Shown here piece by piece: positions 1 to 64,000 of a DNA stretch of 64,000 nucleotides. How positions within the stretch are numbered: position 1 is the stretch's first letter; every line of letters begins with the position of its first letter. The position numbers and the translations under genes were made by a program. This DNA comes from Cyanobacteria bacterium QS_8_64_29 (GTDB lineage: Bacteria; Cyanobacteriota; Cyanobacteriia; Cyanobacteriales; Rubidibacteraceae): positions 1 to 64,000 of the forward strand of contig PXQH01000001.1 of assembly GCA_003022125.1 (NCBI GenBank), written 5' to 3'. Under the pieces are notes generated by a model. That model did not search any database. It saw only the letters and a list, made by a program, of their open reading frames with translations, and was not told the DNA's origin.

Positions 1-661
1 ACTCCGAGGGCGATCGGGTAGCCAACCCGCGCTACCTGCAGCGTTCGGAGCGAAAGCTAAAACGGCTCAATCGGCGGGTTCACAAAAAGCCTAAAGGCTC
101 TAACAACCGCCGTAAGGCGGTCAACCGGCTAGGCCGCCAGCACCTTAAGGTTCAGCGCCAGCGTCAAGACTTCGCCGTCAAGCAGGCGAGGTGCGTGGTG
201 ACATCGGCAGATGTCGTGGCGTTTGAGGCTTTGAACGTGCGCGGCTTGGTCCGCAACCGTCACTTGGCCAAGTCCATCTCGGATGCGGCTTGGTCGCAGT
301 TCGCGCGCTGGTTGCAGTATTTCGGGCAGGTTTTCGGCAAGGTGGTTATGGCGGTCCCACCGCAATACACCAGCCAGGACTGCTCAGCCTGTGGGGCGCG
401 GGTCTCCAAGACCCTAAGTACCCGAACCCACCAGTGTCCGAGCTGCGGCACGACCTTGGACCGCGATGAAAACGCAGCCCTTAACATCTTGCAGCAAGGG
501 CTGCGACAAGCAGGTGCAGATGCAACTAGGGCCGGGCAGGCCCGAAGTCACGCTTTGGGAGAGGAGACCGCTACGCCGCTCGGTGAGAGCCGGGCGGCGC
601 AAGTTTTGTCGCCGAACCAAGAATCCGCTAGCTCAGCCACTGGCGGCTAGCGGAGTGTCAA
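1..661 (+). mobile_element. Right part of an IS200/IS605-family element
   Basis: The window opens inside the element: the TnpB reading frame is already open at base 3. The right end is recognisable by a GC-rich hairpin (CCGCTAGC at 625-632 paired with GCTAGCGG at 646-653, 13-nt loop) preceded by GAAT and followed by AGTGTCAA at 654-661, the usual layout of IS605-type right ends, which carry subterminal hairpins instead of inverted repeats. No TnpA (Y1 transposase) is visible, but it could lie left of the window. The element abuts the 3' end of the MFS transporter remnant on the opposite strand. An omegaRNA normally overlaps the tnpB 3' end and right end; its presence here is inferred only. 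Confidence 0.8.
3..650 (+). CDS. tnpB: TnpB, RNA-guided nuclease of an IS200/IS605-type element (5' end outside window)
   Basis: Partial protein, 215 residues visible. Family members are omegaRNA-guided RuvC nucleases that help retain IS200/IS605 elements. The fragment starts with the basic helical stretch following the first RuvC segment (SEGDRVANPRYLQRSERK). The second RuvC acid lies in VAFEALNVRG (codon at about 225), the four-cysteine zinc finger has CSAC and CPSC pairs, and the third RuvC acid is in LDRDENAALNIL. The first RuvC aspartate would be upstream, outside the window. The visible frame has no interruption, so this could be a functional copy. The stop codon TAG (648-650) sits in the 3' arm of the right-end hairpin. 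Confidence 0.9.
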   Translation, partial: SEGDRVANPRYLQRSERKLKRLNRRVHKKPKGSNNRRKAVNRLGRQHLKVQRQRQDFAVKQARCVVTSADVVAFEALNVRGLVRNRHLAKSISDAAWSQFARWLQYFGQVFGKVVMAVPPQYTSQDCSACGARVSKTLSTRTHQCPSCGTTLDRDENAALNILQQGLRQAGADATRAGQARSHALGEETATPLGESRAAQVLSPNQESASSATGG

Positions 662-1951
662 CGGACCACGCCATCGGCCCTATAGGGCGACAGGCGCGGC
701 AGGGCAAGCGCCAGCAGCAGCGGCGGGACGGCTGACAGCACCAGGATGGGAACGTAGCTTCCGAACGCCTCAAACCCGAGCGCGAACAGGTACGGTCCGG
801 CGGTGGTCGCCGCGACCGAGACAGTCGTTGCCCAGCCTTTGATTTCACCCAGAGCCGTCCGTCCGAAATAGTGCGCGTACGCGCTTCCTTGAATTACCCC
901 CTTCATGCCCTGTGCCAGACCGGAGACGGTTCCGTAGGCCCACATCCAGGCCAAGCTCGTGGTATAGACCGGAAGCACCAGCGAGACGCACAACAGCAGC
1001 AGCATGAGGGCGAGGAGCCAGCGCGGCTCGACGCGGTCCATGGCGTAGCCCGTAGCAGATTGGCGCCAGCGCTGACAATGCCCAGGGGCGCAAACACGGC
1101 AACCGCCGTTTCGGCATTCAGACCGCCCGTTTGCTGCATGATGTCGAAGTGGTGGAAGGTCAAGCCCGTGGCCAGCGCCGAGACAAACGCATCGCCCAGC
1201 GTGAACGCCCAAAACACCAGGCTGCGGCGGGCTTGGGCAGCTGTGTAGTGAGCTTCGCCATCTGAGGTGGCAGCGCTGTCCCCAGCAGGGGAGGGCGCGA
1301 GTTGCAGGCCAAACAGCTCCGGCGATCCCCGAAACAGCAGCGCGCCGACGGGCAAAATGGTGGCAGCAACCGCTACCCCCAACAGGCGGTAAGCTTGGCG
1401 CCAGCCCACCTGGCTGATGAGCGCTTCAATGCCGCGCGGCAAAACGGCAATGCCAATGGCAAAGCCCAAACTGGCAATGCCCACTGCCAAACCGCGGCGC
1501 CGGCGAAACCAAATGTTGATGGCGTGCAGGCTGACCAGCGTGAGGGCGCCTTGGCCCAGTCCGCGAACGAGCAAAAAGCCCAACGTTAGCGCGAGCAGGC
1601 CGCCCACCCAGCTCATGCCGGCGCACGCGATCGCCAAGCCCGCCGAGACCAGCGTCACAGTCGGCCGGGGCCCAAAGTGATCGGTAAAGCGCCCGACAAA
1701 AAGCGCCCGACAAAGGGTAGGGCCAAGGACCCACCCAGCGTCCCCAGGGCGTAGGCCAACGACACTTGCGATCGCGGCAGCCCCAGATCGGCCACAATGC
1801 GATCAACAAAAACCGACACCCCCACTGTCTGGCCGGGGGTGGTCATAATCGTTCCTAACGTGCCCGCCAGCAGCACGATCCAGCCGTAGTAAATCGGCGA
1901 TCGCGCCACCAGTGGGCTGTAGAGCGAGCGGGAACGAGGCAATTCGGTCAA
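658..1951 (-). pseudogene. MFS transporter, broken by two frameshifts and truncated by an IS end
   Basis: Three reading-frame pieces together give a 12-helix major facilitator protein resembling oxalate/formate- or monocarboxylate-type carriers (N-terminus PIYYGWIVLLAGTLGTIMT). The first piece starts at 1951 and ends in a wrong frame at about 1655. Removing one copy of a 14-bp tandem duplication at about 1687-1714 restores VGRFTDHFGPRPTVTLVSA across the junction. A second shift near 1053-1058 looks like loss of one G: restoring it joins SAGANL to TGYAMDRVEPRW. The last piece ends at a TGA (658-660) whose bases belong to the right end of the neighbouring IS element, so the original C-terminus is lost. 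The protein is almost certainly not made. Substrate unknown. Confidence 0.85.
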
Positions 1952-2012
1952 GGATGGGCTACCTAGCGGTTGCGCCGCAGCCCATCCTACCGACCGGCGG
2001 GACGAGCGCTAC

Positions 2013-2654
2013 CTAGCGCGTGCCGTTGGTGAAGTTGTAGCCCACCCCCACCAAGATGCCGGCCTCAGTATCGTCGCCAAACCCGATGTTGACGGCGGCG
2101 TTGGCCGTGAAGCGGGACGATAGCGGAACGTCGATGCCGCCGGTGAGCAATAGCCCGGCATCGCTGCTGCTTTCATCATCACCGGTAAAGAACGCCCCAC
2201 CCCCGAGGTAAGGCCCGTAGGCGACCGGCTGGTTGCCCGGCGTGCCGGTACGCAGCGGGAAGTCGTAGGTCAGGGGCAAAGTTACGGTCGCGTTGTCAAA
2301 GCCATCGTTAAACAGTAGGGCCGGCCGCAGCGACAGCTGTTGGGTGAGCCCGATTTTGGAGTTGAGCGCAAAGCCGCCATCGCCCAATCCCGAGTCACCC
2401 AGGCCGATGTTGCCGCCAACGCCAATGTAGCTAGACCCCGATTGGGTAGGGCGGCCCACCGACGGTTCGCGATCTTGGGCAAGCTGGGCCGTTTGGGACT
2501 CGCTGGGGGGCGAATCCAGGCTGGCTGGTTGGGTGCTGCTGAGGGCCTGGGGCGAAGCGGCTGCGCTGCCAGCCCAGCTGGCGGCGGCGCTCGCTGCTAC
2601 GATGAGCGCCACCCTCTGCAGCGGCCGCTTCTGGCACGCGGTCGGGAATACCAT
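2013..2654 (-). CDS. Outer-membrane beta-barrel-like secreted protein
   Basis: 213 residues. The ATG at 2654 is preceded by a strong GAGGAG ribosome site, so the longer open frame upstream is not used. A basic N-terminus (MVFPTACQKRPLQR) and a hydrophobic Ala-rich stretch ending near ASA/SAAAS form a signal peptide. A Ser/Pro/Gln-rich linker follows, then about 140 residues of alternating polar and apolar strands rich in Gly (YIGVGGNIGLGDSGLG, GPYLGGGAFFTGD) ending in VGVGYNFTNGTR. This is the pattern of a small eight-strand barrel anchored in the outer membrane. No specific function can be assigned. It is divergent from the hydrolase gene at 2730 and shares an intergenic space of about 75 bp. 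Confidence 0.7.
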   Translation of the reverse strand: MVFPTACQKRPLQRVALIVAASAAASWAGSAAASPQALSSTQPASLDSPPSESQTAQLAQDREPSVGRPTQSGSSYIGVGGNIGLGDSGLGDGGFALNSKIGLTQQLSLRPALLFNDGFDNATVTLPLTYDFPLRTGTPGNQPVAYGPYLGGGAFFTGDDESSSDAGLLLTGGIDVPLSSRFTANAAVNIGFGDDTEAGILVGVGYNFTNGTR

Positions 2655-2729
2655 GTCACTCCTCACAACAACAGCAATCGTGCCGGTGGCTGCCCGGCAG
2701 CCAGCCCAATCGTATCGCGCCCGCTTCCC

Positions 2730-3620
2730 ATGGCAGCAGTACCGCAGCTGAGCGAGCGCCTGCAGGCGTGGTACCGCAACGGCAGCTACTTTTCCTTCCA
2801 AGGCGATCGCTGGTTCTATCGCGAGGCGGGGGATGGGCCGCCTTTGCTGTTGCTGCACGGCTACCCCACGGCCTCCTGGGGCTTTCACAAGGTATGGCCT
2901 CGCCTGACGCAGCGGTTCCGCGCGATCGCGCCGGACTTGTTGGGGTCGGGCTTTTCCGACAAACCGCTAGGCGGTCGTTACGACATTGCCTCCCTAGCCG
3001 ATGGCGTGGAGGCGCTGTTGCAAGCGCGAGGCGTCCGAGCGCCCCATGTGCTGGCCCACGCCTACGGCGTCACGACCGCGCAAGAGTTGTTGGCGCGCCA
3101 CTTGGCCGGCGGCGGGCTGCCGCTGCGCTCGGTCTGCTTTGTCAACGGCGGCCTGTTCCCGGAGGGATCGCACCCCACGCCCTTGCAGCGGTTGCTCATG
3201 ACGCCGCCCGGTCGCCTCATTGCCCGCTGGGGACCGACGCCGTTTCGCACCTTTAGCCGCAAGCTGGCGCGCAACTTCGGCCAACCGCCCAGCGAGGCCG
3301 AGCTGCGCGAGCTGTGGCAGTTGCTGCGGTTTAACGGCGGCGATCGCGTGGTCCCGGAGGTGCTGCAATACCTCAAGGAGCGCTACGCTCAGCGCGAGCG
3401 GTGGGTAGGCGCGCTCGCGCAGGCTGACATTCCGCTGCGGCTGATCAACGGTGCTGCAGATCCGGTATCGGGGACCGACATCCCGCGCCTGTGGCAGCAA
3501 ACCGTGCCCAATGCGGACCTCGTCCAGCTCGACCCGGGCATTGGGCACTATCCACCGCTAGAAGACCCAGAGGGAACGCTCGCGGCGTTTTTGGCGTTCG
3601 TTGACGCTATCGAGGCGTAG
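2730..3620 (+). CDS. MEST-like alpha/beta hydrolase with substituted nucleophile
   Basis: 296 residues, an alpha/beta-hydrolase fold protein. Long segments match the mesoderm-specific transcript (MEST) subfamily as I remember it: GSGFSDKP, a QELLAR helix after the nucleophile elbow, FVNGGLFPE, RRWVGAL-like RERWVGALAQ, and GHYPPLEDPEG. In that subfamily the nucleophile elbow reads SHDYG or AHDYG, with Asp as nucleophile. Here it reads AHAYG: residue 111 is Ala (codon GCC at 3060). The other triad candidates are present (Asp244 in AADPVSG, His273 in GIGHYPP). The protein is therefore likely to be catalytically impaired or non-enzymatic unless another residue substitutes. Its 3' end overlaps the convergent gene at 3607 by 14 bp. 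Physiological substrate unknown. Confidence 0.85.
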   Translation: MAAVPQLSERLQAWYRNGSYFSFQGDRWFYREAGDGPPLLLLHGYPTASWGFHKVWPRLTQRFRAIAPDLLGSGFSDKPLGGRYDIASLADGVEALLQARGVRAPHVLAHAYGVTTAQELLARHLAGGGLPLRSVCFVNGGLFPEGSHPTPLQRLLMTPPGRLIARWGPTPFRTFSRKLARNFGQPPSEAELRELWQLLRFNGGDRVVPEVLQYLKERYAQRERWVGALAQADIPLRLINGAADPVSGTDIPRLWQQTVPNADLVQLDPGIGHYPPLEDPEGTLAAFLAFVDAIEA

Positions 3621-4074
3621 CCGCCCACTGATAGAGCGCCTTGCCTGGATCCGCGAGCTCGGCTAGCGCGGTGTAGTAACGCGCGCGCCAGGTCTCGGCG
3701 CCTAGGCTCGCAAACAGCATCAGGTTGAGCGGGTACTCGCCGCTGTCGGTGCAGCGGCGAACGTCATCGCGGAACAGAAACAGGGGCTTGTCGCAGGCGA
3801 TCGCCATGCCCACTTCCACGCAGACGCCCTCATCCGGCGGCACGCCGTTGAGCACTGCCAGCACGCCATCGGCGTTGAGGGTGTCTTGCTTGTCCGCGAC
3901 CGCCACCCGGTGGGCCCATTGGGGGTCGCTCGCCTCAAGCTGATTGTTGCGCGCGAACGGTTCCCAGACCGTGAGACCGAGCGATTCGAGCTGCTGCACG
4001 AGCGGCGGCAGGCAGGGATCGCGCTCCAGCGCGGAGAAGCCATAGGGGTGGGCCAGATAGAGGGTTTTGCCCAT
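3607..4074 (-). CDS. Nucleoside 2-deoxyribosyltransferase-family protein
   Basis: 155 residues, full length for the family. The N-terminus KTLYLAHPYGFS is the first strand and nucleotide-binding turn. The central DGVLAVLNGVPPDEGVCVEVGMA segment carries the Asp and the Glu-Val-Gly motif, whose Glu is the usual nucleophile of deoxyribosyltransferases. Relatives exchange bases between deoxynucleosides or hydrolyse nucleotide N-glycosidic bonds. Which reaction applies here cannot be read from the sequence. The gene is convergent with, and overlaps by 14 bp, the hydrolase at 2730, and ends up about 50 bp downstream of rpaB on the same strand, so co-transcription with rpaB is possible. Confidence 0.8.
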   Translation of the reverse strand: MGKTLYLAHPYGFSALERDPCLPPLVQQLESLGLTVWEPFARNNQLEASDPQWAHRVAVADKQDTLNADGVLAVLNGVPPDEGVCVEVGMAIACDKPLFLFRDDVRRCTDSGEYPLNLMLFASLGAETWRARYYTALAELADPGKALYQWAATPR

Positions 4075-4122
4075 GGGCGAATGGGCCGGTTCGTTGGCCT
4101 GAACTTGAGGGAGGCCGGCTAG

Positions 4123-4926
4123 CTAGGCATCCGTCTCCCTTGGCGGCTGGCGCGGGCCGGGCTGGGATCGCTCGGCTGTTGTGGGGTGCGAGACGCCGGC
4201 AAATTCGGAGCGATTGACAATGCGCTGGAACATGTAGCCCGTCCCGCGCTCGGTCAGGATTAGCTCCGGTTGCTTGGGGTCGTTCTCAATTTTGCTGCGC
4301 AGGCGCGAGACGTGGACGTCCACCACGCGCAAATCGCTCTGGCGTTGGGGCGGATACCCCCAAACGGTCTCTAGGATTTCGGCGCGCGAGATCGACTCGC
4401 CCGAGCGGCTCACCAGCAGCTCTAGCAGGCTGTATTCTTTGCCCGTCAGCCGCATTTGCTCGCTGTCGATGTAGAGGCGGCGCTTGTTGGTATCCAAGCA
4501 GAGCCGGCCGACGCGGATAATGCCGGAGCTGGGAAGCTGGCTCCCTTCGCGATCGCGAAAGCGCCGCAGCACCGAGCCGATGCGCGCTTCCAGCTCCTTG
4601 GGCGAGAAGGGCTTGGTCAAGTAGTCATCCGCCCCAATCTGCAGGCCGTTGATGCGATCGGCCACATCGCCCAAGGCCGTAAGCATGATGACGGGGACAT
4701 CCGACTGCTTGCGCAGCTCTCGGCAGACGTAGTAGCCGTCCCCGTTGGGCATCATGATATCCAGCACGATCAGATCCGGTGCTTGCTCGCTAAAGGCTGC
4801 TAGCGCCCGCTCGCCGTCGGCAGCGGTGGCGACTTCGTAGCCCACCATGGAGAGGCGCGTCTGGAGGATCCGGCGGACGGCATCCTCATCGTCGACCACC
4901 AGGATCTTGTCTGCCGCTTCGCTCAC
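4123..4926 (-). CDS. rpaB: OmpR-family response regulator RpaB
   Basis: 267 residues. The N-terminal receiver domain has the acidic pair in VVDDED, the phosphoacceptor Asp56 in VLDIMMP and Lys105 in TKPFSPKELEARI. The C-terminal winged-helix domain includes LTGKEYSLLELLVSRSGE and VVDVHVSRLRSKIENDP. The pattern TRLSMVGYEVATAADGE with MLTALGDVADRI is characteristic of RpaB (Ycf27), the essential regulator that binds HLR1 sites and controls photosystem and high-light genes downstream of the kinase NblS. A disordered Pro/Arg-rich tail of about 30 residues follows the wing. Translation starts at a GTG preceded by AAGGAG. No clear HLR1 direct repeat is visible upstream. Confidence 0.9.
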   Translation of the reverse strand: MSEAADKILVVDDEDAVRRILQTRLSMVGYEVATAADGERALAAFSEQAPDLIVLDIMMPNGDGYYVCRELRKQSDVPVIMLTALGDVADRINGLQIGADDYLTKPFSPKELEARIGSVLRRFRDREGSQLPSSGIIRVGRLCLDTNKRRLYIDSEQMRLTGKEYSLLELLVSRSGESISRAEILETVWGYPPQRQSDLRVVDVHVSRLRSKIENDPKQPELILTERGTGYMFQRIVNRSEFAGVSHPTTAERSQPGPRQPPRETDA

Positions 4927-5310
4927 CTTGGCACTCCTTAAGCCTGCGCCTTGGCAACCCTACCGCGATGGCGCTTGTGCAAGGCGACCCCTGCAGAAGC
5001 GCGATGGGGGAACTTGGGGAGCAGATGGCTGCTTTCCGCTCGTGCTGCCGCCCGAGCGGCTCGCTCGTTATCAAAATGATAACGCTTTGGCGCCCCCGAT
5101 CCCAACCGGTCGCCGAGACCACTTCAGCAGTCAACGCGCCGCAGCGCGCCCGGCGCGACCGATTTTAAGGTTTTTAACACTTAGGGCGCTGTGGCTTTGG
5201 ATTTCGTTTAGGTTCAACGGATTAACGCAGTGGCGCCCAGCCATTCTGGATAGGCTGATCGGCACTAGCTTTAGCGCGCGGGTGAGGGCCCTTGGCGCCC
5301 CCATGTGGCT
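4927..5310. other. Intergenic region between rpaB and the 5311 gene
   Basis: About 380 bp separate the divergent starts of rpaB and the small ribbon-helix-helix-like gene. It contains the 19-bp palindrome annotated separately and an AT-rich patch at about 5160-5185 (GGTTTTTAACACTTAGG) that may hold a promoter for either side. I find no convincing coding frame or RNA gene in it. Confidence 0.5.
5066..5084. promoter_or_regulatory. Perfect 8-3-8 palindrome, candidate operator
   Basis: CGTTATCA-AAA-TGATAACG is an exact inverted repeat with 8-bp arms in an otherwise GC-rich intergenic region, about 140 bp upstream of the rpaB start and 230 bp upstream of the 5311 gene. Its size and symmetry suit a dimeric transcription factor. 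It resembles Fur-superfamily boxes only loosely (the half-sites face the other way from TGATAAT-type repeats). Its regulator is not identifiable by eye. Confidence 0.45.
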
Positions 5311-5595
5311 ATGGCCAATCCGTTCCTTGGCGTCAGAATTCCGCCCGAGCTGGAGGGCGCGATCGCGGATCGCATGGCCGAAACGGGCGAGTCCAAATCC
5401 GCCATTGTGGTGGCCGCCCTGCAAGCCTATTTGGGAACGGCGCCCTGCCGGGAGCGCTTGAGCGCGATCGAGCAGCGGCTGAGTGAGGTAGAGGCCTTGG
5501 CCGCCGAGATTAAGCAACTGCAAGAGCACCAACAGCCGCCGCCATCCCACCCACACCGCGAAGGCGGCAAGGCAGAACGGTCGCATTGCCCTTAG
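5311..5595 (+). CDS. Small ribbon-helix-helix-like protein with coiled-coil tail
   Basis: 94 residues from ATG 5311 (a GTG at 5305 in the same frame would add two). Residues 1-45 (ANPFLGVRIPPELEGAI, then GESKSAIVVAALQAYLG) look like a CopG/Arc-type ribbon-helix-helix: a short strand with alternating hydrophobics, then two helices. The rest is a heptad-like helix (RLSAIEQRLSEVEALAAEIKQL) and a Pro/His-rich tail. Such proteins usually bind DNA as dimers, as small autoregulators or antitoxins, but no toxin partner is adjacent. It lies just upstream of truB on the same strand and ends 23 bp before the truB start. Confidence 0.65.
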   Translation: MANPFLGVRIPPELEGAIADRMAETGESKSAIVVAALQAYLGTAPCRERLSAIEQRLSEVEALAAEIKQLQEHQQPPPSHPHREGGKAERSHCP

Positions 5596-5618
5596 GATCG
5601 CGATCGCGCGATGGGGCG

Positions 5619-6521
5619 ATGGGAGCGTTGCTCGGATTTGCCAATCTCAACAAGCCCGCCGGGGTCAGCTCGCACGATTGCATCAACCGGGTACGGCGCA
5701 GCCTGGGCATCAAGCGCGTCGGGCACGGGGGCACCCTGGATCCGCTGGCGACGGGCGTCCTGCCGGTTGCCGTCGGGCGGGCAACCCGGCTGTTGCGCTT
5801 TTTGCCCGAAGGCAAAGCCTATCGCGCCACGATCCGGCTGGGGGTGCGCACGGCAACGGACGACCTGGAAGGGGAGGCGCTCGAGCGCCAGCCCGTGCCT
5901 GCCCTCGATGCCGAGACCATCGCCGCTACGCTCGCCCGTTCTGAAGGCGAGATCGCGCAGCAACCGCCGGCCTACAGTGCCATCAAGCAGCACGGCAAGC
6001 GCGCTTACGAGCTGGCCCGAGCCGGCCAGGCCGTGGCCATCCCCGCGCGCACCGTGCGCCTGGATCGGATCCGGTTGCTGGATTGGCGGGTTGCGCCCCA
6101 GCCCGAGCTCAAGGTTGCCATTGACTGCGGCCCTGGCACCTACGTGCGCGCGCTCGCGCGGGATGTGGGCGCGGCCCTGGGAACGGTGGGAACGCTAGCC
6201 GCGCTCGTGCGCACTGCCAGTTGCGGCTTTGAGCTGGAACAGAGCGTACCGCCCGAGCAGCTCGAGCGCCAAGCAAGCGAAGGCAGCGTGGCGCTGGTGC
6301 CGCCCGAGCGGGGCCTGGCTCACTTGGCAGCCGTGGTTTTGCCATCGCGCGAGGCCCGGCGCTGGTGCCAGGGGCAAACGCTGGCCCAGCCAGCCTCCAT
6401 CGGCCAGCCCGGCGCGTTCGTCCGGGTGCAGGATGAGGGGGGAGGGCTGCTGGGCATTGGCAAGCTGGCCGCAGCGGAGACGCTGCTGCTCAAACCGGAG
6501 GTCGTGCTGGCCCCGGGCTAA
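5619..6521 (+). CDS. truB: tRNA pseudouridine(55) synthase TruB
   Basis: 300 residues. It converts U55 in the T-loop of tRNAs to pseudouridine. The catalytic motif HGGTLDPLATGVLPV contains the nucleophile Asp41. KAYRATIRLGVRTATDD, PPAYSAIKQHGKRAYELAR and CGPGTYVRALARDVG are the standard TruB blocks. A C-terminal PUA-like segment (about residues 235-295) completes the family length. I chose ATG 5619 because the longer frame from TTG 5586 overlaps the upstream gene and adds nothing conserved. Confidence 0.95.
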   Translation: MGALLGFANLNKPAGVSSHDCINRVRRSLGIKRVGHGGTLDPLATGVLPVAVGRATRLLRFLPEGKAYRATIRLGVRTATDDLEGEALERQPVPALDAETIAATLARSEGEIAQQPPAYSAIKQHGKRAYELARAGQAVAIPARTVRLDRIRLLDWRVAPQPELKVAIDCGPGTYVRALARDVGAALGTVGTLAALVRTASCGFELEQSVPPEQLERQASEGSVALVPPERGLAHLAAVVLPSREARRWCQGQTLAQPASIGQPGAFVRVQDEGGGLLGIGKLAAAETLLLKPEVVLAPG

Positions 6522-6586
6522 CCCAACCCAGCGGCGCGCGATCGCAGGCATTAGGATTGAGGGCGCACGCCCCGTCAGCTCTACCC

Positions 6587-8536
6587 ATGGCCGCGCAAAC
6601 TGCCCCGTTCGGGACCTGGCGCTCCCCCATTACCGCCGAGGCGATCGTCTCGGACGCCATCCGCCTAGGCGGAGTCGCACCCGATGGCGGCGACCTGTAC
6701 TGGCTGGAAGGCCGCCCTGCCGAGGGCGGGCGCTATGTGCTGGTGCGCCGCACGCCCGAGGGTGGCGTTGCGGACGTGACGCCTGCTCCCTACAACGTCC
6801 GCACCCGCGTCCACGAGTACGGCGGCGGGGCGTTCCTGGTAGCAGCGGGCACGATTTATTTCGTCCACTTTGACGACCAGCGCCTGTACTGGCAGCGCCC
6901 CGAGGGAACCCCGCAACCGCTGACCGAACCCGCCGATCGCTGCTACGCCGATTTTGTCCTGGATCGCGGGCGCCAGCGCCTGGTTAGCGTCTGCGAGGAC
7001 CGCAGCGACCCCGAGCGAGAGCCCACCAACACCCTCGCCAGCATCGATTTGCGCACTGGTGCGGTGGCCCCCTTGGTCGCTGGTAGCGACTTCTATTCGG
7101 CGCCGCGCCTGAGTCCGGACGGGGCATGGCTGGCTTGGGTCAGTTGGAACCATCCCCACATGCCGTGGGACGGAACGCGGCTCTGGGTGGCACTGGTGGC
7201 AGCGGATGGCGCCCTGGGCGAGGCGCGCTGCGTCGCCGGTGGAGAGGCCGAGTCGGTGTGCCACCCGCAATGGTCGCCAGCGGGCGAGCTCTACTTTGTC
7301 AGCGATCGCAGCAATTGGTGGAACCTCTACCGCCAGCGTCCGGACGGCACGGTGGCCTGCGCCTGCGAGCGGGCGGCCGAGTTTGGGGTACCCCACTGGG
7401 TCTTTGGCCAGTCGCCCTATGCCTTCCTATCGGCCCAGGAGGCGATTTGCACCTACACCCAGCAGGGCTACTGGTACCTGGCGACCCTGGATCTGGCCAG
7501 CGGAGCGCTCTCGCCCATCGAGACCCGCTATACCGATATTGGGTCGCTGCATGCAACCGCTGAGGGGGCCGCGTTCGTCGGCAGCTCGCCCACCGAGTTT
7601 GCCAGCGTCGTGTCCTGGCACCGCGGCAGCGGCACCCAAACTGTGCTGCGGCAAGCCAGCTCGCTGGCGGTCGAGGCGGGCTATCTCTCGGTCCCCGAGG
7701 CGATCGCGTTCTCCACCGAGGGCGGGCAGACCGCCTATGCCTGGTTCTACCCGCCGCAGAACCGCGACTACCGCGGCCCCGAGGGCGAGCGCCCCCCGCT
7801 GCTGGTCAAAAGTCACGGCGGGCCCACCGCCGCCAGCTCGGCCGCGCTGGATCTGCGCATCCAGTACTGGACCAGCCGGGGCTTTGCCTTCGTCGATGTC
7901 AACTACAGCGGCAGTACCGGCTACGGGCGCGACTACCGCCAGCGGCTCTACGGCAACTGGGGGATTGTCGACGTCCGCGACTGTGCCGAGGCGGCGCGGT
8001 ACCTGGCCCGGCAAGGCCGGGTCGATGGCGAGCGCCTGGCCATTCGCGGCAGCAGTGCCGGCGGCTACACCACCCTGGCCGCGCTGACCTTCGAGAGCGC
8101 GTTTCGGGCAGGGGCGAGCTACTACGGCATCAGCGATCCCGAAGCGCTGGCCCAAGAGACGCACAAATTCGAATCGCGCTATCTGGATTTGCTCATTGCC
8201 CCCTATCCCCAGCACCGCGATGTCTACCAGGCGCGATCGCCCATCGCGCACGCGCAGCAGCTCGCCTGTCCGGTCATTTTCTTCCAGGGGCTCGAAGATC
8301 GCATCGTGCCGCCCAACCAGGCCGAGCGCATGGTGGAGGCGTTGCGCGCTAAAGGCATTCCAGTGGCCTACGTGCCGTTTGAGGGCGAGCAGCACGGCTT
8401 CCGCCGCGCCGACAACATCAAGCGCGCCCTCGAGGCCGAACTGTACTTTTACGGGCGCATCTTCGGCTTCGAGCCGGCCGATGCCATCGCCCCCGTCGCG
8501 ATTGCCAACTTGGGCACTGGCGCCAGCAACGCATAA
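6587..8536 (+). CDS. S9-family prolyl oligopeptidase-like peptidase
   Basis: 649 residues with no visible signal peptide, so probably cytoplasmic. The N-terminal 370 residues form beta-propeller-like repeats (LSPDGAWLAWVSW, PQWSPAGELYFVSDRSNWWNLYR). The C-terminal alpha/beta-hydrolase domain has HGGPTAASSAALDLRIQYW, the nucleophile Ser490 in RGSSAGGYTTL, Asp571 in GLEDRIVPP and His603 in EQHGFR, a complete Ser-Asp-His triad. Family members cleave acyl-peptides or prolyl bonds of short peptides; substrate preference is not readable. Start at ATG 6587, since the upstream in-frame start adds only ten residues of low quality. A strong hairpin follows the stop codon. Confidence 0.9.
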   Translation: MAAQTAPFGTWRSPITAEAIVSDAIRLGGVAPDGGDLYWLEGRPAEGGRYVLVRRTPEGGVADVTPAPYNVRTRVHEYGGGAFLVAAGTIYFVHFDDQRLYWQRPEGTPQPLTEPADRCYADFVLDRGRQRLVSVCEDRSDPEREPTNTLASIDLRTGAVAPLVAGSDFYSAPRLSPDGAWLAWVSWNHPHMPWDGTRLWVALVAADGALGEARCVAGGEAESVCHPQWSPAGELYFVSDRSNWWNLYRQRPDGTVACACERAAEFGVPHWVFGQSPYAFLSAQEAICTYTQQGYWYLATLDLASGALSPIETRYTDIGSLHATAEGAAFVGSSPTEFASVVSWHRGSGTQTVLRQASSLAVEAGYLSVPEAIAFSTEGGQTAYAWFYPPQNRDYRGPEGERPPLLVKSHGGPTAASSAALDLRIQYWTSRGFAFVDVNYSGSTGYGRDYRQRLYGNWGIVDVRDCAEAARYLARQGRVDGERLAIRGSSAGGYTTLAALTFESAFRAGASYYGISDPEALAQETHKFESRYLDLLIAPYPQHRDVYQARSPIAHAQQLACPVIFFQGLEDRIVPPNQAERMVEALRAKGIPVAYVPFEGEQHGFRRADNIKRALEAELYFYGRIFGFEPADAIAPVAIANLGTGASNA

Positions 8537-8565
8537 AGCGAGCTGCCCGCTGCGGGCAGCTCGCT
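8537..8565. terminator. Bidirectional hairpin between convergent genes
   Basis: A 14-bp perfect inverted repeat (AGCGAGCTGCCCGC / GCGGGCAGCTCGCT) with a minimal loop lies immediately after the S9 peptidase stop codon and 22 bp from the groEL1 stop on the other strand. There is no T-tract, so it may act as an attenuating or mRNA-stabilising hairpin rather than a classical intrinsic terminator. Its symmetric placement suits both converging transcripts. Confidence 0.65.
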
Positions 8566-8587
8566 CAACTCGAGACTGAGCGCGGCG

Positions 8588-10213
8588 TTAGTAGTCGAAG
8601 TCACCGCCGCCACCGGCGCTCGAGGAGGCTTTCTCCTGTTCTTTTTCCACCACAATGCACTCGGTGGTGAGGACCATGCTGGCGATGCTGGCCGCGTTTT
8701 GCACCGCCGAGCGGGTGACCTTAGCCGGATCGATGACGCCGGCTTGGTACATGTCGCCGAACTCGTTGTTGGCGGCGTTGTAGCCTATATTGAAGTCCTT
8801 CGACTTCACGCGCTCGGCAATCACGGCGCCGTTTTGGCCGGCATTCTGGGCGATGCGCTTGAGCGGTGCCGTCAGCGCCCGGCAGACGATCATGGCCCCG
8901 GTGAGCTCCTCACCGTTGAGGTTGGATTTGGCCCATTGCTCCAGATCGGGGGCAATGTGGGCCAGGGTGGTACCGCCGCCGGGGACGATGCCTTCCTCCA
9001 CAGCGGCCTTGGTGGCGTTGACGGCGTCTTCCAGGCGCAGCTTGCGATCGCGCATCTCGGTCTCGGTGGCCGCACCCACTTTAATTACGGCCACGCCACC
9101 GGCGAGCTTGGCGAGGCGCTCTTGTAGCTTCTCGCGCTCGTAGGAGGATTCGGTGTCTTCCAGCTGGCGCCGGATCTGCTCGCAGCGCTTGCTGACATCT
9201 GGGTTGTCCCCCTCGGCCACGATGGTGGTGTTCTCGCGCCCCACCGTGACGCGGCGGGCCGTCCCCAGCATGTCGGTGGTGGCGTTTTCTAGTGTCAGCC
9301 CGGCGTCCTCGGTGATGACCTGACCGCCGGTGAGCACGGCGATGTCCTCGAGCATCTGCTTGCGGCGATCGCCAAAGGCCGGTGCCTTGACGGCGGTGAC
9401 GTTCAGCACGCCGCGCATGCGGTTGACCACCAGCGTGGCCAGGGCTTCTTTTTCAATGTCCTCGGCAATGATGAGCAGCGGCTTGCCCGAGCGCGAGACC
9501 TGCTCCAGGATGGACACCAAATCCTGGATGACCGTGATTTTCTTGTCGGTAATCAGCAGCTGCGGCTCGTCCAGAACCGCCTCCATGCGCTCGTTGTCGG
9601 TGACGAAGTAAGGCGAGATGTAGCCCTTATCGAAGCGCATGCCCTCGGCAACGTCCAGCTCGGTGGTCATGGACTTGCCTTCCTCGAGCGAGATTACGCC
9701 CTCGCGGCCGACGCGATCCATGGCCTGGGCGATCATCTCGCCCACTTCCTGGTCGTTGCCGGCCGAGATGGCGCCCACCTGGGCGACGGAGTTAGAGTCC
9801 GAGATCTGGCGCGCGTGCTTGCCGATTTGCTCGACCACGTACTCGGCCGCTTTGTTGATGCCGCGCTGCAGCGAGACGGCATTGGCACCGGCTGCGACAT
9901 TGCGCATGCCTTCTTTGACCATGCCGTGCGCGAGCACCACGGCCGTGGTGGTACCGTCACCGGCGTTGTCGTTGGTTTTGGAAGCGGCTTGCCGGATGAG
10001 CGAGACGCCCGTGTTTTCGATGCGATCTTCGAGCTCGATTTCCTTGGCGATGGTGACGCCGTCGTTGACAATCTGGGGCGCGCCGTACTTGCGCTCGAGG
10101 ACGACGTTGCGCCCCCGCGGCCCCAGGGTGACTGCCACTGATTCGGTCAGCAGATCGATGCCTCGCTCCAGGGCACGGCGGGCTTGGTCGTTGTAGATGA
10201 TGGATTTAGCCAT
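8588..10213 (-). CDS. groL1: Chaperonin GroEL1 (groES operon copy)
   Basis: 541 residues. Forms the 14-mer folding cage with GroES. Diagnostic blocks: [25 protein letters not shown] (ATP site), [22 protein letters not shown], and [13 protein letters not shown]. The C-terminus ends in [12 protein letters not shown] instead of a Gly-Gly-Met tail, as is usual for the operon-encoded GroEL1 of cyanobacteria. It follows groS by about 60 bp on the same strand, and the operon is led by a CIRCE site, so heat induction through HrcA is expected. A second, monocistronic groEL with a GGM tail lies at 29767. Confidence 0.97.
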
Positions 10214-10272
10214 AGTTCGAATCTTCCCTGCACTTCACTGCACTGCGGGCTTGAGCCGGTCGGACGAGCGCG

Positions 10273-10584
10273 CTACTCGACGCTGGCCAGAACGTCTTTC
10301 TCCGAGAGCAGGACGTAATCGTCGCCGCCCAGCTTGATGTCGGTTCCGGCGTATTTGGAGTAGAGGACCTGGTCGCCCACTTTGACCTCAGGGGCGGTGC
10401 GGCTGCCATCGTCGTTGTGCTTGCCGGGCCCGACGGCGACCACTTCGCCCACCTGGGGCTTCTCTTGCGCCGTGTCGGGCAGCACAATACCGCCGGAGGT
10501 TTTCTCTTCGGAGGGACTGACTTTGACAAAGACGCGATCGGCTAGGGGCTTAACGGTGGAGACGCTTAGGGATACGGTTGCCAT
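10273..10584 (-). CDS. groS: Co-chaperonin GroES
   Basis: 103 residues. It forms the heptameric lid of GroEL. The N-terminus [33 protein letters not shown] contains the mobile loop region, and [31 protein letters not shown] is the typical C-terminal half. First gene of the groES-groEL1 operon. A CIRCE operator lies 32-58 bp upstream of the start codon. Confidence 0.97.
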
Positions 10585-10615
10585 AGGAACCTCGCTTGCA
10601 GAACTGCCGACTCGG

Positions 10616-10670
10616 TTAGCACTCTCGTTTTCTGAGTGCTAATCTACCCGAGCGCCGTTGGTGATCGCAA
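10616..10670 (-). promoter_or_regulatory. groESL promoter with CIRCE operator
   Basis: CIRCE is perfect: TTAGCACTC, nine bases, GAGTGCTAA at 10616-10642. Read on the minus strand, a TTGCGA (10665-10670) and TAGATT (10641-10646) pair with 18-bp spacing forms a plausible sigma-70 promoter whose -10 box abuts the operator. HrcA bound here would block initiation. This is the standard heat-shock arrangement for chaperonin genes in many bacteria, including cyanobacteria. Confidence 0.93.
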
Positions 10671-10734
10671 CAAACGGGGTTGTACGGGTTCCCGAACCGG
10701 ACGGCCGCCGCCATTGGTGCGGCAGTTATGGGGT

Positions 10735-10774
10735 CCATCGCCGCCGATTGGCATGAGGCGCCTGGCGGCGATGG
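10735..10774. other. Strong stem-loop in the groES/regulator intergenic region
   Basis: CCATCGCCGCC (10735-10745) pairs exactly with GGCGGCGATGG (10764-10774) around an 18-nt loop. It lies in the roughly 250-bp gap between the groES promoter and the 10895 regulator gene, about 120 bp upstream of the latter, so it could be in its 5' leader. There is no T-run and no coding frame of note in this gap. A smaller inverted repeat (CATACC/GGTATG) sits at 10857-10873 next to the start. Role unknown. Confidence 0.5.
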
Positions 10775-10894
10775 GGAGAACCGGCATGGGCATTGCCCCG
10801 GGTAGCCCTCAAGGAGGACCGGCGCTAGAGAGGCCCCAACGCGCAACGTGGGGTGGCATACCATTGCGGTATGGAGCAACGGCGCCCCAGGGGG

Positions 10895-11545
10895 ATGACA
10901 GGCAGCGCCATCCGGCAGGCACCGCAAATTTTGCTCGTCGATGACGACGAGAACCTGCTCGTTTTAATCCAGGATTATTTGGGCTTCCGCGGTTACGAGG
11001 TTGTCGCGGCCAAAAGCGGCGGCGAAGCCCTGCAACTGCTGTCGCGCCAAATCCCGGACATGATTGTCTGCGACGTTCTCATGCCCGGCATTGATGGGTA
11101 CGAGTTTGTCGAGCGGGTGCGGCAAGATGCGCGCACGAGCTGGCTGCCGGTGCTGTTCCTAACGGCCAAAGACAGCAGTCAGGACCGGGTCAAGGGGCTC
11201 AATCGGGGCGCGGATGTCTACATGGCCAAGCCGTTCGAGCCGGAGGAGCTGGTGGCGCAGGTGGAGTCATCGCTGCAGCAGACCCACCGCCTGCTCCAGC
11301 GCAACGAGCGTGACGGTGACGGGCGCGAGGCCGCGCCCGTGCCGCCCAACGTCCGCCTGACGCGCACCGAAACCCGCGTGGTTCGTTGGGTGGCCCAAGG
11401 ACTGTCCAATCGCGACATCGCGCAGCAGCTCAACATCAGCCAGCGGACGGTCGAGAGCCACGTCTCCAACATGCTCAACAAAATGCGCCTGCACAATCGC
11501 ACCGAGCTGGCGCGCTGGGCGATCGAGGCCAACGTCGCGCTGTGA
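10895..11545 (+). CDS. NarL/LuxR-family response regulator (Ycf29-like)
   Basis: 216 residues from ATG 10895 (an in-frame ATG at 10871 is the alternative). The receiver domain has the acidic cluster in LLVDDDEN, the phosphoacceptor Asp in VCDVLMPGIDGYEF and the conserved Lys in YMAKPFEPEELVAQVE. A charged linker follows. The C-terminal LuxR-type helix-turn-helix contains LTRTETRVVRWVAQGLSNRDIAQQLNISQRTVESHVSNML. The receiver sequence and the GLNRGADVYMAKPFEPEEL block resemble the cyanobacterial/plastid Ycf29 group. No kinase gene is adjacent, so its input signal is unknown. Confidence 0.85.
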   Translation: MTGSAIRQAPQILLVDDDENLLVLIQDYLGFRGYEVVAAKSGGEALQLLSRQIPDMIVCDVLMPGIDGYEFVERVRQDARTSWLPVLFLTAKDSSQDRVKGLNRGADVYMAKPFEPEELVAQVESSLQQTHRLLQRNERDGDGREAAPVPPNVRLTRTETRVVRWVAQGLSNRDIAQQLNISQRTVESHVSNMLNKMRLHNRTELARWAIEANVAL

Positions 11546-11551
11546 GGGGCG

Positions 11552-12592
11552 CTAGCCTGGCAATCGCTGCTTGAGCGTTTTGATGCTTTGGTAGAGCTCG
11601 GGCAAGCGGCGATAGATCGCACTAACGCGCAGAAACAGCGAGTGGGGCAGCAATGGGTAGCCCGAGACCACCTGGCCGGCCCCGACATTGCTAGTGACCC
11701 CAGCCTTGGCCGTGGCCACTGCCCCGTCACCAACGTGGGCTTGGTTGGCGACGCCCACTTGCCCGCCCAGCAGCACGCGGTTGCCAATGGTGACGCCGCC
11801 CGCCAGCCCCACTTGGGACGCTAGCGCGCACGCCTCCCCAATGCGGCAGCCGTGGCCGATCTGGACGGCATTGTCAATTTTGGTGTTGCGGCCGACTCGC
11901 GTCTCCCCCACCGCCGGGCGATCAATGTTGCTGTTGCAGCCCACCTCAACCCCAGCTTCCAAAACCGTCCGCCCGGATTGGGGCATTTTGTACCAGCCCT
12001 GGGCCGTCTGCACGAACCCAAACCCCTCGCCGCCGATGGTGGCCCCGCTGTGAATGACGCAGTCGGGCCCAATGCAAGCGCGCTCCTCGACAACGCAGTT
12101 GGCATGCAACACGCTCCGCTCGCCCACCTCGGCCTGCGGATAGACAACAGCACCCGGATGAACGCGCACCCCCTCACCCAGGGTGGCACCCGCTTGGATG
12201 ACCGCACCGGCGCCCACGGCAACGTCTTGGCCCAGGGTCGCGCTGGGATCGATGCTGGCGCTGGGATGGCAGTGCGGCGCGGGCTGGAAGGGCCGGTAGA
12301 ACAGGGCGATGGCCTGCGCGAAGGTCAGTCGCGGCTGCTCGGAGGCGACCCAGGCAAGCCCGCGATCGCTGGCCTGCTGCTGTAGGGCGGTTTGGGCCGG
12401 CAGTACCAGGGCGCTCGCCGCCGTTGTTGCTACCCTATCGGCAAAGGCGTCGCCTTCGATGTAGCTGAGCGTCCCGGGGACCGCCGCATCGATCGCGGCC
12501 ACGCCGGCGATGTCGGGGTCGCTGCCGCGATCGCAGGCAAGCGCGCCGCCGGCTGCCTCGCTCAACTGCCGCGCAATCTCGCTGAATTTCAT
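11552..12592 (-). CDS. lpxD: UDP-3-O-acylglucosamine N-acyltransferase LpxD
   Basis: 346 residues. It adds the N-linked acyl chain in lipid A synthesis. An N-terminal uridine-binding domain (about residues 1-100) is followed by a long left-handed beta-helix of hexapeptide repeats (IDPSATLGQDVAVGAGAVIQ and onward), including HSGATIGGEGFGFVQT and IGHGCRIGEACALASQVGLAGGVTIG, where the catalytic His is expected. A C-terminal helical extension closes the protein. ATG 12592 overlaps the stop codon of the upstream flavoprotein gene (ATGA), indicating translational coupling. Confidence 0.93.
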   Translation of the reverse strand: MKFSEIARQLSEAAGGALACDRGSDPDIAGVAAIDAAVPGTLSYIEGDAFADRVATTAASALVLPAQTALQQQASDRGLAWVASEQPRLTFAQAIALFYRPFQPAPHCHPSASIDPSATLGQDVAVGAGAVIQAGATLGEGVRVHPGAVVYPQAEVGERSVLHANCVVEERACIGPDCVIHSGATIGGEGFGFVQTAQGWYKMPQSGRTVLEAGVEVGCNSNIDRPAVGETRVGRNTKIDNAVQIGHGCRIGEACALASQVGLAGGVTIGNRVLLGGQVGVANQAHVGDGAVATAKAGVTSNVGAGQVVSGYPLLPHSLFLRVSAIYRRLPELYQSIKTLKQRLPG

Positions 12593-13845
12593 CGCTTGCC
12601 ATCCCAGCCGGCCATGGCGCGCCCGGCCAACCAACCGGTCGTCCAGGCGTTTTGGAAATTAAAGCCGCCCGTAATGGCGTCAATATCGATGGCCTCGCCC
12701 GCCCAGTAGAGGCCCGGGCAGCGGCGGCTCGCCATGGTTTTAAAGTCGATCTCCTTGCGCTCGACGCCCCCGCAGGTGACAAACTCATCGGCGTAGGGGC
12801 GCCGGCCGCCAATGGCGTAGTGGCCCTGTTTGAGCTCGGCAACGAGCCGCTCCAGCTGCCGCTTGGACAGCTCGGCCCAGCGTTGGGTGGGCTGCGCGCC
12901 GGCGGCTTGGAGTAAGTTGCGCCACAGCCGCTTGGGCAGCGCGACGGCGTTCTGGCGGGTGAGCTGGCGCTGGGGGGTTTCGGTTTTGAGGGCGAGCAGT
13001 CGCTGCCGCAGGGTTTCGGCGTCCTGTTGGGGCACCCAATCGATGGCCAGCGGCAGGCGGTAGCGGCAGTCGTGGAGCACGCGCGCGCCCCAGGCGGAGA
13101 GCTTGAGCGCGGCCGGACCGCTTAGGCCCCAGTGGGCGATCAAAAGCGATCCCGTCTGCGGTTGCAGGGACCGACCGTGCCCCAGCAGGCGCAACCTGAC
13201 CGGATCGACGGTAATGCCTGCCAGCTCGGCCAGGCGCGCGTCGTCGACGCGAAACGAAAACAGCGACGGCACCGGCGGCCGGACGGTGTGGCCCAAGTGG
13301 CGGGCCCACCGATAGCCGCAGGCACTGCTGCCGGTCGCAATGGCGAGGCGATCGCAGCGCAAGGGCCCGCCCGGTTTGAGATCCAGCTCAAACCGGCCGT
13401 GTTGGGTCTCGGCCGGCGATCGCACGGCTTGCACGCGAGTGCCTGCCTGCCAAGCGACTCCCGCTTGCTGCGCCTGGTGCAACAGGCAGCGCACGACCGT
13501 TTCCGAGCTGTCAGTGGTGGGGAACATGCGCCCGTCGGCCTCGGTTTTGAGCGGCACGCCGCGCGATTCAAACCAGGCCACGGTGTCCCGGGGCTGGAAC
13601 CGCGAGAATGGCCCGCGCAGCTCGCGATGGCCGCGCGGGTAAGCCTGCACCAGGCGGGCCGGGTCGAAGCAGTGGTGGGTGACGTTGCATCGCCCGCCGC
13701 CCGAGATGCGCACCTTGGTCAGCGGCTGCCGCGCCGCCTCCAGCAGCGTGACGGCCATGGCTGGATTGGCTTCGGCGCAGGCAATGGCACCGAAGAACCC
13801 GGCCGCGCCACCGCCGATGAAAATGGCATGCGGGCGCTCAGCCAA
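12589..13845 (-). CDS. HI0933/BaiN-family flavoprotein oxidoreductase
   Basis: 418 residues. The N-terminal FAD-binding motif IFIGGGAAGFFGAIACAEANP is a Rossmann GxGxxG, and the family signature KVRISGGGRCNVTH follows. The C-terminus contains the second FAD contact block, GLYWAGEAIDIDAITGGFNFQNAW. Members are soluble flavoproteins of poorly defined reaction; BaiN reduces bile-acid intermediates in gut bacteria, a role not expected here. The start is a TTG, as no ATG or GTG precedes the Rossmann motif in frame. Translationally coupled to lpxD by a 4-bp overlap. Confidence 0.9.
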   Translation of the reverse strand: MAERPHAIFIGGGAAGFFGAIACAEANPAMAVTLLEAARQPLTKVRISGGGRCNVTHHCFDPARLVQAYPRGHRELRGPFSRFQPRDTVAWFESRGVPLKTEADGRMFPTTDSSETVVRCLLHQAQQAGVAWQAGTRVQAVRSPAETQHGRFELDLKPGGPLRCDRLAIATGSSACGYRWARHLGHTVRPPVPSLFSFRVDDARLAELAGITVDPVRLRLLGHGRSLQPQTGSLLIAHWGLSGPAALKLSAWGARVLHDCRYRLPLAIDWVPQQDAETLRQRLLALKTETPQRQLTRQNAVALPKRLWRNLLQAAGAQPTQRWAELSKRQLERLVAELKQGHYAIGGRRPYADEFVTCGGVERKEIDFKTMASRRCPGLYWAGEAIDIDAITGGFNFQNAWTTGWLAGRAMAGWDGKR

Positions 13846-13877
13846 ACTCGCTCGCCGCCGCTAGCAACGCGGCTCGC

Positions 13878-14036
13878 TCACTCAGCCTCAAAATCTTCCT
13901 TCTCGGCCCCGCAAACCGGACAAGTCCAATCGTCAGCCAGGCTGTCGAATGGGGTCCCCGGCTCGATGCCGCTATCGGGATCGCCCTCATCCGGGTTGTA
14001 GACGTAGCCGCAGACCGAACAAACGTAGTTTTGCAT
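13878..14036 (-). CDS. Rubredoxin
   Basis: 52 residues. The two Cys pairs that hold a single iron are complete: [10 protein letters not shown] near the N-terminus and [14 protein letters not shown] near the C-terminus, separated by the typical acidic spacer ([22 protein letters not shown]). There is no membrane anchor, unlike the thylakoid RubA encoded near psbEFLJ in many cyanobacteria, so this is a soluble small electron carrier. It lies 32 bp upstream of the flavoprotein at 12589 on the same strand; a redox partnership with that enzyme is possible but only inferred from position. Confidence 0.93.
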
Positions 14037-14145
14037 CGCGTTCTCCTCACCCAGCTCGGCGCGGGTTGGCTCTATCTTAATTGGGGGCGGTCCCCCAAAT
14101 CGCTAAGATGCAGGTAGCATCGGTTTAGGACGGCTGGGACATCTT

Positions 14146-14880
14146 ATGACATCGCAAGCCACTGCTTCCGCGCAAGCCGAGATGAGCGAGCTCCGGCGGC
14201 TGAAGGGGCTGCTGCCGCCCGAGCTGCAGAGCTGGGTCATGGTCGAGGGGACCACCGAGGTCAATCCGCCGCTCGTTCGCAGCGAAGAAATTGGCAAAGA
14301 CGAAATCGAAATTCAAATCGATCTGGCCAAGTGGGAAAACCTGGCGATCGACCAGCGCAACCTCCTGTTCTGGCACGAGGTGGCCCGCATCCAGAACGAT
14401 ACGGTCCCTAAAGAGGGTTGGGAAATGGCGGCCCTGGCAATCGGGCTGGGCGGTGCTGTCGGCGAGCTTTGGGTGCAGGACGGACTGCTGCTGCTGCTCG
14501 CGCTCGGCTTGTGTGGGGTCTCGGGGTATCGCCTCTGGCAGAAAAACAACAGCAAGCGCGCCATTGACGAGGCGATTGAGGCCGATCGCAAGGCCATCTC
14601 GCTGGCAACGCGCTTTGACTACACGCTGCCCAATGCCTACAAGAGCTTGGGGAGCGCGCTAAAAAAGCTCATCGAGCAAACCCCCAACGCCCGCCAGCGC
14701 AAAAAATACGAGGAACGCTTGCAGGCCCTGCGCAAAAGCGCCTCGCAAGCTAAAGCCCAAATGAAAACCGAGCAACAGCAGCAAGCAGGGACCCCAGCCG
14801 AGTCGCCGCTGGAGGAACCCGAGCGCGTACCGCGCCAGCGCCGCCGCGAGGGCGAGCCCGAGCAAAACCTTCAGAGCTGA
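14146..14880 (+). CDS. DUF3318-type membrane protein
   Basis: 244 residues. Residues 1-95 are a soluble domain (LRRLKGLLPPELQSWVMVEG, EIEIQIDLAKWENLAIDQRNLLFWHEVARIQND), followed by two closely spaced hydrophobic helices (AALAIGLGGAVGEL, LLLLLALGLCGVSGYRLW). After these comes a charged helical region and a Gln/Pro/Arg-rich tail. This layout matches a conserved cyanobacterial family of unknown function. The HEVARIQ segment lacks the full HExxH zinc motif, so protease activity is not indicated. The 3' end overlaps the convergent queE gene by 10 bp. Confidence 0.8.
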   Translation: MTSQATASAQAEMSELRRLKGLLPPELQSWVMVEGTTEVNPPLVRSEEIGKDEIEIQIDLAKWENLAIDQRNLLFWHEVARIQNDTVPKEGWEMAALAIGLGGAVGELWVQDGLLLLLALGLCGVSGYRLWQKNNSKRAIDEAIEADRKAISLATRFDYTLPNAYKSLGSALKKLIEQTPNARQRKKYEERLQALRKSASQAKAQMKTEQQQQAGTPAESPLEEPERVPRQRRREGEPEQNLQS

Positions 14881-15656
14881 CCGAGGGTCTTGTGGGTCTG
14901 CGGCACGACGCGCACGCGAGCGAGCGTACGCTTGAGCTCGGCCTGCCAAGTCAGCATTTGCTCGGCCGCAGGCGGTGCCAGCTCGCCGGCCGGTAGCGGC
15001 TCGGCCAGCGGCGTGACGGGTTGCAGAAAGACCTCAATGGCCGGATCGACACTGGCAACCAGGCGAGCTGCCTGCGCCAGCTCGTCAGGATCGGTGCGCT
15101 CGGCAACAATCAGCTTGACGAATGCGGTGACCCCGGCTGCGTGGCAGCGCTGCAAGGATGCCTGATGCGCGTGCCAGCGCCGCTCGCCGCTGGTACTGGG
15201 CAGCTTGATGTCCATGCCGACTGTATCGAGCAGCGGCAGCAGCCGCGAGAGCGCTTGGGGGCGGTGGCCGCCCGTTTCTAGATAGACCGGCAGCTGCGCA
15301 ATCGTGATCGCCTCGGGCAAAAAGGCCTGCAGGAAGCGGGCTTGCAGTAGCGGTTCGCCACCGGTGAGGCTAATGCTGTCGTGGAGGTGGGGCTGGGCTT
15401 GCTGCATCACCCACGCCAGCAGCTGCCCCTGCGAAACCGGATTGGAGTGCGCTTCGAAGTTCCGCCGGCCGGGCGTCTGCTCGATGCGGCAGCTCGCGCT
15501 CGCGTGCCAAGTGTGAGCGCTGTCGCAAAAATGGCAGCGCAGGTCGCAACCGGCCAGGCGGATAAAAATTTGGCGCGCCCCCACCTGGGCGCCTTCCCCT
15601 TGAATGGCCGAGAAAACCTCGACCAAATTGGCCCTGAGCTCGCCGCTGGCTGTCAT
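14871..15656 (-). CDS. queE: 7-carboxy-7-deazaguanine synthase QueE
   Basis: 261 residues. A radical SAM enzyme that contracts the ring of 6-carboxy-tetrahydropterin in queuosine/7-deazaguanine synthesis. The cluster motif CDLRCHFCDS (Cys-X3-Cys-X2-Cys) follows FSAIQGEGAQVGARQIFIRLAG, typical of QueE. SLTGGEPLLQ is the SAM-binding GGE motif. A later enzyme of the same pathway, queF, is at 56275. The stretch between the cluster motif and the GGE motif includes an insertion seen in longer QueE variants. Confidence 0.92.
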   Translation of the reverse strand: MTASGELRANLVEVFSAIQGEGAQVGARQIFIRLAGCDLRCHFCDSAHTWHASASCRIEQTPGRRNFEAHSNPVSQGQLLAWVMQQAQPHLHDSISLTGGEPLLQARFLQAFLPEAITIAQLPVYLETGGHRPQALSRLLPLLDTVGMDIKLPSTSGERRWHAHQASLQRCHAAGVTAFVKLIVAERTDPDELAQAARLVASVDPAIEVFLQPVTPLAEPLPAGELAPPAAEQMLTWQAELKRTLARVRVVPQTHKTLGQL

Positions 15657-15669
15657 GGCGCGGCCCCCC

Positions 15670-16041
15670 TTAAAGCGACTGATGCAAGATGAGGCGATTC
15701 CCGCCCGGATCGTAGGCGTAGGTCTCGCGACCGTGGGAAGCCTCCGTAATGGGCGCAGGCGGCGGATGGCCCAAACGCTCGCAACAGGCGATTGCGCCCT
15801 CTAAACTAGCAACTTCCAGGCACAGGCTCATGCCGCTCCCGGCGGATTGGCTGAATTCTGCCCGATGCGAAGCGCGGGGGACAAAAATGCCCAGCCGCAG
15901 GCCGCAAACGGCAAACTCGGCGTACCGCCCGGGTAGGTAGGGATGGGGATCTTGGGCCAGTAACTGGCGGTAGAACGGTACCAGCGCCTCGAGTTGAGGG
16001 CTCGCCAGCGTTACCAGCGCTGCTTGGGGGTGCAGGGCCAT
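15670..16041 (-). CDS. Glyoxalase/VOC-family protein
   Basis: 123 residues, one glyoxalase-bleomycin resistance (VOC) module. LVTLASPQLEALVPFYRQLLA begins the fold, and the C-terminus YAYDPGGNRLILHQSL is the typical last strand with D-P-x-G-N. Metal ligands are not obvious, since the usual first-strand His is replaced. VOC proteins bind diverse small molecules, so no substrate is assigned. It lies between map and queE on the same strand with 10-14 bp gaps, suggesting one transcript. Confidence 0.8.
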   Translation of the reverse strand: MALHPQAALVTLASPQLEALVPFYRQLLAQDPHPYLPGRYAEFAVCGLRLGIFVPRASHRAEFSQSAGSGMSLCLEVASLEGAIACCERLGHPPPAPITEASHGRETYAYDPGGNRLILHQSL

Positions 16042-16051
16042 GCGCGATCCC

Positions 16052-16816
16052 TCAATCGTTGCGCGTCAGGATCTCCACCCCCGAGTGCGTAACGGCAAGC
16101 GTATGCTCGAATTGCGCCGAAAGCTTGCGATCTTGGGTCACCGCAATCCAGCCGCCTTCGAACACTTCCGTTTCGTGGGTGCCTTCGTTGATCATGGGCT
16201 CGATGGTAAAGGCCATCCCGGGGCGGAGCCGCTTGCCCTTGCCGCGCTTGCCGTAGTGCGGTACTTGCGGGGCCGTGTGAAAGACGCGGTTGATGCCGTG
16301 GCCGACAAAGTCGCGCACCACTGAAAACCCGCGCGCCTCGGCGTATTCTTGAATGGCAGCGCCAATGTCGCCGATGCGGCCCTCCGGTTCAACCGCGGCA
16401 ATGCCCTGCATGAGGCACTCCCGCGTCGTCTCCACGAGCCGCCGCGCATGCTCGGGCGGATTGCCGACCAAAAGCGTCCGCGAGGTGTCGCCGTGATAGC
16501 CGTCCAGAATGGGCGTCACGTCAATGTTGATGATATCGCCGTCTTGCAGCACCTGCTGGGCGTCGGGGATGCCGTGGCAGACAACTTCGTTGACGCTGGT
16601 GCAGATGGATTTGGGGAAGCCGTGATAGCCCAGCGGGGCGCTGGTCGCGCCGTGCGCTTGCGTCCAACGCTCGGCTTCGTCGTTGAGCTCGAGCGTGGTG
16701 ACGCCAGGGGCCACCATGGACTCGAGCCGATCGAGCAAATCGGCCGCCAGCCGCCCGGCGTCGCGCATTTTATCCAGTTCTCGGTTGGAGAGCAGTGCGA
16801 TCGTATCGCTTCCCAT
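16052..16816 (-). CDS. map: Methionine aminopeptidase type I
   Basis: 254 residues from ATG 16816. It removes the N-terminal Met from nascent proteins after deformylation (def is at 18366). The metal ligands appear in the usual order: Asp in IINIDVTPILDGYHGDTSRTLL (two Asp), His in FVGHGINRVFH, Glu in FTIEPMINEG and Glu in SAQFEHTLAVT. The His in YHGFPKSICTSVNEVVCHG is the substrate-binding His. There is no N-terminal zinc-finger extension. Probably followed on the same transcript by the VOC protein and queE. Confidence 0.95.
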   Translation of the reverse strand: MGSDTIALLSNRELDKMRDAGRLAADLLDRLESMVAPGVTTLELNDEAERWTQAHGATSAPLGYHGFPKSICTSVNEVVCHGIPDAQQVLQDGDIINIDVTPILDGYHGDTSRTLLVGNPPEHARRLVETTRECLMQGIAAVEPEGRIGDIGAAIQEYAEARGFSVVRDFVGHGINRVFHTAPQVPHYGKRGKGKRLRPGMAFTIEPMINEGTHETEVFEGGWIAVTQDRKLSAQFEHTLAVTHSGVEILTRND

Positions 16817-16998
16817 GGTGTGTCGTTGCTGCGTTCGGTATTGCCCGTTTGGGAGCAGGGCTGATTGCAGTGTACTGCAGTCCTGGCGGCCGGTTGGCGA
16901 GGCGCGCGCTCGCAGCGTCCAGCTGCTTGCCAAGCACTGCTGGGGCCCGCTATAATCCAGCACTGTTGGCGCATGCCGCCGAACGGCAGGCGCTACAG

Positions 16999-17070
16999 TC
17001 CCCAGTAGCTCAGCGGTAGAGCGATCGGCTGTTAACCGGTTAGCCGCAGGTTCGAATCCTGCCTGGGGAG
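16999..17070 (+). tRNA. tRNA-Asn (GTT)
   Basis: 72-nt cloverleaf. Acceptor TCCCCAG pairs with CTGGGGA; D-loop AGCTCAGCGGTAGAGC; anticodon stem-loop around CTGTTAACC gives anticodon GTT; T-arm AGGTTCGAATCCT. Discriminator base G. CCA is not encoded. Confidence 0.97.
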
Positions 17071-17100
17071 TTGCCAGCTACCCAATCGCAGGCCGAGCGT

Positions 17101-17146
17101 GCAGCTTACCCAGTAGCGCATAAGCAGCTTACCCAGTAGCGCATAA
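17101..17146 (+). repeat. 23-bp perfect tandem duplication
   Basis: Two identical, directly adjacent 23-bp units (each beginning GCAGCTTACCCAGTAGC and ending CATAA) lie between tRNA-Asn and msrA. The CCCAGTAGC core also occurs at the 5' end of the tRNA-Asn gene, 100 bp upstream. The repeat is in the presumed msrA leader. I see no coding frame in it. Confidence 0.8.
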
Positions 17147-17188
17147 TGGGAAGCGGATGCTGTCGCGCATTGGTAAGGAATCAGGCCC

Positions 17189-17854
17189 ATGGCACTATTT
17201 GGCAAGGGCAAGGGAGCAACGCTTCCCAATCCGGATGAGGCCCTCCCGGGGCGTGCCGAGGCAATGAAGGTGCCTGCCCAACACTACGTCAACGGCAATC
17301 GGCTCGAGCCACCCTTTCCGGACGGAACGGAGCTAGCTTTGTTTGGCATGGGCTGTTTCTGGGGCGCCGAGCGCGTCTTTTGGCAGCAGCCAGGCGTTTA
17401 TTCCACGGCAGTGGGCTATGCTGGCGGTTACACGCCCAATCCCACCTACAAAGAAGTTTGCTCGGGCATGACCGGTCACGCCGAGGTGGTTCGCATCGTT
17501 TATTACCCTGATCGGATCGGCTACCAGGACCTGCTCAAGCTGTTTTGGGAAAATCACGATCCCACCCAAGGGATGTGCCAGGGCAACGACGTTGGCACGC
17601 AGTATCGCTCTGGCGTCTACGTTTACTCGCCGCAGCAGCGCCAGCTTGCCGAGGCTTCCCGGGCTGCCTACCAACGGGCCCTCTACGATGCCGGCCAAGG
17701 CGATATTACGACTGAGATTGCCGAGGCCCCCACGTTTTACTACGCCGAGGACTACCACCAGCAGTACCTGGCCAAAAACCCCTGGGGTTACTGCGGCCTG
17801 GGCGGCACGAACGTGGCCTTCCCGCAGGCAAGCCTGTCCGAGCTCAGCGCGTGA
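17189..17854 (+). CDS. msrA: Peptide-methionine (S)-S-oxide reductase MsrA
   Basis: 221 residues. It reduces methionine-S-sulfoxide in oxidised proteins using thioredoxin. The catalytic Cys56 is in [62 protein letters not shown] and EDYHQQYL are the standard MsrA blocks. A resolving Cys is likely in PWGYCGLGG near the C-terminus. About 40 residues precede the catalytic domain and look like soluble linker, not a signal peptide. Two thioredoxin-fold proteins (19009, 28480) are encoded nearby. Confidence 0.95.
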
Positions 17855-17887
17855 GCCGCCCCGCCCGGCAGCGCACGCGGATCCGCC

Positions 17888-18134
17888 ATGCCGTCGCCAT
17901 CGCACCAACGCCTCGATCCGTGGCAGCTCAAGCCGCGCTGGTGCCGGCCCTGGTCCATTCTGCTGACCGGGGCTGCCCTAGTGGGCGGAACGTGGCTGCT
18001 GGCGCGCGCTCTGGGTGACGCTGCTAGTGGCGGTTCCAGTGGCAGCTTGGTGGTGGGTGTTTTTGATCCTGTGGCCGCGCGCTGCAGCCGCTTACCTGCG
18101 CTCGGATGGCGAGGCCTCGCCGCCTGAGTCCTGA
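17888..18134 (+). pseudogene. Small two-helix membrane protein, frameshifted
   Basis: The first half in frame reads DPWQLKPRWCRPWSILLTG, the N-terminus of a short conserved cyanobacterial membrane protein (KPWWCQPWSI-type, which I believe is DUF6737). After about WLLARAL the original frame becomes non-hydrophobic. One base on, it reads LWVTLLVAVPVAAWWWVFL, the expected second helix, ending at a TGA at 18132. The shift falls in a GCGCGCGC run at about 18000-18008, consistent with one extra base. Either the gene is broken or the run was misread. In the uncorrected frame the protein would stop at 18127 with one helix only. Confidence 0.6.
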
Positions 18135-18156
18135 AGCGCGAGCAGCAAGCGCGCTC

Positions 18157-18354
18157 TTACTCGGATGGCGCGCGCCCCGCCCGGATGGCCGCCCAAAGCA
18201 GCGCGCCCCCCAGCGGGGCAGTGACAGCCAAGATGGCGCCCGTCGCCGTTGCCCCCAAATCCGGATCGCCGTAGGCCAGCTCAAAGATCGACCCCACCGC
18301 CGCGATCGCCGCAACGCAGGCCGCTGCTAGCAACGTACCGCTTTTGGCCGTCAC
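18157..18354 (-). CDS. Small two-helix membrane protein downstream of def
   Basis: 65 residues from a GTG at 18354, preceded by GGAG nine bases upstream inside the def stop region. Two hydrophobic stretches (GTLLAAACVAAIAAVGSIFELAYG and a segment with GAILAVTAPLGGALLWAAI) flank a short acidic loop GDPDLGAT. It looks like a conserved small cyanobacterial inner-membrane or thylakoid protein. Function unknown. Only 11 bp from def on the same strand, so probably co-transcribed. Confidence 0.6.
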   Translation of the reverse strand: MTAKSGTLLAAACVAAIAAVGSIFELAYGDPDLGATATGAILAVTAPLGGALLWAAIRAGRAPSE

Positions 18355-18365
18355 GGACGCGCTCC

Positions 18366-18938
18366 TTAGCGATCGGCCTCGATGGGGCGAACGTCGCGGC
18401 TGGAGAAGCCCTGCTTGCGCAGCGTCTCGGTTAGGGCGAGGTCGTTGCTGACGCGATCGACGAACATCACGCCCTCGAGGTGATCGATCTCGTGCTGGAT
18501 CGCACGTGCCAGTAGCCCGGAGGCGTTGAGCTTGCGCGGCCGGCCGCTGTCGTCTTTGAACTTGACCTCGATGGCCTGCGGGCGCGTGACCTCGAGAAAA
18601 ACCCCGGGTACGCTCAGGCACCCTTCCTCCATTTGGCACAGCTCGGGGCTGTAGGACTGGATTTGGGGATTGATCAGTACTAACGGCGGTGTGGCCGAGT
18701 TGCGCGGCTCGCAGTCAATGACGATCGCCCGCTTGTTGACCCCAACTTGTGGGGCAGCCAGGCCGATGCCGCTCTCGGCGTGCATGGTTTGCAGCATGTC
18801 CTGGGCCAGCTGGCGCGTGCTTTTATCCACGCGGGCAATGCGCTTGGCCGACTGGCGCAACACCCGGTCGCCCAGGTAGTGCAACGGGAGCGGCGGTGCG
18901 CTGGCGTTGTGCTTGTCTAGGATAGCTGCAGAGCTCAT
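18366..18938 (-). CDS. def: Peptide deformylase
   Basis: 190 residues. Removes the formyl group from the initiator Met. All three metal motifs are intact: GIGLAAPQVGV, EEGCLSVPG (Cys ligand) and QHEIDHLEGVMF (two His ligands and the catalytic Glu). An N-terminal extension of about 18 residues (SSAAILDKHNASAPPLPLHYL) precedes the core, as in other cyanobacterial type 1B enzymes. Acts in the same process as map at 16052. Confidence 0.96.
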   Translation of the reverse strand: MSSAAILDKHNASAPPLPLHYLGDRVLRQSAKRIARVDKSTRQLAQDMLQTMHAESGIGLAAPQVGVNKRAIVIDCEPRNSATPPLVLINPQIQSYSPELCQMEEGCLSVPGVFLEVTRPQAIEVKFKDDSGRPRKLNASGLLARAIQHEIDHLEGVMFVDRVSNDLALTETLRKQGFSSRDVRPIEADR

Positions 18939-19008
18939 AGGGAAACTGCCGCGCGACGATCGCAGCGACCTTAATATTAGTTCCTATCGTAACAGGCGCT
19001 CGAGCCGC

Positions 19009-19578
19009 TCACTGGGCGCGCGAGCCGTGGCTGCGAGGCGTGGCCTGCTGCGATTCGGTCGGGCCTTGCAAGGCCGAGACACTGCCGCTGGCTTGGCGGT
19101 GAGGCAGCGGCTCGCCGGCCGCTAGCGCCTGGAGGTTGGCCTCCAGAACCGGGCGCGGCTGCTCGCCTACGGCCTGCGCTTGGGGCTCGCCAGCCGCGTC
19201 CAGAAACACAAAATGCGGGATGCCATCGACGCGGTAGCGCAGCATCTCCGGCAACCACTTGTCGCTATCGACATTGAGCATGACGAAATCCACCCGCGAG
19301 CCGTAGGTTTGCCTGAGCGCATCCAGCTCGCCCGCCATCGCCTGGCACGAGCTGCACCAGTTAGCATAGAACTCCACCAGCGTGGGCTTCTGGTTCTGAG
19401 TTGCCACCTCAAGCGGTACCGAGCGCTCGGCTTGGGCTTGCAGCGAGGCCGAGTCGGCTTCGGTTCGCAGGCTCGCAAATAGCGCAACGCTTACTGCGAT
19501 CGCGCCCAAGGCAATCAGGGCATTGCGCAGCCACCGGCTGCGGCGAACGGTCCCATCTGAGGGGGCAAAATCGCTCAT
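19009..19578 (-). CDS. txlA: Membrane-anchored thioredoxin-like protein TxlA (HCF164-like)
   Basis: 189 residues. One N-terminal transmembrane helix (NALIALGAIAVSVALFASL) anchors a thioredoxin fold that should face the thylakoid lumen or periplasm. The redox motif is EFYANWCSSCQ, and the cis-Pro is in YRVDGIPHFVFLD. The long insertion between helix and motif and the MLNVDSDKW block fit the TxlA/HCF164 group, which carries reducing power for cytochrome c and b6f assembly. The C-terminal 30 residues are low-complexity Ser/Gln. No CcdA partner is adjacent. Confidence 0.88.
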   Translation of the reverse strand: MSDFAPSDGTVRRSRWLRNALIALGAIAVSVALFASLRTEADSASLQAQAERSVPLEVATQNQKPTLVEFYANWCSSCQAMAGELDALRQTYGSRVDFVMLNVDSDKWLPEMLRYRVDGIPHFVFLDAAGEPQAQAVGEQPRPVLEANLQALAAGEPLPHRQASGSVSALQGPTESQQATPRSHGSRAQ

Positions 19579-19620
19579 CAGACGGCTCGGGTACTGCCTC
19601 TCAATACTCTAGCAACCCCC

Positions 19621-20025
19621 ATGAAAAAGCGCGTCACGCTTACCTTCCCGCAAAGCAAAGTCCCCATGCCGGTGACCTATCGGCTGGCCAACGACTTCAA
19701 CGTCGCCACCAACATCATTCGCGCTCAAGTCGCGCCCAATCAGGTCAGCAAGCTCGTGGTCGAGCTCTCGGGGGACATTGACGCGCTCGAGGCCGCGATC
19801 GAGTGGATGGGGGCCCAGGCGATCGGCGTCTCGCTGGCTAGCCGCGAGATCTTCATCGACGAGGATAGCTGCGTTGACTGCGGCTTGTGCACCGGCGTTT
19901 GCCCCACCGAGGCGCTCACCCTCCACCCCGAAAGCTTCAAGCTCGAGTTCACGCGCTCGCGCTGCATCGTCTGCGAGCAGTGCATCCCCACTTGCCCGGT
20001 GCAGGCCATCTCGACCAATTTTTGA
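19621..20025 (+). CDS. NIL domain plus 2[4Fe-4S] ferredoxin protein
   Basis: 134 residues. Residues 1-75 form an NIL/ACT-like ligand domain ([32 protein letters not shown]), the domain also found at the C-terminus of methionine-transporter ATPases. Residues 80-134 are a ferredoxin with two four-Cys motifs ([12 protein letters not shown] and [12 protein letters not shown]). Many cyanobacteria have this fusion; a role in sulfur or homocysteine metabolism has been proposed for relatives, but nothing here confirms it. It ends 49 bp before valS. Confidence 0.9.
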
Positions 20026-20074
20026 TAGCCGCCGGCGTGGCAGAATTGGAGGCGCATCGGCCAGCTTCCGCACC

Positions 20075-23000
20075 ATGACTGCCACTGCAACGCGCTTGAC
20101 CCGCCAATACGATCCCTTTGCCACCGAGGCCAAGTGGCAGCGGATTTGGGAAGAGCAGCACGCCTTCGAAACCGATCCCGGGGCCAGCGGATCGCCCTAC
20201 TGCATCGTCATTCCCCCGCCCAACGTAACCGGCAACCTCCACATGGGGCATGCCTTCAACATGACCCTGCTGGATGTGCTGGTGCGCTACCACCGCATGC
20301 GCGGCGACAACGCCCTCTGCCTGCCTGGAACGGACCACGCCAGCATTGCCGTGCAATCCATTCTGGACAAGCAGCTGCAGGCCGAGGGGCAAAGCCGGCA
20401 CGAAATCGGGCGCGAGCGCTTTCTGGAGCGCGCCTGGCAGTGGAAGCAGGAATCGGGCGGCCAGATCGTCAATCAGCTCAAGCGCTTGGGGCTCTCGGCG
20501 GATTGGTCCCGCGAGCGCTTCACCATGGATGATGGCCTCTCGCGGGCCGTGCGAACGGCCTTCATTCGCCTCTACCGGCAGGGGCTGATCTATCGGGGCA
20601 AATACCTGGTGAACTGGTGCCCGGCTACCCAGTCCGCCGTTTCCGACCTCGAGGTGGAGAGCCAGCAAGAGCAGGGCAAGCTCTGGCAGTTTCGCTATCC
20701 GTTGGCCCACGGTGAGGGCGCGCTTGAGGTGGCCACCACCCGCCCCGAGACCATGCTGGGGGATACGGCGGTCGCGGTTCACCCCGAGGACGAGCGCTAC
20801 CAGCACGCCATCGGCAAGACCATCAAGCTACCCATCGTGGCGCGCGAAATCCCGGTGGTGGCGGATCGTGCCGTTGACACCAGCTTTGGCACCGGTTGCG
20901 TCAAAGTTACCCCTGCCCACGATCCCAACGACTTTGAGCTGGGGCAGCGCCACGGCTTGCCGCTCATCAACATCATGAACCCGGACGGGACGCTCAACGC
21001 CCAGGCCGGTCCCTATGCCGGGCAGAATCGCTTTCAGGCGCGCGAAGGGGTGGTGGCGCAGCTCGAGCGCGAGGGCCTGCTGAGCTGCGTGGAGGACTAC
21101 ACCTACAGCGTCCCCTACAGCGATCGCGGCAAGGTCCCCATCGAACCGCTGCTGTCGACCCAGTGGTTTGTCGCCATCCAGCCGCTGGCGCAGCAAGCGC
21201 TCGAGAGCCTGGATCGCGACGGCGAGCCGCGCTTTGTACCCGAGCGCTGGCGCAAGGTCTATCGCGATTGGTTGGTCCAGCTCAAGGACTGGTGCATCTC
21301 GCGCCAGCTGTGGTGGGGCCACCAGATCCCCGCTTGGTACGTCGTCAGCGAAACGGCCGGCCAGATCCAGGACGAAACGCCTTTTATCGTGGCCGATAGC
21401 GAGACCGAAGCGCGCCAGCAAGCGCAGCAGCAATACGGCCCCGAAGCCGAGCTGGTCCGCGACCCCGACGTGCTCGATACGTGGTTCTCCTCGGGGTTGT
21501 GGCCGTTTTCGACCTTGGGCTGGCCGGATGAGACCCGCGATCTGGCTGCGTTTTATCCCCAGCCCGTGCTGGTGACCGGGTTTGACATCATCTTTTTCTG
21601 GGTCGCCCGCATGACCATGCTGGGGCGTTACTTCACCGGCCGGATCCCGTTCCGGGATGTCTACATTCACGGCCTGGTGCGCGACGAAAACGGCAAAAAA
21701 ATGTCCAAATCAGCGGGCAACGGCATCGATCCGCTGCTGCTGATGGACAAGTACGGCACGGATGCCCTGCGCTTCACGCTGGTGGAGAAGGTCACCGGTG
21801 CCGGCCAAGACATCAGCCTGGAATACGATCGCGGCAGCGACGAATCGGCCTCAGTCGAGGCCTCGCGCAACTTTGCCAACAAGCTCTGGAACGCTGCCCG
21901 TTTTGTGGCGCTCAATCTGGACGAGCGAACGCCCGCGCAGCTGGGGCAGCCGGATCCGCAGGCGCTAGAGCTCGCCGATCGCTGGATCCTGACCCGCTTC
22001 CAGCGGGTAGCGCGCCAAACCCGAGAGGCGCTCGAGGACTACCGCTTGGGCGAAGCCGCCAAGGGGCTATATGCCTTCGCGTGGGGCGAGTTTTGCGACT
22101 GGTACATCGAGCTGGTCAAGCCCCGGCTGCGGCAACCCCAAGACTCGGCCTCGCGCGCAGTGGCCCAGCAAATGCTGGCCAGCGTGCTGGATGGCTTGCT
22201 GCGGCTGCTGCATCCGTTCATGCCCCACCTCAGCGAAGAGATCTGGCACACGCTCACCCAGTCCCCCCAAGGCACGGTCCTGGCCCGGCAGCCCTATCCG
22301 GATCCGGCGGTGATCGCGCTCCCCGAGCCCGCCCCCGAACCTGCCGCGGCGGCGCAACCGGCCGCCGCTGCGGGGGCAGCGGCCCTGGTGGCACTGCAAG
22401 TGCTGGCAGCCGTCGTAGCTGCCATTCACAGCCTGCTGGTGGTGGCGCCCCTACTGCAGCTGCTGGGGCTGGGCTATACGGTGTGGTTTGCCTACCGCTA
22501 CTTGCTCTGGGTGCAGGGGCGCCGCGAGCTGCGCGCGCGCCTGGGGCAGCTCTCGCGCGAACTCATCGGGCAGTTGCAAGCGGTGCGCTCGCCCGCAGCC
22601 AAAGGCGAGGCCGCCGAGCCCGAGGCAACCAGCGAACTGGAGGCGCAGTTCGCGCTCATCCTCGATACCATCCGCGCGATCCGCAACTTGCGGGCTGAGG
22701 CCGGTATTGCTGCCGGGGAAGGCATCCCCGCCATCTTGCAGAGCGAGGACGCCGGGGAGCGAGCCGCGCTGGAGGCCGGGCGCGCCTACATTCAAAATTT
22801 GGCCAAGGTGGATGAGCTGACCGTGGTGGGCGAGCTGGCATCGGATCCCGGCCAGGCGATCGCGGATGTGGTCGGCACCGTTCAGGTGCTGGTGCCGCTA
22901 TCGGGCATCGCCGACATTCCGGCACTGCGCGCCAAGTTGGAGAAAAACCTCAATCGCGTCCAGGGCGATGTCGAGACGCTCACGGCGCGCCTCAACAACC

Positions 23001-23113
23001 CCGACTTTGTCAGCAAAGCGCCCGAGTCCGTGGTGCGCGGCGCCCGCGAGGACCTGGCCGAAGCCCAAAAGCAGTCTGCCATCCTGCAGCGGCGCTTGGC
23101 GCGCCTGCAGTAA
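20075..23113 (+). CDS. valS: Valyl-tRNA synthetase with inserted CAAD membrane module
   Basis: 1012 residues, about 60 longer than E. coli ValRS. Class I signatures are present: [16 protein letters not shown] (HIGH type) and [13 protein letters not shown] (KMSKS). The editing domain includes [17 protein letters not shown] and [15 protein letters not shown]. The extra length is one block at about residues 748-845, between the anticodon-binding domain and [12 protein letters not shown]. It starts Pro/Ala-rich, then has two hydrophobic helices ([20 protein letters not shown] and [17 protein letters not shown]) and an amphipathic helix ([19 protein letters not shown]). This is the CAAD domain described in some cyanobacterial synthetases, which tethers the enzyme to thylakoid membranes. 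The usual C-terminal coiled coil is present. Confidence 0.95.
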
Positions 23114-23119
23114 CCGGCG

Positions 23120-23776
23120 TCAAGCGTGAATCTGGCCCAGGATGTAGCGCAGGCGGTCGTAGTCCTCGTTGAGCAACCGGCTCAAAGCGCGGCCGGCCGC
23201 GACCAGCCAGGCGCGATCGCCCCCGCGCAGGCGATAGACCTCGCGAATGACGGCCGCCACCAGCGACTCCACCGGCGTTCCCTGGACCTCCAGCAGCGGG
23301 CGCAGGAAATCGAGCTGCTCGCTAAAGCGGATGACCTCGGCCGGCTCGCAGCGATAGACCCCTTGGTGCATCTGCGGCGGGCGCGGCGGCACGTACTGGT
23401 AGGCGCGCGGGCCGCCGCCCGCCGGGTCGTTGGCGACCTCAAAGCCCAGAATGGCTGCCCGAAACTCGGTTCTGAGCATGGCAAAAATCTGCGGCTGCTG
23501 CTCGCGCAGCTCATCCAGCGATAGGCCTAGGGCCCGCGCGCGATGGACCGAGTCAATGGGGCTGGTGGTGGCATGGGTAACCACCGCCAGGACCTGGTTG
23601 CCCGTTTCCTCATCCGCCGCTTTGACCCAGCTGCCAAACGGCGGCATCTCGGGGAAATCCAGCTCCTGGGGTTCCAAGCACTGGGCGTGGAGCTCGGTCG
23701 TGGCGGTCTCGATGACCTCGGCGATGCGACCGCTCTGGCGATCGCCGGCCTCGAACTGCGGCAAGGGCAAGCGCAT
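23120..23776 (-). CDS. HAS-barrel domain protein
   Basis: 218 residues. The N-terminal 100 residues resemble a HAS-barrel (the small barrel at the N-terminus of HerA and ATP-synthase subunits): GRIAEVIETATTELHAQCL, FGSWVKAADEETGNQVLAVVTHA. The remainder is helical, with FLRPLLEVQGTPVESLVAAVIREVYRLRGGDRAWLVAAGRALSRLL. No Walker motif follows, so it is not an ATPase by itself. Conserved in cyanobacteria; role unknown. Located 34 bp downstream of ndhS on the same strand and convergent with valS (6 bp apart). Confidence 0.7.
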   Translation of the reverse strand: MRLPLPQFEAGDRQSGRIAEVIETATTELHAQCLEPQELDFPEMPPFGSWVKAADEETGNQVLAVVTHATTSPIDSVHRARALGLSLDELREQQPQIFAMLRTEFRAAILGFEVANDPAGGGPRAYQYVPPRPPQMHQGVYRCEPAEVIRFSEQLDFLRPLLEVQGTPVESLVAAVIREVYRLRGGDRAWLVAAGRALSRLLNEDYDRLRYILGQIHA

Positions 23777-23809
23777 GCTCTCGCTCCGCTAACAGCCAGC
23801 ACCCGGCGG

Positions 23810-24007
23810 CTACTTTTGCTTTTTGCCGCTGGATGGGACCGTCACTTCCTCTAGCTCCGAGGGCAGAAAGGTGACCAAGTGCTCCCAGTTGCCCCCGCTA
23901 AACTGCACGCCCACGCGATCGTCGGTGACGCGCTGCACCACGCCTTCAAAGCGGTAGTAGGTGTCGTCGGGATTGGTAATGCGGACGTTGGCTCCAGGCA
24001 GCAGCAT
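23810..24007 (-). CDS. ndhS: NDH-1 subunit S (ferredoxin-docking, CRR31-like)
   Basis: 65 residues, an SH3-like fold. [25 protein letters not shown] and [20 protein letters not shown] match NdhS, the peripheral subunit that helps dock ferredoxin on the photosynthetic NDH-1 complex in cyclic electron flow. There is no transit peptide or extra domain, as expected for cyanobacteria. It lies between rodA and the HAS-barrel gene on the same strand, not near other ndh genes. Confidence 0.92.
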
Positions 24008-24053
24008 TGGGCTTCCTTAGCGCTTCGCTCGAGCCCTAGCCTAGCAAGCCCGC

Positions 24054-25325
24054 CTAGCGCCGCCCCCAGCGCGCTCGCGGCTGCCGGTGGTAAGCCACCG
24101 ACTCCACCAGCCCCAGGGCCATAAAGTTGACCAGCAAGGCCGAGCTGCCATAGCTCATCCAGGGCAGCGGCAAGCCGGTGATGGGCGAGAGCCCGACGGT
24201 CATGCCAATGTTGACCGTGACCTGGAAAAACACCAGCGTTAAAAACCCGACCGCCAGCAGCGCCCCAAAGCGATCCGGTGCCCGGCAGGCGATGGCCACC
24301 AGGCGCAGCGCAATCAGCCAATACACCAGCAGCAAGGCCAAGCCGCCCGCAAACCCCAACTCTTCGCCCACGGCAGCAAAAATGAAGTCGGTGTGCTGCT
24401 CGGGGATGAAATCCAGCTGGGTTTGGGTACCGTCATTGAGGCCCTGGCCCCAGAGTTTGCCTGCGCCGATGGCAATGCGCGACTGGATCAGTTGGTAGCC
24501 GCCGCCGGTGGGATCCCGCTCTGGGTGCAAAAACAGCAGCAACCGCTGTTGCTGGTAGGGCTCTAGCAACTCCCACAGCCAGCGGCCGAGCTCGCCGGCG
24601 GCGTAGTTGAGCGCCAAGGTGGCGCTAGCCGCCCAAGCCCGCGCGGGCAAGCTCCGCCACGCCAACAGCACAGTCAGCGCTGCCCACGCGAACCACCCCG
24701 GCAGGTAGAGGTTGAACAGCAGTGCAGCCGCCAGCGGCGACACCAGCAGCGCCAGCCACGCCGGGCGAGCGCCGCTCCAGTAGAGCATGCCCAGCGCGAT
24801 CGCGCCAAAGACCAGGGCCGTGCCCAGATCGGGCTGCAGGACGACCAGGCCCCAAGGAATCGCCACCACCCCCAGCGCCTGCAAAAAGGCCGGCAGCGTC
24901 CTGGCCGGTCGCTGGTGCAGCAGGGCCGCCAGCGTCACGATGATCCCGAGCTTGGCAATCTCGGCCGGCTGGAACTGCAGGCCGCCAACGGCAACCCAGC
25001 GCTGGGCGCCCTGAACGGTCGTGCCCGCCACCATAACCGCCAGCAGCAGCAGGTTGATGAGCGCGTAGCCGCCCCAATGCACGCGCTGCAGCAGCCAGTA
25101 GGGCGATCTCGCCAGCAGCAGCGCGATCGCGAGCCCGACAGCCCCAGTGACCCAGTGTTGGACCCAGTCGTAAGCGCCCTGGCCCTGCACGCTGCGGATC
25201 GTCAAGCCGCCCCAGGCCGTCAGCAGCACGACCGCGCCCAACAGCCACCAGTCCAGGCGGCGCCAGGGGGCCAGGCGCGCCTGCCATTGCTGCCAGCGGG
25301 AGGGGGACAGAGAGCGAGCCGACAT
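24054..25325 (-). CDS. rodA: Peptidoglycan polymerase RodA (SEDS family)
   Basis: 423 residues with about ten transmembrane helices. SEDS glycosyltransferases polymerise lipid II during elongation, working with a class B PBP and MreB. Signatures: GGLQFQPAEIAKLGIIVTLA, WGLVVLQPDLGTALVFGAIALGML (with the functional Asp), EQHTDFIFAAVGEELGF and the C-terminal SPITGLPLPWMSYGSSALLVNFMALG. The combination with a tryptophan-rich N-terminus favours RodA over FtsW. ATG 25325 was chosen; the longer upstream frame runs into mrp. Gap to mrp is 29 bp. Confidence 0.92.
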   Translation of the reverse strand: MSARSLSPSRWQQWQARLAPWRRLDWWLLGAVVLLTAWGGLTIRSVQGQGAYDWVQHWVTGAVGLAIALLLARSPYWLLQRVHWGGYALINLLLLAVMVAGTTVQGAQRWVAVGGLQFQPAEIAKLGIIVTLAALLHQRPARTLPAFLQALGVVAIPWGLVVLQPDLGTALVFGAIALGMLYWSGARPAWLALLVSPLAAALLFNLYLPGWFAWAALTVLLAWRSLPARAWAASATLALNYAAGELGRWLWELLEPYQQQRLLLFLHPERDPTGGGYQLIQSRIAIGAGKLWGQGLNDGTQTQLDFIPEQHTDFIFAAVGEELGFAGGLALLLVYWLIALRLVAIACRAPDRFGALLAVGFLTLVFFQVTVNIGMTVGLSPITGLPLPWMSYGSSALLVNFMALGLVESVAYHRQPRARWGRR

Positions 25326-25354
25326 GGTAGGGAATGGCGCCGTTTGCTCCCAAG

Positions 25355-26419
25355 CTAGGTTAAGGCCGCAACCGAGACGCTGGCTGCCACCTGCTGAGCG
25401 ATCGCGCTCAGGGCCTGAGCCGAGGCCGAGTCCGGATCGGAGATGACGATGGGCATGCCCGTGTCGCCCCGCTCGCGCAGCGCCAGCTCCAGCGGGATGC
25501 AGCCCAGTAGCGCCACGTTGAGCTCTTGCGCCGCTTTGTCGCCGCCGCCCGAGCCGAACAAATCGTACTGCCGATCGGGCAAATCCGGCGGAATGAAATA
25601 GCTCATGTTCTCGATCAGGCCCAAGATGGGAACGCCCAGCTGCTCGAACATTTTGAGGCCGCGCCGGGCATCCATGAGCGAGACCGCCTGCGGGGTGGTC
25701 ACGATGGCAGCGCCCGACATGGGCACTGCCTGGGCTAGCGTGAGCTGGGCATCGCCGGTGCCGGGCGGCATGTCCACGATCAGATAATCCAGCTCGCCCC
25801 ACTGCACCTGGTACAGAAACTGGCGGATGACGCCGTTGAGCATGGGGCCGCGCCAAACCACCGGCTGGTCGGCGTCAATGAGAAAGCCCATGGAGACCAA
25901 CTTGACCCCATAGTTGAAGGCTGGCTCCAGCACTTCGTTGCCCTGCTCGTCCTGGCGCACCATGACCTGGGCATCGGCTAGCCCCAGCATGCTCGGGGCG
26001 TTCGGGCCGTAGATATCGGCATCGAGCAGCCCCACTTTGGCCCCTTTTTGCGCCAGCGAAACGGCAACGTTGACGGCAACCGAGCTCTTGCCTACCCCGC
26101 CTTTGCCGCTGGAGATGGCAATGATGTTTTTGACCCCCTCGACCGCTTTCTTGTCTGGCACCGATTTTTGCTGCGGCGTCTCCGAGGTCACCTCGACATC
26201 CACGTTCTCCACCTCGGGCAGTTGCTTGACGGCGTTTTGGCACTCCTCGACGATGAAGTCTTTTAGCGGGCAAGCGGGTGTGGTCAGCACCAGCTTGAAG
26301 CTGACTTGGCCCCCCTCAATCCGAACATCGCGGATCATGTCCAGATCGACCAGGCTCTTTTTAATCTCGGGATCTTGGACGGGGCGGAGGGCTTCAATAA
26401 CGGCGTTGGTATCGGGCAT
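25355..26419 (-). CDS. mrp: Mrp/ApbC-type iron-sulfur carrier ATPase
   Basis: 354 residues. The N-terminal MIP18-like domain (VIEALRPVQDPEIKKSLVDLDMI) is followed by a P-loop ATPase: ISSGKGGVGKSSVAVNVA (deviant Walker A), LLDADIYGPNAPSMLG, and LIVDMPPGTGDAQLTLAQ. Members bind and deliver [4Fe-4S] clusters to apoproteins. Here the C-terminal CxxC found in many relatives is not obvious; ENMSYF is followed by IPPDLPDRQYDLFG, where others carry Cys residues, as in other cyanobacterial Mrp proteins. Divergent from hemF across a 150-bp gap. Confidence 0.93.
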   Translation of the reverse strand: MPDTNAVIEALRPVQDPEIKKSLVDLDMIRDVRIEGGQVSFKLVLTTPACPLKDFIVEECQNAVKQLPEVENVDVEVTSETPQQKSVPDKKAVEGVKNIIAISSGKGGVGKSSVAVNVAVSLAQKGAKVGLLDADIYGPNAPSMLGLADAQVMVRQDEQGNEVLEPAFNYGVKLVSMGFLIDADQPVVWRGPMLNGVIRQFLYQVQWGELDYLIVDMPPGTGDAQLTLAQAVPMSGAAIVTTPQAVSLMDARRGLKMFEQLGVPILGLIENMSYFIPPDLPDRQYDLFGSGGGDKAAQELNVALLGCIPLELALRERGDTGMPIVISDPDSASAQALSAIAQQVAASVSVAALT

Positions 26420-26570
26420 AGGGCATTGGCCGCTTGGGCGGTTGCGGATCGCGAGGCGACGGCATGACTGCCCCCGATGGTAACGGCTGGCCCGCTGGCA
26501 CGCCGGCGACGGGCACAATGGCCGGCACCAAAATACGGCAAAATGGGCTGCGCCGGCTGCAACGCATTCC

Positions 26571-27602
26571 ATGGCAGACCCGAGCGCTTCGTCCCAAACG
26601 GCCCCCCAACCCGGCCCACCCCCTACCGATTCCAAGCAGCGGGTGAGCCAGTTCCTCTACCGGCTCCAGGATGAGATTTGCCAGGCACTGGAGCGGCTCG
26701 ATGGCCGGGGCCAGTTCGGCGAAGATAGCTGGACCCGCGAAGACGGCGGCGGCGGCCGCTCTCGGGTCATGAAAGGTGGTGCCGCCCTCGAGCAAGGCGG
26801 CGTCAACTTCTCCGAGGTCATGGGCGATCGCCTGCCGCCCTCCATCCTGCAGCAGCGGCCTGAGGCCGAGGAGAACCCCTTTTACGTCACCGGCCTCTCC
26901 TCGGTGCTGCACCCGCGCAACCCCTTTATCCCCACCGTGCACTTCAACTATCGCTACTTCGAGGCCGGCCCCATCTGGTGGTTCGGCGGCGGGGCGGATC
27001 TGACCCCCTACTATCCCTGTGCTGCCGACGCCGCGCACTTTCACCGCACCCTCAAACAGGCCTGCGACGCCCACCACCCGCATTACTACCCGGCTTTCAA
27101 GCGCTGGTGCGACGAGTACTTCTACATCAAGCACCGCCAGGAGATGCGCGGGGTGGGCGGCATCTTTTTCGACTACCAGGATGGGTGCCGGCCGCTGTAC
27201 CAGGGGCCCGATCCGGACGGGGAGGCAGCCCGCTACAGCAACAGCCTGGGTGAGCTAGCGCCCCGCCATTGGGAGGCGCTCTTTGCGTTTGTCAGCGAGT
27301 GCGCCCGCGCGTTCCTGCCCAGCTACGAACCCATCGTGCAGGCACGCCGACAGCAGCCTTACGGCGAGCGGGAGCGCAACTTTCAGCTCTACCGGCGCGG
27401 GCGCTATGTGGAGTTCAACTTGGTCTATGATCGCGGCACTATTTTTGGCCTCCAGACCGGCGGTCGCACCGAGTCGATTTTGATGTCGCTACCGCCGCTG
27501 GTGCGCTGGGAGTACGGCTACGCGCCCGAGCCGGGCACCCCCGAGGCCGAACTCTACCAGACGTTTTTGCATCCTCAAGATTGGGTCCACTGGGAGACCT
27601 GA
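26571..27602 (+). CDS. hemF: Oxygen-dependent coproporphyrinogen III oxidase
   Basis: 343 residues. Converts coproporphyrinogen III to protoporphyrinogen IX in heme and chlorophyll synthesis, using O2. Blocks: WTREDGGGGRSRVMKGGAALEQGGVNFSEV, HPRNPFIPTVHFNYRYFE, WWFGGGADLTPYYP, GVGGIFFDYQDG, RRGRYVEFNLVYDRGTIFGLQTGGRTESILMSLPP. The catalytic His and Asp blocks are intact. A 25-residue Pro/Ser-rich leader precedes the domain. No oxygen-independent counterpart (hemN) lies next to it. Confidence 0.96.
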   Translation: MADPSASSQTAPQPGPPPTDSKQRVSQFLYRLQDEICQALERLDGRGQFGEDSWTREDGGGGRSRVMKGGAALEQGGVNFSEVMGDRLPPSILQQRPEAEENPFYVTGLSSVLHPRNPFIPTVHFNYRYFEAGPIWWFGGGADLTPYYPCAADAAHFHRTLKQACDAHHPHYYPAFKRWCDEYFYIKHRQEMRGVGGIFFDYQDGCRPLYQGPDPDGEAARYSNSLGELAPRHWEALFAFVSECARAFLPSYEPIVQARRQQPYGERERNFQLYRRGRYVEFNLVYDRGTIFGLQTGGRTESILMSLPPLVRWEYGYAPEPGTPEAELYQTFLHPQDWVHWET

Positions 27603-27685
27603 AAGGACGCTCCCTTGGCAGTTGGCAAATGCGCCCCCCGAGCGAGACAATGAAAGGATAAAGCTTAATTGGAAGCGAGCCTTTT

Positions 27686-28462
27686 GTGAGCGCCGTTCGC
27701 ACCCTCTCCCAGACCAAGCGCAATTTTTATCACTACCATCCGCGTCCTATCAGCGCCATCTACCGCCAGGTGGTGGAAGAGCTGCTGGTGGAGATGCATT
27801 TGCTCTCGGTCAATGCGGATTTTCGCTACGACCCCATCTATGCGCTGGGGGTGGTCAACTCCTTCGAACGCTTTATGGCCGGCTACCAACCCGAGGGCGA
27901 TAAAAGCTCGATTTTCAACGCGCTCTGCCGCGCCATCGAGCAGGACCCGCAGCAGTACCGCCAGGATGCGGAGCGGCTGCTGGCGGTGGTTGACGGCCTC
28001 TCCAGCGAGGCAGCCGTAGCGTGGTTGGCGCAGCGCCAGGTACCGGCCGGCGCCGAGGATATGGATGCCACCCTCCAGGCGATCGCTGAGGCCGAGCACT
28101 TCAAATACAGCCGCCTGTTTGGCATTGGCCTGTACGAGTTGCTCGATCGAGCGGATTCCGAGTTAGTGCAGGACCAACAGCGCTGCAAGGAGGTCTTGCA
28201 GCAGTGCTGCCAAGCGCTGAACCTGCCCTTCGACAAGCTGGAAAAAGATCTGGACCTCTATCGCAGCAATCTAGAGAAGCTGGAGCAAGCGCGCAGCGTC
28301 ATGCAAGATGCGGTCAAAGCCGATCGCAAGCAGCGCGAGCGGCGCGCTCAGCAGAACCAGTCGCCGGATGAGCCAGGCGATGGGGAGCAAGCTGGCAGCT
28401 CGGCCGACGAGCAGCAGCCGACAGTCACCTCCCAGCAAGACGAAGGTTCTTCGGACGCTTGA
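27686..28462 (+). CDS. thf1: Thf1/Psb29, photosystem II-associated protein
   Basis: 258 residues from a GTG. RTLSQTKRNFYHYHPRPISAIYRQVVEELLVEMHLLSVN and YDPIYALGVVNSFERFMAGYQP are the Thf1 signature. The protein is helical and binds FtsH proteases that act in photosystem II repair and thylakoid formation in relatives. The C-terminal 60 residues are a charged Gln/Glu/Ser tail, probably disordered. Starts 83 bp after hemF on the same strand. It is one reason to think the host has thylakoids. Confidence 0.95.
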   Translation: MSAVRTLSQTKRNFYHYHPRPISAIYRQVVEELLVEMHLLSVNADFRYDPIYALGVVNSFERFMAGYQPEGDKSSIFNALCRAIEQDPQQYRQDAERLLAVVDGLSSEAAVAWLAQRQVPAGAEDMDATLQAIAEAEHFKYSRLFGIGLYELLDRADSELVQDQQRCKEVLQQCCQALNLPFDKLEKDLDLYRSNLEKLEQARSVMQDAVKADRKQRERRAQQNQSPDEPGDGEQAGSSADEQQPTVTSQQDEGSSDA

Positions 28463-28479
28463 GCGGCGGCAATGCGCTG

Positions 28480-28809
28480 CTAGCGGGCCGCATCGAGCTG
28501 GGGCTGCAAGCGCCCAATCAACTCCTGGGCTTGCATGACCCCTTCAATGCGATCTGCTGGTTGGCCGTCGCGGAACAGCACCAGCGTCGGCAGCGTGCGC
28601 ACCCCGTACTGGTTGGCTAGCTGCGGGTAGCGATCCGTATCGATTTTGGCCACTTGCAATTGTGACCCCAAGCGCTGGCTGAGTTGGCTCAGGATGGGCG
28701 CCATCATTTGGCACGGGCCGCACCAGGGCGCGTAAAAGTCAACCAGAACGGGGACCCCTGCGCGTTGGAGCAGCTCTTGCAAGTTCGAGAACTGCTTTTT
28801 GACTGCCAT
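28480..28809 (-). CDS. Thioredoxin (y/m-like)
   Basis: 109 residues from ATG 28809. Active site VLVDFYAPWCGPCQMMAPIL, cis-Pro in YGVRTLPTLVLFRDG, and a closing helix AQELIGRLQPQLD. A soluble stromal-type thioredoxin that reduces protein disulfides; MsrA and TxlA in this window are potential partners. It is closer to thioredoxin y or m than to the essential trxA type, but I cannot separate these with certainty. Convergent with thf1, 17 bp apart. Confidence 0.9.
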   Translation of the reverse strand: MAVKKQFSNLQELLQRAGVPVLVDFYAPWCGPCQMMAPILSQLSQRLGSQLQVAKIDTDRYPQLANQYGVRTLPTLVLFRDGQPADRIEGVMQAQELIGRLQPQLDAAR

Positions 28810-28916
28810 CGTGCTGCCTGCAGCTCGCCCTAGTTGGATCCTAGCAAGCGCGCTGCACGAGCCGTGTGAGACGATAGAGAGGCTGCAGAGCCCACCGGAT
28901 GGATAAGGAGTGCGGC

Positions 28917-29669
28917 ATGGCGTCCCAGCAGCACTTGCGCGATCGCGTTGCCCTAGTAACAGGGGCCTCGCGCGGTATCGGTCGGGCCGTGGCGCTTGCC
29001 CTCGCCGACGAAGGCGCAACCGTGGCGGTCAACTACGCGCGCTCGAGCGAGGCGGCGCAAGCGGTTGCCGATGAAATCGCCCAAGCTGGCGGGAGCGCGA
29101 TCGCGCTGGCGGCCGATGTCAGCCAAGCCGAGCAAGTTGAGGCGCTTCTGAGCCAACTGCGCCAGCAGTACGGCCGCCTCGATGTACTGGTCAACAACGC
29201 CGGAATAACGCGCGATGGGCTCATGCTGCGAATGAAGCCCCAGGACTGGCAGGCCGTGCTCGATCTCAACCTGACCGGTGCCTTCCTGTGCACCCAGGCA
29301 GCCAGCAAGATCATGCTCAAGCAGCGCAGCGGCCGCATCGTCAATATCGCCTCGGTGGCAGGCGAGATGGGCAACCCCGGCCAAGCGAACTACAGCGCTG
29401 CCAAGGCGGGCCTCATCGGCTTGACTAAAACGGTGGCTCGCGAGATGGCCGAGCGCGGCGTCACCGCCAATGCCGTGGCCCCCGGCTTTATTGCCACGGA
29501 TATGACCCGCGATTTGGACTCGGAGCAGATCCTGAGCCAAATTCCGCTCGGCCGCTACGGTCAGCCCGAGGAAGTGGCTGGCGCCGTCCGCTTTCTGGCG
29601 GCCGATCCGGCTGCGGCCTACATCACCGGCCAAACCCTGAACGTGAATGGCGGTGCGGTCATGCACTGA
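28917..29669 (+). CDS. fabG: 3-oxoacyl-ACP reductase FabG
   Basis: 250 residues from ATG 28917, which has AAGGAG seven bases upstream; an ATG at 28899 precedes that site and is unlikely to be used. NADPH-dependent step of fatty-acid elongation. SDR motifs: [16 protein letters not shown] (cofactor), [14 protein letters not shown], the Ser in [29 protein letters not shown] (Ser-Tyr-Lys complete) and the [10 protein letters not shown] substrate region. Good family length. It ends 31 bp before the second CIRCE, which controls the next gene. Confidence 0.93.
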
Positions 29670-29700
29670 CGCGGGCTCGCGCTCGGCCGCCGCCCGTGGC

Positions 29701-29727
29701 TTAGCACTCTGCCTGCCAGAGTGCTAA
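29701..29727 (+). promoter_or_regulatory. CIRCE operator of groEL2
   Basis: Perfect copy: TTAGCACTC, nine bases, GAGTGCTAA, starting 66 bp upstream of the groEL2 start. A TTAGCA (29701) and TAAATT (29724) pair with 17-bp spacing may be the -35 and -10 boxes, so the operator would cover the promoter. The nine-base spacer differs from that at 10616, which rules out recent duplication of the site. Confidence 0.93.
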
Positions 29728-29766
29728 ATTTTGTATTGAACGTCAGCAAGTTGGGATGGGAAAACT

Positions 29767-31431
29767 ATGGTAAAAATGGTTTCGTTTCGGGACGAAGCGC
29801 GGCGCTCGCTAGAGCGCGGGATCGACGCAGTTGCCGATGCCATCCGCATCACCCTCGGCCCGCGCGGGCGCAATGTCCTGCTCGAGCAGCAATACGGCAA
29901 CCCCCAAATCGTCAACGACGGCATTACGGCCGCCAAAGAAATCGAGCTTGAGGATCCCTACGAAAACACAGGCGCGCAGCTCATCCGCGAAGTCGCCTCG
30001 AAAACCAACGACACCGCCGGTGACGGCACGACGACAGCAACCGTGCTAGCGCAGGCCATGATGCGCGAGGGCCTGCGCAACGTAGCGGCTGGCGCCAACG
30101 CGGTTGCCCTGCGGCGCGGCATCGAAAAAACGATTGAGGGCTTGGTGCAAGAAATCGAGAAGGTGGCCAAGCCAGTCCAGGACGAAGGGATCTCCCAAGT
30201 GGCCTCCATCTCGGCCGGTAACGACGAAGAAGTCGGCAAGATGATCGCCGAGGCCATGGAGCGCGTCACCAAAGACGGCGTCATCACCGTTGAGGAATCG
30301 AGCTCCCTGGCGACCGAGATGGAGGTCGTCGAGGGCATGCAGATCGATCGCGGCTTTATCTCGCCCTATTTTGTTACCGACCAAGAGCGGCAGGTAGTCG
30401 AGCACGAAAACCCGCGCATTCTGATTACCGACAAAAAGATCAACGTCATTCAGGACATGGTTTCGGTCATGGAGCAGGTCTCCAAGGAAGGGAGTCCGCT
30501 GCTCATCATTGCCGAGAGCATCGAGGGTGAGGCCCTGGCAACGCTGGTGGTCAACAAGGCACGCGGCGTGCTCAACGTGGCAGCCGTCAAGGCGCCGGGC
30601 TTTGGCGACCGGCGCAAGCAGATGCTGGAAGACATTGCCGTGCTAACCGGCGGCCAGGTGATCTCGGAAGATGTGGGCCTGACCCTAGAAAACGCCACCC
30701 TCGACATGCTGGGCACGGCCCGCAAGGTCACCATCGATAAGGACAACACCACCATCGTGGCCGGCGAGCAAAACCGCTCCGAGGTCGAGCAGCGCGTCAA
30801 GCAGATCCGCTCCCAGCTGGAAGAGACCGACTCCGAGTACGATCGCGAAAAGCTGCAAGAGCGCATTGCCAAGCTTGTCGGCGGGGTGGCTGTCATTAAG
30901 GTCGGTGCCGCGACCGAAACCGAGCTCAAGGACCGCAAGCTCCGCATTGAAGATGCCCTCAACGCCACGCGGGCTGCCGTGGAAGAAGGCATTGTCCCGG
31001 GCGGTGGCACCACGTTGGTCCGCCTTGCTGATCGGGTCGATAGCATCAAGCAGACCTTGAGCGACGAGGAAGAAAAAGTCGCTGCCAACATCGTGGCGCG
31101 GGCCCTAGAAGCCCCGCTCCAGCAGATGGCCGATAACGCGGGCGCCGAGGGCTCGGTCGTGGTCGAGCAAGTGCGCTCGAGCGATTTCAATGTGGGCTAC
31201 AACGCCATGACCGGCGAGTTTGAAGACATGCTGGCCGCCGGCATCATTGACCCGGCCAAGGTCATCCGCTGCTCGCTGCAAAATGCGGGCTCCATCGCCG
31301 GCATGCTGCTGACCACCGAAGGCTTGGTGGTCGAGAAGCCCGAAGAAGAATCTGAAGGTGCCGGTGCCGCCGACGGCGGTATGGGTGGTATGGGCGGCAT
31401 GGGTGGTATGGGGGGCATGGGCATGATGTAG
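29767..31431 (+). CDS. groL2: Chaperonin GroEL2 (monocistronic copy)
   Basis: 554 residues. All GroEL blocks are present ([66 protein letters not shown]). The C-terminus is a flexible Gly-Gly-Met tail (five Gly-Met units ending MGMM), the type thought to work inside the cavity; GroEL1 at 8588 lacks it. No groES accompanies this copy, so it must share the GroES encoded at 10273 or work differently. Controlled by its own CIRCE. Strong hairpin after the stop. Confidence 0.97.
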
Positions 31432-31462
31432 TGCCTGACCCCAACTGCTCCTGCCAGCTTGC

Positions 31463-31485
31463 AGCCCGTCCGAACCGGACGGGCT
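31463..31485 (+). terminator. Hairpin after groEL2
   Basis: AGCCCGTCCG and CGGACGGGCT form a 10-bp perfect stem with a three-base loop, 32 bp past the groEL2 stop. No T-tract follows. It is the only strong structure in the 200-bp gap before glgX and is the likely transcript end or RNA-stability element. Confidence 0.6.
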
Positions 31486-31628
31486 GTGGCGTTTGGGGCG
31501 CGCGATCACGCTGCCGGATCGGGCCCGCGTCACTGCCCCTCTCGCTACAATCGAGCGCCTGGGGTGGGTGCTGCCTGAGCCGGCAGCAACGCTAGATTGG
31601 GAGCAATCGCATCCGGTGCAGTCGCCGT

Positions 31629-33746
31629 ATGGAGCGCGAGTGCCAGCCCGGCCAGCCCAAGCCGCTCGGGGCAACTTGGGACGGCAGCGGCACCAATTTT
31701 GCCCTGTTTGCCGAAAACGCCACAGGCGTCGAACTGTGCCTGTTCGATGGCGAGGGCCGCGAGACTTGCTGGCCGCTGGTAGCGGGCGAAAACTTGGTCT
31801 GGCACGGCTACCTGCCCGGGATTGGGCCCGGGCAGCACTACGGGTTTCGGGTGCATGGCGAGTACGCGCCCGAGCGCGGCCACCGCTTCAATCCCGCCAA
31901 GCTCACCCTCGACCCCTACGCCCGCGCGATCGCGGGCGATGTCAGCTACGGCCCTGAGATTTTTGACTACCGCGGCAGCGACCCGGTTCAGGAAGGCGCT
32001 CGCTGCGAGGCTGATAGCGCCGCCCGGGTCCCCAAGTCAGTGGTGGTTGATGGAACCTTCGACTGGGAAGGCGATCGCCAGCTGGAAATTCCCTGGTCCG
32101 AGACCATCCTGTACGAGCTCCACATCAAGGGGTTCACCCAACAGCACCCAGAGGTGCCCCCTGCCTTGCGCGGCACGTACGCCGGCCTGGCGCACCCAGC
32201 CGCGATCGCGCACTTGCAGTCGCTGGGCATCACGGCGGTGGAGTTGCTGCCCGTCCAGCACTTCAATGCCTATCCTGGCCATCTGGTCGAGCGCGGGCTG
32301 CGCAACTACTGGGGCTACGACCCGCTAGGCTACTTTGCCCCCTACTCGGGCTATAGCGCCAGCGGCTGCCAGGGACAGCAAGTGACCGAGTTCAAATCGG
32401 CGGTTAAAGCCCTGCATGCGGTCGGCATCGAGGTCATTTTGGATGTGGTCTACAACCACACCGGCGAAGGCGATCGCTTGGGCCCTACCTTGTGCTTCCG
32501 CGGTATCGACAATGCCGCCTACTACCGCCTAGTGGAAGGCAACCCGCGCTACTACCTGGACTTTAGTGGCTGCGGCAACTCCCTCAACGTGCGGCATCCC
32601 CAAATTCTCAAGCTCATTATGGATAGCTTGCGCTACTGGGTCCAAGTCATGCACGTTGATGGGTTCCGTTTCGATTTGGCCCCCGCCTTGGCGCGCGAGC
32701 TCTACGAAGTCGACAGCCTCGCCGCCTTCTTTGACATCATCTACCAAGATCCGGTGCTCTCCAATGTCAAGCTCATTGCCGAGCCTTGGGACGTGGGGGA
32801 AGGCGGTTACCAGGTGGGCCGGTTTCCGCTGCTCTGGTCGGAGTGGAACGGGCGCTATCGGGACAGCGTGCGGGACTTTTGGCGCAGTCAAGGCAGCCTG
32901 GCCGAGTTTGCCCGCCGCTTGACCGGCAGCGCCGACCTCTACGCTGCCGACGGCAAGCGGCCGCATGCCAGCATTAACTTCCTCACCGCCCACGATGGCT
33001 TCACCCTCAACGACCTGGTGAGCTACAACCACAAGCACAACGACGCCAACGGCGAAGGCAACCGGGACGGCGACGACTGCAACCGCGCTTGGAACTGCGG
33101 GGTAGAGGGCGAAACCGATGACCCGGCCGTTTTGACCCTGCGGCACCGGCAGCAGCGTAACTTAATGGCAACGTTGCTGCTCTCGCAAGGGGTTCCCATG
33201 CTGCTGGGTGGCGACGAGATGGGCCGCTCCCAAGGCGGGAACAATAACGCTTACTGCCAGGACAACGAAATTGCCTGGTTCGATTGGAACCTCGAGCCCC
33301 CCGATCGCGAACTGCTGGAATTCACGCGCCAGCTCATTCGCTTGCGCCGCCAGCACCCGGTCTTTCGCCGCCGGCACTGGGTTCAGAGCCAGGCCGACCA
33401 TGACGCCGGCGACATTGGTTGGTACAACCCGGACGGCAGCGAAATTGCCCCGGCCCAATGGCAGGAGCGCCTCACCCAGGCACTGGGCATTTTTTTTAAC
33501 GGTCGGGCACCGCCGGACGCCGAGGATCGCGGCGAGCTGGCAAGCGATAGTAGCTTCTTTTTGTTTCTCAACGCCCACTCCGAAGCCATGTCGTTCGTAC
33601 TGCCGGCGTTTTTGCGCGCTTGCCGCTGGGAGTGCGCCATCGACACCCAGCGCGGGCCTCTTTTGACGGCCGAGCCCCTACAAGCGAGCAAAGGATCGCT
33701 CTGGCTGCAACCCCATTCGCTACTGTTGGCTCGCCTGGCTGCCTAA
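31629..33746 (+). CDS. glgX: Glycogen debranching enzyme GlgX (isoamylase type)
   Basis: 705 residues. Hydrolyses alpha-1,6 branches of glycogen. An N-terminal CBM48 domain (GATWDGSGTNFALFAENATGVELCLFD) precedes the GH13 barrel. Conserved regions: ILDVVYNHT, the nucleophile Asp in HVDGFRFDLAPALARE, the acid Glu in LIAEPWDVGEGGYQVG, and the third Asp in FLTAHDGFTLNDLV. GGDEMGRSQGGNNNAYCQD is typical of isoamylase/GlgX. It supplies linear glucan for later breakdown and so links to the aldolases at 42-44 kb at the level of sugar metabolism. Confidence 0.96.
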   Translation: MERECQPGQPKPLGATWDGSGTNFALFAENATGVELCLFDGEGRETCWPLVAGENLVWHGYLPGIGPGQHYGFRVHGEYAPERGHRFNPAKLTLDPYARAIAGDVSYGPEIFDYRGSDPVQEGARCEADSAARVPKSVVVDGTFDWEGDRQLEIPWSETILYELHIKGFTQQHPEVPPALRGTYAGLAHPAAIAHLQSLGITAVELLPVQHFNAYPGHLVERGLRNYWGYDPLGYFAPYSGYSASGCQGQQVTEFKSAVKALHAVGIEVILDVVYNHTGEGDRLGPTLCFRGIDNAAYYRLVEGNPRYYLDFSGCGNSLNVRHPQILKLIMDSLRYWVQVMHVDGFRFDLAPALARELYEVDSLAAFFDIIYQDPVLSNVKLIAEPWDVGEGGYQVGRFPLLWSEWNGRYRDSVRDFWRSQGSLAEFARRLTGSADLYAADGKRPHASINFLTAHDGFTLNDLVSYNHKHNDANGEGNRDGDDCNRAWNCGVEGETDDPAVLTLRHRQQRNLMATLLLSQGVPMLLGGDEMGRSQGGNNNAYCQDNEIAWFDWNLEPPDRELLEFTRQLIRLRRQHPVFRRRHWVQSQADHDAGDIGWYNPDGSEIAPAQWQERLTQALGIFFNGRAPPDAEDRGELASDSSFFLFLNAHSEAMSFVLPAFLRACRWECAIDTQRGPLLTAEPLQASKGSLWLQPHSLLLARLAA

Positions 33747-33860
33747 AGCGGGTGCCGGGTGCCATTGGAGCGGTACGGCCCAGGCGCGTTACGGTTAGCG
33801 ATTCGCGTGCAGTTGCTTTGTCGCCAGTTATTAGCAGTAGTTCGGAGCTGCGAGCGCGGA

Positions 33861-34124
33861 TCAGCGCACGCCCTGCTGGCTGTGCTTGTTCCAGCAGCGC
33901 CGCAGCCGTGCCAGCAATTCCGCTCGCGACGCCGTTAGTTGTTGCGAAATGCTCCACAACTGAACCGCAGCTAGCGGGTCATCCAAACGCACCTGCAGCG
34001 GCTGCGACGCAGCACAGCGACACGGAATCGAGAGCTGCTGCAGGCGTTGGTAGACCTGCCAGCGATCCGTCCAGTTGACGGCTACCGTCTGGAACTGCGC
34101 GCGCTGCCCTTCGGAGGCGGTCAT
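33861..34124 (-). CDS. Asr1405/Asl0597-like small protein
   Basis: 87 residues. WTDRWQVYQRLQQLSIPCRCAA, PLQVRLDDPLAAVQLWSISQQLTASRAELLARLRRCW matches a small cyanobacterial protein family known from Anabaena (Asr1405/Asl0597 group) by recollection. There is no signal peptide or transmembrane segment. Function unknown. It stands alone, divergent from the Dps gene and convergent with glgX; the 114-bp gap to glgX holds no clear feature. Confidence 0.75.
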   Translation of the reverse strand: MTASEGQRAQFQTVAVNWTDRWQVYQRLQQLSIPCRCAASQPLQVRLDDPLAAVQLWSISQQLTASRAELLARLRRCWNKHSQQGVR

Positions 34125-34322
34125 GGCCCACTAAGTGCAATCCAGTCGCAATTAAACCTACTTCCCTTTATAGCGGATCGAGGTGGGGGAGCAGCCCAAT
34201 TACCAGGAAGGTCGTAATGTTTCTTTACATGCACGCGGCCGGCAGCGCGCAATCGGTTGCAACTAACGCGGGAATAGCTCGCAGCTGCCGGCTCCAGTCA
34301 CTCTGAGGGGGCAATCGCGCTT

Positions 34323-34330
34323 GCTATACT
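34323..34330 (+). promoter_or_regulatory. Extended -10 promoter of the Dps-like gene
   Basis: TGCTATACT carries a TGn extension and a good -10 hexamer (TATACT at 34325-34330), 19 bp before the ATG at 34349 (or 40 bp before ATG 34370). No clear -35 is present, as allowed for extended -10 promoters. The 5' leader would be short. The 220-bp gap between 34125 and 34348 holds nothing else that I recognise. Confidence 0.55.
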
Positions 34331-34348
34331 CGCAATTAAAGTTAATTG

Positions 34349-34921
34349 ATGAAATTAAGCGCAGCACCTATGACTGCTAACGGTTTGCTCGTTCCCTTCG
34401 GCCAAGTCGCCGACAATCCCATCCAGCTCGATCGCAGCGTTACCGAACCGGTCTGCGAGGGACTCAACGTGGCGCTGGCCAGCTTCCAAGCCCTGTACCT
34501 GCAGTATCAAAAGCATCATTTTGTCGTTGAGGGGGCCGATTTTTACTACATCCACGATTACTTCCAGTCGAGCTATCAAGAGGTCCAAGGCCACGCCCAT
34601 CAAATCGGGGAGCGCCTCAACGGACTGGGCGGCGTTCCGGCCGCTAGCTTTAGCAAGCTAGGCGAGTTGTGCTGTTTCGAACCCGAAGCGGATGGAGCCT
34701 ATGCCTGCCGCCAGATGCTAGAGCACAATCTGGCCGCCGAGCAGGTGATCGTCGGGTTCCTGCGCCGCCAGGCCGCTCAGGCGGAGAGCTTGGGCGATCG
34801 CGGAACGCGCTATCTCTACGAGCAGATCCTGCTCGCCACCGAAGAGCGCGCCTACCACTTGGATCACTTCCTGCAGCAGGATGCCATCCTACAGGGCCAG
34901 CTGCAGTCGGTGGGCCAATAG
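34349..34921 (+). CDS. Dps-family ferritin with histidine-type ferroxidase site
   Basis: 190 residues from ATG 34349 (ATG 34370 and TTG 34346 are alternatives). The four-helix Dps fold is recognisable by [25 protein letters not shown] followed by [17 protein letters not shown]. Aligned by eye with E. coli Dps, the intersubunit ferroxidase ligands become His57 and His69 (kept), Gln73 (for Asp), His84 (for Asp) and Glu88 (kept). Cyanobacterial Dps proteins with His in the centre are known (DpsA-Te and Nostoc Dps4 types), so this is probably one of that group. Such proteins oxidise and store iron and protect against peroxide. N-terminal tail of about 35 residues lacks the lysines of DNA-binding Dps. 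Confidence 0.82.
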
Positions 34922-34995
34922 GGGTTGGTGGCCTCGGCCTCGAACCAGGTGGGACTGGCCCAAGCGCCCCTGCCTGGTCTGGCGCTGCCTGAGCG

Positions 34996-37900
34996 CTAGA
35001 ACCGCAGGTTGTACTCGATCGCGGCGCGATTGTCGCCCGATAGATCGGTCGCGCCGCGCAGAACGGTATTCTCGTTGAGGCGGTAGCGCAGGCCGTACTG
35101 CAGGGACTGCTCGCTGTTGAAGATCTTCAGGACCGAGAACGAAAGGCGATCACTGAGATCGATCCCCGCTTCGGCAGCCAAGCCCAAAACGGCGTCCCCT
35201 TCCTTGCGTTCGTCGCTGGGAACGAAGGTCGGGGAGAGGCGGAGTTCATCCAAGCCGATGGCCTCGCCGATGGTGTTTTGAAAGCGGTTGAGCAAAGCCG
35301 AACCGGCAAACTTGGCTAGGCCGAGCGTGCCGCGATCGGCGCTAGCACCGCCAACAAAACTACCACCCAGCAACGTTACAATCTCGTCTTCGCTGCGTGA
35401 CGGGTTGCTGCTCAGCGCGAGGTTCTCGCGCAGGCGTCTCGCTTGCCCCTGAACGGTGGCCTCAACATCGATCGTTTCAAACCGACCCACTGTCCCAGTG
35501 GGAATTTTGCGGCGCCCCACGATTTCGGACCCCTGCGCATCGCTTACCAAGGAACTACCGCTCGATTCGACCACCGAGGCGATCAAGCGTACGTCTAGGG
35601 TGGGATCGAGCCCCTGGCTGGGCACGAAGGTTGCCGTTTGGGGATAGCCGTCCTTGAGGCGGAAGCGGGTGGTAAACAAGCTGATGCGCCCGCTCTCTAG
35701 GGCAATGGTTCCTTGCGGGCGCAGGTCGCTGAGGGGGCCGTTCAGCGTTAGCTGCCCGCTAGTCCCAAACTTAATGAGCGGTGGGCGCACCACGCGTACG
35801 CCTTCCCCGAGGGCAACCTGAAAGTCGTTGAACGTAATGGCATCGCGAAAGCCAGCTCCATTGCCCTCGGCCGCACTATTGCCTTGAGCCGCCCCATCGG
35901 CACTATCAGCGCTGCTGCCCTCCTCGCCTTCACCTCGCTGCTGCAGTTGGACCTTGCCATCGGCGAGCGTGACCTTCCCGCCGAGCGTGGGCTCGAGCGC
36001 AGTGCCCGTCAGGCGGATGCGGCCGTTCACGCCGCCGTTATAGATCTCCTGGAGCGCGAGATCGAGCCCATCGAGGGTGACAGTCAGCGGATTCTGCTGC
36101 GGTTCGGGCTCATTGAGCGGTAAGGTCCCTTGCGCAGAAACCGTTCCGCCCCCTAGCTGTCCCTGCAGGCGCTCGACATTGACGCGATTGAAGTCAAAGC
36201 TAACCTGCCCGTTAACCTCGGTGAGCGGCTCGGGCAGGGCCTGAGCGCGCAGGACGGCGTCCGCAAGCTGAGCGCTGCCATCGGTGGTGAGGTTGCTAAC
36301 TCCGCCTTGCTGGGGATTGAAGGTGCCGGCCAGATCGAGCTGCACCTGGCCTTGACCCTCGACCCATTGCACTTGCTGCTGAGTGAGAATGTTGACTAGG
36401 GTCAGCCCTTCATCTTGCAGGTCAAACGAGACCTCAAACTGCTGGTTCTCGGGGGCTTGGGTGGCAAATGGCAGTTGGTAGGGAATGCTCCCTTGCGCCA
36501 CAAGCGGCTCGCTTTGCTCGCGCAGCATCCCTTCCGCCGAAAACGCCAGCCGGGCATCGCTGTACAGAAAGCTACTCTCAACCGACTGCAAGGCCTCGCC
36601 GTTGAGCGTGGCCTCGGTCAGGGTCAGTTCGCCGCGCGTCTGGGGATTGCTTGGGCTACCCGCGATCGTGGCTTGCCCGTTAATGTTCCCTTCAACCTCA
36701 ATGCCAGCCGGCAGCTCGATGGTTTCGCGCAGCAGCGAGACCGGCAGCTCGGTCACTTGCAACTGAGCGGACTGCGACTCGCCCCCGAGCGTGCCGACTA
36801 AGGTGATGGCACTCTCCTTTTGCCCCAATCCTTCCAGGCGCGCGGGTTGCAGCTTAATTTGGCCGTCGGCAAATCGCCCTTGGGCGACCGCGCGTTGGGC
36901 TTGGTAAGGCCCCCAGTCCAGATCCTGGCCTTGGACGTCGAACTGGGCCTCGATGCCTGCTTGGGGACCGCCGCTAAAGGTTGCCGTTCCCGAGAGCTGC
37001 CCCTCAGCCTCGGCGAGCGGCGGCAGTCGCGACTGGTCCTCGCGAGCGGCCCATTGCTGGGCCAGCAGCGCCTGAATCTCGGCCAGGCGGCGGAGCTGGT
37101 CCTCCAGCGGCATCCCCTGGACATCGATGGGGCTCAGGTTGAGCTCGCTGGCCTCAGCATAGTCGGGGAATGCCGCACCGCGCTGCAAGTCCGAGAGGCG
37201 AAAGACCTGCAGTGCCGTTAGGATGTCTTGGACCCGGCCGCGCACGAGCTCGGCTTCCCCGCGGAACTTCGGTCCGCTAGGGGCGAGCGCGAGGCGGCCG
37301 CTAGCCTGGAGCTGACTTTCGCCTTTGCGGAACTGCCCTTGCTCGAGCTGGAGCGTGCCGTCGCGATAGCGAAAATCGGCCTGCAGGCGATCGCCGGAGA
37401 AGCCACCTAAAAACGGATCCGTGACGGTCAAATCGCCCGAAGCGCCCAATGTTTCGAGGTTGATATCGAGATCGCCGGCAATTTTGCCGGAGGCCGATTG
37501 CGCCTCTAGCGTGGGCGGCAGCGGCGCGAGCGTTTGGACGAGCTGCATGGGCAGGTCCTGCGTTGTCACCTGCAGGATGTCGCCCTGGCGCTCGCCCTCG
37601 ATCCGAGCTTGCTGGCTGCGCACCAGGAAGCTGTTGGGGTGAAAGTCGGGGGCAAGCGCAAGCTGGATGCGATCACCGTCGCCGCTGAGGCGCAGCTGCG
37701 TTCCCTGCTGCGGGGAAACGCTTAGCGTGCCCTCCAGAAGCGGCGCAAAGCTCAGATCGTTAACGTTGAAGTCGCGCAGCGCCACATCCCCGTTGACCGT
37801 TGGGGCCGTCGGCGTTCCGCGCAGGGTGCCGTCGAAGCTGGCCAGGCCGTTGGCATCTACTGCAGCTGCCGGTCCCGACTGCGGCAGCGGCAGGCGATCA

Positions 37901-40900
37901 AGGTTGAGCCCATCGGCATCCACCTCAAAGTTGAAGCGCTCGACCAAAGCTGCCCCGCGCTGGTTCAGATCGAGATCGGCAAAACCGCTGGCCTCGAGCC
38001 CCTGAGCCGCGAGCTCGCGGATTTGCAAGCGGCCGTTGCCCCAGCGAAAGTCAGTCCTCAAGGCGCGATCGACAATCGCCAGCCCCTGCTCGAATTGCAG
38101 CTGGCCTTGCGCTTGGATGGCGCTCGGGCTCAAGTTGGCCAGATTGCCCTGAATTTCGACCGTGCCGCCCGAGAGTTCGCTATCGAGCCGTTGCGAAAAG
38201 CGTCCCAGTTGGATGCGATCAGGCAGCAGGGTGGCGCTAAATTCGCCGTTTTGGAGGCGGGCCTGGGTGGCCCGGACGGTTCCGCCAGCAACATCGCTCA
38301 AGCGGCCCAAGCCGCGGGCGCTGATGCTTTGAGGGCTCAGGTTGGCCAGGCTGCCCTGTAGGGCAAACTCACCGTTGAAGCGCCCCCCAACTTGCGGCGG
38401 CAAGGCGTCGCTGAGCTGGCGCACCCGGACGCCGTCGGCGATTAGGTCAGCCTGCCAGCTGCCATCTCCAGCGCGCACCTGGTCCGCCCGGATGGTTCCG
38501 CCCGCAATATCGGCTAGGCGCCCCGATCCGCGAGCGCTGAGGTTGGCAAGGCTAGGATTGGTCAGGCTGCCGGCCAAGTTGAAGCGGCCGCTCAGACGAC
38601 CTTCTGCTTGCGGCGGCAAGGCATCGCTGAGCTGGCGCACTCGGACGCCATCAGCAACTAGGTTGGCCTGCCAGTTGCCGCCGCCAGCGCGCACCTGGCT
38701 CGCCTGTATGTTGCCACCCGCAATACCGGCCAGACGCCCCGAGCCGCGCGCGCTAATGGTGGCTAGGCTGGGGTTGGTGAGGCTACCGGCCAAGTTGAAG
38801 CGGCCGCTCAGGCGACCCTCCGCTTGCGGCGGCAGCCGATCCGAGAGTTGTTCGGCGCGCAAGCCGCTCGCAACGAGCGTGGCTTGCCAGCGGCCGTCGG
38901 CAAATTGCAGATCGGGCACCCGGACGGTGCCGCCGGCAATTCCGCTCAAGCGGACCGAGCCCTGGCCGCCAACACCGCGCGCGCTCAACTCGCTCAGGCT
39001 TCCCTGCAGCGCCACGCGGCCGTTGAGCGGTCCTTGCAGTTGGCTGGGCAAGCGATCAGAGAGTTGCTCGGTGCGAATGCCATCGGCCAAGACCGTGGCT
39101 CGCCAGCGACCGTTGCGCAACTGCAAGCTGCTAGCCCGGACGGTGCCGCCTGCAATGGGCAAGCGAGCCGATCCCTGCGCACGAAGGGCATTGGGCGATA
39201 GATCCGTTAGGCTGCCAGCCAGCGTAAAGCTGCCCGATAGGGGAGCATTCGGCTGCGGCGAGAGCTGCGGCACCAGCCGCTCGATTCGCACGCCCTGCGC
39301 CCGCAGTTGGCCGCGCCAGCGTCCCTGCCGGAGCTGCAGTTGTTGGGCCACAATGCTGCCGCCTGCTAGCAGCAAGTTGGCCGAGCCTGTCCCGCGAATG
39401 GCGCTAGGCCGCAACTCGCTCAAGCTGCCGGCTAGCTCGAATCGGCCGTTGAGTTGGCCGCTCTGGAAGCGCTTGGGGAGTGCCGTCAGGCTGCTCAGCC
39501 GGACCCCTAAAGCTTGGAGCGCACTCTGCCAGCGCCCCTCGCTGACGCGAAAGCGCTCGGCCACCAAGCGGCCGCCACCGGCGGCGAGCTCGGCTGAGCC
39601 TGTGACCGTAACAGCAGGCAGATCGTCGAGCGAGCCGCTGACCCGAGCCGTTGCATCGAGCGGTCCCAAGGCGAGCGGTAGGTCGGGGCGATAGCGCCGC
39701 GTGATCGCCTCGCTGGCGATATTACGCGCGCTAATGTCCAACGACAGCCCTCCGGTGGGGGCAAGCTCGATCCGGCCTTCGCCCCCAAGCTGACCGCCCG
39801 TTACCGGGCGGGCGATTAAATTGCGGATGGCCAGCGTCGCCCGGCGGGGAGCGTCCGGGTTGTCGCGCTCGAGCAGCAGGTTCAAATTGGCCTGCAGCGA
39901 CTCAAAGCGGAAGCGATCGACGCGCGCCGTGCCCTGGTTGCGGGCCTGAATGGCAATATTGGGCGTCGCCAGCGGCCCGGTCACTTGCAAATCGGCGCCG
40001 ACAATGCCCGCCAGCGGAACAGGGGGCGCTTCGACGCGCGCGAGTCCCAGCAGCACCTGAATGGGCGTGGGATCGAGCTCGATGGCCAAATCGAAGCCCG
40101 ATTCCAGATCGACAGTCCCCTCGGCGCGGGCGCCCAGCTTGCCCAACTGGGCCGAGACGCCATCAAGTTGAATGGTCGAGCCGCGGAACCGAATGGGGCC
40201 GTTGACTTGGGTAAAGGGTTCGCTAAGCTGAGCCAGTTGGCCGCTAATCTCGTTGAGCTGCGCTTGCCCTTGCAGCGCTAGCGGCTCGCCCCGCTGGTAA
40301 GTAAGTTCGAGATCGCCATCGACGGTTCCGCCGCGAAGGTCGATGGGAGACGGCCGCAAGCGGTTCAGTGGGGCAACCTCAACCCCCTGGGCCGCAATCT
40401 GGGCTTGGACTCGGCGCTGCTTGCGGCGGGCCTGACCGCGAACGCGGAGCTTGCCCTGGTCTTGCGCCTCGCCCAGCAAAGCGCGCATGCGGTATTGGAT
40501 GCGGTTTAATTGCGGGCCAAAGCGCGTTCGCAGCTGCGGCAGGGCAATGGAGATGGGAGATTGCAACTCCCCTTGCGCCGAGCGCGGCACTAGCAGCATG
40601 CTGCCATCGCGTACGTTCAGCTGCCGCAGCTTGATCCGGAGCGGTCCGCGCTTTTTGGCGGGCTTGAAGCGCGTCGCGATCCAGCCGCGGTCTTTGTCTT
40701 GCTCGATGTAAGCATTGGGCTCAACTAGGGTGACCTGCAACCGCAACGTGCGTTGAGCCAGCACCAGCAGCGGGTTAAATTTGATGTGGACGGCCTCAGC
40801 AGTTGCCCGGTCGGTATCGGTTGAGGTGGCGGGGATGCGAGTTTCGCCAAAGCGAATGCTGTTGAGCGTGACCCGCTCGACCTTGCCCAGCTCGACCGGT

Positions 40901-41097
40901 CGGTCGAACCCCTTGCTGAGCGTTTGCGAGACAAACGGGGCCAGCTGCCGCTGGATGAAGAACCAGGCGTAGCCCATGCCGCCGCCTAGGCCCAACACCA
41001 GCACCAGCAGTGCCCCCAGCAGCAGCTGCCGCCTGCGCCGCGGGCGGCCTGGGGAAGGGGCATCCGGTTGCTGGTTGGAGTCCGGCCCGTTCGTCAT
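34996..41097 (-). CDS. tamB: TamB-family outer-envelope assembly/lipid-transfer protein
   Basis: 2033 residues, the largest gene in the window. A single N-terminal transmembrane helix (QLLLGALLVLVLGLGGGMGYAWFFI) anchors the protein in the inner membrane. The rest is predicted to be a very long beta-taco spanning the periplasm. The C-terminal DUF490 core begins around ITFNDFQVALGEGVRVVRPPLIKFGTSG and ends with RATDLSGDNRAAIEYNLRF-like strands closing in Phe. TamB proteins conduct phospholipid or assist barrel insertion with a BamA-family partner. Residues about 480-980 are tandem repeats (annotated separately). Most cyanobacterial TamB proteins are similarly long. Confidence 0.92.
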   Translation of the reverse strand: MTNGPDSNQQPDAPSPGRPRRRRQLLLGALLVLVLGLGGGMGYAWFFIQRQLAPFVSQTLSKGFDRPVELGKVERVTLNSIRFGETRIPATSTDTDRATAEAVHIKFNPLLVLAQRTLRLQVTLVEPNAYIEQDKDRGWIATRFKPAKKRGPLRIKLRQLNVRDGSMLLVPRSAQGELQSPISIALPQLRTRFGPQLNRIQYRMRALLGEAQDQGKLRVRGQARRKQRRVQAQIAAQGVEVAPLNRLRPSPIDLRGGTVDGDLELTYQRGEPLALQGQAQLNEISGQLAQLSEPFTQVNGPIRFRGSTIQLDGVSAQLGKLGARAEGTVDLESGFDLAIELDPTPIQVLLGLARVEAPPVPLAGIVGADLQVTGPLATPNIAIQARNQGTARVDRFRFESLQANLNLLLERDNPDAPRRATLAIRNLIARPVTGGQLGGEGRIELAPTGGLSLDISARNIASEAITRRYRPDLPLALGPLDATARVSGSLDDLPAVTVTGSAELAAGGGRLVAERFRVSEGRWQSALQALGVRLSSLTALPKRFQSGQLNGRFELAGSLSELRPSAIRGTGSANLLLAGGSIVAQQLQLRQGRWRGQLRAQGVRIERLVPQLSPQPNAPLSGSFTLAGSLTDLSPNALRAQGSARLPIAGGTVRASSLQLRNGRWRATVLADGIRTEQLSDRLPSQLQGPLNGRVALQGSLSELSARGVGGQGSVRLSGIAGGTVRVPDLQFADGRWQATLVASGLRAEQLSDRLPPQAEGRLSGRFNLAGSLTNPSLATISARGSGRLAGIAGGNIQASQVRAGGGNWQANLVADGVRVRQLSDALPPQAEGRLSGRFNLAGSLTNPSLANLSARGSGRLADIAGGTIRADQVRAGDGSWQADLIADGVRVRQLSDALPPQVGGRFNGEFALQGSLANLSPQSISARGLGRLSDVAGGTVRATQARLQNGEFSATLLPDRIQLGRFSQRLDSELSGGTVEIQGNLANLSPSAIQAQGQLQFEQGLAIVDRALRTDFRWGNGRLQIRELAAQGLEASGFADLDLNQRGAALVERFNFEVDADGLNLDRLPLPQSGPAAAVDANGLASFDGTLRGTPTAPTVNGDVALRDFNVNDLSFAPLLEGTLSVSPQQGTQLRLSGDGDRIQLALAPDFHPNSFLVRSQQARIEGERQGDILQVTTQDLPMQLVQTLAPLPPTLEAQSASGKIAGDLDINLETLGASGDLTVTDPFLGGFSGDRLQADFRYRDGTLQLEQGQFRKGESQLQASGRLALAPSGPKFRGEAELVRGRVQDILTALQVFRLSDLQRGAAFPDYAEASELNLSPIDVQGMPLEDQLRRLAEIQALLAQQWAAREDQSRLPPLAEAEGQLSGTATFSGGPQAGIEAQFDVQGQDLDWGPYQAQRAVAQGRFADGQIKLQPARLEGLGQKESAITLVGTLGGESQSAQLQVTELPVSLLRETIELPAGIEVEGNINGQATIAGSPSNPQTRGELTLTEATLNGEALQSVESSFLYSDARLAFSAEGMLREQSEPLVAQGSIPYQLPFATQAPENQQFEVSFDLQDEGLTLVNILTQQQVQWVEGQGQVQLDLAGTFNPQQGGVSNLTTDGSAQLADAVLRAQALPEPLTEVNGQVSFDFNRVNVERLQGQLGGGTVSAQGTLPLNEPEPQQNPLTVTLDGLDLALQEIYNGGVNGRIRLTGTALEPTLGGKVTLADGKVQLQQRGEGEEGSSADSADGAAQGNSAAEGNGAGFRDAITFNDFQVALGEGVRVVRPPLIKFGTSGQLTLNGPLSDLRPQGTIALESGRISLFTTRFRLKDGYPQTATFVPSQGLDPTLDVRLIASVVESSGSSLVSDAQGSEIVGRRKIPTGTVGRFETIDVEATVQGQARRLRENLALSSNPSRSEDEIVTLLGGSFVGGASADRGTLGLAKFAGSALLNRFQNTIGEAIGLDELRLSPTFVPSDERKEGDAVLGLAAEAGIDLSDRLSFSVLKIFNSEQSLQYGLRYRLNENTVLRGATDLSGDNRAAIEYNLRF
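38150..39662 (-). repeat. Seven tandem 216-bp coding repeats within tamB
   Basis: Each unit codes for about 71-72 residues with the pattern G-R-F-x-L-A-G-S-L, a variable loop, R-G-S-G-R-L, A-G-G-T-x-R-A, G-x-W-x-A-x-L-x-A-x-G-x-R, Q-L-S-x-x-L-P-x-Q, G-x-L-x. The fifth and sixth units (about 38360-38800) are nearly identical in protein (LAGSLTNPSLA; VRQLSDALPPQ), indicating recent duplication; the outer ones have diverged. An eighth degenerate unit follows. The repeats lengthen the periplasmic groove. Confidence 0.85.
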
Positions 41098-41263
41098 GGG
41101 CGCTGATTCAGGTACGGGAGTGCTTTCAATCTAGCGCGCGGTTGCCCGGAGCGTAACCGGATCCCGCTCGCGTGCGTAAAAGGTCAAGATTGCAAAGCGC
41201 TGTGCCGCCTCAGCGGTGCAGAGCCAGCCCTTGAGATGCCGAATTGCCTGCGGGGTCAAAGCC

Positions 41264-42100
41264 ATGGAGGCTTATCGCGCCGCCGCCATCCAGATGACTA
41301 GTACGGCCGATTGGGCCGACAATTTGAGGCGCGCTGAAGTGCACATTGAGCGCGCCGTCCGCCAGGGAGCCGATTTGGTGGCGCTGCCGGAGAACTTTGC
41401 CTTTATGGGCGAGGACGCCGACAAGCTCGCCCAAGCTCCTCAAATCGCACACCATAGCGAGCGTTTTTTGCAGCGCGTGGCGCAGCGTTTCCGCATCAGA
41501 CTGCTGGGTGGCGGCTTCCCCGTTCCCATTGCGGGGGAAAATCGCGCTTCCAACACGGCCGTTTTGGTCGATCGCGACGGTAGCGAGCGCGCTCGCTACT
41601 GCAAAATACACCTGTTCGATGCCGATCTGCCCGACGGTCGCACCTACCGCGAATCCCGCACGATCGCACCTGGATCGGCCCCGCCACCGGTGTGGGCATC
41701 CCCTGACTAGGGGACGCTAGGACTCTCCATCTGCTATGACGTGCGCTTTCCCAAGCTCTACCGCTACCTGGCCAGTGCTGGCGCCGCGATCGCCTTTGTG
41801 CCGTCTGCTTTCACTGCTTATACCGGCGCGGGCCATTAGGAGGTCCTGCTGCGCGCCCGGGCCATCGAAAATACGGGCTACGTCATTGCGCCGGCGCAAG
41901 TCGGGCAGCACGATGCCGCGCGCCAGACCCACGGCCATGCCCTAATTGCGGACCCGTGGGGGACAGTGTTGGCCGAGGCCGGCGAGCGCCCGGGGGCCGC
42001 GATTGCAACTGTCGAACCGGACCGGCTCGAGCGGGTGCGCGGCCAGCTGCCCTGCCTGCAGCACCGCCGCTGGCCGGCGCCATCAGGGGTAGAGGCTTAG
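41264..42100 (+). pseudogene. Nitrilase-family amidohydrolase gene with two in-frame amber codons
   Basis: Reading frame 41264-42100 encodes a full-length 278-residue carbon-nitrogen hydrolase similar to the NIT1/omega-amidase group, interrupted by TAG at 41708-41710 and 41837-41839 and by no frameshift. The Glu-Lys-Cys triad is intact: [30 protein letters not shown]. The second TAG replaces the conserved Trp of GAGHWEVLLRARAIENTG (TGG to TAG). The first lies in PD-stop-GTLGLS, also a likely Trp. Unless the ambers are read through, only a 148-residue N-terminal piece lacking the Cys could be made. Ends with a 4-bp overlap on the aldolase gene. Confidence 0.85.
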
Positions 42101-42999
42101 GATGCCGCCACCGAGAGCGCCGAGCGATCGGGGCTGGCGACCCCTTGGTAGAGCGGGGCGCGCTCGCGGGAGCCAAACAACCGCAGCTTGTCAGCCACAA
42201 TGGCCTGCATCCGCTCCGTCGCCGATTTCATACAATCGAGCAGATCGGCTTGCGAGTTGGCTTGGCCGTACTCGCGCCAAAAATCTAAGTAGGCGTGGCG
42301 TACCTCGGTGTTGACGTTGAATTTAGCCACCCCCAGCTGAATCGAGCGATCGATAAGCTCGGCTGGCAGGCCCGAAGCGCCGTGCAGCACCAACGGGAGG
42401 CTGAGCGCCTGACGGATGGCATCGAGCCGCTCGAAATCCAGTTGGGGCTCGCCCTGGTAGGTGCCGTGGACGTTGCCGATGGTGACCGCCAGCGCATCGA
42501 CCTGAGTCTGTTGCACGAACTCGCGCGCCTGCTCGGGATCGGTCATTTTGGCTTCTTTTTCAGCCACGGTTAGGCCGTCCTCGGTGCCGCTGATGCGCCC
42601 CACTTCAGCCTCAACGGCAGCACCACGAGCGTGGGCCAGCTCCGTCATCTGCCGGGTAAAGGCCAAGTTGTCGGCAAACGACCACTTCGAGCCGTCTGCC
42701 AGCACGGACTGGATGCCGGCCTCAAGGGTAGTGCGAATGTCGGCTTCCTCGCTGCAGTGATCGAGCTGTACGGCCATGGGAACGGCTGCCGATTTGGCTG
42801 CCGCCAGGCAAAGCGCCACCAGCGGCGTGCCCCCGTAGGTCAGCGAGCTGGGATGGACTTGCAGCATGGCCGGGCTGTTCTCGGCCTCGGCGGCCGCTAC
42901 CACCGCTTTGACGCCTTCTAAGTTGTAAACGTTAAATGCGCCCACGGCAAAAGCATTGTGGCGCGCAATTTGCAGCAATTCTCCCGTTCCAATCAGCAC
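42097..42999 (-). CDS. Class II aldolase, KbaY/GatY-like
   Basis: 300 residues. Zinc-dependent aldolase barrel: MAVQLDHCSEEADIRTTLEAG (Asp and His), DGSKWSFADNLAFTRQM, EAEVGRISGTEDGL, GNVHGTYQGEPQLDFERL (His ligand), LVLHGASGLPAE (His ligand) and FNVNTEVRHAY (phosphate site). The pattern follows the tagatose-bisphosphate aldolase/KbaY subgroup more than the longer FbaA type used in the Calvin cycle, so a fructose- or tagatose-bisphosphate substrate remains open. It is divergent from the class I aldolase gene with a 230-bp shared upstream region. Confidence 0.88.
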   Translation of the reverse strand: MLIGTGELLQIARHNAFAVGAFNVYNLEGVKAVVAAAEAENSPAMLQVHPSSLTYGGTPLVALCLAAAKSAAVPMAVQLDHCSEEADIRTTLEAGIQSVLADGSKWSFADNLAFTRQMTELAHARGAAVEAEVGRISGTEDGLTVAEKEAKMTDPEQAREFVQQTQVDALAVTIGNVHGTYQGEPQLDFERLDAIRQALSLPLVLHGASGLPAELIDRSIQLGVAKFNVNTEVRHAYLDFWREYGQANSQADLLDCMKSATERMQAIVADKLRLFGSRERAPLYQGVASPDRSALSVAAS

Positions 43000-43143
43000 G
43001 ATCGCTCCTCCAACAGCGCCAACGCTCGCAACGCGAGCGCTCGCCTGCCACCCTACAGCAAGGCGCCTGATGGCAGCAGGGGAATGCCGGGGAGGCTGTT
43101 TGGCTCACCTGGGAGCATTCGCTATGATTTTCTAGCGAAAAGC

Positions 43144-43223
43144 TTAATAATGCTTTAATCGGTCCGTTATACTGCTTGACTGGAAAGCGTCCCCGGGACA
43201 GCGGTAGCGGAGTATAAGGAGGT
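43144..43223 (+). promoter_or_regulatory. Promoter and strong ribosome site of the class I aldolase
   Basis: TATACT at 43168-43173 is a good -10 hexamer. An AT-rich TTAATA at 43144-43149 lies 18 bp upstream as a weak -35. AAGGAGGT at 43216-43223, seven bases before the ATG, is a near-perfect Shine-Dalgarno sequence and suggests high translation. Confidence 0.55.
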
Positions 43224-43229
43224 ATCAGC

Positions 43230-44276
43230 ATGCAGAGCCAATACGCCCAGGAATTGCGGCGGACGGCCCAAGCGATGGTTGCCGAGGGCAAAGGCATCCT
43301 CGCAATGGACGAAAGCAATCGGACTTGCAACAAGCGGTTTGATAAGCAAGGCATCCCCTCCACTGAGGAGATGCGCCGCGCTTACCGCGAGCTCATCCTG
43401 ACCACGCCCAATCTGGGCCACTACATCAGCGGCGCCATCCTCTACGACGAAACCATCCGGCAATCGAGCCAGGATGGCAAATCCTTCCTGCAGGTCATGA
43501 ACGAGCAGGGCGTCATCCCGGGCATCAAGGTTGACACGGGGGCCAAACCGCTGGCTGGCTTCCCTGAGGAGAAAGTCACGGAAGGCCTGGACGGCCTGCG
43601 GGATCGCATCGCCGAGTACTATCAGATGGGCGCCCGCTTTTCGAAGTGGCGCGCCGTCATCACCATCGGCGATGGCATTCCCACGCCCACCTGCATCGAA
43701 GCCAACGCCCACGCGCTGGCTCGCTACGCCGCGCTGTGCCAAGAGGGCGGGCTCGTGCCCATCGTTGAGCCTGAGGTGCTCATCGATGGCGATCACACCA
43801 TCGAGCGCTGCTACGAGGTCACCAAGCAAACCCTCTGGACGGTCTTCGACCACCTCTACCGCCACGGCATTGCCTTCGACCAGATGGTGCTCAAGCCCAG
43901 CATGGTCATCTCCGGGCTGGATTGCCCCAACCGGGCCGGCATCCAGCAAGTTGCCGAGTGGACAGTGAAGTGCCTGCGCGAGACGGTCCCGGCCGACGTT
44001 GCTGGCATTGCCTTCCTCTCCGGTGGCCAGACGCCGCAAGAGGCAGCCGAGCACCTCAATGCCATGAACTCCGAGCCGCTGCGCTCGCAGGCTCCCTGGC
44101 CCATCACCTTCTCCTACGCGCGCGCCATCCAGGAGCCTGCACTCGCGAACTGGAAGGGCGACAGCGCCAAGGTTCCCGAGTCCCAGCAGCTGCTGCACCA
44201 TCGCGCCAAGTGCAACAGCGCCGCCAGCAGCGGCAGCTACACTCCCGATCTGGAGAAGCAGCCTGCGACCGTCTAA
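43230..44276 (+). CDS. Class I fructose-bisphosphate aldolase
   Basis: 348 residues. Schiff-base aldolase, metal-independent. GKGILAMDESNRTCNKRF contains the start of the barrel, FSKWRAVITIGDGIPTP has a catalytic Lys, and DQMVLKPSMVISGLD contains the Lys that forms the Schiff base. SGGQTPQEAAEHLNAMN and SYARAIQEPALANWKGDS complete the C-terminal half. The closing sequence SGSYTPDLEKQPATV is typical of the cyanobacterial/chloroplast-like class I enzymes. Strong ribosome site upstream and a terminator downstream mark it as a highly expressed single gene. Confidence 0.95.
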   Translation: MQSQYAQELRRTAQAMVAEGKGILAMDESNRTCNKRFDKQGIPSTEEMRRAYRELILTTPNLGHYISGAILYDETIRQSSQDGKSFLQVMNEQGVIPGIKVDTGAKPLAGFPEEKVTEGLDGLRDRIAEYYQMGARFSKWRAVITIGDGIPTPTCIEANAHALARYAALCQEGGLVPIVEPEVLIDGDHTIERCYEVTKQTLWTVFDHLYRHGIAFDQMVLKPSMVISGLDCPNRAGIQQVAEWTVKCLRETVPADVAGIAFLSGGQTPQEAAEHLNAMNSEPLRSQAPWPITFSYARAIQEPALANWKGDSAKVPESQQLLHHRAKCNSAASSGSYTPDLEKQPATV

Positions 44277-44300
44277 GCGCTAGCGGCTAGCAACTATCCC

Positions 44301-44338
44301 AAACGGACCCCCTGAGCTTAAGCCCAGGGGATTCGTTT
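44301..44338 (+). terminator. Terminator after the class I aldolase
   Basis: A hairpin with AAACG/CGTTT outer and CCCCTG/CAGGGG inner arms around GAGCTTAAGCC lies 25 bp past the stop codon and reads into TTTGC. It separates this gene from tRNA-Lys on the other strand. Confidence 0.7.
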
Positions 44339-44350
44339 GCAGGTCAAATG

Positions 44351-44424
44351 TGGGTCGGCAGGGATTCGAACCCTGGACCAATCGGTTAAAAGCCGAGTGC
44401 TCTACCAGGCTGAGCTACCGACCC
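44351..44424 (-). tRNA. tRNA-Lys (TTT)
   Basis: 74-nt cloverleaf on the minus strand. Acceptor GGGTCGG pairs with CCGACCC; D-arm AGCTCAGCCTGGTAGAGC; anticodon loop CTTTTAA gives TTT; T-arm GGGTTCGAATCCC. Discriminator A. CCA not encoded. Confidence 0.97.
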
Positions 44425-44466
44425 GCGGCGAATTTTCACGGTTTGAAAGTCTAGCACAGCCGCTGC

Positions 44467-45177
44467 CTATCCCAACCACTGCCCCAAACCGAATCCCAAG
44501 GCGGCACTGCCGAGCGGGACAGTCAAATTGTCAATGCCCCATTGGGAAACCGCTTCTAGGCCTGTCGCCAGGGCAGCCACTGCCAGCGAGGCCAGCCATG
44601 CAGCGCCCATATTGCCCAAGGTTCCCACCAAGACAGCGCTGCTGATGCCATAGGTGATCGCTGCCATGATTAGCGAGCCTTCCCAGCTTTTGGTCATGCC
44701 GCCGATGCGATAGCGATGCCGGCCCCAGTAGCGCCCCACCAAGGCAGCCAGCCCATCGCCCCAGCACATGATCCCAACGCCCATGACTGCGTACTGGGGC
44801 TGGCCCAGCGGCCAAAACCAGGCAAACAGGACGCCAAAGCTCACGGCGTAGCAAAAGGTCCCCAGGCTTTTGCGGCCGACGCTGTTGATGCTGGGCAGAA
44901 TCGCGACAAAGTAGGAGAGCAGCGCCAGCAAGCTGGCACTAGCCGAAGCCGCCACACCCAGCCAAGCCGGCAGTTGCAGCCACCATGCCAGCCCGATAAC
45001 GTTGCCGGTCCCAATGTGAACGATCTTGCGCGTTAGCTCCGAGTCAATAGCGAGCCAGCGGTTGAGCCCCTCGGCCAGCGCAAACACCCCCGCCAAATAC
45101 GCAAAAATGGTGCCAAACGCATTCGGCCAGGCATCGGGCGTTGGCGACCAGACAGCAACGTCGGGCAAGGCACTCAA
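44467..45177 (-). CDS. Phytol/dolichol kinase-family membrane protein
   Basis: 236 residues with about six transmembrane helices. The N-terminus includes [18 protein letters not shown], then [45 protein letters not shown] and [12 protein letters not shown], the conserved motifs of the CTP-dependent polyprenol/phytol kinase (VTE5) family. In cyanobacteria such enzymes salvage phytol from chlorophyll for tocopherol and phylloquinone. Phylloquinone-type MenG is encoded at 48850. Start is a TTG; no ATG or GTG is available before the first helix. Confidence 0.85.
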
Positions 45178-45230
45178 CTCGATTGAGAGGTATCCCTACT
45201 CTATTAAATCGCTTGGCGCCTATAAAGCGC

Positions 45231-45476
45231 GTGCTGATGGGCACGATCACGGTGTATCGAGCAGCGATCTCGCCGCTTCTGCTACCCAGCTGCCGCTTTT
45301 ATCCCAGTTGCTCGGCGTACGCGCTGCAGGCCATTGCGCGCTTCGGAGCCGCTCGGGGGAGTTGGTTGGCGCTCAAGCGGGTGCTGCGCTGCCATCCCCT
45401 GCAGCCAGGCGGCTACGATCCGGTGCCAACGGTAGCCGAGCTGGAGGATAAGGAGGTCCGCGATCGCCAACCCTGA
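45231..45476 (+). CDS. yidD: YidD, membrane protein insertion efficiency factor
   Basis: 81 residues from GTG 45231 (ATG 45237 is the alternative). [33 protein letters not shown] and [14 protein letters not shown] are the full YidD signature with the three Cys. Members aid YidC in inserting inner-membrane proteins and are amphipathic, membrane-bound. The stop (TGA 45474) overlaps an ATG at 45476 in the TGATG arrangement, discussed under the next gene. Confidence 0.9.
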
Positions 45477-45513
45477 TGCGCGCATTCCCATTTGCGAGTG
45501 CGGCGAGCCGCTG

Positions 45514-46185
45514 GTGCCGCTGCCCGCCGAGGTGTTTGCCTTTGAATCGCCGCACCCCTACTGGCGCCTGGGCGCCCCGTACGGCAACCGATCGCCTTAC
45601 TGGCTGCGGCAAAGCGTGCTGGCTGGGCTGCTTGAGGCGCGAGCGGATCTCAAGCGGCGCTACCCGCGCTGGACCCTGCAAATTTTCGATGCCTACCGGC
45701 CGCTGGCAGTGCAGCAGTTTATGGTCGAGCAAGCCTTTGCGGCGGCTGCGCGGGCGCAAGGCATCTCGCCTGAGGCGGCATCGCCGGCACAGCGGGAAGC
45801 CCTTTGGGCGCGCGTGCGCGAAATTTGGGCGCCTCCCAGCATCGATCCGGCAACGCCGCCGCCCCACAGCACCGGCGCCGCCATCGATCTGACCGTCGTT
45901 GATGGCGACGGCCACCCCCTGGATATGGGCTCGGCCATCGACGAGCTCTCGCCGCGATCGCGGCCCGGGCATTACGATGGCAGCCCGAGCGAGCCGGGAC
46001 GCCGCTACGCCGCCCAGCGGCAGCTGTTGCATGAGGTCATGCTGGCGGGGGGCTTCCGGCGCCATCCGCGCGAGTGGTGGCACTTTTCCTACGGTGATCG
46101 CATGTGGGCGCAGCAGCGCCAGCGCGAAGCCCCGCAGCAAGCTTGGGTGGCCTACTACGGGCGGGCCGAGTCACCCTCGGGGTAG
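45514..46185 (+). CDS. D-alanyl-D-alanine dipeptidase (VanX/DdpX-like), N-terminus disrupted
   Basis: Peptidase M15D family zinc dipeptidase that splits D-Ala-D-Ala, here probably for wall recycling. Zinc ligands are present in HSTGAAIDLTVVD (His, Asp) and REWWHFSYGDR (Glu, His). From GTG 45514 the protein has 223 residues. Upstream in the same frame the expected family N-terminus reads R-I-P-I-C-E-C-G-E-P-L but has no start codon. ATG 45476, coupled to the yidD stop, is out of frame by a GC dinucleotide in ATGCGCGCATT. Deleting one GC gives a start reading M-R-I-P-I-C-E-C-G-E-P. So a 2-bp insertion is likely, by mutation or sequencing error. Confidence 0.8.
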   Translation: MPLPAEVFAFESPHPYWRLGAPYGNRSPYWLRQSVLAGLLEARADLKRRYPRWTLQIFDAYRPLAVQQFMVEQAFAAAARAQGISPEAASPAQREALWARVREIWAPPSIDPATPPPHSTGAAIDLTVVDGDGHPLDMGSAIDELSPRSRPGHYDGSPSEPGRRYAAQRQLLHEVMLAGGFRRHPREWWHFSYGDRMWAQQRQREAPQQAWVAYYGRAESPSG

Positions 46186-46281
46186 CTGCGGGCGGCAGTA
46201 GCACAGGAGCGCTTTGTCAGCTACCGTAGGAAAACGAAGCCACCTCTGCTGTCGTTTCTCGCCGAGTTGACCGGCCTGCCC

Positions 46282-46653
46282 ATGCGCGTGTACGTTTTGC
46301 TGTTTAACGCTCGCACGGAAAACGAAGGCATCCATTCCGTCCAAGCCGACGGCCACAATAAGGTTCTGATGTTTCGCTCCGAGGATGATGCCACCCGCTA
46401 TGCGCTCATGCTGGAGGCGCAGGACTTCCCACAGCCCACTGTGGAAGCAATCGACTCGGACGAAATCGAGGCATTCTGCCGCGAAGCGGGCTACGAGTGC
46501 GAAACGATCGATGAAGGTCAGCTCGTAACGCCGCCCGAGCAGAGCGTGGACGAGACAGACTGGCAGCAGGCCAACCAAAAGCAACAGCAGCCGCAACTGC
46601 AACAAGACACCGATCTCGATAGCGTGCGCGAGCGCCTGGAAAAGCTCCTCTGA
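46282..46653 (+). CDS. DUF3110 protein
   Basis: 123 residues. RVYVLLFNARTENEGIHSVQ starts the family domain, followed by NKVLMFRSEDDATRYALMLEAQDFPQPTVEAIDSDEIEAFC. A Gln-rich linker and a short C-terminal helix (DLDSVRERLEKLL) follow. Conserved in cyanobacteria and plants; function unknown. Soluble, no signal peptide. It precedes murQ by 24 bp on the same strand. Confidence 0.85.
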   Translation: MRVYVLLFNARTENEGIHSVQADGHNKVLMFRSEDDATRYALMLEAQDFPQPTVEAIDSDEIEAFCREAGYECETIDEGQLVTPPEQSVDETDWQQANQKQQQPQLQQDTDLDSVRERLEKLL

Positions 46654-46677
46654 GGCCGCCGCCACGGAGATAGGGGC

Positions 46678-47586
46678 ATGGAGGTACCGGGCTCGCGCGG
46701 ACACCTGCTAACCGAGCAAAGCAACCCCAACAGCTGCGATCTCGACCGGCTCACTGCCCTGGAGCTAGTCGATCTGTTCAACGGCGAGGACGCTTGCACG
46801 CTCTCGGCCATCGCTGCGGCCCGCTTGCCGCTGGCCCAAGCCATTGACGCAACCAGCCTTGCCCTGCGCGATGGGGGGCGGCTGTTTTATGTCGGCGCCG
46901 GCACGAGCGGTCGCCTGGGCGTTCTGGACGCGGCCGAGTGCCCGCCTACTTTCTGTACGCCACCCGAGCTGGTCCAGGGCATTATTGCCGGCGGCCGCGA
47001 GGCGCTGGTCCGCAGTGCCGAAGGCCTAGAAGATCGCAGCGAGGACGGAGCAAGCGCCATCGCGCAGCGCGGCGTTCGCGCCGGCGATATTGTTGCCGGC
47101 ATCAGCGCCGGCGGGACGACGCCCTTTGTGGTGGGTGCCTTGCAAGCCGCGCGCGCGGTTGGGGCAACGACGCTCATGCTGGCCTGCGTCCCCGCCGAGC
47201 AAGCCAACGCCGAGGTCGATATCGACATCCGCTTGCTAGTGGGCCCGGAGGTTTTAGCGGGCTCAACGCGCCTCAAGGCCGGAACGGCTACCAAGATGGC
47301 GCTCAACATCCTCTCGACCGGCGTCATGGTGCGGCTGGGTAAAACCTACGGCAACCGCATGGTGGATGTGGCGGCAACCAACGCCAAGCTGCGCGATCGC
47401 GCCCAGCGCATGGTCGAGGAGCTCACCGACTTGGATGGCGAGAGCGCGGCCCGCCTGCTGGCGGATAGCAACTACCGCGTCAAGCACGCGCTGCTCATGC
47501 ATTGGGGCGGCATCGATCTGCACCAAGCTGAGCGGCTCCTGGAGGCCCACCAGGGCAACCTGCGCGCTGCCCTATCGAGCGTGTAG
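46678..47586 (+). CDS. murQ: N-acetylmuramic acid 6-phosphate etherase MurQ
   Basis: 302 residues. Cleaves the lactyl ether of MurNAc-6-phosphate in peptidoglycan recycling. A SIS domain carries FYVGAGTSGRLGVLDAAECPPTF (sugar-phosphate binding; Glu acid) and DIVAGISAGGTTPFVVGALQAAR. LEDRSEDGA provides the second catalytic Glu. TKMALNILSTGVMVRLGKTYGNRMVDV is the family block. Complete length. Works in the same pathway as the VanX-like peptidase upstream. Confidence 0.94.
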   Translation: MEVPGSRGHLLTEQSNPNSCDLDRLTALELVDLFNGEDACTLSAIAAARLPLAQAIDATSLALRDGGRLFYVGAGTSGRLGVLDAAECPPTFCTPPELVQGIIAGGREALVRSAEGLEDRSEDGASAIAQRGVRAGDIVAGISAGGTTPFVVGALQAARAVGATTLMLACVPAEQANAEVDIDIRLLVGPEVLAGSTRLKAGTATKMALNILSTGVMVRLGKTYGNRMVDVAATNAKLRDRAQRMVEELTDLDGESAARLLADSNYRVKHALLMHWGGIDLHQAERLLEAHQGNLRAALSSV

Positions 47587-47596
47587 CGCAGGGGAC

Positions 47597-48649
47597 TTAC
47601 CCCTGGGAGGCGGCGGCGGCACTCAGGGCCTGGCGGCCGTGCGGCTCGTTCCAATCGCTGCCGTCCGGCCCGGCCGGCACGATCCCGCCCGGGTTGAGTG
47701 GGAAGAGGTTGCCGTAGTAGTCTTGCTTGACGCGCTCGAGGTCGCAAGTCTCGGCGATGCCGGGGCACTGGTAGAGATCGCGCAAGTAGGGGCCCAAGTG
47801 AGGATAGTCCCGGATCCGGCGCCGGTTGCACTTGAATAGCCCAAAATACACGGCATCGAAGCGAAACAGCGTGGTGAACAGGCGCACGTCGGCTAGGGTC
47901 AGGCGATCGCCGCAGAGATAGCGCTGGTTCGCCAACGCGCGATCAATGGCATCGAGCTGGGCGAACAGCTCGCTGCAGGCGCGATCGTAGGCTTGCTGGG
48001 TCTGAGCGAACCCGCAGCGGTAGACGCCGTTGTTGACCGCCGGGTAGATGGCAGTGTTCCACTCCTCAATGGCGGCTTGCAACTCGGGCGGATACAGGTC
48101 CCGCTCGGGGTGGGCGGCAAAGGCATCGAAGGCACTATTGAGGATGCGGATGATGTCGGCGCTTTCGTTATTGACGATGGTTTGGGTGCGCTCGTCCCAC
48201 AGCACCGGCACGGTGGCCCGCCCCGCATAATCAGGCTCGGCCCGGCGGTAGAGATCGGCCAGCCGGCGGCAGCCGTAGTCGCCGCGCTCGAGCACCCAGC
48301 CCCCATCCTCGGGCGAGGGCACCACCAGCGAGACCGGGACGGTCTGCTCGAGGCCCTTGAGCGCGCGCACCACCAGCGTGCGATGGGCCCACGGGCAGCT
48401 CATGCCCACATACAGGCGGTAGCGTCCGGCTTCGGGGGGGTAGGGATGGTTGCTACCGATCCAGCAGCGAAACTGGCTCTCGGGGCGAACGTAGGCCCCC
48501 TCGCAATCGCGCGGTGCCAGCTCCGACATCATGATTTGCCACATCGCCGTCCAAACCCAGCGACCCAAGCGGATGAGGGCGCCGGGCGGAAGGGAGCGAC
48601 CGCGCTTGAGCTGAGCCAAAAGCGCTTGAGCTTGCCGATAGGGGGCCAT
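47597..48649 (-). CDS. Glutathionyl-hydroquinone reductase-like GST (Xi class)
   Basis: 350 residues. The Xi-class GST signature is clear: YRLYVGMSCPWAHRTLVVRALKGLE (catalytic Cys in CPWAH), then VPVLWDERTQTIVNNESADIIRILN, AIYPAVNNGVYRCGFAQTQQAYD and LTLADVRLFTTLFRFDAVYFGLFKCNRRRIRDYPHL. These enzymes reduce glutathionyl-hydroquinones. A 60-residue N-terminal extension precedes the thioredoxin-like domain. The partner quinone is unknown. Convergent with murQ, 10 bp apart. Confidence 0.9.
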   Translation of the reverse strand: MAPYRQAQALLAQLKRGRSLPPGALIRLGRWVWTAMWQIMMSELAPRDCEGAYVRPESQFRCWIGSNHPYPPEAGRYRLYVGMSCPWAHRTLVVRALKGLEQTVPVSLVVPSPEDGGWVLERGDYGCRRLADLYRRAEPDYAGRATVPVLWDERTQTIVNNESADIIRILNSAFDAFAAHPERDLYPPELQAAIEEWNTAIYPAVNNGVYRCGFAQTQQAYDRACSELFAQLDAIDRALANQRYLCGDRLTLADVRLFTTLFRFDAVYFGLFKCNRRRIRDYPHLGPYLRDLYQCPGIAETCDLERVKQDYYGNLFPLNPGGIVPAGPDGSDWNEPHGRQALSAAAASQG

Positions 48650-48717
48650 GAGCGAGTGCCTCGCGCAGCCAACGCGTGCGTTTGCTACGATCCTAGCGAC
48701 TGGCAGGAGCCTACTCG

Positions 48718-48819
48718 GTGAGCGCGCCTCCGCCCCGCCGCCAAAGCGATCCGGCTACGGCAGTAGCCGTCATTACCGCCCTGCTGTTCGTGCCGCTGGT
48801 GCTAGCTGGCTTTTGTTAG
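48718..48819 (+). CDS. Possible 33-residue single-helix membrane protein
   Basis: GTG start preceded by AGGAG eight bases upstream. Translation: basic/polar N-terminus (SAPPPRRQSDP) and one hydrophobic helix (ATAVAVITALLFVPLVLAGFC). The size and pattern resemble the small subunits of photosynthetic complexes, but it matches none I recognise. It stands directly upstream of menG on the same strand. Could be a chance ORF. Confidence 0.4.
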   Translation: MSAPPPRRQSDPATAVAVITALLFVPLVLAGFC

Positions 48820-48849
48820 TTGGGCCGCTGGCCGGAACGAACGGGACTC

Positions 48850-49599
48850 GTGGACTCGGATGCGGCCGCCATTCGCGCTCGCTTCGAGCGTGTTGCCCCC
48901 ATCTACGACCGGCTCAATGATTGGTTGAGCTGGGGGCAGCACCGGATATGGAAGCGCATGACGGTCAAGTGGGTGCAGCCCCAGCGCGGCGACACTGTCC
49001 TGGATCTGTGTTGTGGCAGTGGCGATCTGGCCCGACTGCTAGCGCATGCCGTGGGCCCAACGGGTCAAGTGGTGGGCGCCGATTTTGCCCCCACCCAGCT
49101 GGCGATCGCGCGCCAGCGAACGCCGCCTGCGCCCCGCGCTGCCCCCATTCGGTGGCTGCAAGCCGACGCGCTCGATCTGCCCTTTGCCCGGGCGCGCTTT
49201 GACGGCGCCACCCTGGGCTACGGCTGGCGCAATGTTGCCGACCGGCTGCGCTGCCTGCAAGAGCTGCATCGCATTCTCAAGCCGGGTGCCCGCGCCGCCA
49301 TTTTGGAGTTCAACCGTCCCCAAACGCCGGTGGCGCACTGGTTCCAGCGGCAGTACTTAAACGCGGTGGTTGTCCCCGCGGCGCGGCAGCTCGGACTAGA
49401 AGCCGATTATGCCTACCTAGCAGCCAGCGTCGAGCGTTTTTTGGATCGCGGGCAACAACTGCAACTGGCCGAGCGTGCGGGATTCGCTCGGGCAACTCAC
49501 TATCCCATCGCGCACGGCCTGATGGGCGTTTTGGTACTGCAGACAGCTCCCTACAATAGGGGAGGCAAGCGGCGAGCGTTCGGCGATCGAGCCGCTTAG
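48850..49599 (+). CDS. menG: 2-phytyl-1,4-naphthoquinone methyltransferase (MenG/UbiE family)
   Basis: 249 residues from GTG 48850 (a TTG at 48820 would add 10). SAM-dependent C-methylation in phylloquinone synthesis for photosystem I. SAM site [17 protein letters not shown], then [41 protein letters not shown], and [17 protein letters not shown], the UbiE/MenG pattern. The C-terminal [41 protein letters not shown] is usual. Confidence 0.9.
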
Positions 49600-49673
49600 C
49601 GCTCTCCATCCATCGCTTTGGGATAGCGGGCGCCGCGGCGCCCGCGCCTACTGACGCCATTGCCGAGCAAGTT

Positions 49674-50903
49674 TTGGATTCCTCTGAGTTCTGGCTGCTG
49701 CTCGTCCCGCCGATTGCGGGGGGCATCATTGGCTATTTCACCAACGATTTAGCCATTAAGATGCTGTTTCGCCCCTACAAGCCCTGGTATGCCTTCGGCC
49801 GGCGAGTTCCGTTCACGCCGGGGCTGATCCCGCGCAACCAGCCCAACTTGGCTCAGCGCGTCTCCCAGACCATCATGGGGTCGCTGCTGACCCCCGAGGA
49901 GCTGCAGCGGCTGGCCGGGCGGCTGCTGCAAACCGAGCGCGTCAAAGCGGCCATCTTGTGGCTGTTGCAGTTGGCCCTCGAGCAAGTCGGCCGGGACAAG
50001 CAGGATCGAACGGCGCGCATCCTAGCCGATATCCTGCGCGATTTGTTTGAGGAGTCATTGCCCCGGCTGGTGAGGGTTTTGGCGCGGCGCGAGGACTTTC
50101 TCGAGCAGCAGATCGACCGCATCTTCGACCAGGTCCTGCTGGATTTCCGGCTCACCGAAACCCAAGCCCGCCAGCTCTCGGACTGGTTGTTGCAAGAGGC
50201 ACTGCCGCCCAACGTCCTGCGGCAAGCGATCGTCGACGTTCTTACCGATCGCAACATCGAACTGATCGACGATTATTCGCGCCGCCGCAGCACGGGCGCC
50301 TACTGGATTGTGGCCAATGTGATTGGGATGCGCAACATCCTCACCCGCCTGCGGGCCTTTTGCCTGGATGAAAAAGAGACCGCCAACGCCCGGCTGGCCG
50401 AGATCGTGCAGTCGTTTCAGGTGCGCGATCGCCTGCAGGCATGGTTGCAGGAGCTGTCGCTACAAAACCTGCCGGTCTCGACCGTGCGGCAGCTGCGCGC
50501 CACCACGCGCGAGACCATTCGCGATTATCTGCGCGAGCGCGGGGCAACGACCCTGCGCGGCCTGAGCGAATCGTTCGATTGGGACAATGTCGCTGTACTG
50601 CTCGTGCGGCGCTTGCAAGCCTCCGAGACCATGAACGCGTCGCTAGAGGTGGTCAGCGAAGAACTGGCGCTGGTGCTCGAGCGCTACCTGGAGCGCGATT
50701 TGGGCAATCTCGTGGCCCAAATCGTGCCCATTCTGGCGATCGATGAGACCATCGTCGAGCGCGTCAACGCCACCTCCCCCGAGCAGCTAGAAGCCAACAT
50801 CCAGGGCATCGTGCGGCGCGAGCTGCGCGCGATCGTCAACTTGGGAGGCGCGCTGGGGTTCCTGGTGGGGATCCTGCAGGCGACGCTGATCTATTTGCGG
50901 TAA
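49674..50903 (+). CDS. DUF445-family membrane protein
   Basis: 409 residues. One hydrophobic helix at each end: [28 protein letters not shown] and [17 protein letters not shown]. The long middle is charged and helical, with [31 protein letters not shown], the family signature. Topology resembles a stalk held in the membrane by both ends. The function is unknown in all family members. The start appears to be TTG at 49674. Confidence 0.85.
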
Positions 50904-50919
50904 GTGCTGCGGCAGCACC

Positions 50920-51363
50920 ATGAAACTCACCACCCGCGGCCACTACAGCGTCAAGGCGCTGCTCGATTTGAGCTTGCAGCCTGCTCGCGCGACCGCCTCG
51001 ACAGCTGCGATCGCGCACCGGCAGGCCATTCCAGCCCCCTATTTGGAAAAGCTTTTGATCGAGCTGCGCCGCGCCGGGTTGGTGAGCTCGGTGCGCGGCG
51101 CCCGCGGCGGGTACCGGCTCGCGCTACCGCCGACCGATATCTCGCTGGGCCAGATTTTGGAAGCCGTCGGCGAGACCGCCGATCCGCTCGCCGCCCGCAC
51201 CCCCGAGGCCGAGCGGGCCGAAGACTGGGTTGCCTATAGCGTTTGGCAGCAGCTGCACCGCAAGCTGACCGAGGCGCTCTACGGCATCACGCTAGCCGAC
51301 CTCTACTACGACGCACGCAGTTGGCAAGCCGCGCAGGGCGAAGGCACCAACTTTGTCGTCTGA
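50920..51363 (+). CDS. Rrf2-family transcription regulator lacking the cluster cysteines
   Basis: 147 residues. Winged helix MKLTTRGHYSVKALLDLSLQ, AIPAPYLEKLLIELRRAGLVSSVRGARGGYRLALPP, then a dimerisation helix. The Fe-S-binding loop of IscR-like proteins (three Cys between about 90 and 105) is replaced by GETADPLAARTPEAERAED, with no Cys in the entire protein. Therefore it cannot sense via an iron-sulfur cluster in the standard way. Cyanobacterial Rrf2 proteins of this type are known. Lies 16 bp after the DUF445 gene and before cbiB. Confidence 0.85.
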   Translation: MKLTTRGHYSVKALLDLSLQPARATASTAAIAHRQAIPAPYLEKLLIELRRAGLVSSVRGARGGYRLALPPTDISLGQILEAVGETADPLAARTPEAERAEDWVAYSVWQQLHRKLTEALYGITLADLYYDARSWQAAQGEGTNFVV

Positions 51364-51372
51364 GTCGCTGCC

Positions 51373-52341
51373 ATGGTTGCTGCCTGGGTCTTGCTGTTGG
51401 CTGCCGGTTTGGACCGCCTCTTAGGCGATCCGCCCGGTTGGCCCCATCCTGTCCGCGGCATGGGGCTAGCGATCGCCAGCAGCACCCGCATCCTGCAGCA
51501 GCGGGTGCGACACCCACTCGGGCGCCGCTGGGCGGGGGCAGGCCTTGCCGTTGGGCTGGTGCTGGCCAGCGGGCTGGCGGCTTGGCTGCTGGTGCGCGGG
51601 GCAGCTGCGATCCAGCCCCTTTTGGGTAGCGGTATTGAGGCAGTTTTGGTCGCGAGCTGCCTGGCTGGCCGCAGCCTGCGCGCGGCAGCTGAGGAAATCA
51701 TGCAGCCGCTGGCGGCCGGGCAGCTGGCCCAGGCGTGCGAGCGGCTGGGGCAATACGTCGGCCGCGATACGGACGGCCTGTCGCCGGATGAGATCCGGCG
51801 CGCCACGGTCGAAACCGTGGCCGAGAATGCCACCGACGGCGTCATGGCCCCACTGTTTTATGCCATTGCCGGCGCGTTCCTACCTGGCATTGGAAGTGCG
51901 CCCCTGGCAATGGCTTACAAAGCGGCCAGCACCCTGGATTCGATGGTGGGCTACCGGCGCGAGCCCTACACCGATTTGGGTTGGGCCAGCGCCCGCCTGG
52001 AGGATGGCCTGAGCTGGTTGCCCTGCCGCCTGACCGTGGTGGCGCTGGCGCTGCGCTCGGGCAAGCTCAAGCGCGTCTGGCGCTGGTGCTATCGCGACGC
52101 CCCCCGCGATCCCAGCCCGAACGCGGGCTGGAGCGAGTGCGCCTACGCGGCTGCGCTGGGCATTCAGCTGGGCGGGCCCAACTGGTACGGCGGCATCCGG
52201 ACCGACAAGCCCTTGCTGGGGGAGCCCCTCGAGCCCATTGCACCGGTGCACGTCGAGCGCGCGCTGCGGCTGACCCGCGATTGCGCGCTGGCGGGGCTGC
52301 TGCTGGGCGTGGCAGGAGTGCTGGGCGCCCAGGTACTGTAA
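51373..52341 (+). CDS. cbiB: Adenosylcobinamide-phosphate synthase CbiB
   Basis: 322 residues, about five transmembrane helices. Attaches the aminopropanol side chain in cobalamin or pseudocobalamin synthesis. Signatures: LLAAGLDRLLGDPPGWPHPVRGMG, DEIRRATVETVAENATDGVMAPLFYAIAG, KAASTLDSMVGYRREPYTDLGWASARLEDGLSWLPCR, and NAGWSECAYAAALGIQLGG. Full length. Starts ten bases after the Rrf2 gene. Confidence 0.93.
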   Translation: MVAAWVLLLAAGLDRLLGDPPGWPHPVRGMGLAIASSTRILQQRVRHPLGRRWAGAGLAVGLVLASGLAAWLLVRGAAAIQPLLGSGIEAVLVASCLAGRSLRAAAEEIMQPLAAGQLAQACERLGQYVGRDTDGLSPDEIRRATVETVAENATDGVMAPLFYAIAGAFLPGIGSAPLAMAYKAASTLDSMVGYRREPYTDLGWASARLEDGLSWLPCRLTVVALALRSGKLKRVWRWCYRDAPRDPSPNAGWSECAYAAALGIQLGGPNWYGGIRTDKPLLGEPLEPIAPVHVERALRLTRDCALAGLLLGVAGVLGAQVL

Positions 52342-52401
52342 CTGCCTACCTGGTGATCGCGTTAGGATGAGCCGATTGGCAATCGCGCGGGCTCGGCTGC
52401 C

Positions 52402-52947
52402 ATGTCGGCCGCCGAAATCGAGATCCTATCGGCCGAGGAGATCCGGCGCACCCTCAAGCGCCTGGCGTCTCAGCTAGTGGAAGTAGCGCCAACGTTGGAC
52501 CGGTTGGCGCCGATTGGGGTGCAGACGCGCGGCGTGCCGCTCGCGCGCTCGCTGGCAGAGCAAATCGAGCGCCTGGAAGAAGTCCGCCTGCCAGTGGGCG
52601 CGCTCGATGTCACCTTCTACCGCGACGACCTCGACCGGGTGGGGATGCGGCCGCCTGCCCAGAGCGACATTCCCTGCGATCTCACCGGCCGGATTGTCGT
52701 GCTGGTTGATGATGTCATCTATCGGGGGCGCACCGTGCGGGCAGCGCTCAATGCCATCACCGAATACGGCCGCCCTGAGGCCATCTGGCTAGTGGTACTG
52801 GTCGATCGCGGTCACCGCCAGCTCCCCATTCACCCTGACTTTACCGGCAAAACGCTCCCCACGGCCCTGGAGGAGCAGGTCCAGGTGGCACTGGAGGCGA
52901 CCGACGGCCGCACGGCCGTAACCTTACAGAAAGCTCCCCCCGATTAA
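52402..52947 (+). CDS. pyrR: PyrR, pyrimidine regulator/uracil phosphoribosyltransferase
   Basis: 181 residues. PRPP motif [42 protein letters not shown] and [17 protein letters not shown] are PyrR blocks. In Firmicutes PyrR attenuates the pyr operon by binding mRNA. In cyanobacteria it may act as phosphoribosyltransferase only. No pyr gene or attenuator is adjacent, so RNA regulation is not supported here. Confidence 0.93.
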
Positions 52948-53023
52948 GGCCGGTGCCCGGTAGGATGGGCGGTGTTCGCGCCCGCAGCCCGGGTGCCGTG
53001 TCCTGCCGATTACCTCCCCAACC

Positions 53024-54817
53024 ATGCGCAGCTTTCTACGACAAGCGCTGGCTAGCTTTGCCGGCTTGGCGCTGTTCTTTGCTTTGGGAATGGGCGGCGC
53101 GATTGCGTTGCTCGTGGGGATCGCCTCGCGCGATACCGGCCCGCAAGTGGAGAGCGGCACGATCTTGCGTTTTGACCTCTCGAGTCAAATTCGCGAGACC
53201 GAGCCCCCCACGACCCTCGGTCGCGCTCTGACCGATGATGGTCCGCCTGTGCTGACTGTGCGTCAGGCAACTGAGGCCATCGAGGCCGCTGCCCAGGACG
53301 ACCGGATTGCCGGGCTGTGGTTGGCCGGTAACCGTGGCGGGGGCAACGATAGCGGCTATGCCGCGCTCCAAGAAGTCCGGCAGGCGCTGCAGGCATTCCG
53401 CGAGAGCGGCAAGCCCATTGTGGCTGCCGATAGCGATTGGAGCGAAAAAGAGTACTACCTGGGCTCGGTGGCCGATCGGATCGCGATTGCGCCGGTGGGA
53501 TCGCTGGAGTGGAACGGCTTTAGCAACCAGCAGGCCTTTTTTGCCGGTGCGCTCGAGCGCCTGGGGATTGGCATCCAGGTGATCCGGGTGGGCGATTACA
53601 AATCGGCTGTCGAGCCGCTGACGCGACAGGGCTATAGCCCCCAGAACCGGCAGCAAACGCAAGCGCTGTTGGGCGATCTGTGGAACGAATTCCGCTCGGC
53701 GGTGGGCCAGAGCCGCGATTTGAGCGAACAGCGCCTGCAGGCCATCGCCGACGAGCGCGGCACGCTGCTGCCCGAGCAAGCACGCGAAGCCGGCCTGATT
53801 GACCAGGTCGCCTATCGCGATCGCGTGCGCGCGCGCTTGCAGACAATCTCGGGATCCACCGAGCCCGAGTCGTTTCCGCATCTGGGCTTGAGCGCCTACG
53901 CCCAGGCCCCTGTGGTGGCCGAGCGGCAGCGCGACGCCAACAACCAGATCGCCTTGATCCGCGCCGATGGGCCCATCGTCAGCGGCGAAGGCACCCTGCA
54001 GACCATCGGTAGCGAGCGCTTGGTCGGACAGCTGCGCGACCTGCGCCAAGACGAGGCCGTTGAAGCGATCGTGCTGCGCCTCAATACCCCCGGCGGTAGC
54101 GCGGTCGCCTCAGAGGCCATCTGGCGCCAGCTCAAGCTTGCGCGCGAGCGCAAGCCGGTCGTTGTCTCCATGGGCAATACGGCTGCCTCGGGCGGTTATT
54201 GGATCGCCACCGGCGGCAGCACCATCTTGGCCCAGCCCACGACAGTGACCGGTTCGATTGGGGTGTTTGGCCTCCTGCCCAACCTCCAGAACCTCGCCAA
54301 CGATAACGGCGTCACCGTCGAGACCATTGAAACCGCCGAGTTAGCCGATATCACCACAGTTGCGCGCCCCAAAACCGAGCGAGAGCTGGCTGTCTACCAG
54401 CAGCAAGTCGAGCGCATCTACGACCGCTTTCTCCAGCGCGTTGCCCGATCGCGCGAGCTATCGCGCGAGCGTGTCGCTCAGCTCGCGCGTGGGCGCGTTT
54501 GGTCCGGCCGAGCCGCCCAACAGCGCGGCCTGGTCGATCGCTTGGGTGGAGTCGATGCAGCCATCAAAACAGCAGCGCAAGCAGCCGAGCTGGGCCAAGA
54601 TTGGGCCGTGCGCGTTTATCCCGAGCAGCGCTCGCTGGAGCAACGGATTCTGGAGGCGCTGCTGGGCCAGACTGAGCTAGCGCTGGAACTGCCGCTCGAG
54701 CGCCGCTTGATGGGGCAGGCATGGCGCCGCTGGCGCCCAGAAGCCGCCGTGCTGGCAACGCTCAACGATCCCCACGGCGCTTATGCTCGCTTGCCGTTCA
54801 AGCTCCAGATCGAGTAG
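53024..54817 (+). CDS. sppA: Signal peptide peptidase SppA (67K type)
   Basis: 597 residues. N-terminal membrane helix (GLALFFALGMGGAIALLVGIA) and two tandem ClpP-like domains. The Ser/Lys dyad is split: Lys193 in VGDYKSAVEPLTR in the first domain and Ser389 in GNTAASGGYWIA in the second, matching the double-length E. coli-type enzyme. Breaks down cleaved signal peptides in the membrane; in cyanobacteria a SppA homologue has been linked to antenna degradation under high light. The 3' end overlaps the convergent RNA ligase-like gene by 20 bp. Confidence 0.93.
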   Translation: MRSFLRQALASFAGLALFFALGMGGAIALLVGIASRDTGPQVESGTILRFDLSSQIRETEPPTTLGRALTDDGPPVLTVRQATEAIEAAAQDDRIAGLWLAGNRGGGNDSGYAALQEVRQALQAFRESGKPIVAADSDWSEKEYYLGSVADRIAIAPVGSLEWNGFSNQQAFFAGALERLGIGIQVIRVGDYKSAVEPLTRQGYSPQNRQQTQALLGDLWNEFRSAVGQSRDLSEQRLQAIADERGTLLPEQAREAGLIDQVAYRDRVRARLQTISGSTEPESFPHLGLSAYAQAPVVAERQRDANNQIALIRADGPIVSGEGTLQTIGSERLVGQLRDLRQDEAVEAIVLRLNTPGGSAVASEAIWRQLKLARERKPVVVSMGNTAASGGYWIATGGSTILAQPTTVTGSIGVFGLLPNLQNLANDNGVTVETIETAELADITTVARPKTERELAVYQQQVERIYDRFLQRVARSRELSRERVAQLARGRVWSGRAAQQRGLVDRLGGVDAAIKTAAQAAELGQDWAVRVYPEQRSLEQRILEALLGQTELALELPLERRLMGQAWRRWRPEAAVLATLNDPHGAYARLPFKLQIE

Positions 54818-55378
54818 GCTCCTCCGCTCCTTGGAGCGGGAACTCGCGGCTGACCTGCCACTGCTGCCCGTTATGGGCCAGCAGCGTCAGCTGCGAGACA
54901 GTAAAGCGCTCGCGCCACTCGCGCTGGCGAAACGCCGGCCAGGCCTGGTGGAAGGCGCGCTCGCTCAAATCGCGGTGCGCGACGGTGATGTGGGGATTGA
55001 ACGGGCGCTTTTTGGCCTTGGGATCGCTGATGCCCAGCGGATCGGACAGCGAAGCCACCAGAGCTCGGTGGAGGGCTTCCAGCTTGGGGGTCTTGGCAAC
55101 CGCGACGTAAATAACGCGCGGTGCAAAAGCCCCAAAGCCCGACAGTTGCAGCGCCAGCGCGGATGGCCCTGGGTAAACTGCTGCACGCGTTCCTCGAGGG
55201 GGCTCCACTGGGTGACCGGCCAGCGAAACGGGGGCTGCAGCGTTAGGTGAGGCGGTGACTTCAGGGCGTGGCGGCTGCCGTAGGTCCGGGCAAAGTACTG
55301 CTCGATCGCTTCGATCTCGCGCGCCACGCGCTTGGGCGGAAGCAGCGCAATCAGGCCCAGGCAGCGATCGCCAGCCAC
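54798..55378 (-). pseudogene. 2'-5' RNA ligase-family protein, frameshifted
   Basis: Two frames together give a 2H phosphoesterase-like protein of about 190 residues. The first (from 55378) has LKSPPHLTLQPPF (HxT motif 1) and runs out of register after VQQFTQGHP. The second resumes with ALALQLSGFGAFAPRVIYVAV and has KRPFNPHITVAHRDL (HxT motif 2). The break at about 55160 fits the loss of one G from a CCGGCG sequence, now CCGCG. With both motifs intact apart from one base, this is either a recent null or a sequencing error. Confidence 0.75.
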
Positions 55379-55426
55379 AGCCAGTCCCCTACAATGCCAT
55401 CAGTTCCTATTTAGCATGCTCTGGCC

Positions 55427-55693
55427 GTGCCCCTGTTCGTCAAAATCGAGCAAGGCATCGTCGATAAAGCCACCTTCGATCGCTTCGTCCCCGCTCACAA
55501 GGCCTACGTGCGCGAGCTCAACCAGCAGGGCCATCGCGCCCGGAGCGGTTACTGGGCCGATGCGGCAGGCGGCATGCTCATCTTTGAGGCGGCCTCGCGC
55601 GAAGCCGCCCAGGCCATCGTGGAGCAGGATCCGCTGATCGCCAACGGTTGCGTTCGCTACGAGCTGCACGAGTGGCGCGTTGTCGTGGAATAG
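55427..55693 (+). CDS. YciI-family small protein
   Basis: 88 residues from GTG 55427. PLFVKIEQGIVDKATFDRFVPAHKAYVRELNQQGH, GGMLIFEAASREAAQAIVEQDPLIANG and the closing VRYELHEWRVVVE match the ferredoxin-like YciI fold with conserved His and Asp (PAHKAY, EQDPL). Members are dimeric enzymes or binders of unknown substrate. Confidence 0.85.
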   Translation: MPLFVKIEQGIVDKATFDRFVPAHKAYVRELNQQGHRARSGYWADAAGGMLIFEAASREAAQAIVEQDPLIANGCVRYELHEWRVVVE

Positions 55694-55744
55694 CGCGCAT
55701 GCGGCTTTTGCAGGGGCCAGCGCCCCATGTGTTAGTTTAAAGGC

Positions 55745-55838
55745 GATCCGGGCTCACGCGATCTCAACGCCCGAACCTTGTCAGGACCGGAAGGTAGCAG
55801 CAATAAGGGATGCTTGAGATCGGCGTGAGTTCCGGGTC
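55745..55838 (+). ncRNA. ffs: Signal recognition particle RNA (4.5S)
   Basis: The universally conserved core GAACCTTGTCAGGACCGG, AAGGTAGCAGCAATAAGGG lies at 55773-55810 and forms the GGAA-type tetraloop and asymmetric internal loop that bind Ffh. Flanking arms pair as a long hairpin (CTCACGC/GCGTGAG and GATCTCAA/TTGAGATC). Length about 94 nt is right for the short bacterial form. Targets nascent membrane proteins to the SecYEG channel with Ffh and FtsY. Confidence 0.95.
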
Positions 55839-55893
55839 CTCGCTCTCGGGACTGCCTGCCACTCGCCGCTGTTGCGGCAGCTAACCGGACGCC

Positions 55894-56268
55894 ATGGCGC
55901 AATTCGGCAATTGGTTCCAAAAAGCGCTTTATCTGGGCTTGGGCTTGGCCGACTATGCAGGCGAGCGGGCTGGGAGCACGCTGCAGCAGTTGCGCACTAA
56001 AAGCCAGCAGCTGGCCGAGGAGCTCGTTGCGCGCGGGGAAATGAGCTCTGAAGAGGCGCGCCAGTTTGTCAACGACATTCTTAAAAACGCCCAACCCGGC
56101 GAGGAATCGGATGCAACCAATGCGACAGCGGGACCGCAATCGATCGAAATCCTGACCGAGGAGGATGCAGACGCCAGTTCCTCGGCGTCCCGAACGGAGG
56201 ATGTCGAGACGCTGCGCCAGCAAGTCGAGGCGCTCCAGCAGGAGTTGCGCCGTCTCAAGCGTCAGTGA
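55894..56268 (+). CDS. Phasin-like coiled-coil protein
   Basis: 124 residues. QFGNWFQKALYLGLGLADYAGERAGSTLQQLRTKSQQLAEELVARGEMSSEEARQFVNDIL resembles the helical core of polyhydroxyalkanoate granule-associated (PhaF/PhaI-like) proteins, with an acidic Ser-rich middle and a C-terminal coiled coil (VETLRQQVEALQQELRRLKRQ). No pha synthesis genes are in the window, so a granule role is not established. Precedes queF by 6 bp. Confidence 0.75.
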   Translation: MAQFGNWFQKALYLGLGLADYAGERAGSTLQQLRTKSQQLAEELVARGEMSSEEARQFVNDILKNAQPGEESDATNATAGPQSIEILTEEDADASSSASRTEDVETLRQQVEALQQELRRLKRQ

Positions 56269-56274
56269 TCGTTC

Positions 56275-56706
56275 ATGACAGATAGCACCGCGCAGCAGCC
56301 GCCTGCAACCGACGCGGCCGCGGCGGAGGCCAAATACGGCGAGCGCCGCATTGCGGAAGCGGAGCTTACCACCTTCCCCAACCCGCGACCGGGGCGGCGC
56401 TACCACATTGAGGTAACGCTGCCCGAGTTCACCTGCAAGTGCCCGTTCTCGGGCTACCCCGACTTTGCCACGCTCTATCTGAGCTACGTTCCCGATGCAA
56501 CGGTAGTCGAGCTCAAGGCCATCAAGCTCTATATCAACGGCTATCGTGATCGCTATATCTCCCACGAAGAGGCCGTCAACCAAGTGCTGGATGATTTCGT
56601 TGCAGCCTGCAATCCGCTGGAGGTAACCCTCAAAGGCGAGTTTGCCCCGCGCGGCAACGTGGGCACCACGATTTCAGTCTCCCACCGCAAATCCCAGGCT
56701 GAGTGA
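56275..56706 (+). CDS. queF: NADPH-dependent preQ0 reductase QueF
   Basis: 143 residues, the short (unimodular) form. FTCKCPFSGYPDFATLYLSYVPD contains the catalytic Cys (residue 56) and Asp, KLYINGYRDRYISHEEAVNQ the QueF motif. Reduces 7-cyano-7-deazaguanine to preQ1 for queuosine. Pathway partner of queE at 14871. Its stop overlaps the GTG start of the next gene (56703). Confidence 0.95.
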   Translation: MTDSTAQQPPATDAAAAEAKYGERRIAEAELTTFPNPRPGRRYHIEVTLPEFTCKCPFSGYPDFATLYLSYVPDATVVELKAIKLYINGYRDRYISHEEAVNQVLDDFVAACNPLEVTLKGEFAPRGNVGTTISVSHRKSQAE

Positions 56707-57314
56707 GCGCTGCCATGGAGAAAGCCGCCCTGCGGCGAACGCTGCTGCACCAACGCCGCTCGCTCCCGGCTGAGGCAGTCCGCGCCCGCAGCGAGCGAAT
56801 CTGCCAGCATTTGGCTGCTACGCCCACCTTTGCGCAGGCGCAGGCGATCCTGGCTTACTTCAGTACCCGCCAAGAACCGGATCTCAGCCCGCTGTTCGAG
56901 TGCCATCCCGATCGCAACTGGGGCTTCCCGCGCTGCGTTGGCGATCGGCTCTACTGGCACTGGTGGCAGCCGGGCGATGCCTGTCAGGTGGGCGCCTACG
57001 GCATTTGCGAGCCCCATCCCGATCTGCCAGCTTGCGATCCCAGTGCGGCCGATCTGATTTTGGTTCCAGCGGTGGCGTGCGATGCGCGCGGGTACCGCCT
57101 GGGCTATGGCGGCGGCTTCTACGATCGCTGCCTGAGCTCGCCGGCCCTAGCTGCCATCCCCACCGTGGGGATCGCGTTCGATTTTGCCTGCCCTCAGGTC
57201 TTGCCTACCGACCCTTGGGATCGGCCACTGAGCGGCGTTTGTACTGAAGCCGGCTGGCGGGTTCCCCTAGCCGGATCGCAGGCCGCCGGGGGCGGCGACC
57301 GCAGCGCGCGCTAG
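56703..57314 (+). CDS. 5-formyltetrahydrofolate cyclo-ligase
   Basis: 203 residues from GTG 56703 (ATG 56715 also possible). ATP-dependent conversion of 5-formyl-THF to 5,10-methenyl-THF. KAALRRTLLHQRRSLPAEAV, YFSTRQEPDLSPLF, GWGFPRC-like NWGFPRCVGDRLY, LILVPAVACDARGYRLGYGGGFYDRCL are the expected motifs. Translationally coupled to queF. The last 48 bp overlap the convergent gene at 57267. Confidence 0.93.
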   Translation: MSAAMEKAALRRTLLHQRRSLPAEAVRARSERICQHLAATPTFAQAQAILAYFSTRQEPDLSPLFECHPDRNWGFPRCVGDRLYWHWWQPGDACQVGAYGICEPHPDLPACDPSAADLILVPAVACDARGYRLGYGGGFYDRCLSSPALAAIPTVGIAFDFACPQVLPTDPWDRPLSGVCTEAGWRVPLAGSQAAGGGDRSAR

Positions 57315-58061
57315 CGCCTCCCCGGGAGCGGCGGCCCCCGACCAACCGGCGAGCAATTGCGAGGCTGCTGCCTCGAGGGCCGGAAAGTGAGACGCGTGCC
57401 GCAGTGCCACTCGCCACGCAATCGGTATACCGCTCCAACCGCTGTGGCTGCCAGCCAGTGCCCCCGCTAGGGCCGCCGCCAGCGCTTCCCGCTCCCGGGC
57501 GCGAGCGGCGCGCGCCACGCAGAGCCGAGCAGCGGTGGGCGTAAGCTGATAGCACTCCCATGCCAGCGCCAGGGCGGCATCCGTGGCCATCGCAAGGGAG
57601 CTGGTGGCATTTTCTGAGCTAGCCCCCCCGGGAGCCGAGGCTGCTAGCTCCCGAGTGATCGCTATCCCCCACGCCAGGACTTCCTCCGACGGCTCGCTCG
57701 GCTGTTGCCAAAGGCAGGCACCGTCCTGCAAGCGCGCGCGCGCCAGTGCCCAATCGTCGTGAAAGAACAGCGCGATGGGGAGCGTCGCGAGCGCAGCTTC
57801 TCCCGGCTGAGCGCAGCCACGCGACTGCAGCAACGCCGGTTGCTCCCGTTGCAGCTCCGCGCAGAGGCCATCCGCGCTCCAATCTCCCCGGGAGCTGAGA
57901 TAGCGAGCTGTTGCGAGCGCAATTTGCTGCCAAACCGACGGGGCGGCCGCCGCAGAAGCCCATTGCTGCGACCCAATCTGCTCCCCGAGCGCGATTCCCA
58001 GTAAGGAGCCGCGGAACCGGTCGAGGAGCGCCAAGGGGGGTGCAGCCGGATCCGGGATCAC
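57267..58061 (-). CDS. ADP-ribosylglycohydrolase-like protein lacking metal ligands
   Basis: 264 residues from a GTG. The first helix [20 protein letters not shown] resembles the start of ADP-ribosyl-glycohydrolases (usually GxxxGDAxG) but has GEQ in place of GDA. At the C-terminal metal site (normally D-x-D-T followed by a Gly/Ala helix) the sequence reads [29 protein letters not shown], with the Asp and Thr missing. So the fold is likely, but magnesium-dependent hydrolysis is not. GTG 58061 overlaps the aroQ stop. Confidence 0.7.
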
Positions 58062-58525
58062 GGCGAGCGGTGGCGCCGGATGCAGTTGACGAGCGCCTCC
58101 AGTCCTAGAACGTAGCTATCGCTCCCGAACCCGGCGATCTGACCGGTTGCAACGGGCGCAATGTATGAGTGATGCCGGAAGGACTCGCGCTGGTAAAGGT
58201 TGCTGAGATGGACTTCGACCGTTGGTAAACTCACTGCGGCGATCACGTCCCGCAGGGCAATGCTGGTATGCGTGTAAGCCCCCGCGTTAATAGCAATGCC
58301 GTAATGCTGCGTCGGCGCCTGTTGGATTGCATCGACCAAGACCCCTTCGCGGTTGGATTGCAAGCTGGAGACGGTTACGCCTAGTTGTTCGGCGCGCGCT
58401 TGTAGCTGTGCCTCAATCCCTGCCAGCGTTACTGTGCCGTAAACGCCTGGCTCGCGCTGCCCCAACAAGTTGAGGTTGGGGCCGTGCAACACCAACACGC
58501 TCGTTACCGACGCACCAGCAGTCAC
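58058..58525 (-). CDS. aroQ: Type II 3-dehydroquinate dehydratase
   Basis: 155 residues from GTG 58525. Shikimate pathway, third step. [20 protein letters not shown] (catalytic Tyr), [17 protein letters not shown] (Arg, Asn), [17 protein letters not shown] (His region) and [32 protein letters not shown] (His, Arg) are all intact. Dodecameric type. Stop overlaps the downstream GTG by GTGA, so the two are translationally coupled. Seven bp after the small ORF at 58532. Confidence 0.95.
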
Positions 58526-58531
58526 GCTGGC

Positions 58532-58681
58532 TTATCGCCGCTGGCGACGAGCGGCCTCATCATCCGCGCGTACGGTAATGGTTTCGCAATCCGGCTCGCC
58601 TTCAGGCCCCAAAAGGGTCTCCAGCAGTTCGCGGGACCACTGCTTGAGTTTCTCCCAAACCTGTTCCAGCAGTTCCAACAT
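58532..58681 (-). CDS. Small charged protein upstream of aroQ
   Basis: 49 residues: MLELLEQVWEKLKQWSREL begins an amphipathic helix, followed by an acidic stretch (GPEGEPDCETITVRADDEA) and a basic end. ATG has AGGAG ten bases upstream. Spacing of seven bp to aroQ suggests co-transcription. I do not recognise a domain. Could be a leader-type coupling ORF or a conserved cyanobacterial microprotein. Confidence 0.55.
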   Translation of the reverse strand: MLELLEQVWEKLKQWSRELLETLLGPEGEPDCETITVRADDEAARRQRR

Positions 58682-58814
58682 TAGAAGAAGCTCCTCTCGA
58701 AACGAGCATTGAGCTAGGAAAGCCTGAAGATGCCATTTCTTATTATGGCAATCCGCGCGAACGATCGCGACCTGCCGATGGCTTTCTTAATACGTTAGCA
58801 CAGCCCCATCAGCC

Positions 58815-60065
58815 CTAGCGGGCCAGCAACTGGCGCCGCAGCCGATCCAGCGCATGGCGAGTGCAGACCGTTCGGATGGTCGAGCGTCCTCGGGTTTCGC
58901 CGGCTCTGAGCTCGCAGCTAAGCCGTTCGCCAGCCGGGGTTGCAAGGCCAATGTAGGCCAGGCCGACGGGCTTGGCTGTCGTGCCCCCGCCGGGTCCGGC
59001 AATGCCGGTAATGCTCAACCCCCACGGCGTTCCCAAGCGTTGCGCCGCGCCAGCTGCCATCTGCTCGGCGACGGGCGAACTGACAGCCCCCGATCGGGCC
59101 AGCTCGTCCGGATCGACTCTCAGCAGCTGGCGCTTGATCCGGTCCTGATAGGCCACAATGCCGCCCTCAAAATAGGCCGAGCTGCCCGGTAGTGCGGTTA
59201 AGGCTTCGCCCAATCCCCCCCCCGTGCAGGACTCGGCAACGCTCACAGTCTCGCTGGCAGCGCGCAGGTACTCGCCCACGACCGAAGCCAGCGTATCGCC
59301 ATCGGCCCCAAAGCAATCTTGCCCGCCGATGGCGCGCAGCTGCCGTTCGATGGGCGCGATCGCTTCCCAAGCCCCGGCTTCGGTTGGGGCGCGCGCCGAC
59401 AGGCGCAGGCGCACTTCCCCATTTGAAGAATAGGGGGCAACGGTTGGATGCGAGCGCTGCAGGAGCGATGCTACCCGCTCGGCCAGTTCAGCCTCAGGCG
59501 GCCCCCAAAACTTCAGCACCCGGCTGAGGATGACGTGCTGCCCCCATCCTTGTTGCTGCAAGTAGGGAACGGCCGTCTCGCGCCACATGCGCGCCATCTC
59601 GGCCGGGACGCCTGGAAAGGTCAGGACGGTCAATCCCGAGCGCGGCTGCCAGATCGCGCCGGAGGCACTCCCGATGGGGTTGTACAAAATCTGGGCGCCG
59701 CTTGGCAGCTGCGCTTGCTTGCGGTTGCTGTCGCTCATCTGGCGCCCGCGCCGCGCGTATTTGGTGCGGATATCTTCGAGCAGTTCCGGATGCTCGACCA
59801 GCGGTGCCCCAAAGAACTCGGCCACTGTTTCGGTGGTGATGTCATCGGGCGTGGGGCCTAGCCCTCCCGTTAGGATGAGCAGGCTCGAGCGCTCGCTGGC
59901 GACAGCTAGCGCCGTTTGCAAGCGTTCGGCGTTGTCGCCAACCGTGGTTTGGTAATAATGCGGAATGCCCAGGCGCGCGAGCTGCTGGCCCAAAAACTGC
60001 GCGTTGGTATCGACGATATCGCCCAGCAGTAACTCGGTTCCGATGGAGAGGATTTCAGCGGACAT
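58815..60065 (-). CDS. cinA: CinA-like protein (nicotinamide-nucleotide amidohydrolase family)
   Basis: 416 residues. N-terminal MoCF-like COG1058 domain (SAEILSIGTELLLGDIVDTN, LTGGLGPTPDDITTETVAEFFG), then a connecting domain, then the C-terminal amidase domain (VSVAESCTGGGLGEALTALPGSSAYFEGGIVAY; ITGIAGPGGGTTAKPVGLAYIG) that deamidates NMN in relatives. Both domains look complete. Ends about 20 bp after the WecA-like gene on the same strand, so it is probably in one operon with it. Confidence 0.93.
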   Translation of the reverse strand: MSAEILSIGTELLLGDIVDTNAQFLGQQLARLGIPHYYQTTVGDNAERLQTALAVASERSSLLILTGGLGPTPDDITTETVAEFFGAPLVEHPELLEDIRTKYARRGRQMSDSNRKQAQLPSGAQILYNPIGSASGAIWQPRSGLTVLTFPGVPAEMARMWRETAVPYLQQQGWGQHVILSRVLKFWGPPEAELAERVASLLQRSHPTVAPYSSNGEVRLRLSARAPTEAGAWEAIAPIERQLRAIGGQDCFGADGDTLASVVGEYLRAASETVSVAESCTGGGLGEALTALPGSSAYFEGGIVAYQDRIKRQLLRVDPDELARSGAVSSPVAEQMAAGAAQRLGTPWGLSITGIAGPGGGTTAKPVGLAYIGLATPAGERLSCELRAGETRGRSTIRTVCTRHALDRLRRQLLAR

Positions 60066-60083
60066 GGTGGTTGCGGGAACGAC

Positions 60084-61157
60084 TCAATCGGCACGATGGC
60101 GCGAGCGCGCCTGGCGCCGAGCGTGCCAACTGGCATAGGCCAAAAGACCGGTAGCCCCCAGAACGCAAGCGACTCCGCCGGGTGTCCCAACCAACAGCAG
60201 GGCCAGCGCGCCCACCCAGGCCGTTAAGCTGTAGATCAGGATGGCGATCGCGCGCTGCGAAACGCCGGCTGCAAGCAGGCGGTGGTGTAGGTGGCGTCGG
60301 TCCGGCTTGAGTGGAGAATGGCCGCGCAGCAGGCGCATCCCGATTACCGCTGACATGTCCCCAATCGGGACCGCCAGGACCAGAAATGGGATCGCCACTG
60401 CCGACAGCACGTTCGTTTGCACCAAGCCAATGGCCGCCAAAGCGGCCAAGGTGAAGCCCAAAAAATAAGAACCGGAATCCCCCATAAAAATTTGCGAGGG
60501 GTGGAAGTTGTAGCGCAAAAACCCCAAGCTGCTACCGGCCAGAGCCAGACCAACGGGGGCAGAAGCTGGCTCGGCCGTAACGGCGGTCGCAGCCGCCATG
60601 ACGGCTGCCGCAATCCCCGACATCCCGGCAGCCAGGCCATCCAATCCGTCCATCCAATTAATGGCATTGGCCATGCCCACCAACCAGATAGCCGTAACGG
60701 GCAAGTTGACCCAATCCAGTGACAGGTTGGTGCCTGCGATGGACTCGAGCAAAACTGATACAAACCGGACCTCAATCCCCATGGTCCAAACCAAGACGGC
60801 GATGGCCATTTGAATGGCCAACCGCAGCATGGCTGGGAGCGAGCGCAGATCGTCAATTAGCCCCACAACAAAAAAAGCCGTTCCGCCCACCAAAAGGACC
60901 CAAACCTGCCCCTCCGTTGCTGGTGCCAAATCCTCAAATGCGCCCGCGCCCCATAGCAGCAAAAATGCAGCTAGTACGCCGCCAAAAATGGCAATGCCGC
61001 CTAGATTGACGGTTTGGTTTTGATGGTGCTTGCGCTCATCGGGCCGATCGACATTGCCGCTACGCAAGCCTAGAGTTTGCAGCAGCGGCGTTACCACCCA
61101 AACCACACCGGCAGCCACCGCAAATGCCAGAACGGAGTAGAGCGGGCCAGACATCAC
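60084..61157 (-). CDS. WecA/MraY-family undecaprenyl-phosphate sugar-1-phosphate transferase
   Basis: 357 residues, about ten transmembrane helices. Transfers a sugar-1-phosphate (GlcNAc in WecA) from UDP-sugar to undecaprenyl phosphate, first step of surface glycan assembly. Motifs: NLGGIAIFGG, VGLIDDLRSLPA (Asp pair), NAINWMDGLDGLAAGMSGI, MGDSGSYFLGF, and HLHHRLLAAGVSQR (His triad). Substrate cannot be fixed by sequence. Head of the cinA transcription unit. Confidence 0.9.
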   Translation of the reverse strand: MMSGPLYSVLAFAVAAGVVWVVTPLLQTLGLRSGNVDRPDERKHHQNQTVNLGGIAIFGGVLAAFLLLWGAGAFEDLAPATEGQVWVLLVGGTAFFVVGLIDDLRSLPAMLRLAIQMAIAVLVWTMGIEVRFVSVLLESIAGTNLSLDWVNLPVTAIWLVGMANAINWMDGLDGLAAGMSGIAAAVMAAATAVTAEPASAPVGLALAGSSLGFLRYNFHPSQIFMGDSGSYFLGFTLAALAAIGLVQTNVLSAVAIPFLVLAVPIGDMSAVIGMRLLRGHSPLKPDRRHLHHRLLAAGVSQRAIAILIYSLTAWVGALALLLVGTPGGVACVLGATGLLAYASWHARRQARSRHRAD

Positions 61158-61423
61158 GCAAGCATCTCGGGCAAAGGCGTCAACTCTATCTCACCAAGGG
61201 AGAGCGGGCAAACGCTCAGAGATCCCGTTCTGGCGGTGCCGCAATGGTCTTGGGGGCTCCAAGCTCAATCTGGTTGATGGCTCCGTACAAGCGCTGCTTG
61301 AACTGGCGCGCCCGCTCTCCCGAGTCGTGCGGTACGCATCTTGGCAGAACTCGGTTTTGAGCGTCTCCCAGTTGCCTTGGGTGGTCCCGGCATAAACTGG
61401 GCAAACAATGCAGGTCGGTTTGC
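61158..61423 (-). other. Intergenic stretch with possible decayed ORF
   Basis: This 266-bp gap upstream of the WecA-like gene has no proper gene. On the minus strand one frame reads SKPTCIVCPVYAGTTQGNWE and on to FCQDAYRTTRESGRA, and another resumes FKQRLYGAINQIELGAPKTI to a stop at 61216-61218. The composition looks protein-like across the frame change (about 61310), but no start codon exists. It may be a relic of a small gene. I recognise no family. Confidence 0.35.
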
Positions 61424-62191
61424 TTACTCCGTGGCAGCCCCATCGGACCCTTCGCCATGAGGCGCTGACTGGGCGGAAGGCACCACGTCAGCATCGGCGT
61501 TTGCCCGCGGCGGCGACCCCAAATTAACAACGCGCTTGCTGCCAGCAGCGGCAGTGGCATCCATAACGAGCTTGAGCTTGCGAACCGAGGGGTTGATGTC
61601 GAAGGCAGCGACGAACTCGACGGTCATCCCGGGCGGGATGGGTTTGGTATAGCTGGCTTTGTCGTATTTAGCTTGCGCAGCCTGTTGAACGCCAGGCGGC
61701 TCAGCCTGGTAGCGCCGCCCCTGCTCGTCAACAGTGACAAAGGTGGACCAATACTGGGGGCTCGTTTGTTGGGCCAGGTTCTCCATCTGCCCTTCAATGA
61801 CCAGAAACTCGCCCACTGGTTGCACGCCGGGCAGCCGCACGTCGCGGCGCAACCGCGTTAGCGTAACGACGCGCTGCTGCAGGCCCACGCGCTCGCCCAC
61901 CTCAAAGATCCGCTGATGGGCTTCGGGACCAGAGCCACCGGTGGCGTCAGATGCTCCGGCAGGAGGCTCGGCCTCCGTCGCAGCTGGGCTGCCATCAGGC
62001 TGAGCTTGAGGCGAGGGTCGCGAGCGCTGCGGCTCGTTCGCTTTGGGGTCCGAGCTGGCCGAACGCGAGGTGGGAGGCGATGGCGGGCGAAGCAACCATG
62101 CAATCTCAAAGGCAAACGCACCGGCCAGCAGCAAGCTGCCCACCATCCAACCCATGCGCGCACGCCGACTGGCCTTGGGGAACGGATCCAT
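61424..62191 (-). CDS. Membrane-anchored protein with DUF4352-like domain
   Basis: 255 residues. One N-terminal transmembrane helix (GWMVGSLLLAGAFAFEIAWLL), a Pro/Ser/Ala-rich disordered linker (about residues 37-90), and a beta-sandwich-like domain (VGERVGLQQRVVTLTRLRRD, VGEFLVIEGQMENLAQQ, YWSTFVTVDEQGRRYQ, FVAAFDINPSVRKLKLVMDA) that resembles DUF4352. Exported domains of this type occur in many bacteria, functions unknown. Acidic Ala/Asp/Ser-rich tail. Confidence 0.7.
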   Translation of the reverse strand: MDPFPKASRRARMGWMVGSLLLAGAFAFEIAWLLRPPSPPTSRSASSDPKANEPQRSRPSPQAQPDGSPAATEAEPPAGASDATGGSGPEAHQRIFEVGERVGLQQRVVTLTRLRRDVRLPGVQPVGEFLVIEGQMENLAQQTSPQYWSTFVTVDEQGRRYQAEPPGVQQAAQAKYDKASYTKPIPPGMTVEFVAAFDINPSVRKLKLVMDATAAAGSKRVVNLGSPPRANADADVVPSAQSAPHGEGSDGAATE

Positions 62192-62304
62192 CGCCGCTTG
62201 TTGGCATTCCGGCCAAACCTTAGCGTTTCGACCAGCGCCTGAGCCATACGGCCTGCAATCGCAGCCGGCTTAAAATGACAGCGGCGAGCTGCAAGCCAAG
62301 GCCT

Positions 62305-64000
62305 ATGGGGGCGCGATCGCGCCAGCGCTGGCGTCACGGCGCCATTCTGGTGGCCATTATTGCTCTGGGGGCCTTCCTGCGCTTTGGAAACTTGGCGGTC
62401 AAACCGCTTTGGTTGGATGAAATTGTGACTGCGCTCATGGCGCTTGGGCGCGGTTACGAGGCCGTACCGGTGGGTGTGACCCTGACACCATCTGAGCTAG
62501 AGCGACTGTTTGCACTCCCGCCGGATGGCAACTGCGCAAGAGTAGCCCGCTTGATCGGGACCCAATCGACGCACCCACCGCTATTTTTCTGCCTGATGCA
62601 TCAGTGGTTGCAGGGGCTCAGCTCGCTCGCGGCATCGCTGGCTTGGAAGTTGCGATCGCTGCCAGCGCTGGGCAGCCTTGTCGCCATTGCGGCTATCTAC
62701 GCCCTCAATCGCCTTGCGGTTTCGCCACGGGCTGGCTTGGCGGGAGCGGCTGCCATGGCAGTTTCTCCGTTCGGGATTTATCTGGCGCAGGAAGCGCGCC
62801 AGTACGGGATCCTGCTAGCGCTCATTTTGCTTGCCCTGGTGGGCATGCTCCAAATTCAACGCGATGCCGAGTGCGGGCGACAGCGGCCGCTCGTGTGGCT
62901 GGGCTGGGGAGCTATCAATATTGCCGGCTGCTACACCCATTACTTTTTCCTGTTGGCCTTATTCGCTCAAGCGGTTGTGCTTATCGTGCAGCTGTATCGC
63001 CATCCCAGCCATCTGGCTGCATTGGGAGGCACCCTCGCTAGCATCGGCCTGGCTTATTGGCCTTGGATACCTTACTTGCTGCAGCACTACGGCGATGCTA
63101 AGACCGGCTGGCTGCCCGAGCCCGACTTGCTCGGGCCGCTGTACCGCACGCTGGCGGGCTGGATCGTCATGGCTGTCATGCTGCCGCTGGAGCGGCAACC
63201 GTTGGGCATTCAAATTGCGTCAGGAGCAGCCATGCTTGCGTTTGCCGGGTGGCTGGCCTGGCAGATCGCAGCAGGGATGCGACGGCTCTGGCGGCAGCCA
63301 GCAACCCGATCGGCCATTCAATCAATTGGTGGTTTTGCAGTCGCCGTTTTGCTGCAGTTTTTGGCCCTCATTTACGGGCTCGAGCGCGATACGAGCGTCG
63401 CTTTTCGGTATAACTGCATCTACTTTCCGGCATTTTGCGCTTTGGTGGGCGCTAGCTTGCAAGCCCAGTGGAACCAACTATCCCAGTACTCCCTAAGGCG
63501 ATTGCGGCCGCGTTTCCCCGCTCGCACTACTTTGGTGGTTGCGGTCGGCATTGTAAGCTCCCTAGTCGTCATAAGCGATCTAGCTTTTGCCAAGCCCTAC
63601 TTGCCCGCTCGGGTCACATCTCAACTCGAGCGAGCTCCCGAGCCGCTGATGCTGGCCATGGGCTATCGGCACCCGCTGGGATTGGCTCGCAGCTTGAGCT
63701 ATGCCTGGGCGCTTAACGGCGCGGCCGACTCGAGCGAGACGCAATTTGCCCTGTTTGAGCTTGAGGGCGATGGTAGCCGCATCTGGCAGAGGGTGAGCGA
63801 TCTCTCAGATGCCCCCCAGAGCCTTTGGGTGATGCTGCCCGATCTGGAGCGCGCCGATTATCCGCCCGTGCTAACGGTTGGTGCGCGTCCCTGCCAACGG
63901 CACGAGCGGGCATATCACCGCTTGATGGGTTGGAGCGTGCCTATTGCTTATCAGCGCTACAGCTGCGATCGCGGAACCGATATCCGGCAGGGCCAGTCCT
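62305..64000 (+). CDS. GT39-like membrane glycosyltransferase (3' end outside window)
   Basis: 565 residues visible with no stop before the window ends. At least ten hydrophobic segments. The first loop has PLWLDEIVTALMALGRG, where the Asp-Glu pair is the catalytic motif of GT-C (PMT/ArnT-like) transferases, and TQSTHPPLFFCLMHQWL is the second conserved loop. AVSPFGIYLAQEARQYGILLALI is typical of this fold. Such enzymes use lipid-linked sugars to modify proteins or glycans in the periplasm. Acceptor unknown. The WecA-like gene 1.1 kb away may contribute to the same glycan. Confidence 0.85.
   Translation, partial: MGARSRQRWRHGAILVAIIALGAFLRFGNLAVKPLWLDEIVTALMALGRGYEAVPVGVTLTPSELERLFALPPDGNCARVARLIGTQSTHPPLFFCLMHQWLQGLSSLAASLAWKLRSLPALGSLVAIAAIYALNRLAVSPRAGLAGAAAMAVSPFGIYLAQEARQYGILLALILLALVGMLQIQRDAECGRQRPLVWLGWGAINIAGCYTHYFFLLALFAQAVVLIVQLYRHPSHLAALGGTLASIGLAYWPWIPYLLQHYGDAKTGWLPEPDLLGPLYRTLAGWIVMAVMLPLERQPLGIQIASGAAMLAFAGWLAWQIAAGMRRLWRQPATRSAIQSIGGFAVAVLLQFLALIYGLERDTSVAFRYNCIYFPAFCALVGASLQAQWNQLSQYSLRRLRPRFPARTTLVVAVGIVSSLVVISDLAFAKPYLPARVTSQLERAPEPLMLAMGYRHPLGLARSLSYAWALNGAADSSETQFALFELEGDGSRIWQRVSDLSDAPQSLWVMLPDLERADYPPVLTVGARPCQRHERAYHRLMGWSVPIAYQRYSCDRGTDIRQGQS

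Follow-up and report, generated by a model that had tools for sequence, protein, structure and literature searches.

The window (the whole 64,000-nucleotide stretch of DNA analysed, from contig C1 of the cyanobacterial genome G000) encodes a MEST-like alpha/beta hydrolase in which alanine stands in place of the aspartate nucleophile. Comparison of the sequences identifies this Ala elbow as a clade character that is inherited and under purifying selection; the His-Asp dyad is retained. We have hardly any doubt that the Ala form is a conserved functional clade. For this nucleophile-free clade, labelled Ala-MEST here, we propose, with confidence evenly balanced for and against, that it travels with hopanoid metabolism and takes part in it, where it would make use of the old pocket. 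Hopanoids are bacterial equivalents of sterols. What looks like a loss of function is in this way recast as a change of function under selection, and the reaction of the family's mammalian member, MEST, is itself not established; one paper states that little is known of the catalytic function of MEST (PMC5481029).

The window gene and its active site

The 296-residue frame (2730-3620, forward strand) is translated with no internal stop; its start codon was inferred, and the frame stays open further upstream. The relevant features are listed below, where the Asp core denotes 33 aligned Asp-form rows, from which L050, L042 and L039 (29-31% identical) were kept out.

2730..3620, + strand: Ala-form MEST-like alpha/beta hydrolase gene, 296 aa (PF00561 match; 39-row alignment)
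2856..2882, + strand: HGxP motif, H43-G-Y-P-T-A-S-W-G51, with Gly at 51 (Asp in 32/32 filled Asp-core rows)
2994..2996, + strand: Leu89 (Gln in 33/33 Asp-core rows)
3048..3101, + strand: 18-residue elbow VLAHAYGVTTAQELLARH, the same in all three Ala-form proteins
3060..3062, + strand: Ala111 (GCC), replacing the Asp nucleophile (sequence and alignment)
3075..3077, + strand: Thr116 (Val in 33/33 Asp-core rows)
3459..3461, + strand: Asp244, triad acid
3546..3548, + strand: His273, triad base

The alpha/beta hydrolase fold was indicated by a match to Pfam Abhydrolase_1 (PF00561) of 74.2 bits against a curated cut-off of 25.8, and in the 39-row alignment of MEST-like proteins the window protein exhibited full-length similarity and the family blocks NGGxFPE, RWVGAL and HYPxxE. 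It is 42% identical over 307 aligned columns to a working version of the human MEST/PEG1 (mesoderm specific transcript) sequence, and the two have the HGxP, elbow, NGGxFPE, RWVGAL, DPV and HYPxLEDP blocks in common. Positions 3051-3068, however, read CTG GCC CAC GCC TAC GGC (L-A-H-A-Y-G), and Ala111 takes the place of the Asp nucleophile of the family's HDYG elbow, which is Asp147 in that human sequence. Haloalkane/fluoroacetate dehalogenases and soluble epoxide hydrolases were among the best sequence matches with solved structures; the window protein differs from them in lacking their defining Asp nucleophile, the residue that forms the ester intermediate in epoxide hydrolases and haloalkane dehalogenases.

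The loss of the Asp nucleophile, as claimed in an earlier sequence-only reading, was confirmed, since the codon at 3060-3062 specifies Ala and, of the 39 rows, 35 have Asp at the nucleophile position, three Ala (window protein included) and one Gly. The other triad residues, which that reading described as intact, are indeed kept (Asp244 and His273 in 39/39 rows). A further set of 30 loci, fetched and inspected out of 56 matches, gave 29 Asp and one Ala, the latter being once more the gene of G1147, one of the three Ala genomes. By matching of genome handles, 8 of the 29 Asp genes were repeats of genes already counted, so that 54 distinct Asp-form genes (33 of the Asp core plus 21) were inspected in the closer set, all of them with Asp.

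It is very improbable that the elbow was misread or that the nucleophile has moved elsewhere in the protein. The Ala trio shares three hydroxyl-bearing residues, Y45, S73 and T116, which in most Asp forms are F, F and V, and this lends the idea weak support, but the elbow aligns gap-free to the 35 Asp rows and to Asp147 of the human protein. The sequence-only reading had allowed for an alignment that puts the nucleophile at another place, and none was obtained.

The same reading attributed the substitution to one base change. As far as this codon goes that is correct, but the Ala clade has also lost the otherwise invariant Asp-form residue at several further columns. All three Ala proteins have the replacements D51G, Q89L, D111A, V116T and V283T, of which the last four lie in columns fixed in 33/33 Asp-core rows and the first in a column fixed in 32/32 filled rows. 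G51, L89 and T116 correspond to D84, Q123 and V152 of human MEST, and at 51, 89, 111 and 116 the Asp-form residue equals the human one (working sequence). On the other hand, of the 69 columns conserved to at least 90% in the Asp core, the three Ala proteins all retain the core residue at 56. Because the replaced columns are fixed in the Asp core, and Asp244 and His273 are kept throughout, the alignment indicates that the covalent nucleophile is lost together with the residues accompanying it, and that the rest of the site is kept. Structure prediction, put forward earlier as a check, yielded an AlphaFold model of the Ala-form protein (from two sequences) with a pLDDT of 49.9, too poor to judge the pocket; the pocket argument is accordingly one of sequence.

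Two neighbours of the gene were observed in passing. The contig starts with a fragment (window 1-650) of what we take to be a TnpB-like transposon protein, and next to it lies a presumed MFS-type transporter gene (658-1940, reverse strand) that seems to lie in pieces in different frames (ORFs 658-1212, 903-1658 and 1426-1809), which may reflect frameshifts or sequence errors.

Distribution and age of the Ala form

A scan of a one-genome-per-species collection revealed an Ala-form protein with the same elbow, 67% identical to the window protein, in a Gammaproteobacteria MAG, G415 (L031, without about its first nine residues, where the contig ends). A MEST-like gene was found at E ≤ 1e-30 in 26 of 398 genomes of the phylum of G415, and the closest after G415 was that of G1147 (L051), which is 59% identical (blastp) and likewise has the Ala elbow. 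Among 151 genomes drawn from the family of G1147 the gene was present at E ≤ 1e-50 in G1147 only, and among 386 genomes of the window's own phylum the window protein had a match at E ≤ 1e-20 only in G000, a genome that psaA and psaB mark as cyanobacterial; the many-genome searches scored the best few candidates per genome only (six, for example, in the 386-genome search). Viral contigs contained no relatives of the window protein, and the 665 matches in plasmid records were all below 60% identity, with 32.2% the best among the matches listed.

Two candidate relationships were rejected. An Asp paralogue retained beside the Ala form is contradicted by the single MEST-like match per Ala genome at the thresholds used (E ≤ 1e-20 in G000, 1e-14 in G415 and 1e-30 in G1147). 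QGF-type and HDWG-type cyanobacterial hydrolases were dismissed as orthologues, being 24-44% identical where inspected, partly over short stretches. The cyanobacterial hydrolases with a QGF nucleophile elbow (L002, L005, L007, L008, L010, L012 and L018) are apparently another nucleophile-free group in the same order.

That the Ala form might be a lineage had been suggested as a matter for alignment, and the trees bear it out. The three Ala rows fall on one side of a branch with support of 100/99 in a 35-row tree (L073, L050, L042 and L039 excluded) from which 14 diagnostic columns had been removed, and they also group together at 100/100 among 38 rows with all columns kept (only the fragment L073 excluded).

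Over the whole protein the trio agrees at 147 of 281 positions, while the elbow VLAHAYGVTTAQELLARH is identical in G000, G415 and G1147. Every pair of Ala-form genes nevertheless differs at 10 of the 18 elbow codons, all silently and with no amino-acid change, and four-fold sites over the whole gene differ at 73/122, 66/101 and 70/105 in the pairwise comparisons. The view that the window gene is a recent null or a decaying gene in this cyanobacterium could appeal to the GCC codon being one base from GAC, and to the G000 gene being unlinked to the hopanoid cluster (see below), but its frame is intact and both the Ala and the elbow recur in two other genomes with silent changes only, and we regard it as next to impossible. 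A sequencing error or fresh null was rejected for the same recurrence, and the 'early null' offered by the sequence-only reading does not survive the finding of the Ala form in three genomes of two phyla. Because the same elbow occurs in distant genomes with silent codon changes, in one clade and with further shared replacements, the Ala form is an old, selected lineage and not a fresh mutation.

The gene has likely spread laterally, and reached this cyanobacterium by that route, since it was found only in G1147 of the 151 family genomes and only in G000 of the 386 phylum genomes. The octamer GCGATCGC, which we take to be HIP1, typical of cyanobacteria, has three copies in the window gene and none in the other two Ala genes, suggesting a long residence; across the window it is frequent, with 55 copies.

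Hopanoid genes in the Ala genomes

In G1147 the Ala-MEST gene (L076:9190-10149, + strand) starts 157 bases from a divergent HpnG-like gene, whose score of 149.7 bits is below the cut-off of 187.1, and on its other side faces an HpnH gene (535 bits, cut-off 225), so that it lies between the two. Around them are genes for HpnL (272 bits, cut-off 195.65), an HpnA-like epimerase (328 bits, under the cut-off of 367.65), HpnN (931 bits, cut-off 751.85), IPP isomerase and HMG-CoA reductase/mevalonate kinase. The last two activities are fused in one 749-aa frame (L076 11981-14230) of this proteobacterial mevalonate/hopanoid cluster. In G415 the gene that Ala-MEST faces codes for HpnL (229 bits, cut-off 195.65), and another contig carries SHC, an HpnG-like gene (174 bits, under the curated cut-off of 187.1), HpnH, an HpnM-like gene and an HpnN homologue. 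G000 has SHC, HpnB, HpnA, HpnH, a PNP_UDP_1-type nucleosidase and squalene/phytoene synthase on contig C43, whereas its Ala-MEST gene is on C1; tblastn with ten G1147 proteins detected no hopanoid gene in the window or the 20 kb of C1 that follow it (L123). The genomic company of Ala-MEST thus comprises HpnA, HpnB, HpnG, HpnH, HpnL, HpnN and SHC, adjacent in G1147 and G415 and in the same genome in G000, and the linkage comes from two of the three genomes with an Ala-form gene known here.

Across 37 genomes, HpnH above the cut-off was present in 3/3 Ala genomes versus 0/34 genomes with other MEST-like genes (exact probability 1/7770), and in 2/2 versus 0/34 when G000, which as a cyanobacterium may owe its HpnH to ancestry, is left aside. 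Three Asp-form neighbourhoods (L078-L080) gave no hopanoid-protein match beyond the MEST-like gene itself. We consider the hopanoid link probable. Ala-MEST could instead have an enzymatic or regulatory role that has nothing to do with hopanoids, with the neighbourhoods and the HpnH co-occurrence as accidents of three genomes; the unlinked gene in G000, the small sample (n=3) and the possibility of passengers in lateral transfer fit this account, but two separate hopanoid neighbourhoods of different arrangement and the HpnH pattern make it unlikely.

A PF13469 sulfotransferase gene is found in all three Ala genomes:

L121 (G000 contig C43), 8699-9853
L076 (G1147), 5014-6183
L126 (G415), about 1480-2616

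The three proteins are about 50-52% identical. Their genes adjoin an HpnA-like gene in G1147 and G415 and lie in the same hopanoid cluster in G000; a sulfotransferase gene also adjoins an HpnA-like gene in another cyanobacterium, G025 (L128). This position suggests sulfated hopanoids, a subject that none of the papers listed by a literature search evidently addresses. The sulfotransferase occurred in 3/3 Ala genomes, 0/32 Asp-form genomes and 6/45 cyanobacteria that showed no close Ala-MEST relative. It had been considered as an obligate partner of Ala-MEST, but the last figure shows that it is not exclusive to the Ala genomes.

Possible function of Ala-MEST

If Ala-MEST works in hopanoid metabolism, a hopanoid or hopanoid side-chain intermediate would be bound in the old substrate pocket. 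No covalent Asp-ester intermediate of the kind found in epoxide hydrolases and dehalogenases would form, and His273-Asp244 could serve as general base in a non-covalent step, such as water activation, elimination or isomerisation. We put such a general-base enzyme forward tentatively, and judge a pure binding role to be nearly as likely.

A true pseudoenzyme is a possibility to be taken seriously: it would act as a hopanoid or lipid carrier, a chaperone or a sensor with no chemistry, and His and Asp could have been kept for the sake of the fold. The elbow position offers no nucleophile, D51 and Q89, invariant in the Asp core, have disappeared as well, and the membrane proteins HpnL and HpnN are among the neighbours; yet His273-Asp244 and HGxP are kept in all three proteins, beyond the need of a pure binder. 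The binding role raised in the sequence-only reading is possible. GID1, NDRG and the neuroligins are nucleophile- or triad-defective alpha/beta hydrolase proteins that combine a broken triad with a conserved role; to our knowledge none of them belongs to the MEST family. None of the papers listed by a literature search on nucleophile-free hydrolase-fold pseudoenzymes evidently concerned this type of protein.

The enzyme that turns ribosylhopane into bacteriohopanetetrol is described as not established in one paper (PMC12583986), and Ala-MEST is a candidate protein for a hopanoid pathway with an unassigned step. It is unlikely to catalyse that step in general, because it occurs in 1/386 genomes of the phylum, and is better accounted for as an accessory or tailoring protein. 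In its most specific and rather doubtful form, our proposal is that Ala-MEST is an unrecognised tailoring enzyme of the C35 hopanoid side chain, which would use the His-Asp dyad and no covalent nucleophile on a substrate derived from adenosyl- or ribosyl-hopane, perhaps together with the PF13469 sulfotransferase, to give an undescribed and possibly sulfated hopanoid. Searches of open-licence full-text literature linked no alpha/beta hydrolase to hopanoid biosynthesis or hopanoid genes, and a nucleophile-free subfamily inside the MEST-like hydrolases with a hopanoid context, likewise not found there, is what is new here.

Taken as a pair, the Ala and Asp clades provide a natural test of which residues go with the covalent Asp mechanism. 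Outside the Ala clade, the single Gly at the nucleophile column belongs to L050 (G703), a 31% identical protein whose elbow reads QGIG; the Asp nucleophile seems to have been lost there a second time.
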